A stretch of 64,000 nucleotides of DNA from Tetraselmis striata (Eukaryota; Chlorophyta; Chlorodendrophyceae; Chlorodendrales; Chlorodendraceae), in contig VCJN01002128.1 of NCBI GenBank assembly GCA_006384855.1, forward strand, positions 20,974 to 84,973. The letters are read 5' to 3'. The translations under genes and the position numbers were made by a program. How positions within the stretch are numbered: the first letter of the stretch is position 1; each line of letters begins with the position of its first letter. The notes under the pieces were generated by a model, which was given only the letters and a program-made list of their open reading frames with translations, made no database searches and was not told the origin of the DNA. Of the stretch, positions 1 to 64,000 are shown piece by piece.

Positions 1-720
1 CAGATCGCTTAGTTTGTGGCGCTGGGCCATATCATAGAAGAACTTATGCGCCCTGTGGTGCTGAACCCTTTGGGTGTGGTTCCCATACCCCGTGGTGGAC
101 TCAGGCTGATCTGCAATCAGCGTCATGTCAACAAACACTTGGTTTACACTACCTTCAGGAGGGAGTCGCTATCTAAGATGTCAGTCCTGGTGAATCCCGG
201 CGACATGCTGTCCAGTATGGTCTGACTCAGAGCTATTACCATGTCCGCCTCCTAACTCAGCTGCTCCTTACAACGGGTTTGAATGGAGAGGGAGATTCTA
301 CACCTGGCGAGTTCTGTGCTTAGGGCTGTCTGATGCCCCCCGCTGCTTTTCTAAAAGTCATGGGAGTTCTGGTGCGACACTGGCGCAGTAGGGGCATCCA
401 AATTCTCTGCTATCTGGATGGCTGGCTGCGCATCTCTGACTCTGTCAGTAAGGCACATAGTAGGTACTTCCGCCACCGCTAACGCAGACATCCCGCTCAC
501 TACATGAGGCAAGCATGGTGGCTGGAAGTCAATCTCTGCTCAGCTCCGCTATATGGGGCTGGATGAGGAGCACGTTCTGTCCGTGTCGCGTACGATCATG
601 TCACTTGCTGAGAGGACGTCCTGGACGATAGTGACGGTGACAGTTCACCATCCGACACTGACTCGGATTCCTCCCGGGACACGTCTTAGGTCCCGTTCTA
701 ATGGCTTTTCTATACCGTGA
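1..720 (+). pseudogene. Decayed DIRS-like reverse transcriptase remnant
   Basis: This is a broken piece of a retrotransposon polymerase, read across at least two frames. The first frame (16-222) has the fingers-region pattern of DIRS-type reverse transcriptases: a GLRLICNQRHVNKHL stretch, then ESLSKM and a PGD turn. After a stop near 223 the similarity continues in other frames with a YYHVR element, then WRVLCLGLSDAPRCFSK near 300-360, then an RSRGIQILCYLDGWL segment near 390-430. In the family the last motif is normally YLDDWL, so one catalytic aspartate has become glycine here. The window edge cuts the 5' part. With stops and frameshifts it cannot be functional. The DIRS assignment rests on motif order; a Ngaro-like relative is possible. 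Confidence 0.65.
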
Positions 721-834
721 TGGTGGTGCCTGTTTCTGGGTTTGTTCCTGATTGAACATAATTCCCTACATAATTTGGCTCACATATGTCCGTGTACGAG
801 CCACGCCAGACCGGCCACTGTTCTTTCATCTGTT

Positions 835-901
835 GGATCTTTTGGTCCCAGCCGACCCCGTACATTTTGATGCAAAATCTGCGCTGTCTAGCTGCGAAAA
901 C
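835..901 (+). repeat. 67-bp direct repeat, copy 1
   Basis: A stretch beginning GGATCTTTTGGTCCCAGCC recurs almost identically at 1460-1526, 625 bp downstream, with only a few substitutions. The pair follows the reverse transcriptase remnant and may be part of the same retroelement. Confidence 0.8.
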
Positions 902-951
902 TGTAGGGTTTCCTTGGGAGGAACGACCTAGGAAACCCTGGTTTTCGCAGC
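891..951. repeat. Inverted repeat, about 22-bp arms
   Basis: The left arm (891-914) starts GCTGCGAAAAC and ends GGGTTTCCT. The right arm (930-951) is its near-perfect reverse complement, separated by about 15 nt. It would fold into a strong hairpin and overlaps the end of the 67-bp direct repeat. Confidence 0.8.
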
Positions 952-1459
952 GCAGTCAGGGTTAAGTGACGACCCTGCCGGCCCGGTATACCAGTACCGG
1001 CCGGCGCCGGTCCGGCGGCGCCCTTTAACCGAGTATAAAGGGCGGCCGCGGACCGGGGGCGCCTTCAGTTGTTGGAAGGCACCCGACTATATTGTCTCCC
1101 ACCCACCCGCCCGGAGACAATTATTCGCTTGTGTAGTACGTTTCCGGATGCTGCTCGATTTAGATTAGGGATAGTCTGGTTAGTTGTGAAAGCACCTGAG
1201 GTGGGGAGTGAATATCATTTTGATATACGTCATCCCACAGGGGTGTTGCGTGTCCGATAAGCCCAGGTGCGGCAGCAATTTAGTCAGGCTTTCCCAGCGT
1301 CTTAGCCGTGATGAGAGGCCGAGAGCAGCATAGCGGAATGTACTGTCCTGATGAGCCACGTGATCGCTGGTGGCATGTAATTTACAAACACCGGCGGGGG
1401 CTCGGGACGCGCGGCGCCTTTCCGGACACCATCCGGTCTGGCGGCCCTGTACCAGTCGT

Positions 1460-1526
1460 GGATCTTTTGGTCCCAGCCGACCCCGTACATTTTGATGCAA
1501 AATCTACGCTGTCTGGCTGCGAAAAC
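1460..1526 (+). repeat. 67-bp direct repeat, copy 2
   Basis: Second copy of the repeat at 835-901; see that entry. It again runs into the sequence GGCTGCGAAAAC but here the hairpin partner is missing. Confidence 0.8.
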
Positions 1527-1529
1527 TTA

Positions 1530-2490
1530 CTTCTACGGTAGTCCAAGTATGATGCTACTGTAAAAAGGGGTCGCCGCGGTGCGGGGGCAGTCCGCCGACC
1601 CGGGTATATTAGTATATACGGTGGTGCGAGTATATAATTACATGAGCTAGCAGCAGAATATATTTGCTGTAAAATGATGCTGTAAAATGGGGTCGCCGCG
1701 GTGCGGGGGCAGTCCGCCGACCCGGGGCCCGGCGTCCGTCGACGGACGGGCGACGGTCGAACGACGGCGTCCGGCGTCCGGTGACGGTACAGGCGGCGGG
1801 CGTGGCGATTCGCGCCGTGCCCGCCCCGTAGACCTGACGACCGGCCCGACCTGCGCGGCCTCGTGCGGGATGCGGGCCGCCTGTAGGCGGCTTGTACTGT
1901 ATTGCTGATCTTGTAGTGCTGTTTTTTTTTTTTGGGTAATACAACTTTTAGCGGTGGGTTGGGTACCGGCCTTTTTGTAATGCACACCAGTAGTCAGCGG
2001 CCCGCTTTTACGCGGCTTGCAGATTTAATCTGTTTTACAAAATAATACGTCTCTTTTGAAAAATAAATTACTGACAAATCTACCGCTAAAAGCATTATTA
2101 CCCGGAAACAACAGTATTACAAGATCAACACTGCAAGCCGGCTAAAAGCGGCCCGCATCCCGCACCACGCTCAACCCAAGAGGTAGGGGCACCTCCACAG
2201 ATCCCCGGCGCGAAGCGCCGCTTAGTTATCATATTGGACGATATAATGCTAATGATGAGCGCAGCAGACGAGCGACTGTAGATTTGTCGTAGTAAGGATT
2301 TATACTACGTGGCCGAAGTGGATCTGAGACAATAATAGCGACTACCGGTACGCGAGTCGATATGAACTGCATACACGCCCCAAACCCACAGCAAAGTGGA
2401 GTGCCCGGGATGGGGGTAATGATTATCACCGTCGTCGGAACTCTAGGTAAGGATGAAAGGTGGGATAAAGGAGGAATAACGAGAAATAGC
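1530..2490. repeat. GC-rich repeat block, no gene seen
   Basis: A GC-rich segment starting GGGGTCGCCGCGG occurs at 1567 and again at 1689 (122 bp apart). At 1964-1996 there is a member of a dispersed family with the core CCTTTTTGTAATGCACACC that recurs near 37910, 37980 and, inverted, near 55980. The open frames here are explained by high GC content and show no recognisable protein. Confidence 0.55.
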
Positions 2491-2494
2491 CCTG

Positions 2495-2495
<1 letters not shown>

Positions 2496-2566
<71 letters not shown>
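2496..2566 (+). repeat. (GT)n microsatellite
   Basis: About 35 uninterrupted GT dinucleotides. Confidence 0.97.
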
Positions 2567-2567
<1 letters not shown>

Positions 2568-3590
2568 TTTAAAACCCGTGTACTACCAGGGGTTACCCCT
2601 GTACATTACCCCTGGTACTACCGGTTCTAACTTCTTATTTACGGGTGTGAAGTATGGGGTATAGATAGAATAAGTAGCGGCGCAAATAAATTGATAACCG
2701 TACTCAATCATTGCTGGCGGTGCTTTACTGGGGGGGGGGGGGGGGGGGGTAAAAACTCTCATGGGGTGGCCACTGCACCGATGATGCGGGAAGCGGACGT
2801 TGCGCCTATAGAGGCTACAACCGCTGCAGCACGGGCTCAAGCGTTCCTAAAAGCGTCCGACTTGAATACAAGTATATCCCGTTTAGTAGATCAGCCAAGT
2901 CGGGCGCGCCTTAACACGTCGACGTCGGGGACTGTGCGGTGGTTAGATCGACTAGCTAAGGCGAACGTAGGGCTCAGTGGGCGCACCTTCCACTTGAGTG
3001 GAGGCTGGGGGTCGTGGAGGACACGCACGCAAAGTCGATAATGTAATCGCACGCCGGACCCCCCCCCCCCCCCACACACACACACACACCCCGCCAGCGT
3101 CAAGTCCGACGGCCGCGAGCGGTCCGCTGGGCGCAGCCCACTCGTCTCAAGGGTCAAGTCGCCGGCTCCCGAGCGGTCCCGGATGTCCAAATGGCTCTTA
3201 ACATATGTAATCCTTATGTACATAATATACACGGAGCGGGGGTAGGCCGCGGCGGCTACGCATCCTCCGCCGCGCGGGCCGGGGTGGGGGCGTGGGGCTG
3301 GCATCGTGTTGTGCTTGGCGCCTCGACGACGCGCGCGCCGATGGCTGACGACGAGATGCGCGCACGGCGCGCCCGCCGGCGGAATAAAGCGCGATATATA
3401 TTTATCCCGCGGGAGCAACATGTCTCCAGCGGGAGAAATGATTACATGTGCTAGACGCAACATTCAAGAAATCCACACAGAAATCCAGAAGGAAATCCAC
3501 AAGGAAATCCAGCTACGGGCCAACAGAGGCGGGAACCGCCATGGTAGCCACCGACCAGGCATCGCCACGCAGTAGGGACGCTCTCCCCAG
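2567..3590. other. Intergenic DNA with homopolymer and (CA)n tracts
   Basis: Contains a G tract at about 2731-2749 and a C tract followed by CA repeats at about 3059-3089. A short AAATCCA-type repeat (three units) lies at about 3468-3510. No supported gene. Confidence 0.6.
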
Positions 3591-3884
3591 CACACAATCC
3601 CGGGCCACTCCAATAGGGCACTAGGCCGAATGTGATGTGAAGGCGCCGACAGGAAAGGAGCTGCTTCGAAGTTGAGGTCTCGCAGCAAGGAGCGGAAGTG
3701 GGGGGGGGGGGGGGGGGGGGGGGGTCCAACCCATAACGGGGCGCCACGGGCGTGCAACATACAGATGCAGGCCACCCAACGCCAGATGCGCCGCCAGCTC
3801 GGTCGCGTCCTTTTTCGCCAAACGTAGAACGCCTTCCCCAGCACAACATCCCGGGCCACTCCAATAGCGGCGCTGAGCCGAATG
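3591..3884 (+). repeat. Satellite units left of the transposon (~225-bp family)
   Basis: Units carry the phrases CCCGGGCCACTCCAATAG and GGCCGAATGTGATGTG. One unit spans about 3601-3840 and is lengthened by a G tract (about 3702-3723); the next is cut by the transposon after the G at 3884. Related units continue at 16429-16980 on the other side. Confidence 0.8.
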
Positions 3885-3912
3885 TAACAGTAATGCAACC
3901 TATTTTGCCCCG
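3885..3912 (+). repeat. Left terminal inverted repeat
   Basis: Begins TAACAGTAATGCAACC and continues with a TATTTTGC block. Pairs with 16401-16428 at about 25 of 28 positions. Weaker similarity may extend about 20 bases further in (GGTGCA and TAGGGTTT occur in both ends). Confidence 0.85.
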
Positions 3913-3989
3913 AGGCACGCGGTGCATTGTGGTTAGGTCTAAATTAGGGTTTGGGGGCAGCAGTGGTGTTGAAAGCTAATATGAATGCC

Positions 3990-4205
3990 GGTTGGTTCAT
4001 TTTGTGCCAAGTCGGGGAAACCAATTCCGTCCAAGCAGGGACAAATCAAAAGAGTGAAGGAAACGGGATGGTTACAAGAAGTTTGCGCCACCGGGGGCTG
4101 AAACTCTGTCCAAACTGGGACAAAAAAGAGCGGGGGCCGTGATGGCTACCAAGTAGTTTGTGCCGTCCGGGGCTGAAACTCTGTCAAAGCCGGGACAAAA
4201 CATAT
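3990..4205 (+). repeat. Left subterminal repeats with GGGACAAA motif
   Basis: Three diverged copies of a 70-80 bp phrase (around 3997-4047, 4081-4127 and 4155-4201). The latter two share GGGGCTGAAACTCTGTC, and all end in GGGACAAA preceded by GTCC or GTCA. GGGACAAA also appears in the palindrome at 15536-15557 and as GACAAA in the 24-bp arrays. Subterminal repeats of this kind are often transposase-binding sites; that role is inferred. Confidence 0.65.
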
Positions 4206-4230
4206 GAGCGGCTAATTTTGCGGAATTGTA

Positions 4231-7200
4231 CTACATATCCTCATCTTCGATCACATAATCCCCTCGGCGCTCCGCTGCCTGTTGCCTCCTCTTCTCCGCC
4301 GCTGCACGCTCTAACTCCTCCTCTAACTCGGTCATTGGACGGGGTAGACCCGGCCACTTCTCGAAGTCACTTGGACGCAGTTGTTGAGTCTCGTCCCATG
4401 GCTTCTCTTTGAACCATGAGGTCATCCTGGACTTCATCCCAGCGATTTGCGTCTTCTGGTTGTCAATGAGGATCATCTTCAAGTTCCTGTGTGTGAACGA
4501 GTAGCTATGATCCATATGGTCCCACCACACGGAAAAGGCCGCAGCGACCTGGAAAAGGCGTGGCAAACCGCACAAGGCGTTAATTTTTTTATGCTGACCC
4601 CATTAAGACACTCACCCGGGTTGCACCCCTCACGCACCGCGGTTGTCCCGGTTCCGGCTGTGACGTCGACGATTGTTGTCCCGTCTGTTGCCGCCATCTT
4701 AAGGTGCTTGGCGAAGAGAGCGATAGGCTTTTGGTACTTGTTCACCGTCTGTCTGTTCTCGTCCTTCAATTTCGAACTGTCTTTGAAGTGACCCAACATG
4801 ATGGATGTAGAGAACCTGGAAAGGCACAACCGGCTTAGCGAGTAGAATATACAAGCCGGCTATTTTCCACGGATCAAATCTCACCTTCGGGGATCATTGA
4901 AACGGATGTTGTCAGCTATGATGCTTGGCGGGGGCTTCCTGACGTAGAGGTAGTACTCAGCGTCGTGACGCAGAGAGCTGCCCATCTTCATCCCGCAATC
5001 CTTGGCCCAAGTCAGGACGTGATAGATGAGGTCCTCAGCTTGTGTTTGAACGGCTGTGATTGCGGATCCAAGTTGCTGGTCCGAGAGGTGAATGAAGAAA
5101 TGGCACCCATCGAGAGCAGTGTGGACGTCAGAAGATCCAGTCAGGATATTCAACTGCCTGCGCGGGGGTAAATCGGGAATGAGATAAATGAAAGCACAGT
5201 CATCTAGTACGCACCGGGGTTGTGGGGGTTGTCTTGCCTGGCGAAAGCAAACACGTCGTTGAAGTCGTCCGTACCCCACGCAGCATCCTTCGAGTCCCAT
5301 GTGTGCGAACCAGCTCCGAAAAGCGCGTCGGCAATGAAGACTGTTGCCTTTTTGGCACGAACTGCCGACATGGCGTCCGCGACGAATTGTTTTGTCGCGG
5401 GAGCCTTGAAGTTCCCCTCCACAATGCAAGTCTTGCAAAGCTCCGTGTTCAACCACACATCCTCATCCTTGTCGACCTCATGGCCCTTGGGCATCACCGG
5501 AAGTTTCTCGGCCTGTGTGTATTAGAAAACAGATTCGGGTTAATAGCTCACAACGAAAATTCAGAAGAGCATTTGTGGTTGCACAAGATCTTAGTTACCT
5601 TCATCGATATCCACAGCTCATTAGAAACATTCGGAGCGGAAACCGCGATAAGCTCCGGCGCACATGCCAGAAGAGCAAACTCTGTGAAGAAGGAGATGAC
5701 CAAGTCCGGCATCTGATTCTTGATGCGATACGCCTCACTCCTGATGGTGGTGTTGGTGGCCGCGATATGCTCTCGAACCGGTAGTGGTGTGAGACAATCG
5801 GCGGATTTCATGTCCCCCCATCTGGCAGGAGGGGTCAGCAAGACCATCAAAGGACCGGAGCGATGAGCACCTTTGAACAAATCCTGGAACTTTCTGGGGA
5901 AGCCTGTTGGGCCGAGGTCATCAACCTTGGCTCGGAACTTGGTGATGGCGTCAAGGCGAGCGGCCGCTTGCTCATCCGACACTTTGTCTTCCACATCCCA
6001 ATCGATGATGTGGTCCGAGAGATATTTCCCCCAGTTCCTGGCCGGTTCGTCCGGCGTCAGCAGTCCGATTGCCTCCCTGCCCTTGGCCGTGTCAATGGCA
6101 TTCATGACCTTGATGCTTGCTCGACGCAAGAGATCGCGAAACCGCCAGGTCTCAATCATCGCGAGCCACTCCGCGTTGGTGTGCGTAACAGCCATGGGGC
6201 CATTGTTGCCGGCATGCTTTATGTCATCCACCAGCTCGTAGAGGCAAGGGGTCACACTGTGCTCGCCTTGGATGAGCAGTCCAACCACAAGGTACATCTG
6301 GCCCACAGGGAGATCCGCGCTGTCGCTCTGCTTGGCAAGAGACGGCTCGTCTAGCCAGGGCGTACCGGGGCCAAAGCCGACATCCTGGGTCGAAAAACAA
6401 ACTTCAGTACGGAGAAAGGAATCAATGATAGTATTCCATATGATTAAGACACTGGGGTCGGTCACAACTTACCTCCATGAGGGCGACTCGGAAGTGAGCT
6501 CTGTCTTTCCCGAAGCCGTACTTCTTGTTATCGAGGATTGTATTGATAGGCTTCCGAATTGCTTCGTAAACCTTGCTCACTTCCTTCTGGGTGAGTTGCC
6601 TGCCGTAATTGAGGCGCCGCTTGAGTCTATCGAGTTCTTGCTCGTAGTACACCAATAGGTCTCCGAGTTTGGTTCTGGCTTCGTCCCATCCTCGAACCCC
6701 GAGGTCCACATGCCGGTAGGCTTCAGAAATCTGCTCAAGGGGCTCAAAAACACTGCGCAAATCATTTGTCAGAATCTAGCAGCATTAACAACACGATAAA
6801 TTTTCAACATGTACGCAGCTCACCGTTGTGGGCGCGAGCAGAGGTCAATCAAATTTGAGAACTCGCTGCTCTTCTCATCTTTTATGCCGATCTTCTCAAG
6901 TTCAACTTGAAGAACTTCAGACTTCTTGAACTCCTTCACTACCCTGATTTGCGGAAGTGCCCTAAAGCCGGGGCGATTTGCATCCTGTTCTGCATACCAG
7001 CTCTCGAAACATCTGCGAAGGTTCTGCAGAAACAATTGCACCGATTTCAAAATTCCGAACGCTTGTACCTCGATGACAAACCGTTTCGTCCCGCTGATGA
7101 CAGAACGGTTCGTCCCACTGATGACAGAACGTTTCGTCCCGCTGATGACAGACCGTTTCGTCCCGCTGATGACGGACCGTTTCGTCCCACTGATGACAGA

Positions 7201-10200
7201 CCGTTTCGTCCCACTGATGACAAACCGTTTCGTCCCACTGATGACAGAACGTTTCGTCCCACTGATGACAGAACGTTTCGTCCCACTGATGACAGAACGT
7301 TTCGTCCCGCTGATGACCAACCCTTTCGTCCCGCTGATGACAGACCGATTCGTCCCGCTGATGACAGAACGTTTCGTCCCACTGATGACAGAACGTTTTG
7401 TCCCACTGATGACAGACCGTTTCGTCCCGCTGATGACAGAACGTTTCGTCCCACTGTGACATATTTTTAACCCGCTAACGACAGAACGACTTTTGTCACA
7501 CATTACGCCTATTTGCTGCCACGGTTAGCTAAATAGTAATTTGGGAGAATGGGTCACTCACCAGGAGTTTGTGCATCGACGTGTCTCCCACGACGGTGTG
7601 ACCCGCCTCGTTGAGCTTCATAGACATGTAGCGGCAGACTTCCGGCGAGAGGCCGATGTACATCTTAGTCGACGTGAGGTGGATGCCTTTGTTGGCGTTG
7701 TAGATTTGCGGGTAGTTTTCTTTCACCATGCGCTTCGCCTCCCGTCTGTGGCTGCCGTCGATGTTGGCTTGACGCGCGCCGTGGGCGCGAAGAAACTCGT
7801 CGATGACGTCGATCTCTGGCTCGTAGGAACTTGAATCCGCCAACCTCGGGTTCTCCCCGCCTTGGTCTGCTGCGACTAGCTCCTTGAAGTTGGCCATGGT
7901 CAGAGCCAGGGGCTCGTACTCATCGGATAAAAACGCATGTTTAGGGACTACTGGGAAGGACACTGAGAAATTCTCGGCGGATAGGGAAGGATTCCTCTGA
8001 ATAACAAATGCAAAATAAAGGGATGTCAGTAAGTTGCATTGTGTATTGATTTATATTTGTCTACACATATCTGATCCGGATAGGTACAACAGGTCGCGAT
8101 AGGCTTTTACCTTGTAGCTTTGCGCCACCATATTGCAGTCTTGGAGCTTTGGGGAACGGAATTCAAATTCCGGCGGCGGAGCGACGAACCTATCGGATAT
8201 GAAGCTGAAAATGTAAGGCAGCCCCGTAGCCTTGTTGACCACGAGGTTGACTCTGTCGGCGTACAACATGTTGATGTCGCCACCGTGAGATGTCTTCACC
8301 TCTGGATCAGCAATCTCGACTCTGAGGTGGCCGTAAGAGATCCAGTCGACGGCACCGGTGTTGTGGAAGCCATTCAAGGCCGGCGGGACGGCCAACGTGT
8401 TGACGTATGGAAGCGCGTTCTTAAAATCCTTGTCAATGTTGGCCAAGTCATCGATGTCAATCTGACCCGACGCGAAACCTGTCAGCGCCTGCGCCAGCAC
8501 ATTGCGCTCGACCAAAGTCCATGCGTAGTAAGACTGGAACCGCGGTTGGAAGGGGAGTGGCGGTTGGATCGCGTGGAGTAGCAACCTCTCAAAGCTGACA
8601 TCGATCCTGTACTCCTTGTGCACTGTCAAGCGATAAGGTTCAAGAGATATCTGCGGTAACAAGCACAAGAATATTAATACTTATTGAAACACGACATTGA
8701 CACGAATTCAGACATCATATAAGCTTTACTCACCCCGTAGTTTCCGGCCGAGTCCAGCTTGACGTCCTTGATCTTTCCGATACACGCGAGAAGTGGCCCC
8801 TTCGGATCATCGAAAAAGTCCTTGCCAGTCAGCAGGCTCGCCTTGTGCAATTCGATGTACAAATAGATCTCGACCTTGTCACTTGCGTTCTTGAACCAGT
8901 GGATAGTCCAGCTCCTTGAGGTAAAGTCGCTGTAGGAGTCATGTTCTTGGGACCCGTCCCTCTCGTCAAAGAAGTCGTCGTAAGAGGCGACCGTCATCAG
9001 CTTTGTCTTCCTCTCGGGTCCGGGAGTGCCGGTGATGTCGAGAGCTTGCTTACGCTTCTCCGCCGCCCGTTGCCTCTGTTCTTCCTCTGTGCCGAAGACC
9101 TCTTCATCCGTGCACATACTGAGGAATTCAGGAACCCTTCTCGGAGCCTCGGCAACAGGGGCTCGAGAACAAGAGGCTCCAGAACCGGACGCTTGCCCGG
9201 TAGTCGGCGCTGGAGTCTCGAGCTCGGCCTCTGGCGCCGGGTCAAGCCGAGTGGGCTCGGGCTCCGGCTCGGGCTCCGGCTCGGGCTCCGTCAGAGCGGG
9301 CTCAGTTTCAGGCTCATGCCGAGGCTCTGGCTCGGGCTCATTGGGCTCTGTTTCAGGCTCCGGCTCGGGCTCCGGCTCCGGCTCAGTGTGCTCTATTTCA
9401 GGCTCAGGCTCTGTTTCCGGTACTTGAGGCGGGCCTTTAGACAAAGAAGAGCCTTGATTGGGGGAACCTGTAAAGAATGAGTAGAGAGTACTCAACACAC
9501 CTGCAGTGGGCGTCACGATTAACCCCTGAACGGTATCGCCATACACCATCAAAGCCAAGCGTGATTTTTCTTACCTGGGGATCCCGATCTACCAGCTGCT
9601 TCCTTCGCGGTTGCCCGCGCCAATTTACGACCTGTTGGAACGTCAGATACTCATTGACGAGAAAGTAATCGAAGGGAGTGAGAAGGCAGGGATTGATACT
9701 TTCAGTCACAATTACCTGGAGTCACAATCGTCTCTGAAACCTTTTCTTTTCCCTTGGATTCCGTTGAAGCTTGAGTCGCTACTGGCTCTTGTGCGCGTCC
9801 TTTCGAACCTATCAACACACATGATTTTAAACAATGTCAATATGACACAGTGCACTCACAAAGGCAGGGATTGATACTTTCAGTCACAATTACCTGGAGT
9901 CACAATCGTTTCTGAAACTTTTTCTTTTCCCTTGGATTCCTTTGAAGCTTTAGTCGCTACTGGCTCTTGTGCGCGTCCTTTCGAACCTGTCAACACACAT
10001 GATTTCAAACAATGTCAATATGACACAGTGCACTCACAAAAATCATATGATTGGAGAGGCGAGGACCTGATTGATAGTAAGCTTGCATGAGCTTTTCGTA
10101 ATCGATTAGCCTTCGCGCTGTCTGCATTTGAGCATCTGAGAGGACCTGCCCGCTCTTGATTCGGGCCCTCAAACGCAAGGCGGCCGATCTTTCTCCTTGC

Positions 10201-11748
10201 GAGTGCGTGCCGTAAGCCGGCACTCTACCTCTTAAAAGGCTCGGTTTCCAGGGGTTACCTGATGCCTCAGCGCCGGCTCCAGCTGCAGAAGCTGAGGCTG
10301 CACGGCTCTTCTTCGCCGCCGGCTGCTCGGGCACAGAAGATGACGCCTTGTGTTTTCTCCCGACTAGCGCTCCGAGCGCATCGAATTCTTTTGCTTTCTC
10401 GGTAGGTTTTGATGTCCGCTTGGACCTCCGACCTAAAAATATCATATCCTGTCAGACCGTTTCGTCCCACTGATGACAGACCGTTTCGTCCCACTGATGA
10501 CAGACCGTTTCGTCCCACTGAGGACAAACCGTTTCGTCCCACTGATGACGAACCGTTTCGTCCCACTGATGACAAACCGTTTCGTCCCACTGATGACAGA
10601 ACGTTTCGTCCCACTGATGACAAACCGTTTCGTCCCACTGATGACAAACCGTTTCGTCCCACTGATGACAGAACGTTTCGTCCCACTGATGACAAACCGT
10701 TTCGTCCCACTGATGACAAACCGTTTCGTCCCACTGATGACAAGCCGTTTCGTCCCATTGATGACAAACCGTTTCGTCCCACTGATGACAAACCGTTTCG
10801 TCCCACTGATGACAAACCGTTTCGTCCCACTGATGACAAACCGTTTTGTCCCACTGATGACAAACCGTTTCGTCCCACTGATGACAGACCGTTTCGTCCC
10901 ACTGATGACAGACCGTTTCGTCCCGCTGATGACAAAACGTTTCGTCCCACTGATGACAAACCGTTTCGTCCCACTGATGACAAACCGTTTCGTCCCACTG
11001 ATGACAAACCGTTTCGTCCCACTGATGACAAACCGTTTCGTCCCACTGATGACAAACTGTTTCGTCCCACTGATGACAAACCGTTTCGTCCCACTGATGA
11101 CAAACCGTTTTGTCCCACTGATGACAAAACTATTTTCAATACATTATGTACTGCGGTTTAATAATGCAATGTCTTTAAGTACTGCGCTTCACACTAATAT
11201 TAAACCACTCCTTATGGCGGAGTACAGGCAGAGGTTCCCCCGAAACGGAGTAACCGAACTCGCTAGATCTGGCCGCATCACGCGTCGAGCAGGCAGGCGG
11301 CTATTGTACGCTGCCACTCGTCTGCCTACACCTCGAGTGGTCCTAGATTACACCGCTTCTACAGGGAACCCTAACCGAACTCGCTAGATCTGGCCGCATC
11401 ACGCGTCGAGCAGGCAGGCGGCTACTGTACGCTGCCACTCGTCTGCCTACACCTCGAGCGGTCCTAGATTACACCGCTTCTACAGGGAACCCTAACCGAA
11501 CTCGCTAGATCTGGCCGCATCACGCGTCGAGCAGGCAGGCGGCTACTGTACGCTGCCACTCGTCTGCCTACGCCTCGAGTGGTCCTAGATTACACCGCTT
11601 CTACAGGGAACCCTAACCGAACTCGCTAGATCTGGCCGTATCACGCGTCGAGCAGGCAGGCAGCTACTGTACGCGCGCGCAACTCACCTGGGGTGGCGTC
11701 GTCCTTGTCTTCCTTGTCCTTGGCAGGCTCGTTCTTCTTCGGCGCCAT
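4231..11748 (-). CDS. Transposon-borne ~1570-aa protein with C-terminal DNA methyltransferase-like domain
   Basis: Fourteen exons: 11688-11748, 10067 or 10038-10432, 9894-9986, 9716-9808, 8734-9467, 8111-8650, 7562-7996, 6824-7068, 6473-6752, 5599-6384, 5211-5512, 4885-5157, 4638-4815, 4231-4548. All joins keep frame with GT-AG sites, except that exon 2 needs the weaker donor at 10067 and exon 11 a donor at 5211. The N-terminus is lysine-rich, then Glu-Pro repeats (exon 5), then a large region I do not recognise. The C-terminus resembles beta-class N6/N4 DNA methyltransferases. [13 protein letters not shown] segment precedes [13 protein letters not shown], which forms only after splicing exons 13 and 14 and matches the SAM-binding motif. 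Upstream, where DPPY is expected, exon 11 reads DALFG followed by WDSKDAAW, so catalysis is doubtful. [12 protein letters not shown] segment fits the strand before the KP motif. Start: ATG at 11748, giving MAPKKNEP. Confidence 0.75.
7078..7460 (+). repeat. 24-bp motif array 1 (intron 7 of the methyltransferase-like gene)
   Basis: About 16 tandem copies of a unit with core TTTCGTCCCACTGATGACA followed by AAACCG or GAACG. The array lies wholly inside the intron between exons 7562-7996 and 6824-7068, directly upstream of the acceptor at 7069. Its length is a multiple of three and it lacks stops in several frames, so it creates long spurious open frames on both strands. Confidence 0.95.
9690..10037 (-). 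repeat. ~178-bp tandem duplication carrying a 93-nt exon
   Basis: The segments 9690-9860 and 9861-10037 are near-identical. Each contains one 93-nt exon with its acceptor and GTAATT donor. Both exons are phase 1 at each end, so inclusion of one or both copies keeps frame. Confidence 0.85.
10453..11127 (+). repeat. 24-bp motif array 2 (intron 1 of the methyltransferase-like gene)
   Basis: About 28 copies of the same unit as in arrays 1 and 3, more homogeneous than array 1. It lies inside the first intron (10433-11687) and ends about 20 nt from the acceptor of exon 2. Orientation on the plus strand is the same as in the other two arrays. Confidence 0.96.
11254..11674 (+). repeat. 121-bp tandem repeat, about 3.5 copies
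   Basis: Units start CCGAACTCGCTAGATCTGG at 11254, 11375, 11496 and 11617; the last is partial. The repeat is in the same first intron as array 2, close to the donor of exon 1, and is unrelated to the 24-bp motif. Confidence 0.95.
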
Positions 11749-12290
11749 TCTGGCCGTAGGTAGGTTGACGCGGTAGATGAGCGGGTTTCTTGGTGGGAAG
11801 CGGTGAGGGAGAGGTGGAAATGACGTGGTTTCTGTCTGCCGCCGCTCTGACCCCTGCTGGACCAACGGCGCGCGTGCGCACACTATAGTGTACCTCGTCG
11901 TCGTCATCAGGTTCATGTATTTTGCACCGCGACGAATATACAAGGCTAACTACTGCGACTATATATTACTATTACTGGAAGATAAAATATTCCCTACTCG
12001 AGAGTCATAACGGTACGAGAGTACAGTGGCGTGGCAATAATATTCCTTCATGGGATGATATATTCCTTGGATTGGATTCGGGTGTACTTACTAGTATAGA
12101 ACTATTCCCGACATACGAAAGAAACACGAAATAGCACGGTATTTGAGTCCTCAATTATTTTGACCCGTAGCTGGATATTATGCCCCCCGGTCAACGGCCC
12201 GTCCGAGAACGGTCATCGGCCGTCACTCTTCTTCACCACAGATCACAGTCCTTCACCCCCCCCCCCCCCCACCCACTCGCCCCGCGCTGC
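11749..12290. promoter_or_regulatory. Divergent intergenic region between the two transposon genes
   Basis: The 542 bp between the two opposed start codons must hold both promoters. A C tract at about 12256-12270 lies in the presumed 5' leader of the plus-strand gene. I see no convincing TATA element; the role is inferred from position only. Confidence 0.5.
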
Positions 12291-15200
12291 ATGGCGGCGG
12301 TCGAAAGCATGGCCTCTTCTCCAGGATCCGGCGCGTCGGACACTACAGTTACATTACCGCTGTGTTCGTGCCGCAGTGGATACTCGTGTGATTGCGACGC
12401 GCGTGCGAGTGATCGTAAGGAGCCTGAGAAAAGGAAGTACACGTGGGGCAAGGGCTGCGATGAGGTCGCCGAAAGCGGTAATGGCAAGGTCTCGTCTCTG
12501 ATCAGCAAGCGCACCTCTCGCGATTGTATCCGCCTCATGCTCGCCAAGGAGGCTAGCGAGCAGTCGCCATGCTGTTCGCGCAAGTGCGTGCACAAGCTAT
12601 ACACACAGTGCGGAGAGGCCCTCGTTGATGCCGTGTTGGACCGTGCGTTGACCGTATACTCTGGCAATCAGAACCGCTCCTTTGACCGGCTCGCTCAGGT
12701 TCTCAGGGGTGGCTACGAGTCGGCATCCGACAAGTTCGATTACATGTTCGATCACGGTGGCTACTTGCGATCTTTCGATCATCGCGGCCCCATCTACACG
12801 TGTGGGCGTGCGTGGGAGGTCTTGCATCAGGTCTCGAAACACAGACGTCTCGTGATCCAGCGGTCGGTGGTGGATAACGAACCCACGTACATCAGGCAGC
12901 GCAAGCAATACGAGAGCAGACAGACCGGACCGAGGGAGCATGTGCGCATGTTTCTCGAGCACTTCTTCTCGGATGACCTCGGTCACGTCGAGATCATGCC
13001 TTTTCATGACGGAAACAGCGAGACCTTCAAGAAGCACCTACCTCCCTGGATGACCAAGATTTGCGTCTACTACTACTACAAGTCGTGGGCCGAGGACGAC
13101 AACGCCATTCTCCGTGGTGAGGCCCATTTTGTCCCACTGATGACAGAACGTTTCGTCCCACTGATGACAGACCGTTTCGTCCCACTGATGACAAACCGTT
13201 TCGTCCCACTGATGACAAACCGTTTCGTCCCACTGATGACAAACCGTTTCGTCCCACTGATGACAAACCGTTTCGTCCCACTGATGACAAACCGTTTCGT
13301 CCCACTGATGACATACCGTTTCGTCCCACTGATGACAAACCGTTTCGTCCCACTGATGACAAACCGTTTTGTCCCGCTGCTGACAGACCGTTTTGTCCCG
13401 CTGATGACAAACCGTTTCGTCCCGCTGATGACAAACCGTTTTGTCCCGCTGATGACAAACCGTTTTGTCCCACTGATGACATAACGTTTCGTCCCGCTAT
13501 CGCCAGAACGTTTAGTCCCACCGACGCCGGACCGATTTCGTCCCACTGATGACAGAACGTTTCGCACCGCTCATGGCATACCGTTTCGTCCCACCGACCG
13601 CAAAAGTATTTGTCCCACATAATTAGCCGATATCGTCCCACTGCAGAGAGAACGTCTTGTCCCACTGCTGAGATACGGTTTCGTCCCACTACTGACATAC
13701 CGTTTCGTCACACTGTTGACAGATTGTTTCCCCATGCTGATTACAGAATTATTCACCCACTACCGATATAATTATTTCGACCCACTTCAGACCGAACTTT
13801 TCTGTCTCGCATTATGAGACCTTATTTGTATACCGACATATCACGCCCCTGCCCCTTTGTAGATTTGGCTACCGAGAGCGAAGTGAAGCTCGCATCGTTC
13901 GACACTTTCCGCCGGACTTGGAAGGAAGACTTCCCGGATGTCACCACGCCGAAGGTGAAGCGATTCAGCCACTGTCCCATATGCGCGGCGGGCAAAGCAC
14001 TCAGAGACCAAGCTCGCGAGATTTGCACAAAGGACATGACGCCAGAGGAACGTCAAGTGCACCGTCAACATCAGCAGCTGGTGAGGCGTCAGGTCAGAGC
14101 TGAGCAGAAGGTACACCTCGAGAGAGTGCGCCAGGAACGAAGGGATCTGAACAACGCCGTCTTCCAGTCGCGCCTTGGCCATGGAAACTTCTTCTTCTTC
14201 GAAATTGATAGCATGGACTCCGCGAAGACCCTGCTGCCTCACTGGGTTCGCATCCCCAAGACTGTGAAGCCCGACATGCTCCTCAAGTACCACCTCACCT
14301 GTGTGAAGTACGACGGATACCGCCCGGACGACATCTACTACTACACCAACACCATCCCCCACGATTCGTCCACGACGTGCACTCTGATATGGATCACGAT
14401 CATGAAGGTGAGCTCGTTAGCCTCCCGATAGGTTCGCCGTGGTTGTCCGGTAGCCATGGACTGATGAAATCTGGTCTGCGATGCAGGAAATTCAACACCG
14501 TGGTAGAAAGATTCCGTACATCAGAATCCAGATGGACAACACCGTCAGGGAGAACAAGAATAGGAACGTGGCGGCCCTCTGCAATTGGCTTGTGTCTATC
14601 GGCATCTGCGACGTCATTCATTTGGTCTTCTTGCCTGTCGGGCACACTCACGAACGGGTTGACCAGATCTTCAGCCGCATCAGTCTTGCGCTATCTCGCA
14701 GCTCCGCCTACACAATCGAGGCCTTTCTTGACTTGGTGGCGAAGGCATTCTCGCCCACTCCGGAGATTGCTGAGCTCTCATTCTCCCTCGACTTCTCTGA
14801 GTGGTTAAGGCCCCATTTCCAAGACCACATTCAGGACATCAGTAAGCCGCACAAATTCGAGTTCACCCGTGACGACGCCGCCGCGTCTGGCGGCTCGTTG
14901 CGCACCGCCTTGTGGTCCAACACACCGCTTTCGGAGCCCGTGCAGATCTTGAAGAGCGCGCCAACTGGGACGCCCGAGATTCGTGCGGGCCGGCCCCTTT
15001 TGTACGCTCTCTGCGACAAAAAGAAGCCCGACGCGGTGAAGGTCCAGAGGTACTTGGATGATTTCAAGAAGGTCAGGTCGTACATCACGGACCTGGCGGT
15101 CCAGTGGCACTTCTCCCCAGTCGAGCGCGAGAGCTGGAAGAATCTGCTCGACGACTTGGATGAGATGCAAACTTCTCCTTCGGCAGCTTTCTCCGGGTTC

Positions 15201-16134
15201 TGGCCGCAACGGAAAGAGGAAGTTGACGACTTCTTGCGCGAGCACGGGCAGACCGCGCCTGCTGAGGCACGTCACACGATGGCTACCAACGCAGACCTCA
15301 ACAATGCCGAAGCCGCTCGCGTTGAAGCCGAGGTTCGTGCTCAAGTGCTTCAAGATGACAGCGCCTTCCGGGGAGTTCACGCCGGCGCCAAGGAGAGGCT
15401 TCATGACAACACATCGCCCAGCGATGCAAAGGGCTCGAACCTCGTTGTCATCGACGTCTCCGATGTGAGTCCCATTGTTTGTCATTTTTGTCCTTTACGG
15501 GACAAAACAATTTGGTTCTTCTACCTTGCTTGTTATTTTGTCCCAGCTGGGACAAAAATGGCGTGGCGTGTCGCTCGGGACTAACATAGCTCGCGGTCTT
15601 GGTCATCGTTAGGTGCATGAGGAAGACAAGTGTCCTGAAACTCTTGGTGATTGGGAGTCGAGATTCGTCATCGGGCTTGTGAAGTCGCGCGAGACTACCG
15701 AAGACACGTTGACCGTGGCCGTATACGAGCCCTTCCATGCCGATGCAAAGGGCAAACCCCTTATGCCCCTATGGTTGTACGCGCAGACAAAAGGAGGGAA
15801 GAAGCCAGTTGACACAAGCTGGGAGAAGTGCCTGACGCTTCCTTGGAAGCTTGTTGAAGCCGTCCCCCTATCGTACGCGAAGGCCATCCACGACGCGTCG
15901 GGAAGTCGAGAGGTGTTCAACGAGGACGGCACCATGGTCAGAAAGAAGTGGTACGGTAAAAGCGTCCAAGTCGTGAAGACATATGCGCAAACTGGGTGGC
16001 AAATCAGCCAGCCACGAAACAACTGCGTCCACGTCATGTCAACCACCCCAGCGCAACGCAAACCCGGCGGAGTCGTCAAGTTTAATGCAGCCACGAAGAA
16101 GGACTTGCTTGAGTTGGGGATGCTCAACGAATAA
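12291..16134 (+). CDS. DUF7869-type transposase candidate (956 aa)
   Basis: Four exons, 12291-13116, 13863-14407, 14487-15464 and 15613-16134, join in phase (1, 0, 0). The start MAAVESMASS is chosen because upstream ATGs lie before a C tract. Residues about 90-275 contain a CCSRKCVHKL cysteine cluster typical of the N-terminal part of DUF7869 proteins. The core has three acidic motifs: DSMDSAK (Asp near 390), MDNTVRENKNR (near 474) and LPVGHTHERVDQIFSRI (near 516). This order matches the DUF7869 family, which I take to be an RNase H-like transposase fold. The C-terminal 400 residues are charged and not recognised. Intron 1 is filled by 24-bp array 3. No stop or frameshift is seen, so it may be active. 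Calling it the transposase of this element is inference from its position between the termini. Confidence 0.85.
13127..13800 (+). repeat. 24-bp motif array 3 (intron 1 of the DUF7869 gene)
   Basis: About 19 good copies from 13127 to about 13580, then increasingly decayed copies up to about 13800. It fills most of the 746-nt intron 13117-13862. Here the motif is in the sense orientation of its host gene, whereas arrays 1 and 2 are antisense to theirs; orientation relative to the element is constant. Confidence 0.95.
15486..15557. repeat. Palindromic GTCCC/GGGAC motifs in DUF7869 intron 3
   Basis: 15536-15557 is a perfect 22-bp palindrome with half-site TTTTGTCCCAG. Just upstream, TTTTGTCC (15486-15493) and GGGACAAAA (15499-15507) form a second inverted pair. 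The half-site matches the start of the 24-bp array unit and the subterminal motifs. Confidence 0.85.
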
Positions 16135-16400
16135 ACTATCAGCAACGTCTTGTGGCTAGCTAGCCGCTGGATGTAATAATCATAATAAATATTGATTTCA
16201 TTGCCTCATCTTGTCCCATTTTGGACAAAATGCTCCAAAACCAACATTGGATATGCGTCGCGGCTGGCCTTCATGCTGTTGAATGCTGCACTGCACCCAA
16301 GGTCTACAAACCCAAGCTACATCACCAGTGAGTCTTAAGTACTGATAGTAAACCCGGGAACTAGGGTATAAACAAACCCTACGGTGCAAAATGAATTCCA
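16135..16400. other. Right subterminal region of the transposon
   Basis: Non-coding 3' flank of the DUF7869 gene. It contains a further TTGTCC/GGACAA inverted pair at about 16211-16230, echoing the left subterminal motifs. No gene seen. Confidence 0.6.
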
Positions 16401-16428
16401 CGGCGCAAAATAGGTTAAATTACTGTTA
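16401..16428 (-). repeat. Right terminal inverted repeat
   Basis: Reverse complement begins TAACAGTAATTTAACC. See left terminal repeat at 3885-3912. Confidence 0.85.
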
Positions 16429-16980
16429 TGTGATGTGGAGGCGCCAACAGGACAGGAAGGGAGAGAGTGCTCAACGAGTAGGGAATGCAGAGCCGACCGG
16501 GCCAGCAACGACGTAAGACGCCGGTGTCCAGCGCGCTTTGTTCCGCCCAGCGCCAGATCCGCCGCCAACTCGGTCGCGTCCCCTTCCGCCGAACGTAGAA
16601 CTCCCTTCCCAGCACAACATCCCGGGCCACTCCAATAGCGGCACTAGGCCGAATGTGATGTGGAGGCGCCGACAGGACAGGAAAGGAGAGGGTGCTCAGA
16701 GAACAGCGAACGGGGACTTGACCGGACCAGCAACGACGTAAGACGCCGGTGTCCAGCTCACACTGCTCCTCCGCGGCAGTGGCAACACGGGCGGGGCCAA
16801 GGCTACCAAGGCGCCACCCGTGCACGATCCCCGCCCCCATCCCCAGCCGGGGGTGGAGGCGGAGGAAGGGCCCGCGATTCCGAGGGCCGAGGACGGTCGT
16901 CGGGCCCGCCCAAGCGGCGGTGGGTGGGAACTGCTAAGTCAGCGGCCAGCGGGAGAAATATAGGCCCGGATTTCTCCTGA
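16429..16980 (+). repeat. Satellite units right of the transposon (~225-bp family)
   Basis: TGATGTGGAGGCGCC starts at 16431 and again at 16656, giving a period of 225 bp. The unit contains CCCTTCCCAGCACAACATCC and the intact target site at about 16649-16660. The array decays into GC-rich unique DNA after about 16800. Confidence 0.8.
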
Positions 16981-17600
16981 TGCTGTAGGTAGTCGCTACA
17001 GTATCAGTAGCGACCTTTCTCCCGATGCGGGAGAAATGGCGATTTCTCCCTTTTATATCGGGCAATATCGGCCCGACGTGTCCCGGGTTTACCTGGTTTA
17101 TGCATTAGCCCTTCGGGGTTCGAATGAGGCAATGGTCTATGGGCTATGCCAGACCTACGACTGCAGTTGGCGCACGAGGTCAAGTGCTGGGGCGGCTTCG
17201 GCCGATGTCCCGGGGCGAACTTTACTTTACTTTCTCCCTTTTATTGAATATTCGTCAGATTATCATATATAGTACTGTGCGGGGTCGCAACACCCGCCGA
17301 CGTGCGTACTGTAGACTCAACGTATGGGCTCGGGACAGGCGTCATGTGCACCGTCATCAGATAGTAAACTCCCTGCAGCCACAAGTGGATGTAGCAGCCT
17401 GCTGGGACGAAGCTACTCAGTGATAGCTGGACGTGCCCGTTAATCAAAGTTAGCAGCAGCAGGCAAGAGCACCCACCGTTGGACCCGGTAGTGGCGCAAA
17501 GACCACAGCTGAACTTCGGATATATCACGTCTAAGCGACGAGGCTGTCGTTGGTGCGCCGGGTTGGTTGCCGAACACTCCTTGCTCAGCGCCATCACAGC
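16981..17600. repeat. Dispersed repeat copy A and flanking non-coding DNA
   Basis: From about 17065 to 17250 the sequence (phrases GTGTCCCGGGTTTAC, GGGGTTCGAATGAGGC, CCAGACCTACGACTGCA) closely matches 39498-39660. The GGTTCGAAT phrase resembles a Pol III B box, so a SINE-like origin is possible, but no A box is clear. Nothing else is recognised. Confidence 0.6.
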
Positions 17601-17616
17601 ACCACACGCCACAAGG

Positions 17617-17796
17617 ATGGCGGCTATACGTGCAGCCGCTGCGTTCGCCCGGACCGGAGCGCGAGCGTCGTCCGCGCTCTCACTCCGCTCGACGGCCGCT
17701 CTTAAGTCCACGGGGAGAAGCCTAGCAGCAGCTTGCTCAGAGTCACTGCCGAAAGGACGAAGCGCAGCCGGGGCGTTTCGCCCTATGCCCTCCACG
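17617..17796 (+). CDS. Possible first exon: organelle-targeting-like leader
   Basis: An open frame starting MAAIRAAAAFARTGARASSA is rich in Ala, Arg and Ser with no acidic residue for about 40 positions, as in mitochondrial or plastid leaders. It can end at a GTACGT donor near 17796. I could not find a convincing second exon in the following 2.3 kb, so this may be a gene fragment or chance. Confidence 0.3.
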
Positions 17797-18439
17797 TACG
17801 TCTGCTAACCTTTCGGCCTGGCCAGCCAAGCACCATATGTGCATGTTCCAGCTTACCGAAGCTTGCAAATTGGGCCGTCCCACTAAACCGCGATACAACT
17901 TGCCAAGTGTGCTGTTTGCATGCCGTGTCAGCACGGAATATTGCGTTTGATACTCAAACGAGCTTCCACATCTGGGTGCTGCTTGCAGGGGGTTGCGGGC
18001 GGCAAGCGCTGTCCAATTGGTGGCTTTCGGTGCTGCACACACCCCCGCTGCCTTAGTGAAAGCCTTGGCACAGGGATGCGCTGACGCGCTTTTTGTCTCC
18101 GAGGGAGGTGAGCCACGCCTGTGTCTCCCCAGCACATCATCATCGCATATGCATGCCCCTTTCATGTAATTCTGAGCACTCCAGTGAATTTAGTGCCTGT
18201 GTGCTGAATGGTATGAGTGTTATTCCTTTGCTATATATGTAGATGACGAGGATCGATAACGATGGCCAAGCCGGAGGAGTTTCACACGGGTTGGTGGATT
18301 CCCGGGCGTGTATGCTGCAACATCCTGATCCTGCACGCCGTCATGTCCTCATGGCCATGTAACCGTGCGCTTTGCCCCAACAATGCTCCCAGCAGGGAGT
18401 GTCACGTGATGCTCGTTGCATGGATGGATCCAGGGTGAA

Positions 18440-18710
18440 TCCGGAGTCCGGATCTGTCTATCGGGGAATGATTTGTCCGTGGGGACAGTAGCCCTGATTT
18501 TCATCGATGAAAATGGTCATGCCATTGCAGTCCGGGATGGTGCGAAGTACAGCAGTGCCCCACTCATTCAGCGTGCTCAACCCCTCATACCAACTCGTGC
18601 CCTTATTCATAGTAACAGGTCTCTGACCATCGCTTCCTTGACCATGATGCGAAGAGGCAAGCTTGCCATCCTCGCTGCATAGATTCCTGGACGCGAAGCA
18701 AATCATGATT

Positions 18711-18756
<46 letters not shown>

Positions 18757-19275
18757 AGTATGTCCCACCTTCGCCTGCACAGAGGGATCAATCGGGCCGC
18801 ATTCACCTAAATGGTTTCCTTTACGTTACACCGCATGCAGCAGGGTCTTACGGTGCGCCCCGTCATTTGCACGCCAAGCACCAGAACGATCTCTGTGTAC
18901 CTGCACTGGAGGGAAGCTCGCCCCCGCCTCCATGTCCTGCCAGATGTGAGCGCATCCGCGTTGTGGGTATCATGGACTGGTGATTTTCTGTGACTGAGTG
19001 CGGGTCATTCAGTCAAAACACCCAGTGGAGGCCATATCTAGCCTGTCCACCACGCATGCAGGCACCAGTGCATGCACGTGCGGTAGCGGGCGACCGGAGC
19101 TAGAGCCGAGGAGGGTGCGAGTACCTTTGCGTATTGATACGCCGTCGGCCAGTGAGGCTCATCTTTATGCGTTGGTCGAAAGTGGTTCGCATTTGCCTCC
19201 AGGAACACCCACGATCCCGCTTTTCGATATCCATTACCAACATAGAAATGCGTACCACGCTCCCTGTGCAATACA
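18440..19275 (-). CDS. Possible gene fragments, function unknown
   Basis: Two minus-strand stretches look coding. 19266-19126 reads ERGTHFYVGNGYRKAGSWVF and beyond, between a TGCACAG acceptor and an AAG/GTACTC donor. About 18685-18490 contains NEWGTAVLRTIPDCNGMTIF. They lie on the same strand with a (CA)n tract between them. I could not join them with full confidence and do not recognise a family. Confidence 0.3.
18713..18752 (+). repeat. (AC)n microsatellite
   Basis: About 20 AC dinucleotides. Confidence 0.97.
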
Positions 19276-20182
19276 TACGCCAGTATCGCAACCCGACATG
19301 TGACTCAGCCATCTGAGAAGTCTTTATTAGCAGAACAGTGCAAGCCTACTCAAAGGCATTTTTCCAGATATGCGGGTAGCTACACACCTGACCAGCTGCT
19401 CTCCGTTGCTGCTTGCACAGACAGCACCGCCGCGAATTCGCCTATCTGGCGCAATCCTACGACCAACCTTGCCAGCTCGCGTGGTTCTGTCGAGATTTTT
19501 ACACCAGAGGTGCTCGCTGCGAAAGGAAAGCATACTCAACATCGAATAAGGGCCGCGTGTCTTGCTTTTGTGTGTGGCAACTGCAATTCTTGTACGAGGC
19601 AGCCCGGGCGAGGGTATGTCAGGCGAGGGTGACGTTCTCCAAGAGTTCCTGCACCGAGTGCATAGCAGCAGAGACACGTCCGCGAGCGACGACTGGCTCG
19701 CACTTCAGCTCATCTCACGAGCACCAATGCTACCACGACGGCCAAAACGATTACAAGCACCTCGAACAAATCAACCAAACCTTCCAGGTGAGGGTATCCT
19801 CCGGGGTGCTTTACTTTATTAGACATTTAGTATCATCGGCGCGAGCGCTTCTGGGCTGCGCTGGCGGCGGCGCGGGCGCCGCGTTATTAATAATAAAAAA
19901 TTTAAAATATAGCGACTAAATGTTGCCGAAGAGCAGCCAATAACGCGACCGCGCGCTTGCTGTTGTGACTGTATGTGTCGGCGCGATGCGGACAACACAG
20001 CAGCAGGCGCCGGAGACACGGTAGTCAGTTCACGATGCAAGTTCGGTGGCACTCACTGCATCTTCACCTGTGAGCTGCACTAATATCTGTCCGAGTATAC
20101 GAAGACGAATCCACCATCGCCAGAGGCAGGCGAGCAGGCGAGCAGCGGTTATCACTCCGAGCCGGGTGCCGCGAGAAAGCCA

Positions 20183-22563
20183 ATGGCCTGCTTCCGTGCT
20201 GCCACGGCGACACCGGGGGTAACTTTGATTAATGTGCGCGGTACGGGAATCGCACGGAGGCGAGGCCCGACGCTGCGGTCCGCCGCCAGAGCTAATGCCC
20301 AGGACGGCAGTGGACAGCATCCGAGCGGCCGAAAGGGCTCCAGGGTGCCACAGGAGCTGGTATTTGGCGGCGGCGATTCGCTCCCTAACGCCACTCATAC
20401 CAACTTAACTCCGAAATCAACCACGGGCACAGAAGCCGAGCGGAAAGGCGGCGTTTCTGGGACACGTCGACGCTCTCATGCTCGGCGTCCCGTCCGCGAC
20501 AGTACCAAGCAGGTGGGGGACGCTCTCCAACGGTTTAGGGATGCTACCCAAACGGGCGGCTCCCGGGTGCCAGCGCGCCCCGAGGAGCCGATAGCGGAGC
20601 CCTTCGATAGTCCACCCAAAAGGCAGGTTCAGAGGCCCTCGGCGGAGCGACGAGCTGACCGTGACGAGCGCGCAGAGGAGGAGTCATCCACCAGAGTCGG
20701 AAGTACCAGTACCGAGGTGAGGGATGCTTTGAAGCGCTTCCGGGACGCGGCAACTGGGAGACACGAAAGGGAGGGAGCGCAGTACGTAGCACCCGCCGAA
20801 CGCGCGACACCGGATGAGCGCCTCGCAGAGCAGCAGGCAGAGCGGGCGCCAGAGGCGGAGCGAGGGTACCGGAGACCCTCTGCACTGGCTCAAACGCTGG
20901 AGGCATTCCGAAACTCCGTGGGGCTGCAGGACGCACCGACACAAAGGTAGGCAGCTTGGTAGGCACAAAGTTGCTGCAGCTTTCAATGACGGGCTGACGC
21001 AGGTTAGGAGTCATCCAGTGAATCGGCGGCTAAAGCAGGGATTGACCCAGGGCTGGATGGCGCCCTCTCGCGCAGGAATGGGTCCCCAGGGGATGCGATC
21101 AGCGCTTCCGCGCCCAAGGGTGAAGACGATAGCGAGTGGGGCGGTGGAGGCAGTAGTCGGTATGCCGATGATGATGGCGACTGGGGCGGATGGTCGGGAT
21201 TCATTGCCCCATCCAGCACGCGGCGGGACAAGCAGGCGCAAAGCAGCCAGCCACCCAAAGAGAAAGACCGGTGAGCCGTCCTGCATCGCTGGTTTCGCGA
21301 TTGGCGTTTTTATGGGTCAATACTGGGAGCGTCAATGGATACTCCCTCACATTGCTCGGCAACTCCGCCCTGGCCCTGAGATCCGCTATACCGCTCCTGC
21401 CTTCCAGGTCACGAGGGCGGCCAGTGCCACAGGTAGGCAGCGCGCGTGCTTGGCGGTGTCAGGTCACTGACCCGTCCCAAGGCGTTCCTGCTTAGAGCGC
21501 CATGCGTGCTTCATGTGTGTCCTGCAGATAGAGTGGCTATCCGACGAGGAGGTGCAGCGCGTCATCCCCCGAGCCCCGCAGCCTCAGCAGTACTCCTACT
21601 TCCAGGTGCTCGCCATCGCCTGTGCGGTGCCCATGTCTGTGTCATCACCCCGGGGCAGGCGTGGCGCAGGCGTGAAGGCGCATTGCTACTGGGCAACGCG
21701 GCCACTGAATCGCCGTGTTTGCGCTGACAATGACGGGTGGACCGTTGGTGCACAGAGTGACGGCGACATCGTGCAGCGGATGGGCGGCAGCTTCGCCATC
21801 CTCGTCATCGCCGGGGCGTTCACGCAGGCGGCTCCCATCGCAGTCGGCGCGGCGACCTTCCCCTTCTGGGGGCCGCTGGTGCAAGCCACCGCGAGGAACC
21901 TCCCCGTCAGGGAGTTCAGCTGCTGCGGGCTGTGGTTTGCCAACGTCTACGAGGCGGACTGGCAGCCCAACCCAAGCCAGATGTACAGAAACCGCCGGGT
22001 CGCCAGCTACCGGCGGAGCAAACCGCAGTGGCTGATTTCCGTCACGCTGGGGGACGACAGCGGCGCACGGGCGCAGGTTGACCTCGAGGTGGGCTTTGAC
22101 ACGCATCACGTGCCTGCATGTCCGCGGAATGTCCGCGTGCCATGATGCATGATGTGCACAGCCGGCACCGCGCGGCTCTAAAGACGAGGTGCTTTGGACT
22201 GTCGCTGGTGTGGCCAGACCAACTCCCCACCTGGCTCGGTGAAAGTGGGCGACAGAATCGAGGTGCTTGTGGTCAGCCCGGATCAAAGGCTCCGAACATT
22301 CAAGGTGGGGGAGACACGGACACCTCTGCGTCCATGCCGGCGCTTGACTGCGCAGTTGTGGCGCCCCCGCACCTCCTCGGGGCGAATCCCCGGCATCGTC
22401 CGCCTAGTAATAACTGCGCGCTGTGGTGACCTCCGTGCACCAGATCGTGCGGGAGCTGTTTCTGCCGGACAACAAGTTCTGGATATCGGATTACCCTTTC
22501 GTGAATCGCCGCGCGTTTCTCGGTGTCCGCAGAGCTTTGAAGCGACCCCAGAGGTCCCCATGA
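20183..22563 (+). CDS. Plastid-targeted conserved membrane protein, unknown function
   Basis: Exons: 20183 to about 20917 (or 20946), 21008-21270, 21408-21432, 21528-21605, 21777-22088, 22218-22304, 22444-22563, giving about 539 aa. Phases fit throughout if exon 1 ends at 20917; the stronger donor at 20946 does not fit. The first 45 residues (MACFRAATATPGVTL, then Arg-rich) look like a plastid transit peptide. Exon 1 repeats a motif of the type ALQRFRDAT three times. Exon 2 has an acidic DDDGDWGGWSGF segment. Exon 5 has a membrane segment (SFAILVIAGAF and following) and a WGPLVQATARN motif. The C-terminal domain (KVGDRIEVLVVS, then ISDYPFVNRRAF) resembles a family I associate with cyanobacterial and plastid membrane proteins often labelled phosphate permease-like; the function is not known to me. 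Confidence 0.65.
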
Positions 22564-23139
22564 TTGCCCAGCAAGCCACAACCTGCCTCGCCGAAACAGA
22601 CGCTGAGTGCAACGGGGTGACCCGCGACTGGCATGGTCTCGTACGAGACGGGGACGCCAACACAGCAGCACATCGCACCAACCAGGCACCAACAGAAAAC
22701 CGGCGCACGTCGGGCAATGGCGGCCAATGTAACAAGAAAAAGGACAAATTGGCACCCGGCCCAAAACAGCCATGGCGCCGTTTCATGTCATGCAGTTGCC
22801 ATGCTGCACTTTCCCTCTGGACGCGGGCCTGCACATTCTGGATTACAAGGGTTTGTAGGGTTACACGGCATCGGGTGGTGTTACAGAAAAGGGGGGTATT
22901 GTAAGGGCATTCGGTGGCGACTGGCTGACTACACAGTGGTCCCAGATGCGCAGGCGGGGGTGCCCAATCGCCTGGTACTACACTCTACAACAGGCGGCAT
23001 CCATCATCATCACACATGCACCACATCATACACGGGCCACAGGGCAGCCTTGGGCCCAGGGCGAGCCCCGAAGCGGCCCAGATGCTGCATATGCATTGCT
23101 GGTACATATTCATACACGGTCGCAGGTATCGGAGCGGCA

Positions 23140-24903
23140 TCAGTCCGACGCCTGCGACGCCTGCTGGTTGTCTTGCAGCCTGAGGAGCTCATCGCGCAGC
23201 GAGGCCGCCTCCTGCGCAGCGCCGAGGACGGTCAAGGCCAGCATTGACCGAAGCGAGCATGCACAGCAAGTAGCGGCGCCCCGGCCGGCGGCGGAGGAGA
23301 TCCACACGTGCACCGAGGCCATGCCAGGCTTACCATGTAGCGCTCATCATCCAACGCCGTCTCCATGGCCACTCGGATCCGAAACGCGCGGTTGGTGGAC
23401 ATAATTGTGTCTATCTCGTCGCGGATCCTGGCGGTGCAGCAGCCACCGCCGTCAGACCACCACAGCACGCAGGGACACGGCAGGCGGATCAGGCAGAGCT
23501 GACACGGGCGGCATACTGCGCTGCGTCGTCGTAGCGCTCCTGCTGCACCGCCATCTCCAGCTTGATCTTGTGCATGACGGTGGGGTCGCTGAACTGAAGA
23601 ATGGCCTTGCGCACGCTGTGGACAATCTCGCCCGTGGTCTCCTCACGGTGGCTGGCAGCGGCTTGCGCCATCTTCGATGCCACTTCCTGCGGGGCAGACG
23701 ACATCCGCGCCGTTGAGCCATCGGGCAGACGGCAAGGAACACAGCCCATCAGGCTCAGGCACAAACAAGGAGTGTCACCTTGTTCACATAGATGACCGAC
23801 TTGAATCGCACAGCCATATTCAACGCGTCGGAGGGGCGCGCGTCCAGGACGACCTCCTCAGAGACACCGTTCTCCGTCTTGAGGTAGTGGATGCTCGCAT
23901 GGTACGTGTTGCCAACCAGCGCAGTCACGCACACCTTGCTGACCTGCGCCAGGCACACCGGATGCCAGAGCCGTATTAGATTCAGGGGCGGGGTGTGCTC
24001 GATCGCGGGCGGTGCCTGGCACCAGGGGCAGCGCTGCTGGCTGGGCAGGCTGGTGTGTGCCATTGGGGATGCTGCTCACCCGGTAGCCCATTGCCTCCAC
24101 CGTATTCTTCATCAGGTCATGGGTCATGGGTCTGGCCTGGAAAGAGAATGGCACCGGGAGGGATTCAGGCTGCAGGGTTCCACATCCACGCAACAGGGGC
24201 CACACGCAAGGCCGGGGAGGCCGCATGCTGCGCACCGTCCGTTGCTGGTTGATCTCCTTGACCAGAGCTGCGGTCTCAAACTCCCCTGCAGCGCCGGTGG
24301 AGGGGATGCTAGGCATCAGAGAGCGCTCCAGGGAGGGACAGGCAATGTGATCAGGAGGAGCGGCAATGCCGCGCTTCTGTGTGTGCGAGTAGGAGGGCGG
24401 AGGGGGGTCTTACCAACATACACAGTCATTTCCTTGTCGCTCTCGGCTAGCTTTAGGACCATCTGGTGACCATACTCCTTGGTGTGGCGGACTGTTGTAT
24501 GGTGGAACCCCGTGGCAATGGAGGAGGGCGGCGGAACCGGGGGGGGGGGGGGGGGGGGTATTATCAGGACCTGATGAAATGCCAACAGTTGCAAACAGGC
24601 ACAGAGGCTATCGCAGTGCAATCAGTTGGGCCGAAACGTACCGTGTGCGATCTTAGCTTCCACATAGTTGCTGAGGTCAAAGGCCTGGTGGTCCGGCTGT
24701 TGGCTAGCCAGAACTTCCACAGACCGGTGGGCGTGCTTGCTGCAGATTCTTGGGCACCTGAAGGCAGCCCCTGAAGGCACAGGAGGACGCACCAGCTTGC
24801 GCGCACGGCTGGCATGAGCAGAGGCGGCTCGCGCCGGCCTCTGAGCACACGTCGAAACCCCACCTAGGGCAGCAACCCTTTGGACAGCCAGGACGGTCGC
24901 CAT
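23140..24903 (-). CDS. DUF151 bifunctional nuclease-like protein with two UVR motifs (plant BBD type)
   Basis: Eight exons, all in phase: 24642-24903, 24414-24491, 24236-24285, 24080-24136, 23779-23943, 23517-23686, 23334-23427, 23140-23211, giving 315 aa. Residues 1-60 are Ala/Arg/Ser-rich and probably an organelle leader (MATVLAVQRVAALGG). The DUF151 (bifunctional nuclease, BFN) domain covers about 85-210 with VYVGEFETAALVKEINQQ, then PMTHDLMKNTVEAMG and the signature DARPSDA near 183-189. Two UVR motifs follow: LEMAVQQERYDDAAQIRDEI (about 247-266) and ALDDERYMEAASLRDELL (about 281-298). DUF151 plus UVR is the architecture of plant BBD proteins, which are reported to have RNase and DNase activity; that activity here is inference. 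Exon 6 uses a GTATGC donor, chosen because it restores the UVR motif. A G tract lies in intron 1. Confidence 0.88.
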
Positions 24904-25069
24904 GCTGCTGTGCCTTGGATTATGGAGTGGTATCTGCAGCAAAGGGCCAGGCACTCTCAGAAAAACCGGCCGGCTGTGCCTGTGATGCGAGGTCGAGTGG
25001 TGTCCGCGTACTTCAATATTCTGCATGTGCCGCTTCAGACGTGTGGGGTGTTGCAACCCATGTGAAAGC

Positions 25070-25486
25070 GGCACGTGACCTCCCCCCGCCGGCCGCTTTC
25101 TTTGCTGTTTGCGCGCCCGCGGCCCTCTCAAAGTACACCAACCGCACTACCCACCCCGAAACGCCACGACGACTCGTACGCGCTGTACATCCGCTACGAG
25201 ATATTCCGAGCCAGAGCGGCGACTGGAATGCGCGTGGGCTTGAGCAGGACAGCGGTGTCGCGAATGTCACGGGCGAGCCGGGAATTGCGCGTGAGCGCGT
25301 TTGGTGAGAGCGCTCGGCTGTGGCGGGTGACCAGCGATAGGGTGCAGAGGTGCGGACGACCGGGCGGACGACGGCAGGCCAGTAGGAAGGGCCGCCGGCG
25401 CAGCTGCTAGACGGAGGTACAGAACTATCGTACCGACGCTCGCTTTCCTGCCCGGTGGAAGGTTTTGTTCTTTGCTGTGTGTGTGT

Positions 25487-25518
<32 letters not shown>

Positions 25519-28110
25519 ATGGTTGCCGGAACGGCGCGCTACAGCAGACGACCTTCCACCTCGTTCAGGGTATAGGTTGAGGAGAGACGGGAACAAGGCC
25601 CGCTGCCGCGAGCGTTTCAGCTGGAGCAAACCGGCGACACTTCTCAGTTTGCTCGCGTTGCGGCAAGCACAGGCGCGGGCAACCACTTACCGAGGCGCGT
25701 GACCCTGCCTCCCGTAATGTTGTTTGGGGGTTGCTGAACCGACGTGTGAGGGAGGGGGAGACAGGACACGTCAGAGTAATTCGCTCAGGATGACCGTGCG
25801 GTGGGGCGCGCGCTCCCCACTCCAGTACCAGTAGCAAGTCGCTAGGTACCTGTAGCGGCCGCGCTCGTCGCCCGCTGTGCTGCTGGTCTGTCACCCATCC
25901 TCATTGCATCAGCACAGAGTAAGCAAGCACAGAGTAAGCACAGAGTAAGCACCGGTAGTAACCTTACAGGGTAAGGATTACTGCCGGTACAAGCAACATT
26001 TAAGGATTTAATCCTTACATCTGCTGCTAAGTACAGCGGCTTCGCCGCTCTGAGAATTTAAGGGGGCTGGAGTGGGCCGTTTATTATCCCTTTATATACT
26101 GTTCATCCATTCGCAGCATATACTGTTGTATACTAGCAGGGGTCACTAGTGACCCCTGATACTAGTACAGATTTCGTGTGTATATATATAAATTGTGTAT
26201 ATACGCGTGATGCATCATAGCTGACGCGTGATATGTAGCATTTTAGTAGGCACTTCCGATTTATTGTTATGTTTTATGTCCCCCCCCCCCCCCTTAACTT
26301 TACCCCCCCTCAACTATCTTTTATTAGGTCTGACAGTAATTAGTAGAACACGCCCTCGGCTACATAAAAACTCCCACTGGCATGACTTTTTTGAACCCTT
26401 TCAATGCATGGGTGTGTGCATGAAGTTGTTCCCTGCCATATGCAAGCATAAAACGGAGAGGGGGTGGGGCACTTTTTGGAACCATCAACAAATTACCGTC
26501 AGCATCAAGGCAGTTCAACCATATATATGGTGGCCCTATCCACCTTTCCATGTAGTGCTATGCTGCCGCTGACCTGCTATATGTCGTTGTTACTTGCTTC
26601 TACTATTGTGGCTGCTGTGCCGCCGTTATTTGCTCACCCCAACTACGCAATGTTGCATGCCTATGTAGGTAATGCAGCTTCTCAACATAATTCATTCGCC
26701 GTGGCGCCCCTCACGAGCACCTGGTACCCGGCGCGCTCACAGGTTTTGCAAAGTGGCAAAACTGTGTTGTAGGCAGCACCTCAGCATCAATGAGGCGGCC
26801 TCCATCATCATCACCTGCCCATGAGCGCAATGCATGATTAGTGGGCGCAACATAGCATGGCATGCATTAGGATAAGGCATCCTGGGGCAGAAAACGAGGC
26901 AAGAAGGGGGTGCAGAGATGGCAGCAAGCCTCACTTGATGACCCTGCATACACGACGCATAATAAGGTGGGCCGGGATGTACTCTCAAGCGGGGTTCTTC
27001 TTTTTGTGCGTGTAGTACTCAGACAAGCTCCACTACGGCGGGGGCAGCACAGGTCATGCAGTAATCGCGCAGGCAAAGGAAGCATAATGAGGATGATCCT
27101 CATCCAGGGGTTGCATGTCCCACATGAAGATGTCAGAGTTCTAGGCACTTGCATGGCCATTACGGTATCATTTACCTGGATGATATAGATAACGTTGCCG
27201 GCGCACGCGGTGCGGCGGTGAGAGACCTAGCTCAGGCCACCAGCCGCCCAGCACTGCTTAAGTACTGAAATGAAAGTTTCGACCCCAAATTAAATGCCCC
27301 CCTCTCAGTTTCTCCGGAAATCCGGTGCCTAAAACATATCTTTTAATCCTGACTGCCTTATATAACAATGAATTTGACGTCCCTATTTTGACGAGGTTCA
27401 AAATAAATAACATAAACCTGTTTATGTGGTTTCCGCTCAACAATTTAACTATGCTAGATAGTGCGACTCGGTCTGTAAGTAGTTTCAAGAAGGGTTGCGC
27501 GGAAGTAACTTAAGTTCAGGCCCTGCCGGCACTTCATGCTAAACTGAATTCAGTTCCGCATGAATTGAAGAATCTCAAAAGGTGGCATGAAGTGCCCGGA
27601 CTGAAGTGCCCCTAGAAAATTTCATCATAACGCTCCAAAAAACTCCAGGCGGACGCGAAGCTCGATCTAATGCGTAGAAAACCGATGAGAATCGCACCGT
27701 GCCACACCAATTGGCCGTATCAAGAATTTGACACTGACGATTTGTCGGTATGGAACGGCTGTTGTGCTGAGATTAAGTACTATTCGTTTTAATTTAAATA
27801 TTGCGCCGACTGTATGATCTAAACTAGTTCATGGGGTGTCCTCCTTTCCTAACCGCTTTTCCGGCTACATGTGCTGCTAAGTGGTACGGGTTGCTAGTTC
27901 ACCCGCTGTTGCGCCTTTATTGGGTTCAACACGAGTATAATTTAGACATAAATGCAGCCGCAATAGCTGAGCCTTCCATCTTCCAGTAACGCAGCGATTA
28001 ACTGCCTTGTAACTTGTTGCGAGCAAGGTCACATGCTGTTTCAAGACCACACCCGGCTCAACATCATTGTGTTTAATATCATTCGTACGTCCGTGCGTCA
28101 CTACCACATA
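25070..28110. other. Intergenic region with repeats, no firm gene
   Basis: Holds G/C tracts (about 25490-25519 and 26281-26293), a short duplicated CACAGAGTAAGCA phrase near 25913-25950, a GGTACCTGTAGCGGCCGC phrase near 25846 that recurs in part near 37798, and an AT-rich zone (27250-28000). Short open frames at 26360-26551 (-) and 26867-27160 (-) have no recognisable product. Confidence 0.5.
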
Positions 28111-28112
28111 TA

Positions 28113-30770
28113 TGCCAGATGGAGAAGAACCCGTCGTTGAGCCAACGCTTGAATCGCTAGAAGTAGACGTGAAGGCTCATTCAGGCTACAGTGCTGCGCG
28201 AGCTTGCAAAAGCGTTAGCTCAATTGACGGCTCGTGATCGTGTTGTTGGTGGAGACGGAGCACATCATGGCTCTAGTTCCGGGCAGCGCGTCGCAGGACA
28301 GCAGACATGCAGCGGGGGAGCCGCAGAGCGCCCCGACTTGCTAGGGCTAGCCCAGAGCGGCCGTGTCGGAGCAAAATCCACGAGTGACGAGGACGACTAC
28401 CTCGCGGTTCCAGAGCTACCGCAACGAGCAGAGCATGTTTACGAGGCCGTTCGACAAGTCAGCCGAGTGCCTGGGCTCTTTCCCCTAAGTACCGACCGAC
28501 ATGACGAACGACTACCTGAAGCATGATGACCGGCGTCTGCCAGCCCAGGAGGAGTATCTTTGAATGCCGTGTTTTGGGGCCCTAATGGCTACTGTTTTCG
28601 TGGCTCTCGACGAGCTGCTGCCTTATTACGTCCATGCTGCTAAGCAAGACTTAAGGCCAGGCCAGCGACAAGGCGTTTCGCTTTCATGTGCGGCCGCGAA
28701 GGTGAGCACGAGTGACGGTGTGGGGCGCCTTTCGGCGGGGCAGATGCTGGCGCATTGCGAAGTCACTACCTTTCGGTGACCGCCGCACGATGAACCCTAG
28801 CATCTCAACGGCGGGATGAGCGCCGTGTGTCCGGACGCGTTGGGGAGTTAGCCCCGCCGGGCCCCCGACCGCTTGGATACGCCCTCCATGCGCACGCAGC
28901 TGTCCCTCTTAGTCCAGTTCGGCGGCCTCGGCATCGGCGATAACGTGGTTATCGCATATGCCTCCCACGTCGGCGCTGCGGCCTTTGTGGTTGGCCAAGC
29001 TGTGACTTTCCTCCGTGCTCGACACGCCATCCTCAGCGACGCCGGCGCGTTCCTTTCCGAGCCGTCAGGCGTATCCAGCCCTCATAGCCTCTACCTTGTT
29101 GGGGCGTCCTCGATTCATCAGGCTTTGGCCTTTCCAACGTTGGTGCCCGATGCCGATGCCAACGTGTCGGCGCCGATGTGGGCTGTCGAGCTTCGCGCTG
29201 CTCATACCCGTGTCGTTTACGAGTTTTGGGACGGGTTGCTCGAGGATCTGTAGCGGGGCCGCCGTTGGCCTCAGTCTGCCTTGAAGTTGCTCCCCTACTC
29301 CAAGCGCTCTCCCGTTGCTAGTGCCGGCTGCTCGGCCGTTGGTGCTCAGCGGGCTTCTGCAATGCGCTCGGCAGCCGACCTCCAAGCTATATCCCGCATT
29401 GCTCGGACTTCCCCTTGCATTCCATGCGGAAAGTCTTGGAGACCCTGAGCCACGGCATCCACACGGTTCCGCCCTTCGCTTGTTGCACGCGCTTATGCAT
29501 GCAAGCGGCCATGATAGCAATAACCACTTCCGGGGCCGCCTCTTACGCTTTGCGACGTTCCTGGTGAATGATCCTCCAGGTGAGGGTCGCCTTGGTGAAG
29601 TCCGTGAGCGTTCCCCTGAGTACTACGATTCCATGTTCCGCGTTGCGGCTTGCCGCAAATCCGCCGGCCTTCTTGCGGGTCATGTCCCCTCCCTCGGCGA
29701 GCCCCGCCCTTGTGATTTTTGCTCCTTCTCGGTACAAGGCGTGCTGGCCCGTTGTGAGGGTTCTGGGATGGAGTTCACTCCTTCGGCTTGATGGGTGGTT
29801 GCGTACGCTGATCACGTGGCACGTTGCTCAAGGGGCGACTCCAATCACGCCGCACACGAGTGGGCGGCACATGGCATTTCCGACGTTTGCCACGACGTTA
29901 AGTCCGCCCTAGGCGTGGGTGTGCAGATCCTCACGGACCCGTCGGTGCTTGTTTCTCTTCCGAAGAGCAGCGACGGCATGCCGGCCGATGTTGGGCTTTT
30001 AAAAGCCGCTTTTTGGGTATGGTGGTATCCGCGGGAACACGGTTGCTCTCGCTCGATACCGCCATTGCCCCTTTCCTCGGCGGGTCAAGCTCGGATCCAA
30101 CGACTGCATTGCGGGCCGCAGAGCGCCACAAAATGCAACAGTATTGACGAGGGTGTCCGAAACGCCGCCGGCATCATGCTTCGCTTTATTTCTTTCGCCG
30201 TGTCCGAGTTCGGTTCGTTGGCCCCGCAGCACGTTGAGGCCTTATTCTTAATGGAGCTCGCACAAGCTAGCCACACGTACACTGGCACAAAAAATCGGCC
30301 AGCTCTTGTCTACGTGGCGCCGCCGTTTCTCCTTGCTCATCAACATGGCGCATGCAAACAACGTTCTCGGCGGGCTTGCGGCGGCGCGCGCGGCATCACG
30401 TGATGGTGCTCCCGCGCACGCGTCATCGCATTGCTTATCATCATATGTTGCTATGACCCGAGTCATCGGCTGCAAGCGCACTCGCCGCGGCTGATGGCCA
30501 GCAACCCCTTGGCGGTGGTCCCTAATGCTTTCCTTTTCCCTTTCGTGTGTTTCCCTGGTCGTTCCTTGGCTTTCATTGTTTCCCTGGACCCTTTGGTTCC
30601 CTTGGCGACTTGGTGACTTCCTGATTCTCATGCATGGCTCTTCCTTGGTTATTCTTGGCTCCCTGGCCGGCTTGACCCTTGGTTTCATGCTTATATCTTT
30701 CTTTTGCTGGCAACCTTTCACAATTGCGTTTAGCTCTGTTTTTGGTGCGCATATGTTTATAAAGCACTGA
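28113..30770 (+). mobile_element. Truncated non-LTR retrotransposon, 3' part (copy 1)
   Basis: From about 28870 to 30420 broken frames follow the C-terminal pattern of LINE-type polyproteins. There is an FGGLGIGDNVVIAYASHVGA segment, then a CDFCSFSVQG cysteine pair, then DHVARCSRGDSNHAAHEWAA and PADVG. The 3' untranslated part (30490-30700) is rich in TTCCCTTGG-like words and ends in GCGCATATGTTTA at about 30762. The same sequence lies inverted at 56293-57160. Upstream frames (28113-28530, starting MPDGEEPVVEPTLES) may be the N-terminal product of the same element, but the reverse transcriptase core is missing. The element is internally deleted and frameshifted. Confidence 0.6.
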
Positions 30771-31219
30771 TGCAAGAAAAGGTCAGCTCGCATTTGAAAT
30801 GTACCCCTATACGTGTAGTGGTACCTGGGTGGCTGGCTGGTGTGGATTACAATAAGGCCAGCAATACATACTCGCTGGACGTCAGTAAGGCTGGTACGGT
30901 ACCAGTACTCCGGAAAAAATCAAATTCGCACTGCGCGGAACCGGAGAAGCCTCGCCCAACTGATGGAGCGAGTTGAAACAGACATCAGCAGCAGCGTGCC
31001 CTATCTAGCGCTATGCAACAGTTGCCGCTGCAGGTGAATATCACTGGCAAATCATCATCTTGTGGTCTGATGCTTCTGGTTGACTGGCGGCCACGGCCGC
31101 GGCGGGTATCTTGTTTCCTCTGGCAGTGAGTTGGGCGGCGGTCCCTTGGGGGCGTAGCGACTAGCGTCACGCCACGAGTCTAGATAGATAAGAAGCCCAG
31201 TGTAAGCCTGCACGGCAGC

Positions 31220-32297
31220 ATGTCAGCCTCGCAGGTTCTTCTGGGTCGCTGGGCGAGACGCCGGCCCTGGGCCGCCGCTCCTGCTATCGGAGCGTACAGG
31301 CTGTCCGTAATACGTGGCTCATCGCGGCGTCGAAAGGAGCTGAGGAGGTCAGACCGACCGGGGGCAGCGAGCGACTCCACCCGCAACCTTATGATCGAAT
31401 GGCGTGCCATTCGAACAGCGTACTTGCAAGAGCTGATGCATTTGCAGCCGGACAGCGTGGCTCTGAGCGACGGTTCGCCGCCAAGCTGGCCACACCTGTG
31501 CCAGAGTTCCAAGCTGTCCGTGCACTGGATTGCAGTCCAGCAGGTGAGCGCCGCTGGGAGTCCTCCGATTGCGGTGGAAGGTGTGCTGTCACTGGGAGCC
31601 GGCTGCATGCCCAGCTGTAGAAGCCGTGCTGCTTCCCTGGCGGCCCCTGACCATGCATAACGCCCACCCGCAGGCACAGGAAGACGGCCCGGCCGTCATG
31701 CGCCTAGCCCCGCGGCCAGTCGTTCCACAGGACGACCAATGCGCTGGCGTCATTGAGGCCATCACCTCCCAGAAGCCGGTTCCTGTGGAGGAAGGCCGGT
31801 CCTTCAGTGGGTGCGAGATGCAGCACGGGCAATGGAGGAACTACCTCGTCGGCGTCATTGGTGAGCTCTCCTTGGACGACGACGAAATGATGTGGCCCAA
31901 CCAGGTGCGCCGCTCAGCGGCACCGATTCGCAGGGCGCCCCATGCGCCAACTGCGTGTCCTCCCCCACTCACACATACATGCTGTCAGCTGCTAGATGTG
32001 CCACTGCTTGCACCGCGATGATTATGCAGCACATGCGCAGCTCTGTACTCTACCACGTCAAAGAGTTTATGTTCAAGCAGGCTGCATGCCCCCGGCCCTC
32101 CCCCTGGAGCCCGAAACATGCGCCAGCCAGGCAGGGAACTTGATCGCCGGCTCATGTCAGGCGGGTGTGCCGTTTTGCCATGGCATGGGGCGCAGGTGTT
32201 TCACGGCCATCGAACGCAGCGGAACTTGCGAGACATGGCGGATCTGGCGCGGTTCCTGTCCGACATCCGACAGGTTGGGCCCAGACCGCCCACGTGA
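31220..32297 (+). CDS. Four-exon gene, unknown function (235 aa)
   Basis: Exons 31220-31543, 31674-31904, 32030-32080 and 32196-32297 join in phase 0. The N-terminus (MSASQVLLGRWARRRPWAAA) is basic and could be an organelle leader. Exon 2 is acidic with GQWRNYLVGVIGELSLDDDE; exons 3 and 4 give SSVLYHVKEFMFKQ and HRTQRNLRDMADLARFLSDI. The third intron appears to start with GC instead of GT (CAG/GCTGCA), which is the weakest point of the model. I do not recognise the family. Confidence 0.55.
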
Positions 32298-33767
32298 CAT
32301 TACACACCGACTTCCTTCAGCACGTATGCAGGGCTGTGCGTGTGCGAGTCCATTCGGAGCCGACTTTGCTCAACTTCACTCAATGCTGTGCAGTTTAGGT
32401 TAACCTCGCCGTAGTAAGTTCCGCGGGGCACTTGCGTGGGGGTGAAGCGGACTTTGGCGGCGCACTTACGTGGACTTAGGAAGGCGGTTTATACGAGACT
32501 GCTGGGTTGTTTTTGTGCGTGCTGGAATGCCTGTTTGTGTATGATAATGGTAATTATGTACGCAGCAGTGCACATCAGACACACACAATGACACATCGCG
32601 CGCGCACACACACACACACATGCGCACAGGCACCACCCGGACTATCTTCTTCTACCCGGACGATGCGACCACTGGGCTGCCGTTGGCTTGTGCGGTTCTC
32701 GTTAACGCTACCATCACCCCGGTGGGTGGCATGGACGTAGTCCTCATAGGACCTCAGCGGGTCGCGCTTGGGGCAGCGATGGTCGGCTCGAGTGCGAGTT
32801 AACCTTCTCCCCGCCGACCCTTGCGCGACGATGAGCCGCATTTGGGGGCCGACGGCCGGATAGCACGGCCAGCGTCCCCCGCAGCAATGCCAACACTGGC
32901 GAGGGGACGGAGATGTGACCAAGCAACGACACATATCCGCTGTCACGACGACGGAAGGGGAGAAATCGGCGTGGGCTTGAGCCCACAGTGGTGCCCATTT
33001 ATACATGGTGTTTTTTGAGTAGTTATGGCATGGCATAGCTGACTATATGCTATGCCCCGTGAGTACGCCTTGTGACATAACTCCGCACAGCCCTGGTCTG
33101 TACGTCATCTTGTGCAGGGCAACCGGTCTTCTGTATGTGGCGGCTTACGCTGCGTCTGTATGCCGAATTCAACTTCGTCGCTAAGTGGTATATGTTGGAT
33201 TATTAAGTTAGTGGGGGAATCCCCCGAAGTAAGCGTGCGTACGTGAACCCCGTGAAGTTTGGGGGGTCGCTGAACTTTATTTCATTGGGTCGGCTTAATT
33301 GGGCTGAACAGCGCAACGTAACGGGTCTTATGGCGCAGCCACCCTGACGCAAGCCTTGGTTTTGCGGCGTGGTGCTGTGGTGCCACGCGTGGCCGGCAGG
33401 AGGATGTGGCGGTGCACCTCTCGAATTTGGAGCAGATGGCGACCGAGCGGCGGTACGACTGGCGATGGTGCTGGGATCTGCTGCGAGCCAGATGGGGAGC
33501 CGAAGCACTGGGGCAGTTTGGCATCACCGAGACGTCCGGGTTTGGGGCGGTGGTCGGCCCGCGGCCGTCGCTGCCGCTGCACCAAGCGAGACAGGCGTAG
33601 GGGTAGGCAGGTTGGCACCGGGGGCATTCATCAATGCTATTACAATTTGCAGCACGCTGGGCACTGCGCGTGGGCGACGCCGTTGTGTGTACTGAGCACG
33701 AACCAACACACAACCTGCCGGCATCTGTCCAACCAGCCTCCCGCTGCGCCACACGGCAGGGCTCCGC
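32298..33767. other. Intergenic region with one possible terminal exon
   Basis: A plus-strand stretch at about 33400-33600 (containing LSNLEQMATERRYDWRWCWD, stop at 33600) has coding-like composition and an upstream AG, so it may be the last exon of an undetected gene. A CA/AC-rich tract lies at about 32578-32620. Nothing else is supported. Confidence 0.35.
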
Positions 33768-36700
33768 TCAGACGGGCACACACTTGAACGCCTTCCACAT
33801 GGCGCTGTCGATGCGCTTGCACATGGCCTTCAGCTGCTGGCCCGGCCCGCACTCAAACAGCTGGGTCTTGCCGTCAGACTGCAGGTTCTTCATGGTGCGC
33901 TCCCACATGACGGGCTCCACCAGCTGGCGCTGCAGCATGCCGGCCACCTCGCCGCCGCTCTCAAACGGCTTGCCGGTCACGTTGGAGTACACCGGGATCC
34001 TGGGCTCGTTGAATGTCACCTCCGCCAGGACCTGCTCGCAGCCGCAGCAGAGCGTCAGGCGTTAGGCATAGCGTTGGGCATGCGGTGAGAGTATCCGCTG
34101 CGTGGGAGTTTGCGGCAGCCACCCGGGTCTCACCTTCTCCAGCGCTTCGCGTGCCGGCTGCATCAGGGGTGTATGGAACGCCCCGCTGACCTGGACCTCC
34201 ACAGCCTGGTGGCCAAGCACGCGGAGGATACTCAGTGTAAAAGCACTGGGGAATGGCGCCAGGATCGCCCGCGCGGAAACGAGAGATCCCCCATCAGATC
34301 GGATGGAAGGAAGGTGCGCGGACTGCGGGCGGGTGTGTACCTTGATGGCGCCAGCCTCCATGGCGGCCTCCTTCACCTTCTCAAGCGCTTTCTGTTGAGC
34401 AGCATGGGGGCCACAGTATCAGACAGGTGCCCCGGCCTCTGTGTCCCAATGCTCCGGCACGCATGGCACAGGCGGCTCACCTTGTGACCGGAGACGACGC
34501 GTCCCTGCGGGAACAGGTAGTTTGCGAGCTGGCAGACTGTGCTCTCGCCCTGCTTGGCTACCTCGTCGCTGCAGAGCTTTGCGAGCTTGTCGTCGGGCAG
34601 GCCGACCACGGAGAGCATGCCATGAGGGTCGCCTTGCTCGGCGGCGGCTGCCATGCTCTCCGCTCGCACCTGATGCCACACGCGCGGGTGGCACAGACTG
34701 CTCAGAGACATGTGAGTGTGCGGAGACAGGGGCGGCACCGGCAGCCGCGCGCCGTACCTTGACCACCTTGAGCGCGTCGTCGAAGCTGAGGACGCCGGCA
34801 AACACCAGCGCGGTGTACTCGCCCAGGCTCAGGCCGGCGGTGGCGGAGCACGTCTCCACGGCCGTCGGGTTCTCGTTGCGGAGCTTCTCCACCGCCGCTA
34901 GGCCCGCGACAAACAGGGCGGGCTGGGAGTAAACGGTGTTGTTCAGCTTCTCCGCTGGCCCCTGCACCGCGCCAGACGTTCCAGAGTCAGCACAAGCCGT
35001 CTCTTCGGAGCTGCCATGTTGAGCTGGAGTGGATGCTTTGGGAGGATGCCAGCCAACACTCCCCAACCAGGTCGCAGTCCGCACTGCTCTCACCTCGGTG
35101 CAGACCTCGAGCAGGTCGTACCCCAGGACGTCCTGCGCCTTGGTGAGCATCTCCTTGACGGCTGGAATGTCCTTCACGTCCTTCAACATCCCGACCGCCT
35201 GCGACCCCTGCCCGGGGAAGACGAAGCCAATGGGGGAGACTGGCACCTGACCACGCACACACACACACACACGCACGGGTGCATCATGAGTTAGCCATGG
35301 CCGGCATCACCCGGTGATCCATTCTCACACCGATCTTCAGGCGTGAGGTGCAGAACATGTGGGCAAGCTGGGACTGACGCGCATGTGCGGCACGACCAAG
35401 CTCAGAGGACAGAGGCCCTACCGGAACGTTATTCAGCAGCGCCTCCCTGCGCTTCCTGCGCGCAGCCTTCTCTTCGACCATGGTGTCCTGCTCCTGCTTC
35501 CTCCGGATGTCCTCTGCACAAAGAACATCCGCACTCAGGGTCAGAGTCCGGGGCACACGGGCTCTACAGCGCGTCTGCATTTGAAGCTCGTGAGCGCTCG
35601 AAACACGGCGGAGTGTACTGCGGGGCATCTGAGGGCGGACCTGGGTACGGGTGGACGTAAGTCTTGGGCCACTTCTTCACGGTGTCCAGGCCATAGTCGT
35701 ACAGCGTCCACCAGCATCCAATGTCGGGGTGCGTCTCAGGTGCCTGGGACCGCAAACACAGGGACCGGCATTCGTAATGATTAGTACATGGCGGGCCACG
35801 CCAAGCCGGAACATCGGACAACACACCACATGTTGACGGACAAGTCCGATCGCGTCATGAAAGCGGGGGGGGGGCATCGTTGCAATAGCAATGAATGCGG
35901 GGTAACGATGGCGCAGCGTGCTCTTTCTGACAGCAGTACCTTTGGCACGCTTGCGTACAGCTTCTCAAGGGCGAGGATCTTGTCCTTGACGTTCTGGTCG
36001 CAGGAGAGCTCGGTGTCGGCGGGGGTCTTCTTCCCGGGGTTGAGGTACGTGTCGTAGTCGTCGCTCAGGATGGAAGGGTCAGCACCGCGGCTCTGAGCAC
36101 ACACAGCAGCGCTGGAGCCTCAGCTCTCCATGCGACACAAATCAGGCTGCACACTGTCGGCATTTACTTCTGCTGTCGTGGGAATGGCAGTTTCTTTCAA
36201 CATAACAGACGAAAATCAGCGGATGCATGCATGAATCAGCGTTCTTTCGCCCTTACCAGCAGGTACTCGTAGATCTCCAGATATCCAGGGTACTGCGCCA
36301 AATGCGCAGCCCGATGAAGAGGGGTCCATCCACGGTCGTCGCGCTGGTTGATCTCCGCACCCATGTTCAGGAGGTGGTGCACCTGTAACAAGCAGCCCGT
36401 CAGCGCGCTGTCATTTTCAACGCATATCATTTCCGAACACAGCCAGGGCTCTGTCGGTGTTCGCTTCGACTTTCAAACTCGGGGCTCAAGAATGATTCGT
36501 TTTCTACTTGACATGGATAATGTGTAAGGCGTTTCCCTGACTGCTTGCGCAGTCAGCGCGAGGTAACAACAAAATTGCGGCGGCGACGATATAGGTCGAC
36601 GAGGAAGGGTGCAAATGCCGGCGTTCAGCCAGCGCCACACACTTTTCCTCGACCTTTTCCGAAGCAACAGCATCGATGGACTCGATCGAGATGGATAACA

Positions 36701-37402
36701 TAAAAGAGAAATGGCTACGCGCATATGCTAAAAGCATGTCTGTATCTTTGGTGGCGGTGGTCTTGGTGTGTGCGTATGTGTCAGGAGGGAAAGGGGGGGG
36801 GGGGGGGGGGGGGGGGGGTTGTGACGTTCCGAATTATTCGACTAAGTGGGAATAAGCTGTTCATGCAAACGCCGGCATCCTAGCCCAGGCAGCCGTGCGC
36901 GGTTGTGCGGGGTCCCACTGCTACTCGGGGGAATATCTTATTGCAAAGCCGTTTCACGACGCAAGAATGGAGTCTATGGAAGAGGGTGGTCACTACCGAC
37001 AAAACTTCGTGGAGCTGACAAACGCCCTCGGCCGCCGACCGGCCGCAGAGGCCCCGCCTTCCCCCACAGTCAGAGTTGCCCTTCGACAAGTGCAGTCGGC
37101 CCGCTGACCTGACTCTACTCCATGAATCATCGCATCCCAGTGAACTAGTTGCCATTGTAAACGCCAAAACAGCCTAGTCCCAGCGAATGGCAGAGGCAGC
37201 TCACCATGTCCAGCTGGCGATAAGTTACGGCAAAGTGGATGGGTGCGCCTGCGCCGTTGTTTTGCGTAAGGAAGTACGGGTCGTTGGCCATGATGCTCGC
37301 CAGCTTCTCGGGGTCGCCGGTCCTGACACAGGTGTAGAAAGCGAACGGCTGATTCTTAGGGGTCGGTGGGTACCGACCCGTACCGGTCATGTCCCGTGGC
37401 AT
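33768..37402 (-). CDS. Ankyrin-repeat protein fused to malonyl-CoA:ACP transacylase (FabD)
   Basis: Eleven exons in phase: 37205-37402, 36257-36382, 35940-36092, 35641-35743, 35422-35513, 35094-35246, 34758-34961, 34481-34669, 34341-34391, 34134-34205, 33768-34031, giving 534 aa. Residues 1-110 carry ankyrin repeats (GAEINQRDDRGWTPLHRAAH; SRGADPSIL). A WWTLYDYGLDTVKKWP segment and a basic helix (EEKAARRKRREALLNNVP) follow. From about 225 the protein is FabD: IGFVFPGQGSQAVGML, nucleophile GLSLGEYTAL (Ser near 320), SGAFHTPLM (His near 434), C-terminal ECGPGQQLKAM. FabD moves malonyl groups from CoA to ACP in plastid fatty acid synthesis. The exon ending GTTCCG (35422) and the next starting GTGCCAGTC (35246) join in frame across only 175 nt with no other start or leader exon. 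The N-terminus MPRDMTGTGRYPP is not transit-like, so location is unclear. Two overlapping transcripts remain possible. Confidence 0.8.
36795..36821 (+). repeat. Poly-G tract
   Basis: A run of more than 20 G in the long first intron of the ankyrin-FabD gene (C in the sense strand). Confidence 0.95.
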
Positions 37403-38368
37403 CTTCGAAGTTGGACGGGTTGGTCAGGAGTGAGTAGCGTCTCCAGGGGACTGCGTCGCGGGCGCAGCGCTGCGGTGACAGCAGCTGGAGGCGCGCTGGG
37501 ATAAAATGGGCTGAGCGAACTGTTTGCTGACGCAGAGCGGGATGATTAGACAGACGAGGTTCCGAGTTCCGAGCCGAGTCCCAGGGCAAGGTGAGGCTGT
37601 TTGTTGTCTAGAAACTGATGAAGGCGTTTCGGACTTCAGTGCGGAACTTCGCGGAAGGCGTGGCGTTGCGTGTGGCGAAACACCGCCTTATTTATTCAGC
37701 GGTGACGCTTCGGATACCGCGGCTCCCCGGGTCTATTGATCATCCGACGCTGCCATCTACTATACAATGGCGGTACTGTCAATCTGCTAGCTACTCGTAC
37801 CTGTAGCGGCCGCCGTCCGATCTGCTTTGTTGATGATATGATGAGCCTTGCTCCTGCGCGCGCGTAGCGACAGGTACCTCTATACCAGTGGTCCTTAATT
37901 CTGGGGAACTGCCCTTTTTGTAATTCACACCCGTGGTCCTTAGGCGGCTTGCTGTGTTGATTTTCTAATTCTGGGGAACTGCCCTTTTTGTAATTCACAC
38001 CAGTAGTCCTGATAAATAAGGTTACTACGGGCGTGTCGGTACTGGTAATCCTTTCATATTTGATTTTTTTTTAAACTACTGTACGGTACCAGCAGTACAG
38101 GTACTAACGTCCGGGGCCGGCGGCATTTTCGAACCGCCCTGCCAGGCGCTGCGGGGCACCGCGGCGCCAGCAGCCCGCACCGCCCGCCATCATCGTTGTA
38201 CGAGTACGTAACGACTACTCTTGCCCGATTTTCTCGGACAATAGACGATACGCTCCAGGATTAGCGACGTAACATCGAAGAATTCCAATCTTGGAATAAT
38301 CTCCGGAGGACATTACCCGCTATATAACGGTGAAACAAACTTAATTAGGCCTGTATGACTCGCGCTAC
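37403..38368. repeat. Upstream region of ankyrin-FabD and dispersed repeats
   Basis: The first 150 bp presumably hold the promoter of the minus-strand gene. Near 37898 and 37967 a phrase TTCTGGGGAACTGCCC plus the CTTTTTGTAATTCACACC core is duplicated about 69 bp apart; it belongs to the dispersed family also seen at 1964-1996 and near 55980. The rest is unremarkable. Confidence 0.55.
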
Positions 38369-39313
38369 GGGACATCCTCTACCGGTAGACTGCTCTACCG
38401 CCGTAATTTCTACATGCACAGCGCGCCACGTCGCAAAAAGCAGATGGCGGCTAGCCAATCACCATGTAGTATTTTCACTTTTTCCGTTCCTTTTTGAGCC
38501 CTCAGAACGGTATGACACGGGAACAGCTCTTCCGGTCATACTAGCCGCTACCGCCCTACCGAGCATCGCAGGACCAGCCGCACTTGTTGCTCGGTCTCCT
38601 GGGCTCAAGTCAGTAGTTGATGAGCGCTGTCCGCCCGCGACATGAGATCCAAAGGGGGACGGGTCGGCGAGGCCAGCGGGGCGATGCTCTTCCGGTCGAA
38701 ACACGCTAATAGGTGGCAGCGCCCCGCTGGGCGCACCGGATGGCGAGACGTGCCGCTGGAACAACGGCATTGCGCCCGGCGCCCACGGCGCCCGAAATGC
38801 CGAGTTGGCACCATTGCCAAGGCGCACTGTCTGCGGGAGAACGGGCAGTGGCCTTCCGGATGCGAACAGGCCAAGGGGATAGGCATGATTCAAACGACTA
38901 CGGGGCGAGATCGGCCAAGTGGAGACAGAGGACACGCTTGACTGGCCGCTTGACCGGCCGCCCGTGGCTCCTTGCTCCTCACGGCCATGGCGATTCCGGG
39001 CGCGCAGCCATGGCCGTGAGGCGTGGAATCCGTGTACCGCCCGCGCGAAGTTTCGGTGGGACTACAGGGAGCGGCGGGCGGGGGGTAGCGCGATGAAGGT
39101 GGATTTGCCAGCGATAGGGTGCCGCGTTCGAAATAGAGCAGTAGAGCGGGGGTGGCATCGGTAGCTACCGATGCCACCCTACCGCCGAAATGCTAGACCG
39201 GTCTACCGCTCCAGGGGTGACCGTTGTACGGCCGAATTGCACTGTTTGCGACGTGGCGCGCTGTGCGTGTAGAAATTACGGCGGTAGAGCGGTCTACCAG
39301 TAGAGCACGTCCC
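38369..39313. mobile_element. 945-bp non-autonomous element with 69-bp inverted termini
   Basis: 38369-38437 (starts GGGACATCCTCTACCGG) and 39245-39313 are inverted copies of each other with only a few mismatches; the inner halves, including GCACAGCGCGCCACGTCGC, are almost identical. The interior has no intact gene. It contains a perfect 30-bp palindrome at 39150-39179. I see no clear target duplication, so the exact ends are approximate. Confidence 0.75.
39150..39179. repeat. Perfect 30-bp palindrome
   Basis: Half-site GGGTGGCATCGGTAG, directly followed by its reverse complement with no loop, inside the 945-bp element. Confidence 0.95.
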
Positions 39314-39411
39314 GTGTCATACATGCTTTATTCGCGAATAAAAATCGCGAGATACCAGAACTCGTACCAAAACGGTAGCTCCTTGGGTAATCGAATATCA
39401 GATCCGCCATT

Positions 39412-39483
39412 TCCTTGTCTGCTCGGTTGAGCGCTCGTCTCTTATCCGAGCAGAAGCCCCGGGTTCGATTCATGGTCGATGTA
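39412..39483 (+). pseudogene. tRNA-Lys(CUU)-like remnant
   Basis: The sequence GCTCGGTTGAGCGC resembles a D arm with A box, CTCTTAT an anticodon loop with CTT, and GGGTTCGATTC a T loop with B box. The D arm is short, the T and acceptor stems do not pair properly, and one base seems missing after the anticodon. It is probably a pseudogene or the head of a SINE. Confidence 0.4.
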
Positions 39484-39497
39484 TTTCCGCAATAGTC

Positions 39498-39660
39498 GCT
39501 ATCGGCCCGGCGTGTCCCGGGTTTACAGTGTTCATGCATTAGCCCTTATTGGGGGTTCGAATGAGGCCGTGGTCTAAGGGTTGTGCCAGACCTACGACTG
39601 CAATTGGCGCAACATGTGAAATGGGGCCGCATCGGCCGATGTCCGGGGGCTTTACTTTTA
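39498..39660 (+). repeat. Dispersed repeat copy B
   Basis: Matches 17065-17250 closely. It follows the tRNA-Lys-like remnant by about 15 bp, while copy A has no such head. Confidence 0.75.
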
Positions 39661-39904
39661 CTTCCAGCGACTATCACCACGAGATTCCGGATGGAGTAAG
39701 TTCTAGTTCGCAGGCATGCGTGAGACTGAAATGAGAATTCATGGATCAATCAGATACGCGGCAGCAAATTATTGCGCGGATCCGAAACAAACGGCGGGTT
39801 GTTCGCGAATGAATTACATGCATTATTCTGTATTTTATTGTATTACCGATGTGACTTCTACCCCGTGTAGTAGTAGCGTAAGGGGTAGTAGCCACGGTCA
39901 TTAT

Positions 39905-41690
39905 CTAAACATGTTTACGGGGTTTCCCAACAATTTCACTGTCAAAGTGCGACCCGTACGGTATGTTGGTGGTTTCAACCGCCGGTTAAGTTACTTTCGT
40001 GGGCTCCGGCGCAGTGGAGAAACCCCTCGCAGTAGTCAACTCTTGAGATTAGGTGACGAGGCGGACACGCTCGGTACCATAATGCATGGCCGCTACTCGT
40101 CACGGATGTCAACGACGACAACTATGCATAATGCACCAAATCGGCGCGGACGGCGGAGGACGTCCGTGTCGTCAGGATGGCCGTTTGCCGTCATGCAAGA
40201 CACTTCACCCCGGTATACGTGATGTCCTCGCAGCAGGGCGTCGTGGCATCGAAGGTCGTTACACGTTGTTATTTTTCGAAACTACCCGAGTTACGGGGAT
40301 GGCGCAGCTCATGCGCATGTGTTTTGAGAGGGCTCGCTGCCGCCCTCGTCCTACCCGTGGCGCAGCAACGTTTGTTGTGGTTGTAGTGGGAAGCGTCTGC
40401 GCGGCTCTGTCGGCGCGTCTCCGACGCTTCCTACTACAATAACGTCGCCGTCACAAGGACCACGACAACTTGCGGCTGCCCGGCGGGGGGGGGGGGGGGG
40501 GGGGGGGGCAGCTCTACCACGGCTTGGCGTGCTTGACGTCTCGTGGTGACAGTAATTACTCATGTCCGACTCCGGGTTTGTAAACTCGGCGGCCGTAGCT
40601 GGTGCAGCAGCGGCGCCTGCCTCATCATTACCCCGTCCCGACAACTTTGGCATCGTTACGGGCCGGCGTAAGCTATCAGAGCCTCTACATACGCCGGGCA
40701 ACCCTTTCCGGCGTCACGACATCCCATATTTGACAACGCAGCTTGCCCGCCGGGGGGCAGCTCCGCCACGTAACGCGACCTATATGCATTTCGTGGCGTC
40801 ATCGTAGGTCTGCGATTTGTGAGATGATCGGCGGCCATCGCTAGTGCATCAGCAACGGCGGCCGCCTCGTCACACTCATCCGCGATGCGAGACCCGCGCC
40901 GACAACTTACCGAATTGGCGGGTCTTTTGCGACGTCGCCGACAACCGACCCCAACACACATAAGGACATGTACGGCACGACCGCACTGAGTCCCACGTGC
41001 CCGCGCCCCGATGCGTTCTGCGTTTCAGGTGCCGCCCCTCGTGCGAGGTGGCGGGGCGACCACCGATGGTGATGGCAGCGGCCGTACACCGCCGTTGTCG
41101 CGCGGGGTTATTATGTGTCCACCCCTCGTAATGTACACCGCCGGTACATGTGCAAAGTTACCGTCGCGTTGCGTACATGCATCGTACCGTACTTCACCTA
41201 CATGTACGCGGCGCGCTCGCGCGCAGCTCGTACTCGTCCTACCTGCGCCGCTCTGTTGGGCACACCCAACCTGCATGATCCTGCTAGCCTACAACTCCGG
41301 TTCGTGTCGCACGCCAAACGCCGAACGCACGCCGTAGTGTCGCACGCCGCCTCGTGGCTGGCCTTAATGTCGCGCCGGCGCTTGCGTCGTCAACATCTCC
41401 CATCCGCGTTTGTTCTGCGCATGTGCCTCGATCGAGGTGTTCCTAACCTTTCGGCGCGAGACCCCTCTACAACTCAAGACATCTTCCGCCTTCGTATGGT
41501 AGTCGGCACGCCCGCCGTCTGCCCACGCTCGCAATCGTGAACGACCGCGTGTAACTGGCAAAACCGGACTCGATTGCATGTTTGAAATGATCTAAACATG
41601 TTTATGGGGTCTCCCAACGATTTCATTGTCCAAGTGCGATCCGTACGGTCTGTTGGTGGTTTCACCTGGTTAAGTTACCGGCACATCATG
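39905..41690 (+). repeat. ~85-bp direct repeats flanking 1.6 kb
   Basis: 39905-39992 and 41590-41678 share the phrases CTAAACATGTTTA, GGGGTYTCCCAAC and TTGGTGGTTTCA. A shorter repeat, GACTCGATTGCATGTTTGAAAT with one to two differences upstream, occurs at about 41568 and 41860. They could be decayed long terminal repeats. The DNA between them has G tracts (40484-40507), a hairpin (40381-40439) and no recognisable protein. Confidence 0.55.
40381..40439. repeat. Hairpin with 17-bp arms
   Basis: Left arm 40381-40397 (TTGTAGTGGGAAGCGTC) and right arm 40423-40439 pair at 16 of 17 positions with a 25-nt loop. The loop flanks can pair further (GCGCGG with GCGCG). Confidence 0.75.
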
Positions 41691-41795
41691 TTTCATTACG
41701 GGCTGCCTCATCGCACCCGAGCCCTGCGCTCCCGGCCGGGGAGCTGCTTAGGACAACTACCACCTGCTCGCATGCCATCTTTTCGCGGAGCCTTC

Positions 41796-42032
41796 CTAGC
41801 CATATACAACGGCGCTTCTTCCGTGTAGAACAGCCTCTGCACCCATTTTGGCAAAACCAGACTCGATTGCATGTTTGAAATATGGGGCGTCGCGGGCCAT
41901 ACCCTGGAAAGAGGAGGATTGGAGCCTATTGGCCATGTTAAGGACATTCTCAATTGTATCTAAGCTAGGTTTAGCAGGATGGTCCTCCCGACCCTGGATA
42001 TGGGAACGTATCTCTAGGGCTATCTGCCACAA
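41796..42032 (-). CDS. Open frame of unknown function (78 aa or exon)
   Basis: Reads MWQIALEIRSHIQGREDHPA and later APYFKHAIESGFAKMG. Composition looks protein-like and helical. The direct repeat near 41860 overlaps its 3' half, so it may belong to a mobile element. Not recognised. Confidence 0.3.
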   Translation of the reverse strand: MWQIALEIRSHIQGREDHPAKPSLDTIENVLNMANRLQSSSFQGMARDAPYFKHAIESGFAKMGAEAVLHGRSAVVYG

Positions 42033-42302
42033 GTCGTACGGCCTGATTTGTCGACCGGACGCTTATATTCCAGCCGGTCATAGGTGGGTGGGTCGTGCAT
42101 AAAAAAAAACGTCGGCTCCCAGTGTTTGGCCACACCGGTGCCGCTCTCACATCGGCAGTCCCGCCCGCTTCCATTGGCGTCGTTGGGCGCAACCATGAGC
42201 GCCACCGAGAGTCAGTTTATTCACATAATCCTTACCATCAGCCTTACAAACGCTCGGGGCATCTAGGTTACGGGGCGGTGAGCGGCTGGGGGACGGGCAT
42301 CG

Positions 42303-44214
42303 CTAGGTGTCGGCGGTCGGTGGGCGGTTCGTGATGTCCTGAAGAAGTGGGCGGGGGTCGGCGGCAAGACGTGCGACAACTGTTGCGCCGCGACATCTGG
42401 TTGCCTTGGGCTTCACAGCCTTGCTGAATGCCCCCTGAGCTGCTGCCTGAAGTGTTGAGGTCGTTGCCCTATCTGCTTGAGGGCGGGCTGTCTCGACGGC
42501 CTGCCGGGCTGAGTCAACATGTGCATGTGCAGCCTCGCACGCGACGGCGGGATCAACTTGCGGTCTTCGGCGCCGCCTTGCGGGTGCGTCCGCACTAGCG
42601 CCCCCTTCGCCCTCCTCTTGAACTTCACCCTCCTCGTCCTCCTCGCCATCTTGTTCCTCCTCCTCCTCCTCCTCTACCTGCATGTCCAACGATGCAGCCT
42701 GAAGTCGCTTCAGCTACTCCTCTGCCTTGTCGACGCATGCACTGATATGAAGGGTTGCAGTGAGCGCCTCGTTGCACGCGTTTTAGGGATCAACTAGGCT
42801 ATCCAACGCCATCACCTTGGTCCAGAAGTCCTTGAGGGCCTTCATCAGGGTGACGTCCAAGGGTTGGGTGATGTGCGTAGAGTGTGTGTGTGTGGGGGGG
42901 GGGGGGGTGGAGCCCCACCATGATGACATTGTTCTCTCTCGCCATTTTCAGTGTTGTAGGATGAACGTGGCCTGAGAAGTTATCAAGCACGAGGACGACC
43001 GGCGTCTTCTCGGAGCGGAGATCAGCGGTGAAAGGTAGGAAGTGCTCGGTGAACCAAGCTAGAAAAATCTCGGAGTCCATCCTGCCGTTAGCATGCGCTG
43101 CAAGGGTAACGTATGTAAATTCTGTCCCTAACAAGTCCACACAATACTTCTGACTGCCCCACCACTTAGGCCGCCTCTTGCCCTTGATGATGAAGTGGGG
43201 AGGCATCTCGCTCCCGTCCGCAAAGACGACCGGCAATGCTGTCATAGAAAACCGCGACTCGTTACATAGTGTGTGTGTTCGCCGCGCTCCCCTTCGCCGC
43301 TAACACCCTGGACTTCCGCCGCTCAGGGGGAATGTTTGTCTCGTCCAGCAGATTGCAGACGTTGCGCGCATGCATGTCAAGGTAGGTCTTCCTCAGGTTG
43401 TCCAAGATGTCGTAGAGAGATTTCAGGTCATCTAGTGTTACTTTCCACCGCTTGGGGTCCAGATTCTCAACGACCCGGCTCCGGATCCGGTCTGAGTGCC
43501 GCTCCAGAAAGCGGCGATACTAGGTGTAGCTGGGCTTGTTGTTGTTCAGCCATGCTTTGATTTCCAGTTGCGGTGTTGGCTTTCCAGGCACCCTTTGCAC
43601 GACCTCCATGATCACTTATTTCAGGGCCAATCCTGCAGCATGCTGGCAGAGGACGAGCTTAACTACCTACTCCTCCTCATCGCGCGCTACAATCCCTCTA
43701 CCCTTGCCAGATGCACTCATCACATCGTCAAAATAGCGAGGTTTGTGGAAGTAGCGCTTCAGGCGGGTTTTCCGCGGTATGTTCCACTTGTGTGCACTGT
43801 TCTTCAGATTGAACTCTAGGTGTGGGTTCTTGGTGCTGGCAGCAGCCTCAGCGAGCCCAGTGAGGGCGCCCTCGATGTCCTCCTCGCTCCACAGATTGTA
43901 CGAGCCACGGCCATGGTCGGGCTGCTTTCGACGGTCTTTAGCGAGGTGTACCTTTGACGCTGCTTGGGCATGGGCTCTGGACTGGGTCCTAGCGCGAGCG
44001 TGCTTCTTGCGGCCGACGTCGACCAACGCCAGAGAGGCAGCAAAAATAGCAGAAAACTCGCGTTGTAAAATGGCACGCTCATCGGCACGCCACGAACCGC
44101 CTGCACGCTATCTACGAGCCATAGCTCCGAGGACACCTCCAAAGACGTCTCGGATGTGTGGGGGAGGTCGGTGGTGAGCGGAGATGTCGGGCAGGTGGTG
44201 CGAGTGCTTAACAA
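42303..44214 (-). pseudogene. Broken pogo/Tigger-like transposase
   Basis: Minus-strand fragments follow the order of pogo-type transposases. The N-terminal part (44026-43667) has a Psq-like helix-turn-helix: WSEEDIEGALTGLAEAA, then WNIPRKTRLKRYF. A middle part (about 43510-43290) has VCNLLDETNIPPERRKSRVL, carrying the first catalytic Asp. Next (43245-42799) come ADGSEMPPHFIIKGKRRPKW, then VVLVLDNFSGHVHPTTLKMA with the second Asp and GLHPPPPHTH. The tail (42689-42303) is Glu-rich. Stops and frameshifts separate the parts, and a G tract with TG repeats (about 42882-42907) interrupts the third acidic region. Introns could explain some breaks, but no clean splice model was found. No terminal repeats identified. 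Confidence 0.7.
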
Positions 44215-44934
44215 TGTGCTGATTTTGAACCCGGATCAGTTATATAACATCGGGCCGTAGCCGTAGCCGGCCGGTCAGGGGCCCGATTCCAGATTTGAGA
44301 CCATCCCCGGAAAGCTGAGGAGCTGAGGAATCCGAGGGTACCAAGGTTTTAGAGCAAATTCGTTTTCTTTACAAATTTATTCAATGAAAACTAGATTTTA
44401 TGGCCAATTGTTGGTGTGGCCAATTGGGTGACACGCCTCCGCTGTGACAGGGAAATCATCCTGTAAATATCCATAATGGACTATGAAAGCATCTGAGCAG
44501 CAGATATTCCTCATGCGGTATATATGTGGCACAACCAGCATTAGCTGATAAATAATACTGGTACAGTACCGGTAAAGCAGCTGCCCGGTGCTGGACACCC
44601 CGACGATCATCAGTGGTCCAGCCTCAGGTGTCCGTCAGCACCTCAGGCGAGTAGTCGCTAATCGTAATTATTGTTGGCCTATTTGTTGCCCCCGTCTCAT
44701 TCTACTAGAGGCGGAACAACAACTCACACCTGTAGAGTCCCGCGCCCACACTGCATATTGAAAGCAAGAGTCGCAAGGACAGACATAGGCTTCCACCAGG
44801 CAGCGCGGTACTGCCGCGCAGCCTACCCCCGGGTGTGTTTAGCCCGGCGCTGGCTCGTTTGTGCCGCGATCGAGTGGCAGCCCTGCAGTGGGAGCGCGAG
44901 CGACCTTCAGTCCTCGTTTGCCCTCCGCCCACAG
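44215..44934. other. Intergenic region, possible 5' exons of the next gene
   Basis: No firm feature. An AG acceptor just before 44935 suggests that the ePHD-AAA gene has at least one exon upstream in this stretch, but I cannot identify it. Confidence 0.4.
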
Positions 44935-47900
44935 CATGGGGACAATGTGGGAAAGCGAAAAGGAGTGCTGCCTTTGTCATCGCAAGGACCGTTCGTTGGG
45001 AAAGCTGCTCGGGCCAGTAGGTGCGACACCGTTACGGGCGAGCGGCTGTCGAGCTCGATGGCCCATCTCAGCGGAACCCCCCCTCCCAGTCAGGCGGCAG
45101 GTTTGCTTCCTGCGCCGACATATCCGTCACTGACATCCGGCGGTGTGAGCAGGGGAAGACCGTGCCACGGGCCAGGCCATATTTGTGCATAGGCTATGTG
45201 CGATATGGAGCCCCGAGGTCTACCAGACTGACGAAGGGACGGTGAAGAACATAATGACAGCGATGAAGCGTGGCCGCGCCATCCGGTGGGTCCAGCCTCA
45301 ACAGTTTCGATGAAATAAGGAGCGCGCGCCTTGGGCCCCAGATGTCTGCCGCGAGTATACCTATGCTCTCCATGGACGGCTTGTGAGCTTTGTGTGTAAA
45401 CGTTTGGCGCGCAGATGCGCCAAGTGCAACAAGACCGGGGCGACCATCGGGTGCGTCCTGGAGCGGTGCCAGTGCAGCTTCCACCTGTCCTGCGCGAGTG
45501 AAGCAGGATGCTATTTTCTGCCGCTGAGGTACCTGCTAAGGTATGCGGCCGGGCTATGGCAACTCTGGAATGTCGCGGCGCGCAGCAGGTCGCTGAAGGC
45601 GCCCCCTTTGTGCTGCCCTGCAGTTGCGCGGACCACTCTGCCATGTTGGTGTCAACGGCAAAGCAAATCACCGGAGAGGAGAACAGTGCGGCCCTGGGGT
45701 GAGCGCCTGCCGCCCAGGTAGATTCGACAGCGCTTGCACCAACAGGACAGGGATCAGCCCATCCGGATGTCTGCCCACTGCTCAAGGGGTGCATGACTTG
45801 CATTGGCGCCGTACATCCCTGCAGGCCCACCACCCGGCAACCATTCCTCGTTCCGGCATGGGCTCTCAACGTCTCAGCGCCGATGAATGAAACGGTGAGG
45901 CACGCAGCGGGTCCAGCTTGCGTTGGTTGTTTCAGCGCTTCCTCCTGTGACACCCCATGTAAACTGTGAATGGGGCTCCAGCCACTGCTGCCAGCAGGGG
46001 CGCCTCCGCAGGCTGCAGCGCAGGAGGGAATCACGCCGGCAGTTGGTAACGCTGACGAAGGCAGCAGCGGAGGCCATGAGCAAGATGTGAACAGGTGGAT
46101 GCCTGTGGGCCTGATGAAGCAAGCGCCGGGATCATCGCGGCCTGTCATTTCACGCGCCTCCTCGCCTTGCGCAGCGTTGCCGTGCAGCTGCGCAGCAGTG
46201 GCTGCCAAGTGCCTGACGAAACATGTGCTCCCGGGAGCGGGATGAAGCCCTGGCACCTCCATGATCACGCCACTTGTCTGGGCACATCTTTTGTCCTTGC
46301 ACAAAAGGGGCCAAAGCTCGCCTGACGACGTCACACTGTGTGCGGCAGGATGGGCAAGCGCCGCCGGAACACAGAGCGCGATCGGATACGGGGGCGCCTA
46401 AAGGTGGCGAGGCTGGCGCTGAAAGACTTTAAAGCCGCGATGAGGTGCGTGTGTACCGCTGCTTGTCTGGCAGCTCGGGGCTGGAGCATGTTGCTTTGTT
46501 GGCATATCCGATGGAGACACGCGGCGTCTGAGACTGCGCTCTAATGTGGCCCCTGCGAAGGAGAACGGCACAGCGTTCGGTGCCATGCTGTCTCTGTGGG
46601 GTCAGCCATGCCCTGCCTGACCGCACCGGCCTCATGTATGACGGGCTCATCCCTACAGCCGCCCGGCGCATCTCGGGCGCTAACAACGATGCTCTCGTGT
46701 CTGCCCATGCGCTGCCAGGAGCAACCCGGGAGCTGGCAACGACAGCGACGAGGAGCGCTTCACCGAGAAGGAGCGGCAGCGCCTCACTCGCGACCGGCAG
46801 GCAGTGAGGGGGGCGGTGATTGACAAGTCTGCGCCGTGCGCGGGACTGCCCAAGGAATGCCTCGAGGTACAGGCGAGGCGATGGTAGCCCAGGGCACTCC
46901 CGCTCACCAGCGCACCCGTACTAAGCTGCCCGCTGGATGACCCCAGGGCTGGAGCTCCGTGGGGGGGCTTGGGCACGTCATTCAGCAGTTGAAGGAGATG
47001 GTGCTGCTGCCCCTGGCGTACCCCGACATCTTCCAGTCCATGCACATCACCCCTCCCAGGTACGCCGCCTTGCTTGGCCGAGGCTGCGGGTGCCGGCCCG
47101 GGGATACAAAAACACCGCGAACACGATGCCCAACCTTTCAGGTTTTGCCAGAAATGACAGCTTGCTTACATATTTGGCTAAAGGGCACAGAAGCGCCCAC
47201 TTGTTGGGTGCTAGGGGGCAATCAACGCAAAAAACAGGGCGGCTGGGTGCGTTGCTTGAGCCTCAGATGGCGAGCACAAAGGCAGAAGGTGACGAAGCAA
47301 TACTGTGACTATAGCAAATGCTCCTTTGGGTAGCATCCAAGGACACTTCCAGGCTTGTATTCCGGGCTCTCGCATGTGCATTGGCGCCCCTCGTGCATTG
47401 CGCCTGATCACCAGACGGTACCGCTTAAAGAAGGTCGAACGCTCTGTCCGCTGTCTGTGCGTTCAGACTGACCTGGCTGTGATTCTTCCCAGGGGCATCC
47501 TGCTCCACGGGTCTCCTGGCTGCGGGAAGACGCTGCTGGCCAGGGCCCTCGCTGGCGCGTGCTACCGCACCTCGGAGCAGCCCATCACCTTCTTCTCCCG
47601 AAAGGTAGCCCGAAGGTTACGGCAATCGCAGCCAGGCGCCCGCGGCGGCGGCCAGCACGGCGCGCGGGCGCCCGGACCCCCGCGTGCGCACGCTTAAGAC
47701 AGCGTGCCGCTGTGCGATGGATGCCTCAGGGCGCCGACTGCCTGGGGGAGTTTGCGGGCGATGCGGAGCGCACGTTGCGGATTCTGTTTGACGAGGCGAA
47801 GCAGCAGGTGAGGCCTTGCATTGCGCCACGACCACCCCGGGGGCGCCGAGCGGGGTCGCCCACTTGCCGCCAGCCAATCAGCCGCTGCGCTGCCATCTGT

Positions 47901-50900
47901 ACCCGGGCGCACGGCTGAGACGCTGGTCCGTGACAGGCGCCGTCAATCATCTTCCTGGATGAAATCGACGCGCTGGTGCCATGCCGCAGCAGCCGTGAAG
48001 GGGGGGCAGATCAGGTGAGGTTGGCCGCAAGGGGGGGGGGGGGGGGGGGGGCTGCGGATGTGTGCATGCGTGCGCCTGATCCACAGCAGCGCCCGTGGTA
48101 ACGCGGCGATGGTTGTCTTTTATCTGCAGATGTACGCCAGCGTGGTGACGACACTCCTGGCGCTCATGGATGGTGTCAGCGACCGGGGCAACGTGGTGGT
48201 GATCGGGGCAACCAACAGGTGAGCGCATGCCCTGCTGCCAACCCCTGTGCTGCGCGTGGCGCGTGTGCGCTGCGGTGCCGGCACTGACGCTGTGCCTTGC
48301 TGGATGGCACCGCTCCACAGGCCGGATGGAATAGACCCCGGGCTGCGCAGGCCTGGGCGGTTCGACCGCGAGGTACGTAGCCTCCGCGGCGTTGCGGCAC
48401 AGCACACGATCCTGCGCTCCGGCACCGCCATGAGGCCTGGCCCATCGTGGACCCACAGGTCTGCCTGCAGCTCCCATCCGCGGCGGATCGTGCCGCCATT
48501 CTACAAGTGCACACCAGGAGCTGGCCGTGTCCCCCAAGCGAGGTCCTCCCGCCGTCCACATCCTCTCGCCATTTTCCTGAGGGACAGCCAGCGGCATCTC
48601 ATCTACCGCTGTGCTCCGGATTTGCAGGCCCTCGTGCAGGCTCTCGCCAGCGCTACGGAGGGATTTGCCGGCGCAGACCTGGCCGCCCTGTGTACCGGTG
48701 AGCGGGGGGCCCTCTCACACGATCCGCCGCGGTCGTCCCGGAACGCGGCGGCCGCCTTGCTGACTCGCCGCGTTGGTGGCGCCAGGGGCTGTGATGCAAT
48801 CTGCCCGCCGGAACCTCCCGGACATTGCGGACGTGCTCGACTTGGCGGGCAGCCAAGGCACAGAGGAAGCGCAGGTGGCTGTGCTGCTGCCCCCCCCCCC
48901 CCCCCCCCCTTCGCCTCCAACACACCCACCCACCCCCTCTCTGCTTCCATGGAGTGTGTGTGCGCGCGAGTTTCGGTCTGACATGCCTCCTCGGTGCGCT
49001 CTTGGCTGCGCAGGCGGATGCTGAGCCGCAGGCCCAAGGTATGGGACATGCTCGATTCGGCACCGCACGCCCTTGTGTCGTTGGTCCTTGTCACTGGCCT
49101 CCAATTAGTATTGCAGAGTGCTTCCGCAATTTGCTCGATAACAATGACGGAGCGCCGCCTACCGCGGGCTTTCCGTATCTGGATCGCTGCCTAAACGGCC
49201 GCCGTAGAGACGCTGCAAGGGTGTTCAGTGGTGCCAGTCCTGTCCCGGGGGTCAGAAAAAACCATCTGCTGAGCCGATAGGTAATTCGGTACTTTGGTAG
49301 GGGTTACTTAATTAAAATATGTCTACAGACGTACATACATCCATACATATGGACATATGTATATATATACCCTACCGTATTAATTACGAGGTGACTCTGT
49401 CTGTCTGTCTGTCACCGACTTTTGGAACGGTTTCGCATATATTATTAGATAGATCGAAAATGTATCCGTTATAGATTCCGTGATAATTCGCAAGGGTTTC
49501 GCTGTCAGGGCCAACAGCAGCCCGGCTGAGCCCGCCCAACCGTCTCCCGTGCACCACGCAGACCAGAGGGTGGGGCACCCAGCGGCGGAGCTGTTGCTCA
49601 AGCAGCGGCTGGGCAACATTCAAGTCCTTCAGCAGGACTGGGTGTCGGCCCTGTCGGCGGCTCCCCCGCCGTGCTCACTCCGCGAGGTCCGCTGGCACCC
49701 GCGCCCCTGCTGTGTGCGCGCCGGGACGGGACATGCGGCTGGCTCCGGACATACTGCGCAGACGGACGCTGATGTTGCCGGCAATCGCGCAGGGAACGGC
49801 CAGCCTGGCCTGGCAGTCCATGCACCCGCCGCCCCTGCCCTACCACCTGGCCCCCGCTGTCCTGCCGGTGCTCCGCCGCGCCTTGAGGTGCGCCCACCTC
49901 AGCGGGGCGGAGCTGCCCGGCAAGTTGGCCGTCGCAGCGGAGATGACATCGCGCTCGGCGGGACGCTCCAGCGATGACGAGCTCGAGCAGCTTCTGCTCT
50001 CCATGAACGCGATTGAGGCCCCGGTGGCGCCGACACCCTCGCAGGTGAATTCGTTCGCCCGCGCATGCCACACGCATCCGGGGGATAGGCGGCCGCCCGC
50101 CATCCACCCGCCCCCCGCCGGATGCACTTTCTCATCCTTCCGGCGGCTTGGCTCTGCAGGCAGCCCACTGCCGCAACGGCGCCGCCAAACAGCGAGGCTC
50201 GACACGTGCGGAAGGTGAAGGTGCGCAAGCGCACACGCACGCGTGTGTCTGTGCCGGCCTGGGTGCGCGCGCTCGCGAGGTGTGGTCCATCACCTGACAT
50301 TCACTGCTGAAATTGCGCTCAGATGTTTACGTAGTGGCATGTACCCCTCTCCCCCCCCCCCCCCCCCCAAGGCCGCACACTGAAGGCTCAACGCAAAGCA
50401 GATGGGGTATTCCCCGCGTGCCGGCTCCTGCTGTGTGCGGAGGGCGACCGAGGGCAACCGCTGGTGGCGGGGCTGTTCCTCAGCCTGGCAGGGTCTCCCG
50501 TCACCGTCGTCGGTTTGCCTCAGATTCTGGGTAGGGGCATCCTCGCGCCGCCGTTTCTCACGCACTGCCCTGCTGGTTGTCTAGGGCCGGGTGTCTGTGC
50601 CTCTCGGTGGTCGCTCACCTGGCGTTGCCAAAATTTTCACGCCTTTGTGTGGCAATGTGATGTGGCAGCCGCTGGGGAAGGCAACGCCCTGAGCGGAGTG
50701 GCGAAGGTCCTCGACGGGGCGCGATCCGCACACCCGAGTGGCGGTGCTGCTACCCCGGTGATCGTCTTCCTGCCACGCCTGGATGCCTGGGCACTCGAAC
50801 CTGCGATCGACGCCCATGCTGATGCGCCAACAGAGGGCGGCGTAGATGACGGCATGGCAGGTGACCCCATCCGCCGGCTCGCTTGGCCGCAACCAGGCAT

Positions 50901-53900
50901 TCTCCACCCCAGCTTTTCCCATGGCTGGCACGTGGGACCTGGACAGGTTCCGCCCTGACCTCTTGCGGCGTGTGTATGGGCGCATGCAGCTGCCGCATCC
51001 CCGCCGAAGCCCGCGGCAATCTCGACACCCGCAAAGGGGCGGCAGTCCTGTGCAGGCCCGCACTCCTTCGCCGGCTTGCAGTTGCCCGATGGTTTAACGA
51101 CGGCTGGCCGCCAGGTGACCAACGCGACCCCTCCACGGCCGCGCTGCAACGCTGAACAGTTCATGCTGAAACAGAGACCCTGGCCCCATTAACACCGACA
51201 CTGCGCCCGGCTGCACTGCGTCCGCGCCTGTATTCCGAGCAGGAACATCCAGCGCACCGCAGCGGCCGTTCCGGGAGAAATGCTCCCGCAGCTCAGGCCA
51301 CTGTGACCGCCGCGTGGAACGCGCTGGAGGCCTCCGTTGCGGCGCTCGCCAAGCAGCAGCAAGTGATTGTGATCGGGACATGTTACAGGTGCGGGCTGCT
51401 CCTGTGCCCAGAGTCCCACCGTGAGTGACCGCTGTGAGTCGGCTCCGGTCCGCCCGAGCGACACCTCGTAGTTTTCTTCCGAGGCTGGTGACGTACCGCT
51501 GAGTGGCCGGTCCCCTCCCACATCGCTCCGCGTGCAGGTCCGAGGCAAGTCTCCCGGACGCCATCGCCAGGTTCTTTTCACCGCACGGCGCCTCTCGGAC
51601 CGGAGTGGTCCCCGTGTGCGCGGACCTTGCCGGCGGCTCGTCCGCGCTGCTCACGCGGACCGCCTGCAGGGCCGCCACGGCGGCGGCGATCGAGGTCGCG
51701 TGCGCCATACACGCCAAGCTCGTGGCGCGCCATCGGCGCAATCTGCCTGCCGATGGACACCCGAGCGCCCGTCCCGCGCCACGTGAGAAGATCCCCTCCG
51801 GCCAGGGTGCCCCTGAGGGAGGCGTGAAGGAGCCCTCGGCCGGTGTGAACGAGGCGACGCTGCAATGGGGCCAGTCACTCCACGCCCAGGTACGCAGCGA
51901 CACCATCGTTGACGCAAATGCATAGCGCGCTCTTGGCACTCCCCTGCTTCACTCACCGGCTTCTGCCCCCTCGCCATCTGCCGGTGCAGATTCAGCGCTC
52001 GCTGTGCGTGCTGGGGCAGCGTCTGCTGGGCGACAGGCGCGCACGGATGATCCGGTGGCCGGACGCCGCGCACGGCTTGCCAGAAGCCCGGGACATGCTG
52101 GCCGGCGTCCCTTTCCGGATGCACTCGATGCAGTCCTTCGCACGCGTATGCCCGCCATCCGCCTGTGCCTCGTGGCTTCGGGCTGCCCTGACGCGCCATC
52201 CTCGCGCGCGCCAAGCGACTCCAGCAGTGTACTGATGCGCCCGAGCGCCGATGCCTCGACAGGCTATGGCGATGGGATTCGTCGGCGGCCTGGACACCCT
52301 TCTCGCCATCCTCGCGGCGTGGTATTCCCTGACCCAGCAGGTGTGTACTCGTATGTCCGCCTGGCGCCGCCTCATCGTGTGTGCGCGCGCTCAAATCACT
52401 TTTGTGTAGTGTCTGTGCCGTGAAGGAAGGTGGTCCATTCCCCTCCCCTCCATTCGCGCTCATCTGGCGCGAAAGTGTTTGTCTGGTGCACTCACGTATG
52501 CGGTCCCCAATCCAGTTCCGGCACGTACACACGCAAACCGGCTGGCGCTGTGATTGCGGTTACACCCATCAGCCGTGCTTGAGCTTGCCACCGGCCCAGC
52601 CACGCCATCCCGTTTGGTGTGCGGATCGCTGAGACCTTCGACTGACCCCTGCGCACCTCCACCGCATCAGGCGGACGAGGCGGCTGGGCGGGCGTCGCCG
52701 GCGTCCTCCGCATTCGCCGCGCTGAGGGTGACACCCTGGCCGCCCTGCATGCGGCAGGTCGGCGGTTCTGTGCAGACCGCGGGGGCGGGGGGGGGGGGGG
52801 GGGGGGGGGGTTAGGGCCAGGGACTGACCCAGCCCCTGCGCGGCCCCGACGAAGGACGAAATCGACGCGTGGGTCTATGCTCTGAAGAAGAAACTCCAGC
52901 TGGACACCGCAGCCGCTCAGGCAGCTCTCTCCGCAGCGCTGGCGGCTCGCCATGAGGTACGTGTGGTGTTAAGGGAAGTGGGCAGCCGAGCAACCGCCCC
53001 GCCTGACGCCATTGCCTGGTCGGCGGCGGCAGTGCTTGCCTGTGCGCACTGACAATCGCCGCACTTCCGCTGCCCCGTCAGGAGCAGCTCCTGCTGCACG
53101 GCGCAGCTCGGAAGGCTCAGGCAGGCCGACCGCCGCACGGAGAGGAGGCGAAGCCCTCGTCGGAGGCGGGGCGTGCGCCGGCGGGTCGTGCCGCGGAGGA
53201 GTCCGGGGCGCCGCTGGCGTCAGCGCCCATGCGCGGCCACGCTGAGGCCGGCAGTTGCCCTGCAGCCGCTGATGGTGAGCGCCCTTCGGCCCGTGCGTAG
53301 CGTGTGCGGGGCTGCCATGCATCATGTGACCGATGACGCGAGCGGCAGCTTGGGGCCGGCTTCCATGCGTGTAGACGCCCCTGCATGAACCTGTGACATG
53401 TAGCCCTGAAATTCCATTCCATTCTATTCCATTCCATTCCATTCCATTCTATTCCATTCCAGTCCCTTCCCTTCCCTTTACTTCCCTTCCGTTCCGTTCT
53501 ATTCCGTTCCGTGCTATTCCATTCCATTCTATTTCCATTTGCCAAACTGCCATCCGAAAAGAGTGTTCAGTTTACCCTGAGACCGGGTTTGCGTGCAGGC
53601 TACAGATAGGAACATTCACCTCATACGTGCTACAGCTTTGCGCATGTTTGGCTTCTAGCAGGCAGGCCAGGCTCTTGTGTGCTGTTCTTCTTGCTGCCGG
53701 CGCGGCGCCCGCAGACACCGGCATCCATTCACCCGATGCCATCGCCCTGCCCGCACGCAATCACATGCCGGCGGAACCCGATTCCTCGGCCGCAGCAGTC
53801 GTTGCGATGACCACCGCGCACCGCGCGAGGCCCGGCGCCGCCGCCCCCCGCGACCATCCCGGCCTCACGCCCACCCCATGCAACAAAGCACGAGACCTTT

Positions 53901-54524
53901 TTCCCGAAGAAATGGGCAATGGAAACCCAAACAATGCACTTGGTGCTTTCCGAAATCGGTTCGCAACTAAGATGTATCCGTCGGTTTTCTGTTTCTGTCC
54001 TAATATATTCCTAATCGCCGCAAGTACATCCTGAGCGACTGCCGCCTCCCGCCACGCCGCAGCCCGAGTCGAAGCGCCGCATCGCCAGGAGGGGCGCACG
54101 TCGCCGCGGCAGGCCGCCCACACGCGGCTCAAGGCCCGCTTGCAAGCGTGGACGGTGCAGCTGGCCGAGCTGCTGAGGCTGAGCCTGATTCCACCCACAG
54201 GCAAGCTGCCAACACAAGCAAGCGCCGGAAGCGGGATGGGCCGCCCGAATAGCTGCTGCTCCTGGCACACACCCCGCCATTCACCCTGACCCGGTGCCTG
54301 ACTCGCGCGCCCCCCTCCCGCGTGCAGCGGAGGCCATCAAGCAGGACGCCCTGGTGAGCGTGGGGGTGCTGCTCTCGTTGGCGTCAGACAGCGGCAAGCG
54401 TGCCGGCCACGAGCTGCAGGTCGCCGAGAGCCAAGGCGCGGGCGCGGCGGATGCGCTCCCGGCCGCCTCCCACGCGTGCGCGCTGGTGCTGGCGCAGATG
54501 CGGCGGGGGGCGCCGCCGGGGTAG
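44935..54524 (+). CDS. ePHD and tandem AAA+ ATPase, ATAD2/Yta7-like, plant type
   Basis: A many-exon gene. An extended PHD finger is built from 44935-45015 ([17 protein letters not shown]), 45176-45285 ([17 protein letters not shown]) and 45415-45528 ([20 protein letters not shown], then [13 protein letters not shown]). A basic helix region lies near 46350-46440. AAA domain 1 is well resolved: 46947-47059, 47493-47604 (Walker A GSPGCGKT), 47730-47807, 47937-48014 (Walker [11 protein letters not shown]), 48130-48218 (VVVIGATNR), 48321-48372 (RRPGRFDRE), 48459-48542, 48628-48697 and 48786-48874. The linker near 49600-49685 has [17 protein letters not shown], as in ATAD2 proteins. AAA domain 2 (50402-50530, about 50671-50950, about 51300-51890) has [20 protein letters not shown] with a degenerate Walker A, as usual for this family. 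Later exons (52850-52957, 54328-54524) are helical; no bromodomain is seen. Likely nuclear and chromatin-linked. Several joins, and the N-terminus, are unresolved. Confidence 0.75.
53401..53535 (+). repeat. TTCCA-type pentanucleotide repeat
   Basis: Imperfect (ATTCC)n, with TCCCT and TTCCG variants, inside a late intron of the ePHD-AAA gene. Confidence 0.9.
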
Positions 54525-54725
54525 ATGGGGCGCGGGGAATGGTGGGGCGGACCGGGAAGGATTGTTTACATGGCGTCGGCGCGGCTGTGACGACGGCACA
54601 TGTCATGTCTGCCGCATCGCGCCGTGTCACGTGCGGACAGGGGCTGCGCGCGCGCGATGCTCTGCGCCCACTATGAAGTGAAGTGGCCCCCGTTCTCGTT
54701 CCGGCAGTAGCCCTGCTCGTCCGCA

Positions 54726-55551
54726 TCAGGGGCACGGGGCGTCAGCCACCTCGTCAGCAAAGCGGCACGGGGTGAGCAGCACCGCAGGCAGAGGCAGCAA
54801 CGCGGGGGCCCGTACGGTCGGCTTGCGGGTCGCCTGCTTCACGGCAAACGGGGCCTTGGAGCCCTCATGCTCCACGATCCGCAGGGTGGCGCTGTAAGGC
54901 GGGTTGTCCCCATTCGCCAGGGCCTGTGCCACAGGGCAGCGTCAGAGTGAATCTCCATTCGCGAGTGAGCCGGTGCATGGAGATTGTCACAGCGTCCTGC
55001 CGAGCACCCCCGGGCATCCTGAGTTGGAGGGGCGCAGCGGGCGGAGGAGACCTGGAGTGCGCCTTCGTGCTCGTTGGCCGGCTTGCTCTGGCCCTGGTAC
55101 GGCTTCTAGGGGCACGCGGGTGGCACAGAGGGGGGCTCAGTGCACGGAAACAGCGTCCCTTACATCGGCACGCCGCCCAATTGCCCAGCTCTACCGCCTG
55201 GGCAGGGGGGGGGGGGGGGGCTACCTGCTTGTTGGAGGCGAAGCAGATTGTGGCGGTGGAGTTCTTCACCTGCAAAGACAAGCAGCCACACCTGAGCGAA
55301 AGGTTGCTGTTCCACCTCTGCGCCGCATCGCCAGTCTATGCCGGTTCTGTTCGAATCAGCCTGGCCAATACAACACCGGCCCTGTCGCCCATGCCTCTGC
55401 CTTCCACCGCCGGCCCTCACCGGCCAAGCGAGCGCGCGGCGGCCGGGAGTCGGGAGGGGGGGGGGGGGGGGCGGGGGCTGTCTCTCGTTGGAGGGCGACA
55501 GTGCGAGGGCGCGCGGCGTAGCAGGTGCCGTACCTGCTGACTAAGATCCAT
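54726..55551 (-). CDS. Small four-exon gene, unknown function (104 aa)
   Basis: Exons 55534-55551, 55225-55269, 55052-55105 and 54726-54923, all phase 0, with clean GT-AG sites (GTACGG, GTAGCC and GTCTCC donors). The product begins MDLSQQ, then VKNSTATICFASNKQ, KPYQGQSKPANEHEGALQ, and ends with a basic then hydrophobic tail. G tracts lie in its introns (about 55206-55220, 55457-55470). An in-frame region upstream of the ATG lacks an alternative start nearby. It converges on the ePHD-AAA gene, 200 bp away. The family is not recognised. Confidence 0.6.
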
Positions 55552-56292
55552 GCTGCTGTCGTTGGTCGGAACAATGCAAAGTGGAGCCTTCCCCCGGAGT
55601 GCCTTCGCGGGTGGGCAAGCTGGCGGGACGCAGCAGCCGTAAGCCGTCCGAATACGTTCGCAACACCCCAAGGCTCCGGCCGAATAGCAACACTGCTCCT
55701 CGCTCCAGGTTCCCCCGTAAGCACTGGGCTGTTCTCGTTACGTCTGGGCGCGAAACTTGGGGAGGTAGGGTGTGGCTGCCTTTCTAGCGGTCGTAGTGCA
55801 ATGTATGGTATACAGGCGTTCATGGGTATGCGCGCCTGCCCTGGAATGTTCCGCATGCACCGCGCGACATGCCGTCGTGTAGGTGCGCCCCGCCCCGGCC
55901 GGGCGCGTCGGGCGTGCGACGGAGCGGGCGGGCGGCGTCGTTCCAGCAACGAACAGCGCGCATCACTACTACCGGTAGTTTCTGGTGTGAATTACAGAAA
56001 GGGCAGTAACAAATCCACCTATTCCTGCCAAATAAAGTAGTATACTAAAGATAAACACACCAATCCGCCTCAGCATCCCACATGAGGCGGGATGGACGAG
56101 TGATGCGCGCCCGGTTCAGCAGAGTCCGGGCCACTACTGGTACGGGTGTTTTTCGCCCCCGGGACAGGACTGGCACCAGTGAAACCCTTATTTTGCAGCG
56201 TCTCTGCGACGGCCGTTTAGGCAGCAATCCCGTTACGGAAAGCCTTGCTGGGTAGGCGACGCTCCGTTATATTTTTTACATCAGGGCTTTAA
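55552..56292. other. Intergenic region with an inverted copy of a dispersed repeat
   Basis: Near 55968-56000 the phrase GGTGTGAATTACAGAAAGGGC is, over most of its length, the reverse complement of the family at 1964-1996 and 37910-38007. No gene seen. Confidence 0.5.
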
Positions 56293-57160
56293 GATATGCG
56301 CAATACAAACGCTTAAACATATGCGCAATACAAACAGATTAACAGCAACTATGAAAGGTTGCAAGCAAAAGAGAGACATAAGCATGAAACCAAGGTCGAG
56401 CAGGAGGCCAAGGAGTCAAGGACCAAGGGAGAGCCAAGGGAACCACGAAGTCGCCAAGCAAGCTGCCAGGAACCAAAGGGACCACCGCCCCGCCCGGGAT
56501 AGGCCATCAGCCGCGGCGAGGACGCATGCAGCCAATGACCCGGGTCATAGCAACACATGCCGATGAGCGACGCGACGCAAGCGCAGGAGCACCATCACGT
56601 GCCGCGCGAGCGGCCGCGACCCCGCCAAAAACGTTGTCTGCATGCATGTAACGGCGGGGATAAACGGCGGCGCAAGCAGACAAGAGCTTGCCGATTTTTT
56701 GGCCACTGTGTGTGTGGCTCGCTTTCGCGAGCTCCACCAAGAAGGCCTCATCGTGCAGGGCCAGCGAGCCGAACTCGGCAACGGCGAATGGAACAAAGCG
56801 AATCATGATGCCGGCGGCGTTTCGGACACCCTCGTCATACTTCTGGATTTTTTGGCGCTCTGCAGCCCACAAGGCAGTCGTTGGATCCGAGCTCGACACG
56901 CCGAGGATAGTGGCGATGGTGGTATCGACAGCAACCGTGTTCCCGCGGATACCACCATACCCAAAAAGCCCAACATCGGCCTGCCGGCCGTCGCTGCCCT
57001 TCGGAAGAGAAACAAGCACCGACGGGTCCGTGAGGATCTGGACACCCACGCCCAGGGCGGACTTCACGTACGTCGTGGCAAACGTCATAAAGGCCATGTA
57101 TGTGCCTTTCCCTGCGCTCCGTTATAGTCATCAAGCAAATTGCTGAAGCATTCTGCAATA
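56293..57160 (-). mobile_element. Truncated non-LTR retrotransposon, 3' part (copy 2)
   Basis: An almost unbroken minus-strand frame (57097-56507) gives FATTYVKSALGVGVQILTDP, then ADVGLFGYGGIRGNTVAVD and EGVRNAAGIMIRFVPFAVAE. This is the end of a LINE-type polyprotein that also occurs, more damaged, at 29870-30470. The 3' untranslated part again has CCTTGG-rich words, then CATGCTTATGTCTCTCTTTT on the minus strand, and ends in two copies of a tail phrase with GCGCATATGTTTAAGCG. The 5' end is truncated at about 57160. Confidence 0.65.
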
Positions 57161-58634
57161 CTAATTGGTGGCCGGTGACGGAATTTCCAACACTGTTGGA
57201 TCACCGTCTAAAACACTGCCATCAAAATACCCGGCACTGACCACGAAAGGTCCGCCCTACCCGTTTGGGCTTCGGCGGGTACGGGTATTGCTTGTGGTTG
57301 CGGGGAGAGCGTCGAGAGAATGCACGGAAGTACTGGGGAAGGAAAAAGCCTACATTTAAGCAGAACTCACTTAGAACTCACTGATAAAGGTATCCTGTGT
57401 TTTAAGCAGGAAAGGTGGGGGCGCAAGGCACATTGCCGAAATATGCTTTGGCATGATTACAAATCTTTTTGAAGGGCCAGATGGCCTAAGAGGCAGACCT
57501 AGGAATTTGAACGAAGTGAGGGGAGGGCGGGTGTGGCTGTCGCGGTGTGGTGGGTGCGCCGCGACAAAGAAAGGTGGGGACAGACACGCCTTCCCTGGTG
57601 CTTTTAAGCACATGACGAAGCAGCATCCGGGAGCAGCGCCACTCATCGGGACGATGGCTGCGTCGGGAACCGCAAGCGGAGGTGCCGTACGTGGGTACGG
57701 TGTCGATGCAGCTTCTCGAGGCGTTGCGAAGTCGATGCAGCCCCTCGGGCGATACAACATACCAGCACCGGACATACTAGCACCGTATTTGTGCCGTACC
57801 GCGCCTGCTAAGTAGACGACGAGGGAAAGGAAACCCCAACTACTGGTAGTAAACATTTCAAGGAAGGGTGAGGGGCGGCGTATGCACATTGCCGACATGT
57901 CTTGGGCGCCAGCCGCAGGGCGGCGGCCGGGCGGGAGAGCAGTGACCGCCCGTGAGAACAACGGCTGGCTACCGTTGTACGGCGAGGCGTGCGAAGGGGG
58001 GGGGGGGGTAGACGATGTAGTATGTAGCCAACTCCACGCAGCGACAGCTTGATGGTGTCGACCAGCTGAGTGTCCAGGGCTGCGAAAGCAGCATGGGCAC
58101 GATGTGCGGCGGCGGCGCGATGGCGCCGACCAACAACGCGCCCGGGCTGCGAAAGCGACCGGGGCACATGGCGCAGCGGCGGACCGTTGGCGTCGACCTA
58201 CTGCGAGTCCATCCCGTGAAAGCCGCCAAGGCGCGGGATGCGGTGGCGGACTGTGTGTCCGATCTGCGAAGGCGACCGAGGCACATACATGGTGCAGGGA
58301 CGGCTTGACAGCGCCGACTAGCTACGTGTTTGGGCCGCGGAAGCGGAAAACGGGCCAGGGCACAGAGTGCAGTGACGGCCCGGTGGCGCCGACGACCTTC
58401 TGCGTGCGTCAGGCCGCCGCGGAAGCGAATGAGGCGTTTTTCAGTCTCGCAAGTCCTCGGGACCGCGCCGGCTGGGGCGGCCCTTCCAGCCTTCTCGCGG
58501 TACACCTATAGGATAATGTTGTACGAATCGACGTGCACGTCCCGCACTCGGCAGGACACGCCAGTAAGCCCCCGGGCGAAAGACATGGAGTTGACGACCG
58601 CGCCCATGAGGGCCCAGAAATCGTACCGGAACTC

Positions 58635-58666
<32 letters not shown>

Positions 58667-60379
58667 AAACAATTAGGTTCGCACGTTCGACAAAGGAATA
58701 AGCTACATCGGCACGCAATAAATGGGACTCACAAAGCAACGGCGTCCAAGCGGCTTTGCATGAGAAAGAGGCTGCGACGCGCGGCGGGGAGGTGCAGCTA
58801 TCCTTAGCGATGGGATCTATGTTGTGCAGTTCGGGGAATTTGTTCATGGCCGACAGGGTTTGCGGGGCAAGATTCAAGTAGATGAGCAGCCCCACGCGCC
58901 CGTCGCGCTTGTTGCGCTCGTCTCCCGCGTAACGTATAAGCGCGAATGAAAGTCGTTGCGATCCATATGTAACCCGTGCAGTAACAACTGAAGCACGCAC
59001 TGAAGACAGTACATGAGACGGTTGTTGAATAACGGCCAGGTGCAGGCGTGCGGATGGTTGAGCCGCACTCGGCTGTGGCTGCAGCAAGCACCGTACAAAG
59101 GAAGGTCTAAATGAAGTTTGTAGGGTAGGGGGGGGGGATCCGGTCCGGACACGGCGCGCTCATTCCATTGTTGAGCTGCTAGGGTTCGCCGTGTGGCGGT
59201 CACCAAAAGGCGACCTCGCAAAGCGCTAGCATCCCGACAGAAGGCGCTCCACGCCATCACACATGCTCACCTTTGCGACCGCACCCACGACCGTCGCCGC
59301 CACGGCCACGTCCACGCCCGCGATCTGCGAGTGTCACTTGCACACGAGCAGTAGCGGCAACCTTAGCTGCTAGCGACTTTCGCCTCGAAAATAAACCCGG
59401 CACCCGTAGTCGTCACGCATACGGTCCCCGAAGACCGCAGAGCCCAAATGGTCCGCTACTGCTTGCAAATATTGAGCCCGCACCACGTCCAGCACCCCAT
59501 GGTCACCGGGCACACGCTTGACATCAGTCAGCCTATGCATTAAGGCCAGACAAAAACGGAACTCCTTGTCGATGGCCTCAGCGTGGTTGCGAGCAAGCGC
59601 GAGGTAAGGAGTGAAGTCTTGCTAATTAGCAGACGGAAGGTAGGGCAGCAGCTCGTCGAGAGCCACGAAGAGAGCGGTAGTGTTAGCCCCCAAACACGTC
59701 ATCCAAACGTACTCCTCCTGCGCCGGGCAAACGCGGGTCATCCTACTTGAGGTAGTCGTTCGTCTGGGTGACACTGTGAGATTCAGATGTGACGTAAATG
59801 TGCCCTACTGGTGACGAACGACGACATACGGGGACGATACGGGACGGACGAGGGACGTGGATTTCATACCCAGTAGCGACGACTATCGCGCGCGACCTGT
59901 AAAGTACTATATGAATTTCTCGTTTCCATAATTTCATCAAATTGATATGCGCACGCGGGCTCGCGTGTCGCCCGCCGACGCGGAGCACCCGGGCTAAGTA
60001 CATGCGGATGTACGCACTCATTGCACATCGCCGCACATCGCTGACCGCACATCGCTGACCGCTGACCCCGCGGTGTGCCGCGATGTGCGGCACGACGGGC
60101 GGAGGTGTGGGCGGATGTAGGTGGTACGGTAGGTGGTAGGCGGTAGGTGGTGTTCGTAGGTGCGCGTTTTAATGCAGCCGCCCTAACTGCTTATGATTGT
60201 GCAACGCCCCAGCACGCGCATGAAGTACGGGGTCGCCTCACGGTCACCGCCGCTCACCGTTGAATCAAGCGCGGACAGCCGCGCACTCGCATCTGTGTTG
60301 CCTGCCGGTGGTGGGTTACATCCACCCCAACTCTCAACCCCCCCCCCCCCCCCCCCGCCCCCCGCGCGCGGCAGCAGGC
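57161..60379. other. Long stretch without a firm gene
   Basis: Holds diverged GC-rich repeats near 58080-58440 (phrases GCGAAAGCGACCGGGGCACA and GGCGCCGAC at roughly 95-bp spacing) and G tracts (about 57997-58008, 58637-58662). A minus-strand frame (59087-58506) contains NLAPQTLSAMNKFPELHNID but also runs through a C tract and is not recognised. (GTAGGTGGTA)-like repeats lie near 60117-60150. Confidence 0.45.
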
Positions 60380-62250
60380 ATGCCGGCAAAGGGATGGATA
60401 GCGAGTGTGTCGAAGGATGGCGTGTACACATGCAAGCACTGCCACGGCATCGTGACGGGTAGTAGTGAAAGGACGGCGCGAGAGCGGCACTTCCTAAAAT
60501 TCCCGAACTGTAGCCACTCGAAGCGTGCGGCTAAGTTGCGCCGCAAGGCCGCCTTATCACAAGCAGCAGCAGCAGGGGCGGCAGCAGCAGCAGCAGCAAC
60601 AGCAGCAACAAGCGCGGCAGCAGGAGTAGCTGCAGCCGTCGGAAACGGCCCGCCGGCGCCGGTCTCGGACGACGGCGGCTCGAAGGTGGACGATGTGATG
60701 GGCGTGGGGGAGGACCCCGTTGGCGAAGACGGTATGGACATCGACGCGCCTGCGTGGCCGCCGGCGGGCGTCGAACCCGCGATGAGGGCGTGATATGGAA
60801 AGGCGATCCCGGCGACTTCTACATGAAGGTCATCGCCAAGAAGTTCCGGGGAGTATGGCAATACGGCGTGATAACCGGCGTCGTTACCGAGTGGGTGTTG
60901 GAGGACTACGGCGGGGCGACCCAGTGGCGCGCTGTTTTCGAGGACGGTGACATTGTGGACCTTCTGCGTTCAGAGGTGAGTGGGCCCGGCCTGCGTGCTG
61001 GTGGCACCACTCAACTGCGGTTGTATGGAATCACACGCACCCGCCCGGTCGGCGTGGCAGGTTGTGGAGGCTATGGCGGCTGCCCAGGAGCACCCCCCTG
61101 TGGATGCGGACGGGGAGGCTCGCTTGGTAACCGTCCATCAAGGCGATGACTTGTCCAGTGAATCACGCACCTTGCCCGGCGTGCGTTCGACACAACCCGG
61201 CTGGCGGAGGCCAAGCAGAACACTGGCTGCCATGGCGTGTGCCATGTGCATGTGGTCCTGGGCTATGTCAGCATGATCAACCTCTTCCCCCTCGCGCCGT
61301 TCCACCTGTTTTTTTTTGGCTTGGGAAGGGACTTCTGGAGGAAATTTGTCACCGTGCAGGGCCACATTGGATTCCGAGCTATGAAGCAGGAAGACCGGCG
61401 CCATGCTTTAGTCCCGATACCCAGCAACTTTGAACTCGGGTTGCGCCCTTCGTTTGCAGTGTCCAAGAATCGAAAGGTAACCCCCCCCCCCCCCCCCCCC
61501 CCCCGGGCGTGGGCGTGGGCGTGGGCGTGGGCGTGACGGCATTCCTCTCCATGACTGCAGGGTCAGGCAAGGTGACGGTGCAGTCCGGCTGGGTCATGGA
61601 GGACTGCTTGCACCACATGGAAACGTTTTCCATTCTTAACGCCGGTCCGCTGCTCGAGGAGGCCCGGGTGAAGGCGATCATGACCGAGAAGGAGCTTCGC
61701 GTCCCCAGGCGGTGCTTGGGCACATGTACAAGCGCATGCAAGGAGCTGCGTGGTTCGTCACGCGGTGGGGGTTGCAGAGTGTGGTGACGGAGGAGGACGG
61801 CCCCGAGCGCAAGGCGCAGGTGGACGCGCTCACTAGGGAGGGGAGGACTCGATACCCAGCGCGGCGCCAAGGCGCGGTGGCCGGGGCAGCGCGGCGCCAA
61901 GGCGCGGCGGCCGGGGCAGCGCGGCGCCAAGGCGCGGCGGCCGGGGCAGCGCGGCGCCAAGGCGCGGCGGCCGGGGCAGCGCGGCGCCAAGGCGCGGCGG
62001 CCGGGGCAGCGCGGCGCCAAGGCGCGGCGGCCGGGGCAGCGCGGAGCCAAGGCGCGGCGGCCGGGGCAGCGCGGCGCCAAGACAGCGCATACAGCGGAAT
62101 CGGCGGAAAGGGATGCATTACAAGCTGTGGACGGCAGCCGCTGAAAACTATGCGGTCATGCCGCAACAACCCCAGCACTGGCTTCTGGATACCTCTGATC
62201 TGGCTGACGGCGGCGGGCTGCGGGGTGCAGGGCCGCATGACTGAGGTGGC
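60380..62250 (+). CDS. BED-finger and Tudor-like coding region with a frame break
   Basis: From ATG 60380 the frame gives a BED-type zinc finger (YTCKHCHGIVTGSS, then RERHFLKFPNCSH), an Ala-rich linker and an acidic segment, then stops at 60793. Just before the stop another frame opens: DPGDFYMKVIAKKFRGVWQY, then FEDGDIVDLL, a pattern like Tudor/Agenet-type chromatin domains, ending at an AG/GTGAGT donor at about 60975. Later plus-strand stretches (VVEAMAAAQEHPPVDADGEA; FWRKFVTVQGHIGFRAMKQE; MYKRMQGAAWFVTRWGLQSV) look coding and may be further exons. BED fingers are common in hAT transposases and in genes derived from them, so this could be a hAT-like element or a domesticated descendant. The frame break at about 60780 may be a short intron, an assembly error or a mutation. 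Confidence 0.45.
61861..62090 (+). repeat. 30-bp tandem repeat, about 7.7 copies
   Basis: The unit starts GCGGCGCCAAGGCGCGG and is almost invariant. In one forward frame it encodes the decapeptide RRQGAAAGAA repeated, continuing the frame that contains WFVTRWGLQSV. It lies near the 3' end of the BED/Tudor-like region. Confidence 0.95.
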
Positions 62251-62676
62251 GGTGCTGGTGAGCCCGCAGAGTCTGCATGCGGCGGAGGCGGCGCAGCCGC
62301 ATAGGCACTAGACAATGCTCTGAAGCGAGCCCCAATTGTCTGCCCAGCGCCTGCCCCAATGTAACGCACCAGCTTGGCAGCAATTGGCAGCTCTTTTGCC
62401 CCCCCTCCACCCCACAGACACACTACCAATACCAGTTTCTCATCCCGGCGGGCAGTTGATGCGTATACCCAGGCTTGTGCGTACGCGGTGCGGGGGGGGG
62501 GGGGGGGGGGGATCACTATAGCTAAGCTAGTGATGTGAGATATGAGTGCAGCAACAGATATTGTGCAAGATATAATACGATGGCATGCAAGCGGGTCCCC
62601 GCTCTTCCACAATCATTGGCCCTGCTCCCTCTTGCCCCGCCCCCGGTGCCCTTTAGCTGCTCTCAGCATCCCGAGT

Positions 62677-62981
62677 GGGATGGGCGGGGCAGCGGTTGCT
62701 ACCGAGTGAGGCGTAGCATCGTTTGCAGTAGCAACGCAGCCTTTCCGGTGTGACGCCGCCTGGATGTAACCCAGCAGTACGCGCAAAGTGCAAGTGCAAG
62801 CTGCTGATGGCGGGGATCCCGCGCGGGGGGGGGGGGGGGGGGCAGCGGCTGTGGGATAGGCGCGGCAGCGGTTGCTACAGAGTGAGGCGTCGCATTGTTT
62901 GCAGTAGCAACGCAGCCTTTCCGGTTGCATAGTGTGACGCAGCCTGGATGTAACCCAGCAGTACGCGCAAAGTGCAAGTGT
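62677..62981 (+). repeat. ~178-bp tandem duplication
   Basis: 62677-62797 and 62856-62981 share GGCAGCGGTTGCTAC, GTAGCAACGCAGCCTTTCC and CCAGCAGTACGCGCAAAGTG at high identity, separated by a G tract (about 62826-62842). Confidence 0.85.
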
Positions 62982-63029
62982 TACACGTCCGTGTGCCCCA
63001 CCCAATGACATTGCGCCCGACCTCACTGA

Positions 63030-63400
63030 CGGCATATCTCGCTCTCCTTCAGCTCCTGGGCCGTCCGCCGCCTCACCCTGCGCACCCCTACCAGCCGCGC
63101 GTGCCTTCTCGGAAGCCTCACACACGGCGGCGCGAGTCGCGTCGTGGAACGCGTCCCTGACATGGCGGAACTCCGCCCTCTTCGTGGCCGTGGTCGGGCA
63201 GGGGACTGCCCGCTGATGGGTCGCCATGCATGGGTACTTGGGGTCGCACAAAGCCGGGGTGCCGTCGCAGCAACACTCCCAGTCCGTCCGTTGGCCGCAG
63301 TCCACGCATGACGGGCGTCCGGCCACGCACATGATAGTGCATGTGGCCGCCTCCCGCCACTGCTCGTAGTGCTCCGGTCAACATGGCGACGAGCAAGTCG
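63030..63400 (-). CDS. Cysteine-rich reading frame, unknown
   Basis: Minus-strand frame containing RPSCVDCGQRTDWECCCDGT, then CDPKYPCMATHQ, followed by a charged helix (KRAEFRHVRDAFHDATRA). The cysteine spacing suggests a zinc-binding module. It may be an exon of a gene that continues outside the window; the region upstream (63400-63660) is proline- and alanine-rich. Not recognised. Confidence 0.35.
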
Positions 63401-64000
63401 GCATGTCCCGCAGGTGGCTGCGGGGCGGGTGGCGCGAGCGCAGCCTCGCTCGCCTCGACAACCCCCTCAGCCCGATCAGTCGCCTCGACCACGGCCTCCT
63501 CCGCCTCCTGACGCGGCGCACCAGGCGCATCATCGTCGCCTGGCAGGGCGTCCCCCCCCCGCAACGGCGCCGTCGGCGGTGGCCGACGCCGTCGTGGCGG
63601 GGTGTTGTGAGGAGGTGGCCCTAGACATAGGTGGGGCCGGCACCGCCATGTGTTGCTCCACATGCGGTGCGGTTCCTAACGCGACAGCTCCGTCGCACCA
63701 GTACCGGCGCCGGCACCCCGCGCACGCCTGCTGGGCTTACCACCAACCGGCATGTTTCCTTTGGGAGGCGGTTCATCCGCGTCGGAGGTGAGCGGCGGTG
63801 CCTGTGTGGGTGTGGATACTGCCCGGCCATTAGGGCTCCCGCCGCCTGTCGCTCCGCCGACCCACGCCGCGGCGTGTGCTGCGCCCCGCATAGTCGCCTC
63901 GAATATAATATACATGACGCGGGGACGGGGGGGGATTCGTGCGTTTCGTATGTCGGCGGAAAGGCGTGCGAAGCTGCGGCTGGCGAAGGTGGTAAGTAGC

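Follow-up and report, generated by a model that had tools for sequence, protein, structure and literature searches.

Large algal DNA transposons that carry a methyltransferase gene have been described before. In the Ectocarpus element Sola1-1_Ec32, which is 21.5 kb long, an N4C/N6A methyltransferase gene lies on the strand opposite the transposase, and a 1104-aa accessory protein has a ParB-like domain. For the methyltransferase proteins that algal transposons encode, the available part of that report proposes that they bind to the transposon's own DNA and modify it (PMC12477816). A different type of self-recognition is represented by VANDAL21 and its VANC protein in Arabidopsis, where an element-specific motif, YAGTATTAY, makes up variable tandem repeats, located in the introns and elsewhere in the noncoding sequence of a transposon with several genes, according to the accessible sections of two studies (PMC5735166, PMC10398659). 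TET/JBP-carrying KDZ and other fungal transposons also harbor an accessory enzyme that modifies DNA and has been proposed to help them escape silencing, but this is a dioxygenase rather than a methyltransferase, and KDZ duplications measure 7-8 bp in the portion of the source at hand (PMC12730594). Finally, there are DNA transposons with Mariner transposases that encode a methyltransferase beside the transposase, though it belongs to other families (Methyltransf_26, C5-cytosine) and comes with an additional endonuclease.

The element described here is a complete TIR DNA transposon of 12542 bp, located at positions 3886-16427 of the window, by which we mean the whole 64,000-nucleotide stretch that was analysed. 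It had originally been predicted to span 3885-16428 and to be flanked by a 2-bp TG duplication. The size of about 12.5 kb stood, whereas the outermost bases did not belong to the element. Copies elsewhere in the genome start with AACAGTAAT and finish with ATTACTGTT; in 24 of 40 scored left-end matches the similarity begins one base after the window's T, and in 38 of 40 scored right-end matches it stops 1-3 bases short of the end of the query. The outer T and A are therefore assigned to the target duplication, which is 4 bp long (ATGT, at 3882-3885 and 16428-16431), as judged from copies read at both ends and from the empty neighboring units; the TG duplication was thus wrong. The inverted repeats are 27 bp long, AACAGTAATGCAACCTATTTTGCCCCG on the plus strand (3886-3912) and AACAGTAATTTAACCTATTTTGCGCCG as read on the minus strand (16401-16427); the inverted termini, counted by eye as 25 of 28 bases, were confirmed. 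The insertion does split a satellite-like unit, and the string shared by its uninterrupted neighbors starts at 3600 and 16622. The ends do not appear to form hairpins, since folding of the outermost 150 bases is not superior to that of shuffled sequences.

The exact 27-bp terminal pattern matches 402 times in the 224 Mb genome, as compared to no match for the same pattern written backwards, such that many other copies with the same ends exist. Both ends were read in 17 copies. An exact 4-bp duplication flanks 13 of these, and its sequence varies from copy to copy (GCCA, ACCC, GCCC and CGTT among them). As for the others, the duplication of copy C455 agrees at three of four bases, C58 has none at the ends read, C1198 has an aberrant right end and no duplication, and the right end of C2588 is absent from its predicted place. 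The refutation that had been proposed, a lack of further copies or ends that fall elsewhere, thus failed. Furthermore, when the flanks of the C1460 insertion are joined, they match 37 of 40 scored repeats (of 133 candidates) over all 156 bases without any change in length, and identity over the 40 scored repeats is 94-97%; the C363 insertion also gives an empty site, albeit a less clean one. Fixed inverted termini in many copies and a target duplication of fixed length are the features of a cut-and-paste (TIR) element, and with its many near-identical copies it looks like a transposon that was recently active. The host is photosynthetic and probably a green alga, given that the psaB product of this genome scores highest in the PDB against chains several of which come from green algae.

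The prediction of two divergent, intron-rich genes was borne out, and both splice into long open frames. Gene 2 (12291-16134, plus strand; exons 12291-13116, 13863-14407, 14487-15464 and 15613-16134) encodes a predicted protein of 956 aa, and the same splice model is open in four of seven copies. The predicted DUF7869 domain was found with a Pfam E value of 1.1e-43, and it is the sole family above its Pfam cut-off in this protein. D391, D474 and E513, whose positions were determined by script and of which the latter two are spaced by 38 residues, are candidate catalytic acids; with their spacing they would suit a DDE-type transposase with an RNase H fold, which the protein probably is. A search of the PDB for sequence relatives of DUF7869 gave none at E below 0.1. 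Genome-wide, 150 scored matches of 548 candidates reached 121-135 bits, and of four stretches retrieved the three that were translated all belonged to the family of the window element, with no diverged DUF7869 family among them.

Gene 1 (4231-11748, minus strand) has 15 exons, 11748-11688, 10432-10259, 9986-9894, 9808-9716, 9631-9575, 9467-8734, 8650-8111, 7996-7562, 7023-6824, 6752-6473, 6384-5599, 5512-5238 (with a GC donor), 5157-4885, 4815-4638 and 4548-4231. The end of exon 2 is the least certain point of this model, which predicts a protein of 1498 aa and is open in three of seven copies. The methyltransferase-like character of the C-terminus (aa about 1205-1400) is confirmed by a match to Pfam N6_N4_Mtase (E 3.8e-6), which at 27.5 bits lies just above the cut-off of 26.7. 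The protein also matches the phrog_67 DNA methyltransferase (E 3.1e-9) and, at E<=0.01, 17 methyltransferase models of PADLOC. According to the profile matches, the SAM-binding motif I, which is intact (DVTAGTGTT), follows what we take to be motifs VIII and X, an order like that of beta-class N6A/N4C enzymes. Catalytic motif IV, placed by eye at aa 1213-1216, ahead of where the Pfam match begins, reads DALF in all seven copies as well as in an 82%-identical relative. This departs from the beta-class (D/N/S)PP(Y/F), and it is therefore questionable whether the protein still methylates. No ParB domain was detected at E up to 1 for the whole protein or up to 10 for two middle segments, a search that a very diverged domain could escape, and for the methyltransferase region a PDB search up to E 1 gave no sequence relative. 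Exon 11 of gene 1 is paired with DUF7869 in the order of the element in at least 83 of 146 scored matches, and in three pairs the two lie nearby in another order.

The two genes differ in coding constraint. Within the family, summed dN/dS is 0.23 for the DUF7869 gene versus 0.69 for gene 1, and for the latter it is 0.55 over five exons when compared to the 82%-identical relative. For aa 1151-1440 alone, the summed value among the seven copies is 1.39, that is, without constraint, though many of the changes in the methyltransferase region are private to broken copies or fall at 1153-1174; against the diverged relative, the methyltransferase core gives 0.66. An anti-silencing gene would be expected to counter cytosine methylation, but the element bears little or no CpG-methylation footprint. 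Its CpG observed/expected ratio is 1.05, as compared to 0.97 elsewhere in the window, and transitions at CpG exceed those at other C:G sites by a factor of about 1.6 at most, being slightly higher in five of seven copies.

A 21-base dyad, TTTYGTCCCA-N5-GACAAA, recurs throughout the element. It fills three intron arrays with a 24-bp unit (7072-7461, 10456-11128 and, in intron 1 of gene 2, 13127-13721), confirming the minisatellites that had been predicted in introns; intron 1 of gene 1 also contains a 121-bp tandem array (11251-11674). Single dyads are found in subterminal repeats of about 75-80 bp on the left (4000-4200; near 4000, a weak site with three mismatches, and at 4025, 4105 and 4180), roughly 200 bp inside the right terminus (16209-16229), and twice in intron 3 of gene 2 (15487-15556), where the second site lies inside a perfect 22-base palindrome, TTTTGTCCCAGCTGGGACAAAA. 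No structured RNA was found in the element at Rfam gathering scores. After merging, the element in the window has 73 dyad sites. None occurs in the remaining 51458 bp of the window, which is the scope within which specificity was judged. The single sites occupy corresponding places across seven copies, except that C1460 is without two of them. Both this copy and C2384 are deletion derivatives that have kept both ends and the end-proximal dyads, though the starts of both genes are gone; array 1 falls within the second deletion of C1460. An element-specific motif, relative to the rest of the window, in noncoding tandem arrays is what characterizes VANC-type systems, although the motif itself is different. 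VANDALs are MuDR-like, and to our knowledge VANC has no methyltransferase domain.

The reading that we favor, and hold to be probable on the strength of these sequence features, is that of an autonomous two-gene transposon with a DUF7869 transposase and a gene 1 protein that binds the dyads and marks or coats its own DNA. The DDE-type transposase would cut at AACAGTAAT and insert the element with 4-bp staggered cuts, and the divergent, methyltransferase-derived protein would bind the dyads near the ends and in the intron arrays, where it may mark, or merely coat, the DNA of its own element and thereby aid expression or transposition. Against this reading stand the noncanonical motif IV, the missing constraint on the methyltransferase region among the seven copies, the faint trace of cytosine methylation, the ParB domain that was looked for and not found, and the lack of PDB relatives within the E limits given above. 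One could also imagine, though we consider it unlikely, that the dyads are bound by the DUF7869 transposase itself, with the end dyads positioning the cut, the arrays serving as titrating decoys or reflecting minisatellite growth, and gene 1 being a passenger. Transposase-binding sites are usually located near element ends, as some of the dyads are, and the far stronger constraint on gene 2 as well as the survival of the end-proximal dyads in derivatives lacking parts of both genes would fit this idea; the frequent pairing of gene 1 with gene 2, the remaining constraint on gene 1 and the presence of arrays in three separate introns argue against it. Slightly more likely, but still rather improbable, is that gene 1 encodes a methyltransferase that remains active on N6-adenine or N4-cytosine and gives the element a permissive mark, a reading that overlaps with the favored one, so that confidence in the two is not exclusive. 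The intact SAM motif and the beta-class-like motif order speak for it, as does the finding that in eukaryotes that encode AMT1, with chlorophytes in the sample, 6mA is associated with chromatin permissive for transcription; however, motif IV is DALF in every copy and in the diverged relative, and in the available part of that study the mark is deposited by enzymes of another family, MT-A70, and transposable elements are not enriched for it (PMC12695648).

A further possibility, which we rate a little higher still but below even chances, is that DUF7869 is the Sola core under another name, and that the element is another algal Sola transposon with a methyltransferase accessory. This is a question of kinship and is compatible with the proposed mechanism. 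Sola1 target duplications are 4 bp long. The opposed methyltransferase gene of Sola1-1_Ec32 points in this direction, and duplications of 4 bp, as in our element, are given for Sola2 as well, but the latter are AT-rich in the accessible part of the source (PMC3627910), while those of the window element's family are mixed in sequence, and gene 1 shows no ParB domain. The Ectocarpus element is also the longer of the two, and its transposase is classed as Sola1 (PMC12477816, as far as available), to which DUF7869 may be related. An assignment to KDZ (Kyakuja-Dileera-Zisupton) was rejected, because the duplication is 4 bp rather than the 7-8 bp given for KDZ in the accessible text (PMC12730594), and because gene 2 has no KDZ transposase domain and only DUF7869 above cut-off. 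Likewise, a viral source was rejected: in scans that reach close relatives, no viral contig was confirmed to carry a relative of the DUF7869 protein or of the methyltransferase region of gene 1 (304 aa), and there was no match to a degenerate DNA pattern for GHTHExVD.

The original prediction knew of no described element with such a combination. For the methyltransferase opposite a transposase this does not apply, as this arrangement is already known from algal transposons, such as Sola1-1 of Ectocarpus (PMC12477816, in its available part); an association of DUF7869 with transposons, in contrast, was not found in the literature searched. What appears to be new here is thus that the element has DUF7869 and a motif that is a candidate for self-recognition. 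More speculatively, and with rather low confidence, this may be a DUF7869 lineage whose partner methyltransferase has turned into a self-recognition protein that reads an arrayed dyad and marks or shields its own copies, which would make it a convergent counterpart of plant VANC that derives from a bacterial-type methyltransferase. With 42-76 dyad sites per copy in seven copies and none in the 51 kb of the window outside its own copy, the proposal of self-binding or self-modification is directly testable. Furthermore, for DUF7869, a domain without a known function, the link to elements that have exact ends and duplicate 4 bp of their target suggests a probable role.

The element at positions 3886-16427 is a TIR transposon with a 4-bp target duplication and many near-identical copies, and it carries two genes as well as dyad motifs that, within the window, are specific to it. 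In the assembly searched (224 Mb, 2903 contigs; the window is part of contig C1721), its left 201 bases (query from 3885) were matched with 98-100% identity at 40 scored places (391 candidates), and its right 202 bases (query to 16430) with a rounded identity of 100%, likewise at 40 scored places (395 candidates). Since 24 of the 40 scored left-end matches start 1 base after the query start, and 38 of the 40 scored right-end matches end 1-3 bases short of the query end, the true ends of the element are 3886 (AACAGTAAT...) and 16427 (...ATTACTGTT). The genome contains 402 exact matches to the 27-base terminal pattern (213 forward, 189 reverse) and 0 to the same pattern read backwards as a control. 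The same assembly also contains the plastid genes psaA and psaB (contig C1177, 44895-49346). Entries from Chlorella, Bryopsis and Chlamydomonas are among the best PDB matches of PsaB, and the host is therefore probably a chlorophyte, with the shared assembly as the link between these genes and the window.

Seven complete copies were compared, namely that of the window and six full copies among ten further ones sought, four of which ran past contig ends. They measure 8.6 to 12.55 kb and are 96-99% identical outside the arrays; the window's element differs from the copies on contigs C363 and C58 by about 0.7%. An exact 4-bp duplication flanks five of the seven (ATGT in two copies, TGAA, ACCC and CTTC), while the C455 copy has TTAG/TCAG and the C58 copy is without one. 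In ten additional copies inspected at both ends, the duplication was exact in eight (GCCA, TCAC, AAAA, GCCC, CGTT, ATAT, ACGT, AAAT); the C1198 copy has an aberrant right end and no duplication, and in the C2588 copy the predicted position held no right end. Thus, 13 of 17 copies inspected at both ends carry an exact 4-bp duplication, and no target preference is evident from the mixed 4-mers across these 17.

For the window's insertion, neighbouring repeat units at 3600 and 16622 show the uninterrupted sequence. Empty sites of other insertions were sought with the two flanks joined and one duplication kept. For C1460, the joined flanks were found with 94-97% identity at 40 scored places (133 candidates), and 37 of these 40 cover all 156 bases with a net length change of 0. 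For C363, identity was 91-95% at 40 scored places (74 candidates), but 12 of the 40 exceed the query by 4 bases, and of two matches examined at the joint, one has the single-duplication length and the other is 4 bases shorter. The repeat copies thus vary in length beside this joint, such that a single duplication is less cleanly supported there. Two copies of the repeat struck by this insertion (loci L082 and L083) differ by 4 bases adjoining the joint, which represents either a natural length variant or the traces of old excisions. The window also has several long, pure runs of GT/CA and of G (2497-2566, 18712-18753, 3700-3724, 25490-25518, 36793-36818).

Gene 2 (12291-16134, plus strand) has 4 exons and encodes 956 aa, with DUF7869 (PF25273) at residues 410-588 (E 1.1e-43). 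D391 in FFFEIDSMD, D474 in RIQMDN and E513 in GHTHERVD form a candidate catalytic triad, whose spacing would suit a DDE enzyme; D391 precedes the stretch matched by the profile. A PDB sequence search with the protein gave no match at E < 0.1, and DUF7869 as a term was absent from the literature searched, which largely leaves out subscription papers.

Gene 1 (11748-4231, minus strand) has 15 exons, one with a GC donor, and encodes 1498 aa. Its charged, low-complexity N-terminal end is followed by a long middle region in which domain searches recognised no domain, and by a C-terminal methyltransferase-like domain that matches PF01555 barely over the cut-off (3.8e-6), phrog_67 at 3.1e-9 and 17 PADLOC methyltransferase models at E up to 0.01. 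All seven copies share DVTAGTGTT as motif I, with C1460 altered in adjoining residues. The motif IV position, placed by eye, reads DALF in all seven and also in a decayed relative with 82% DNA identity, and for this reason DALF is the form of the family and no lesion of a single copy. Between exons 12 and 13, a GC-AG splice fits the intron 5158-5237 (CAG^GCAAGA), and a nearby GT donor breaks the frame. A 178-bp segment with one 31-codon exon is tandemly duplicated at 9683-10040 (96% alike), and C2384 and C1562 are without one of the two segments. Intron 1 contains 3.5 copies of a 121-bp unit (11251-11674), whose consensus differs from the 24-bp unit of the arrays.

This 24-bp unit, which makes up three intron arrays (7072-7461, 10456-11128 and 13127-13721), has in common with a set of single sites the 21-base near-palindrome TTTYGTCCCA-N5-GACAAA. 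We counted such dyads with up to 3 mismatches and neighbours merged in the window, the seven copies and the copies on C2810, and found 73 in the window's element, 42-76 across the seven copies and 0 in the other 51458 bases of the window. The left sites lie within imperfect repeats of about 75-80 bp, and the site at 15536 lies within a perfect 22-base palindrome. Single sites occupy corresponding positions in the seven copies, except that C1460 is without two, while array lengths vary among copies. On C2810, a 7.2 kb derivative keeps most single sites and an array with the identical 24-bp consensus, and an older, truncated copy retains two weak sites. All arrays run in one direction along the element whereas the two genes are divergent, and array orientation is therefore independent of transcription.

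Three of the seven copies have complete open reading frames for both genes (window, C363 and C1562, the latter with a gene 1 product 29 aa shorter); in C58, gene 2 is open but gene 1 is not. C2384 and C1460 are without 2691 and 2571 bases, respectively, between arrays 2 and 3, a loss that removes the first exon of each gene. In C1460, a second deletion of 1575 bases includes array 1. The C2384 and C1460 deletions probably occurred at the arrays, which share one direction. The derivative on C2810 (L080/L081) is 87% identical to the window in its left part and 98% in its right part, and the decayed relative lies upstream of it (L080 385-3051). The family thus comprises copies of more than one age, some of which may be mosaics.

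When all 21 pairwise comparisons among the seven copies are summed, gene 2 has a dN/dS of 0.23 and gene 1 one of 0.69, values that are descriptions and not tests because the pairs are non-independent. In gene 1, residues 1151-1440 gave 1.39. Many substitutions there are either confined to copies that are deleted or broken (C1460, C2384 and C455) or clustered at residues 1153-1174. Against the 82% relative, itself decayed, gene 1 gave 0.55 over five compared exons and 0.66 in the methyltransferase core. In our reading of these values, the transposase candidate is clearly constrained and its partner less so. Exon 11 of gene 1 has 146 scored matches (449 candidates) at 75-100% identity, and DUF7869 has 150 (548 candidates). 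At least 83 of the 146 and at least 82 of the 150 are paired, i.e., lie within 16 kb of each other, ordered and oriented as they are in the window's element, as compared to 3 close pairs in another order or orientation among the scored matches; these counts are a lower bound, because only part of the candidates were scored and contigs end within copies.

An earlier publication described virus-borne Mariner elements with methyltransferases (PMC3627910), and TET/JBP genes are carried by fungal transposons of many lineages, according to PMC12730594, where KDZ elements are given duplications of 7-8 bp, in contrast to the 4 bp found here. A simple anti-silencing story is disfavoured by the CpG content, with observed/expected ratios of 1.05 in the element and 0.97 in the remainder of the window, and by CpG transitions among the seven copies, whose rate is 0.6 to 1.6 times that of other C:G sites. 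This pattern could reflect a successful escape, or cytosine methylation could be irrelevant to the element. In Arabidopsis, the motif of VANDAL21 occurs in introns and upstream regions as variable tandem repeats, to which VANC, a protein encoded by the element itself, binds (PMC5735166, PMC10398659). Functionally, this system is the closest parallel to the element of the window. Here, the DUF7869 protein would perform cutting and insertion, the dyads would be putative binding sites, and the methyltransferase-derived protein of gene 1 would be the best candidate for a reader, at least of the arrays.
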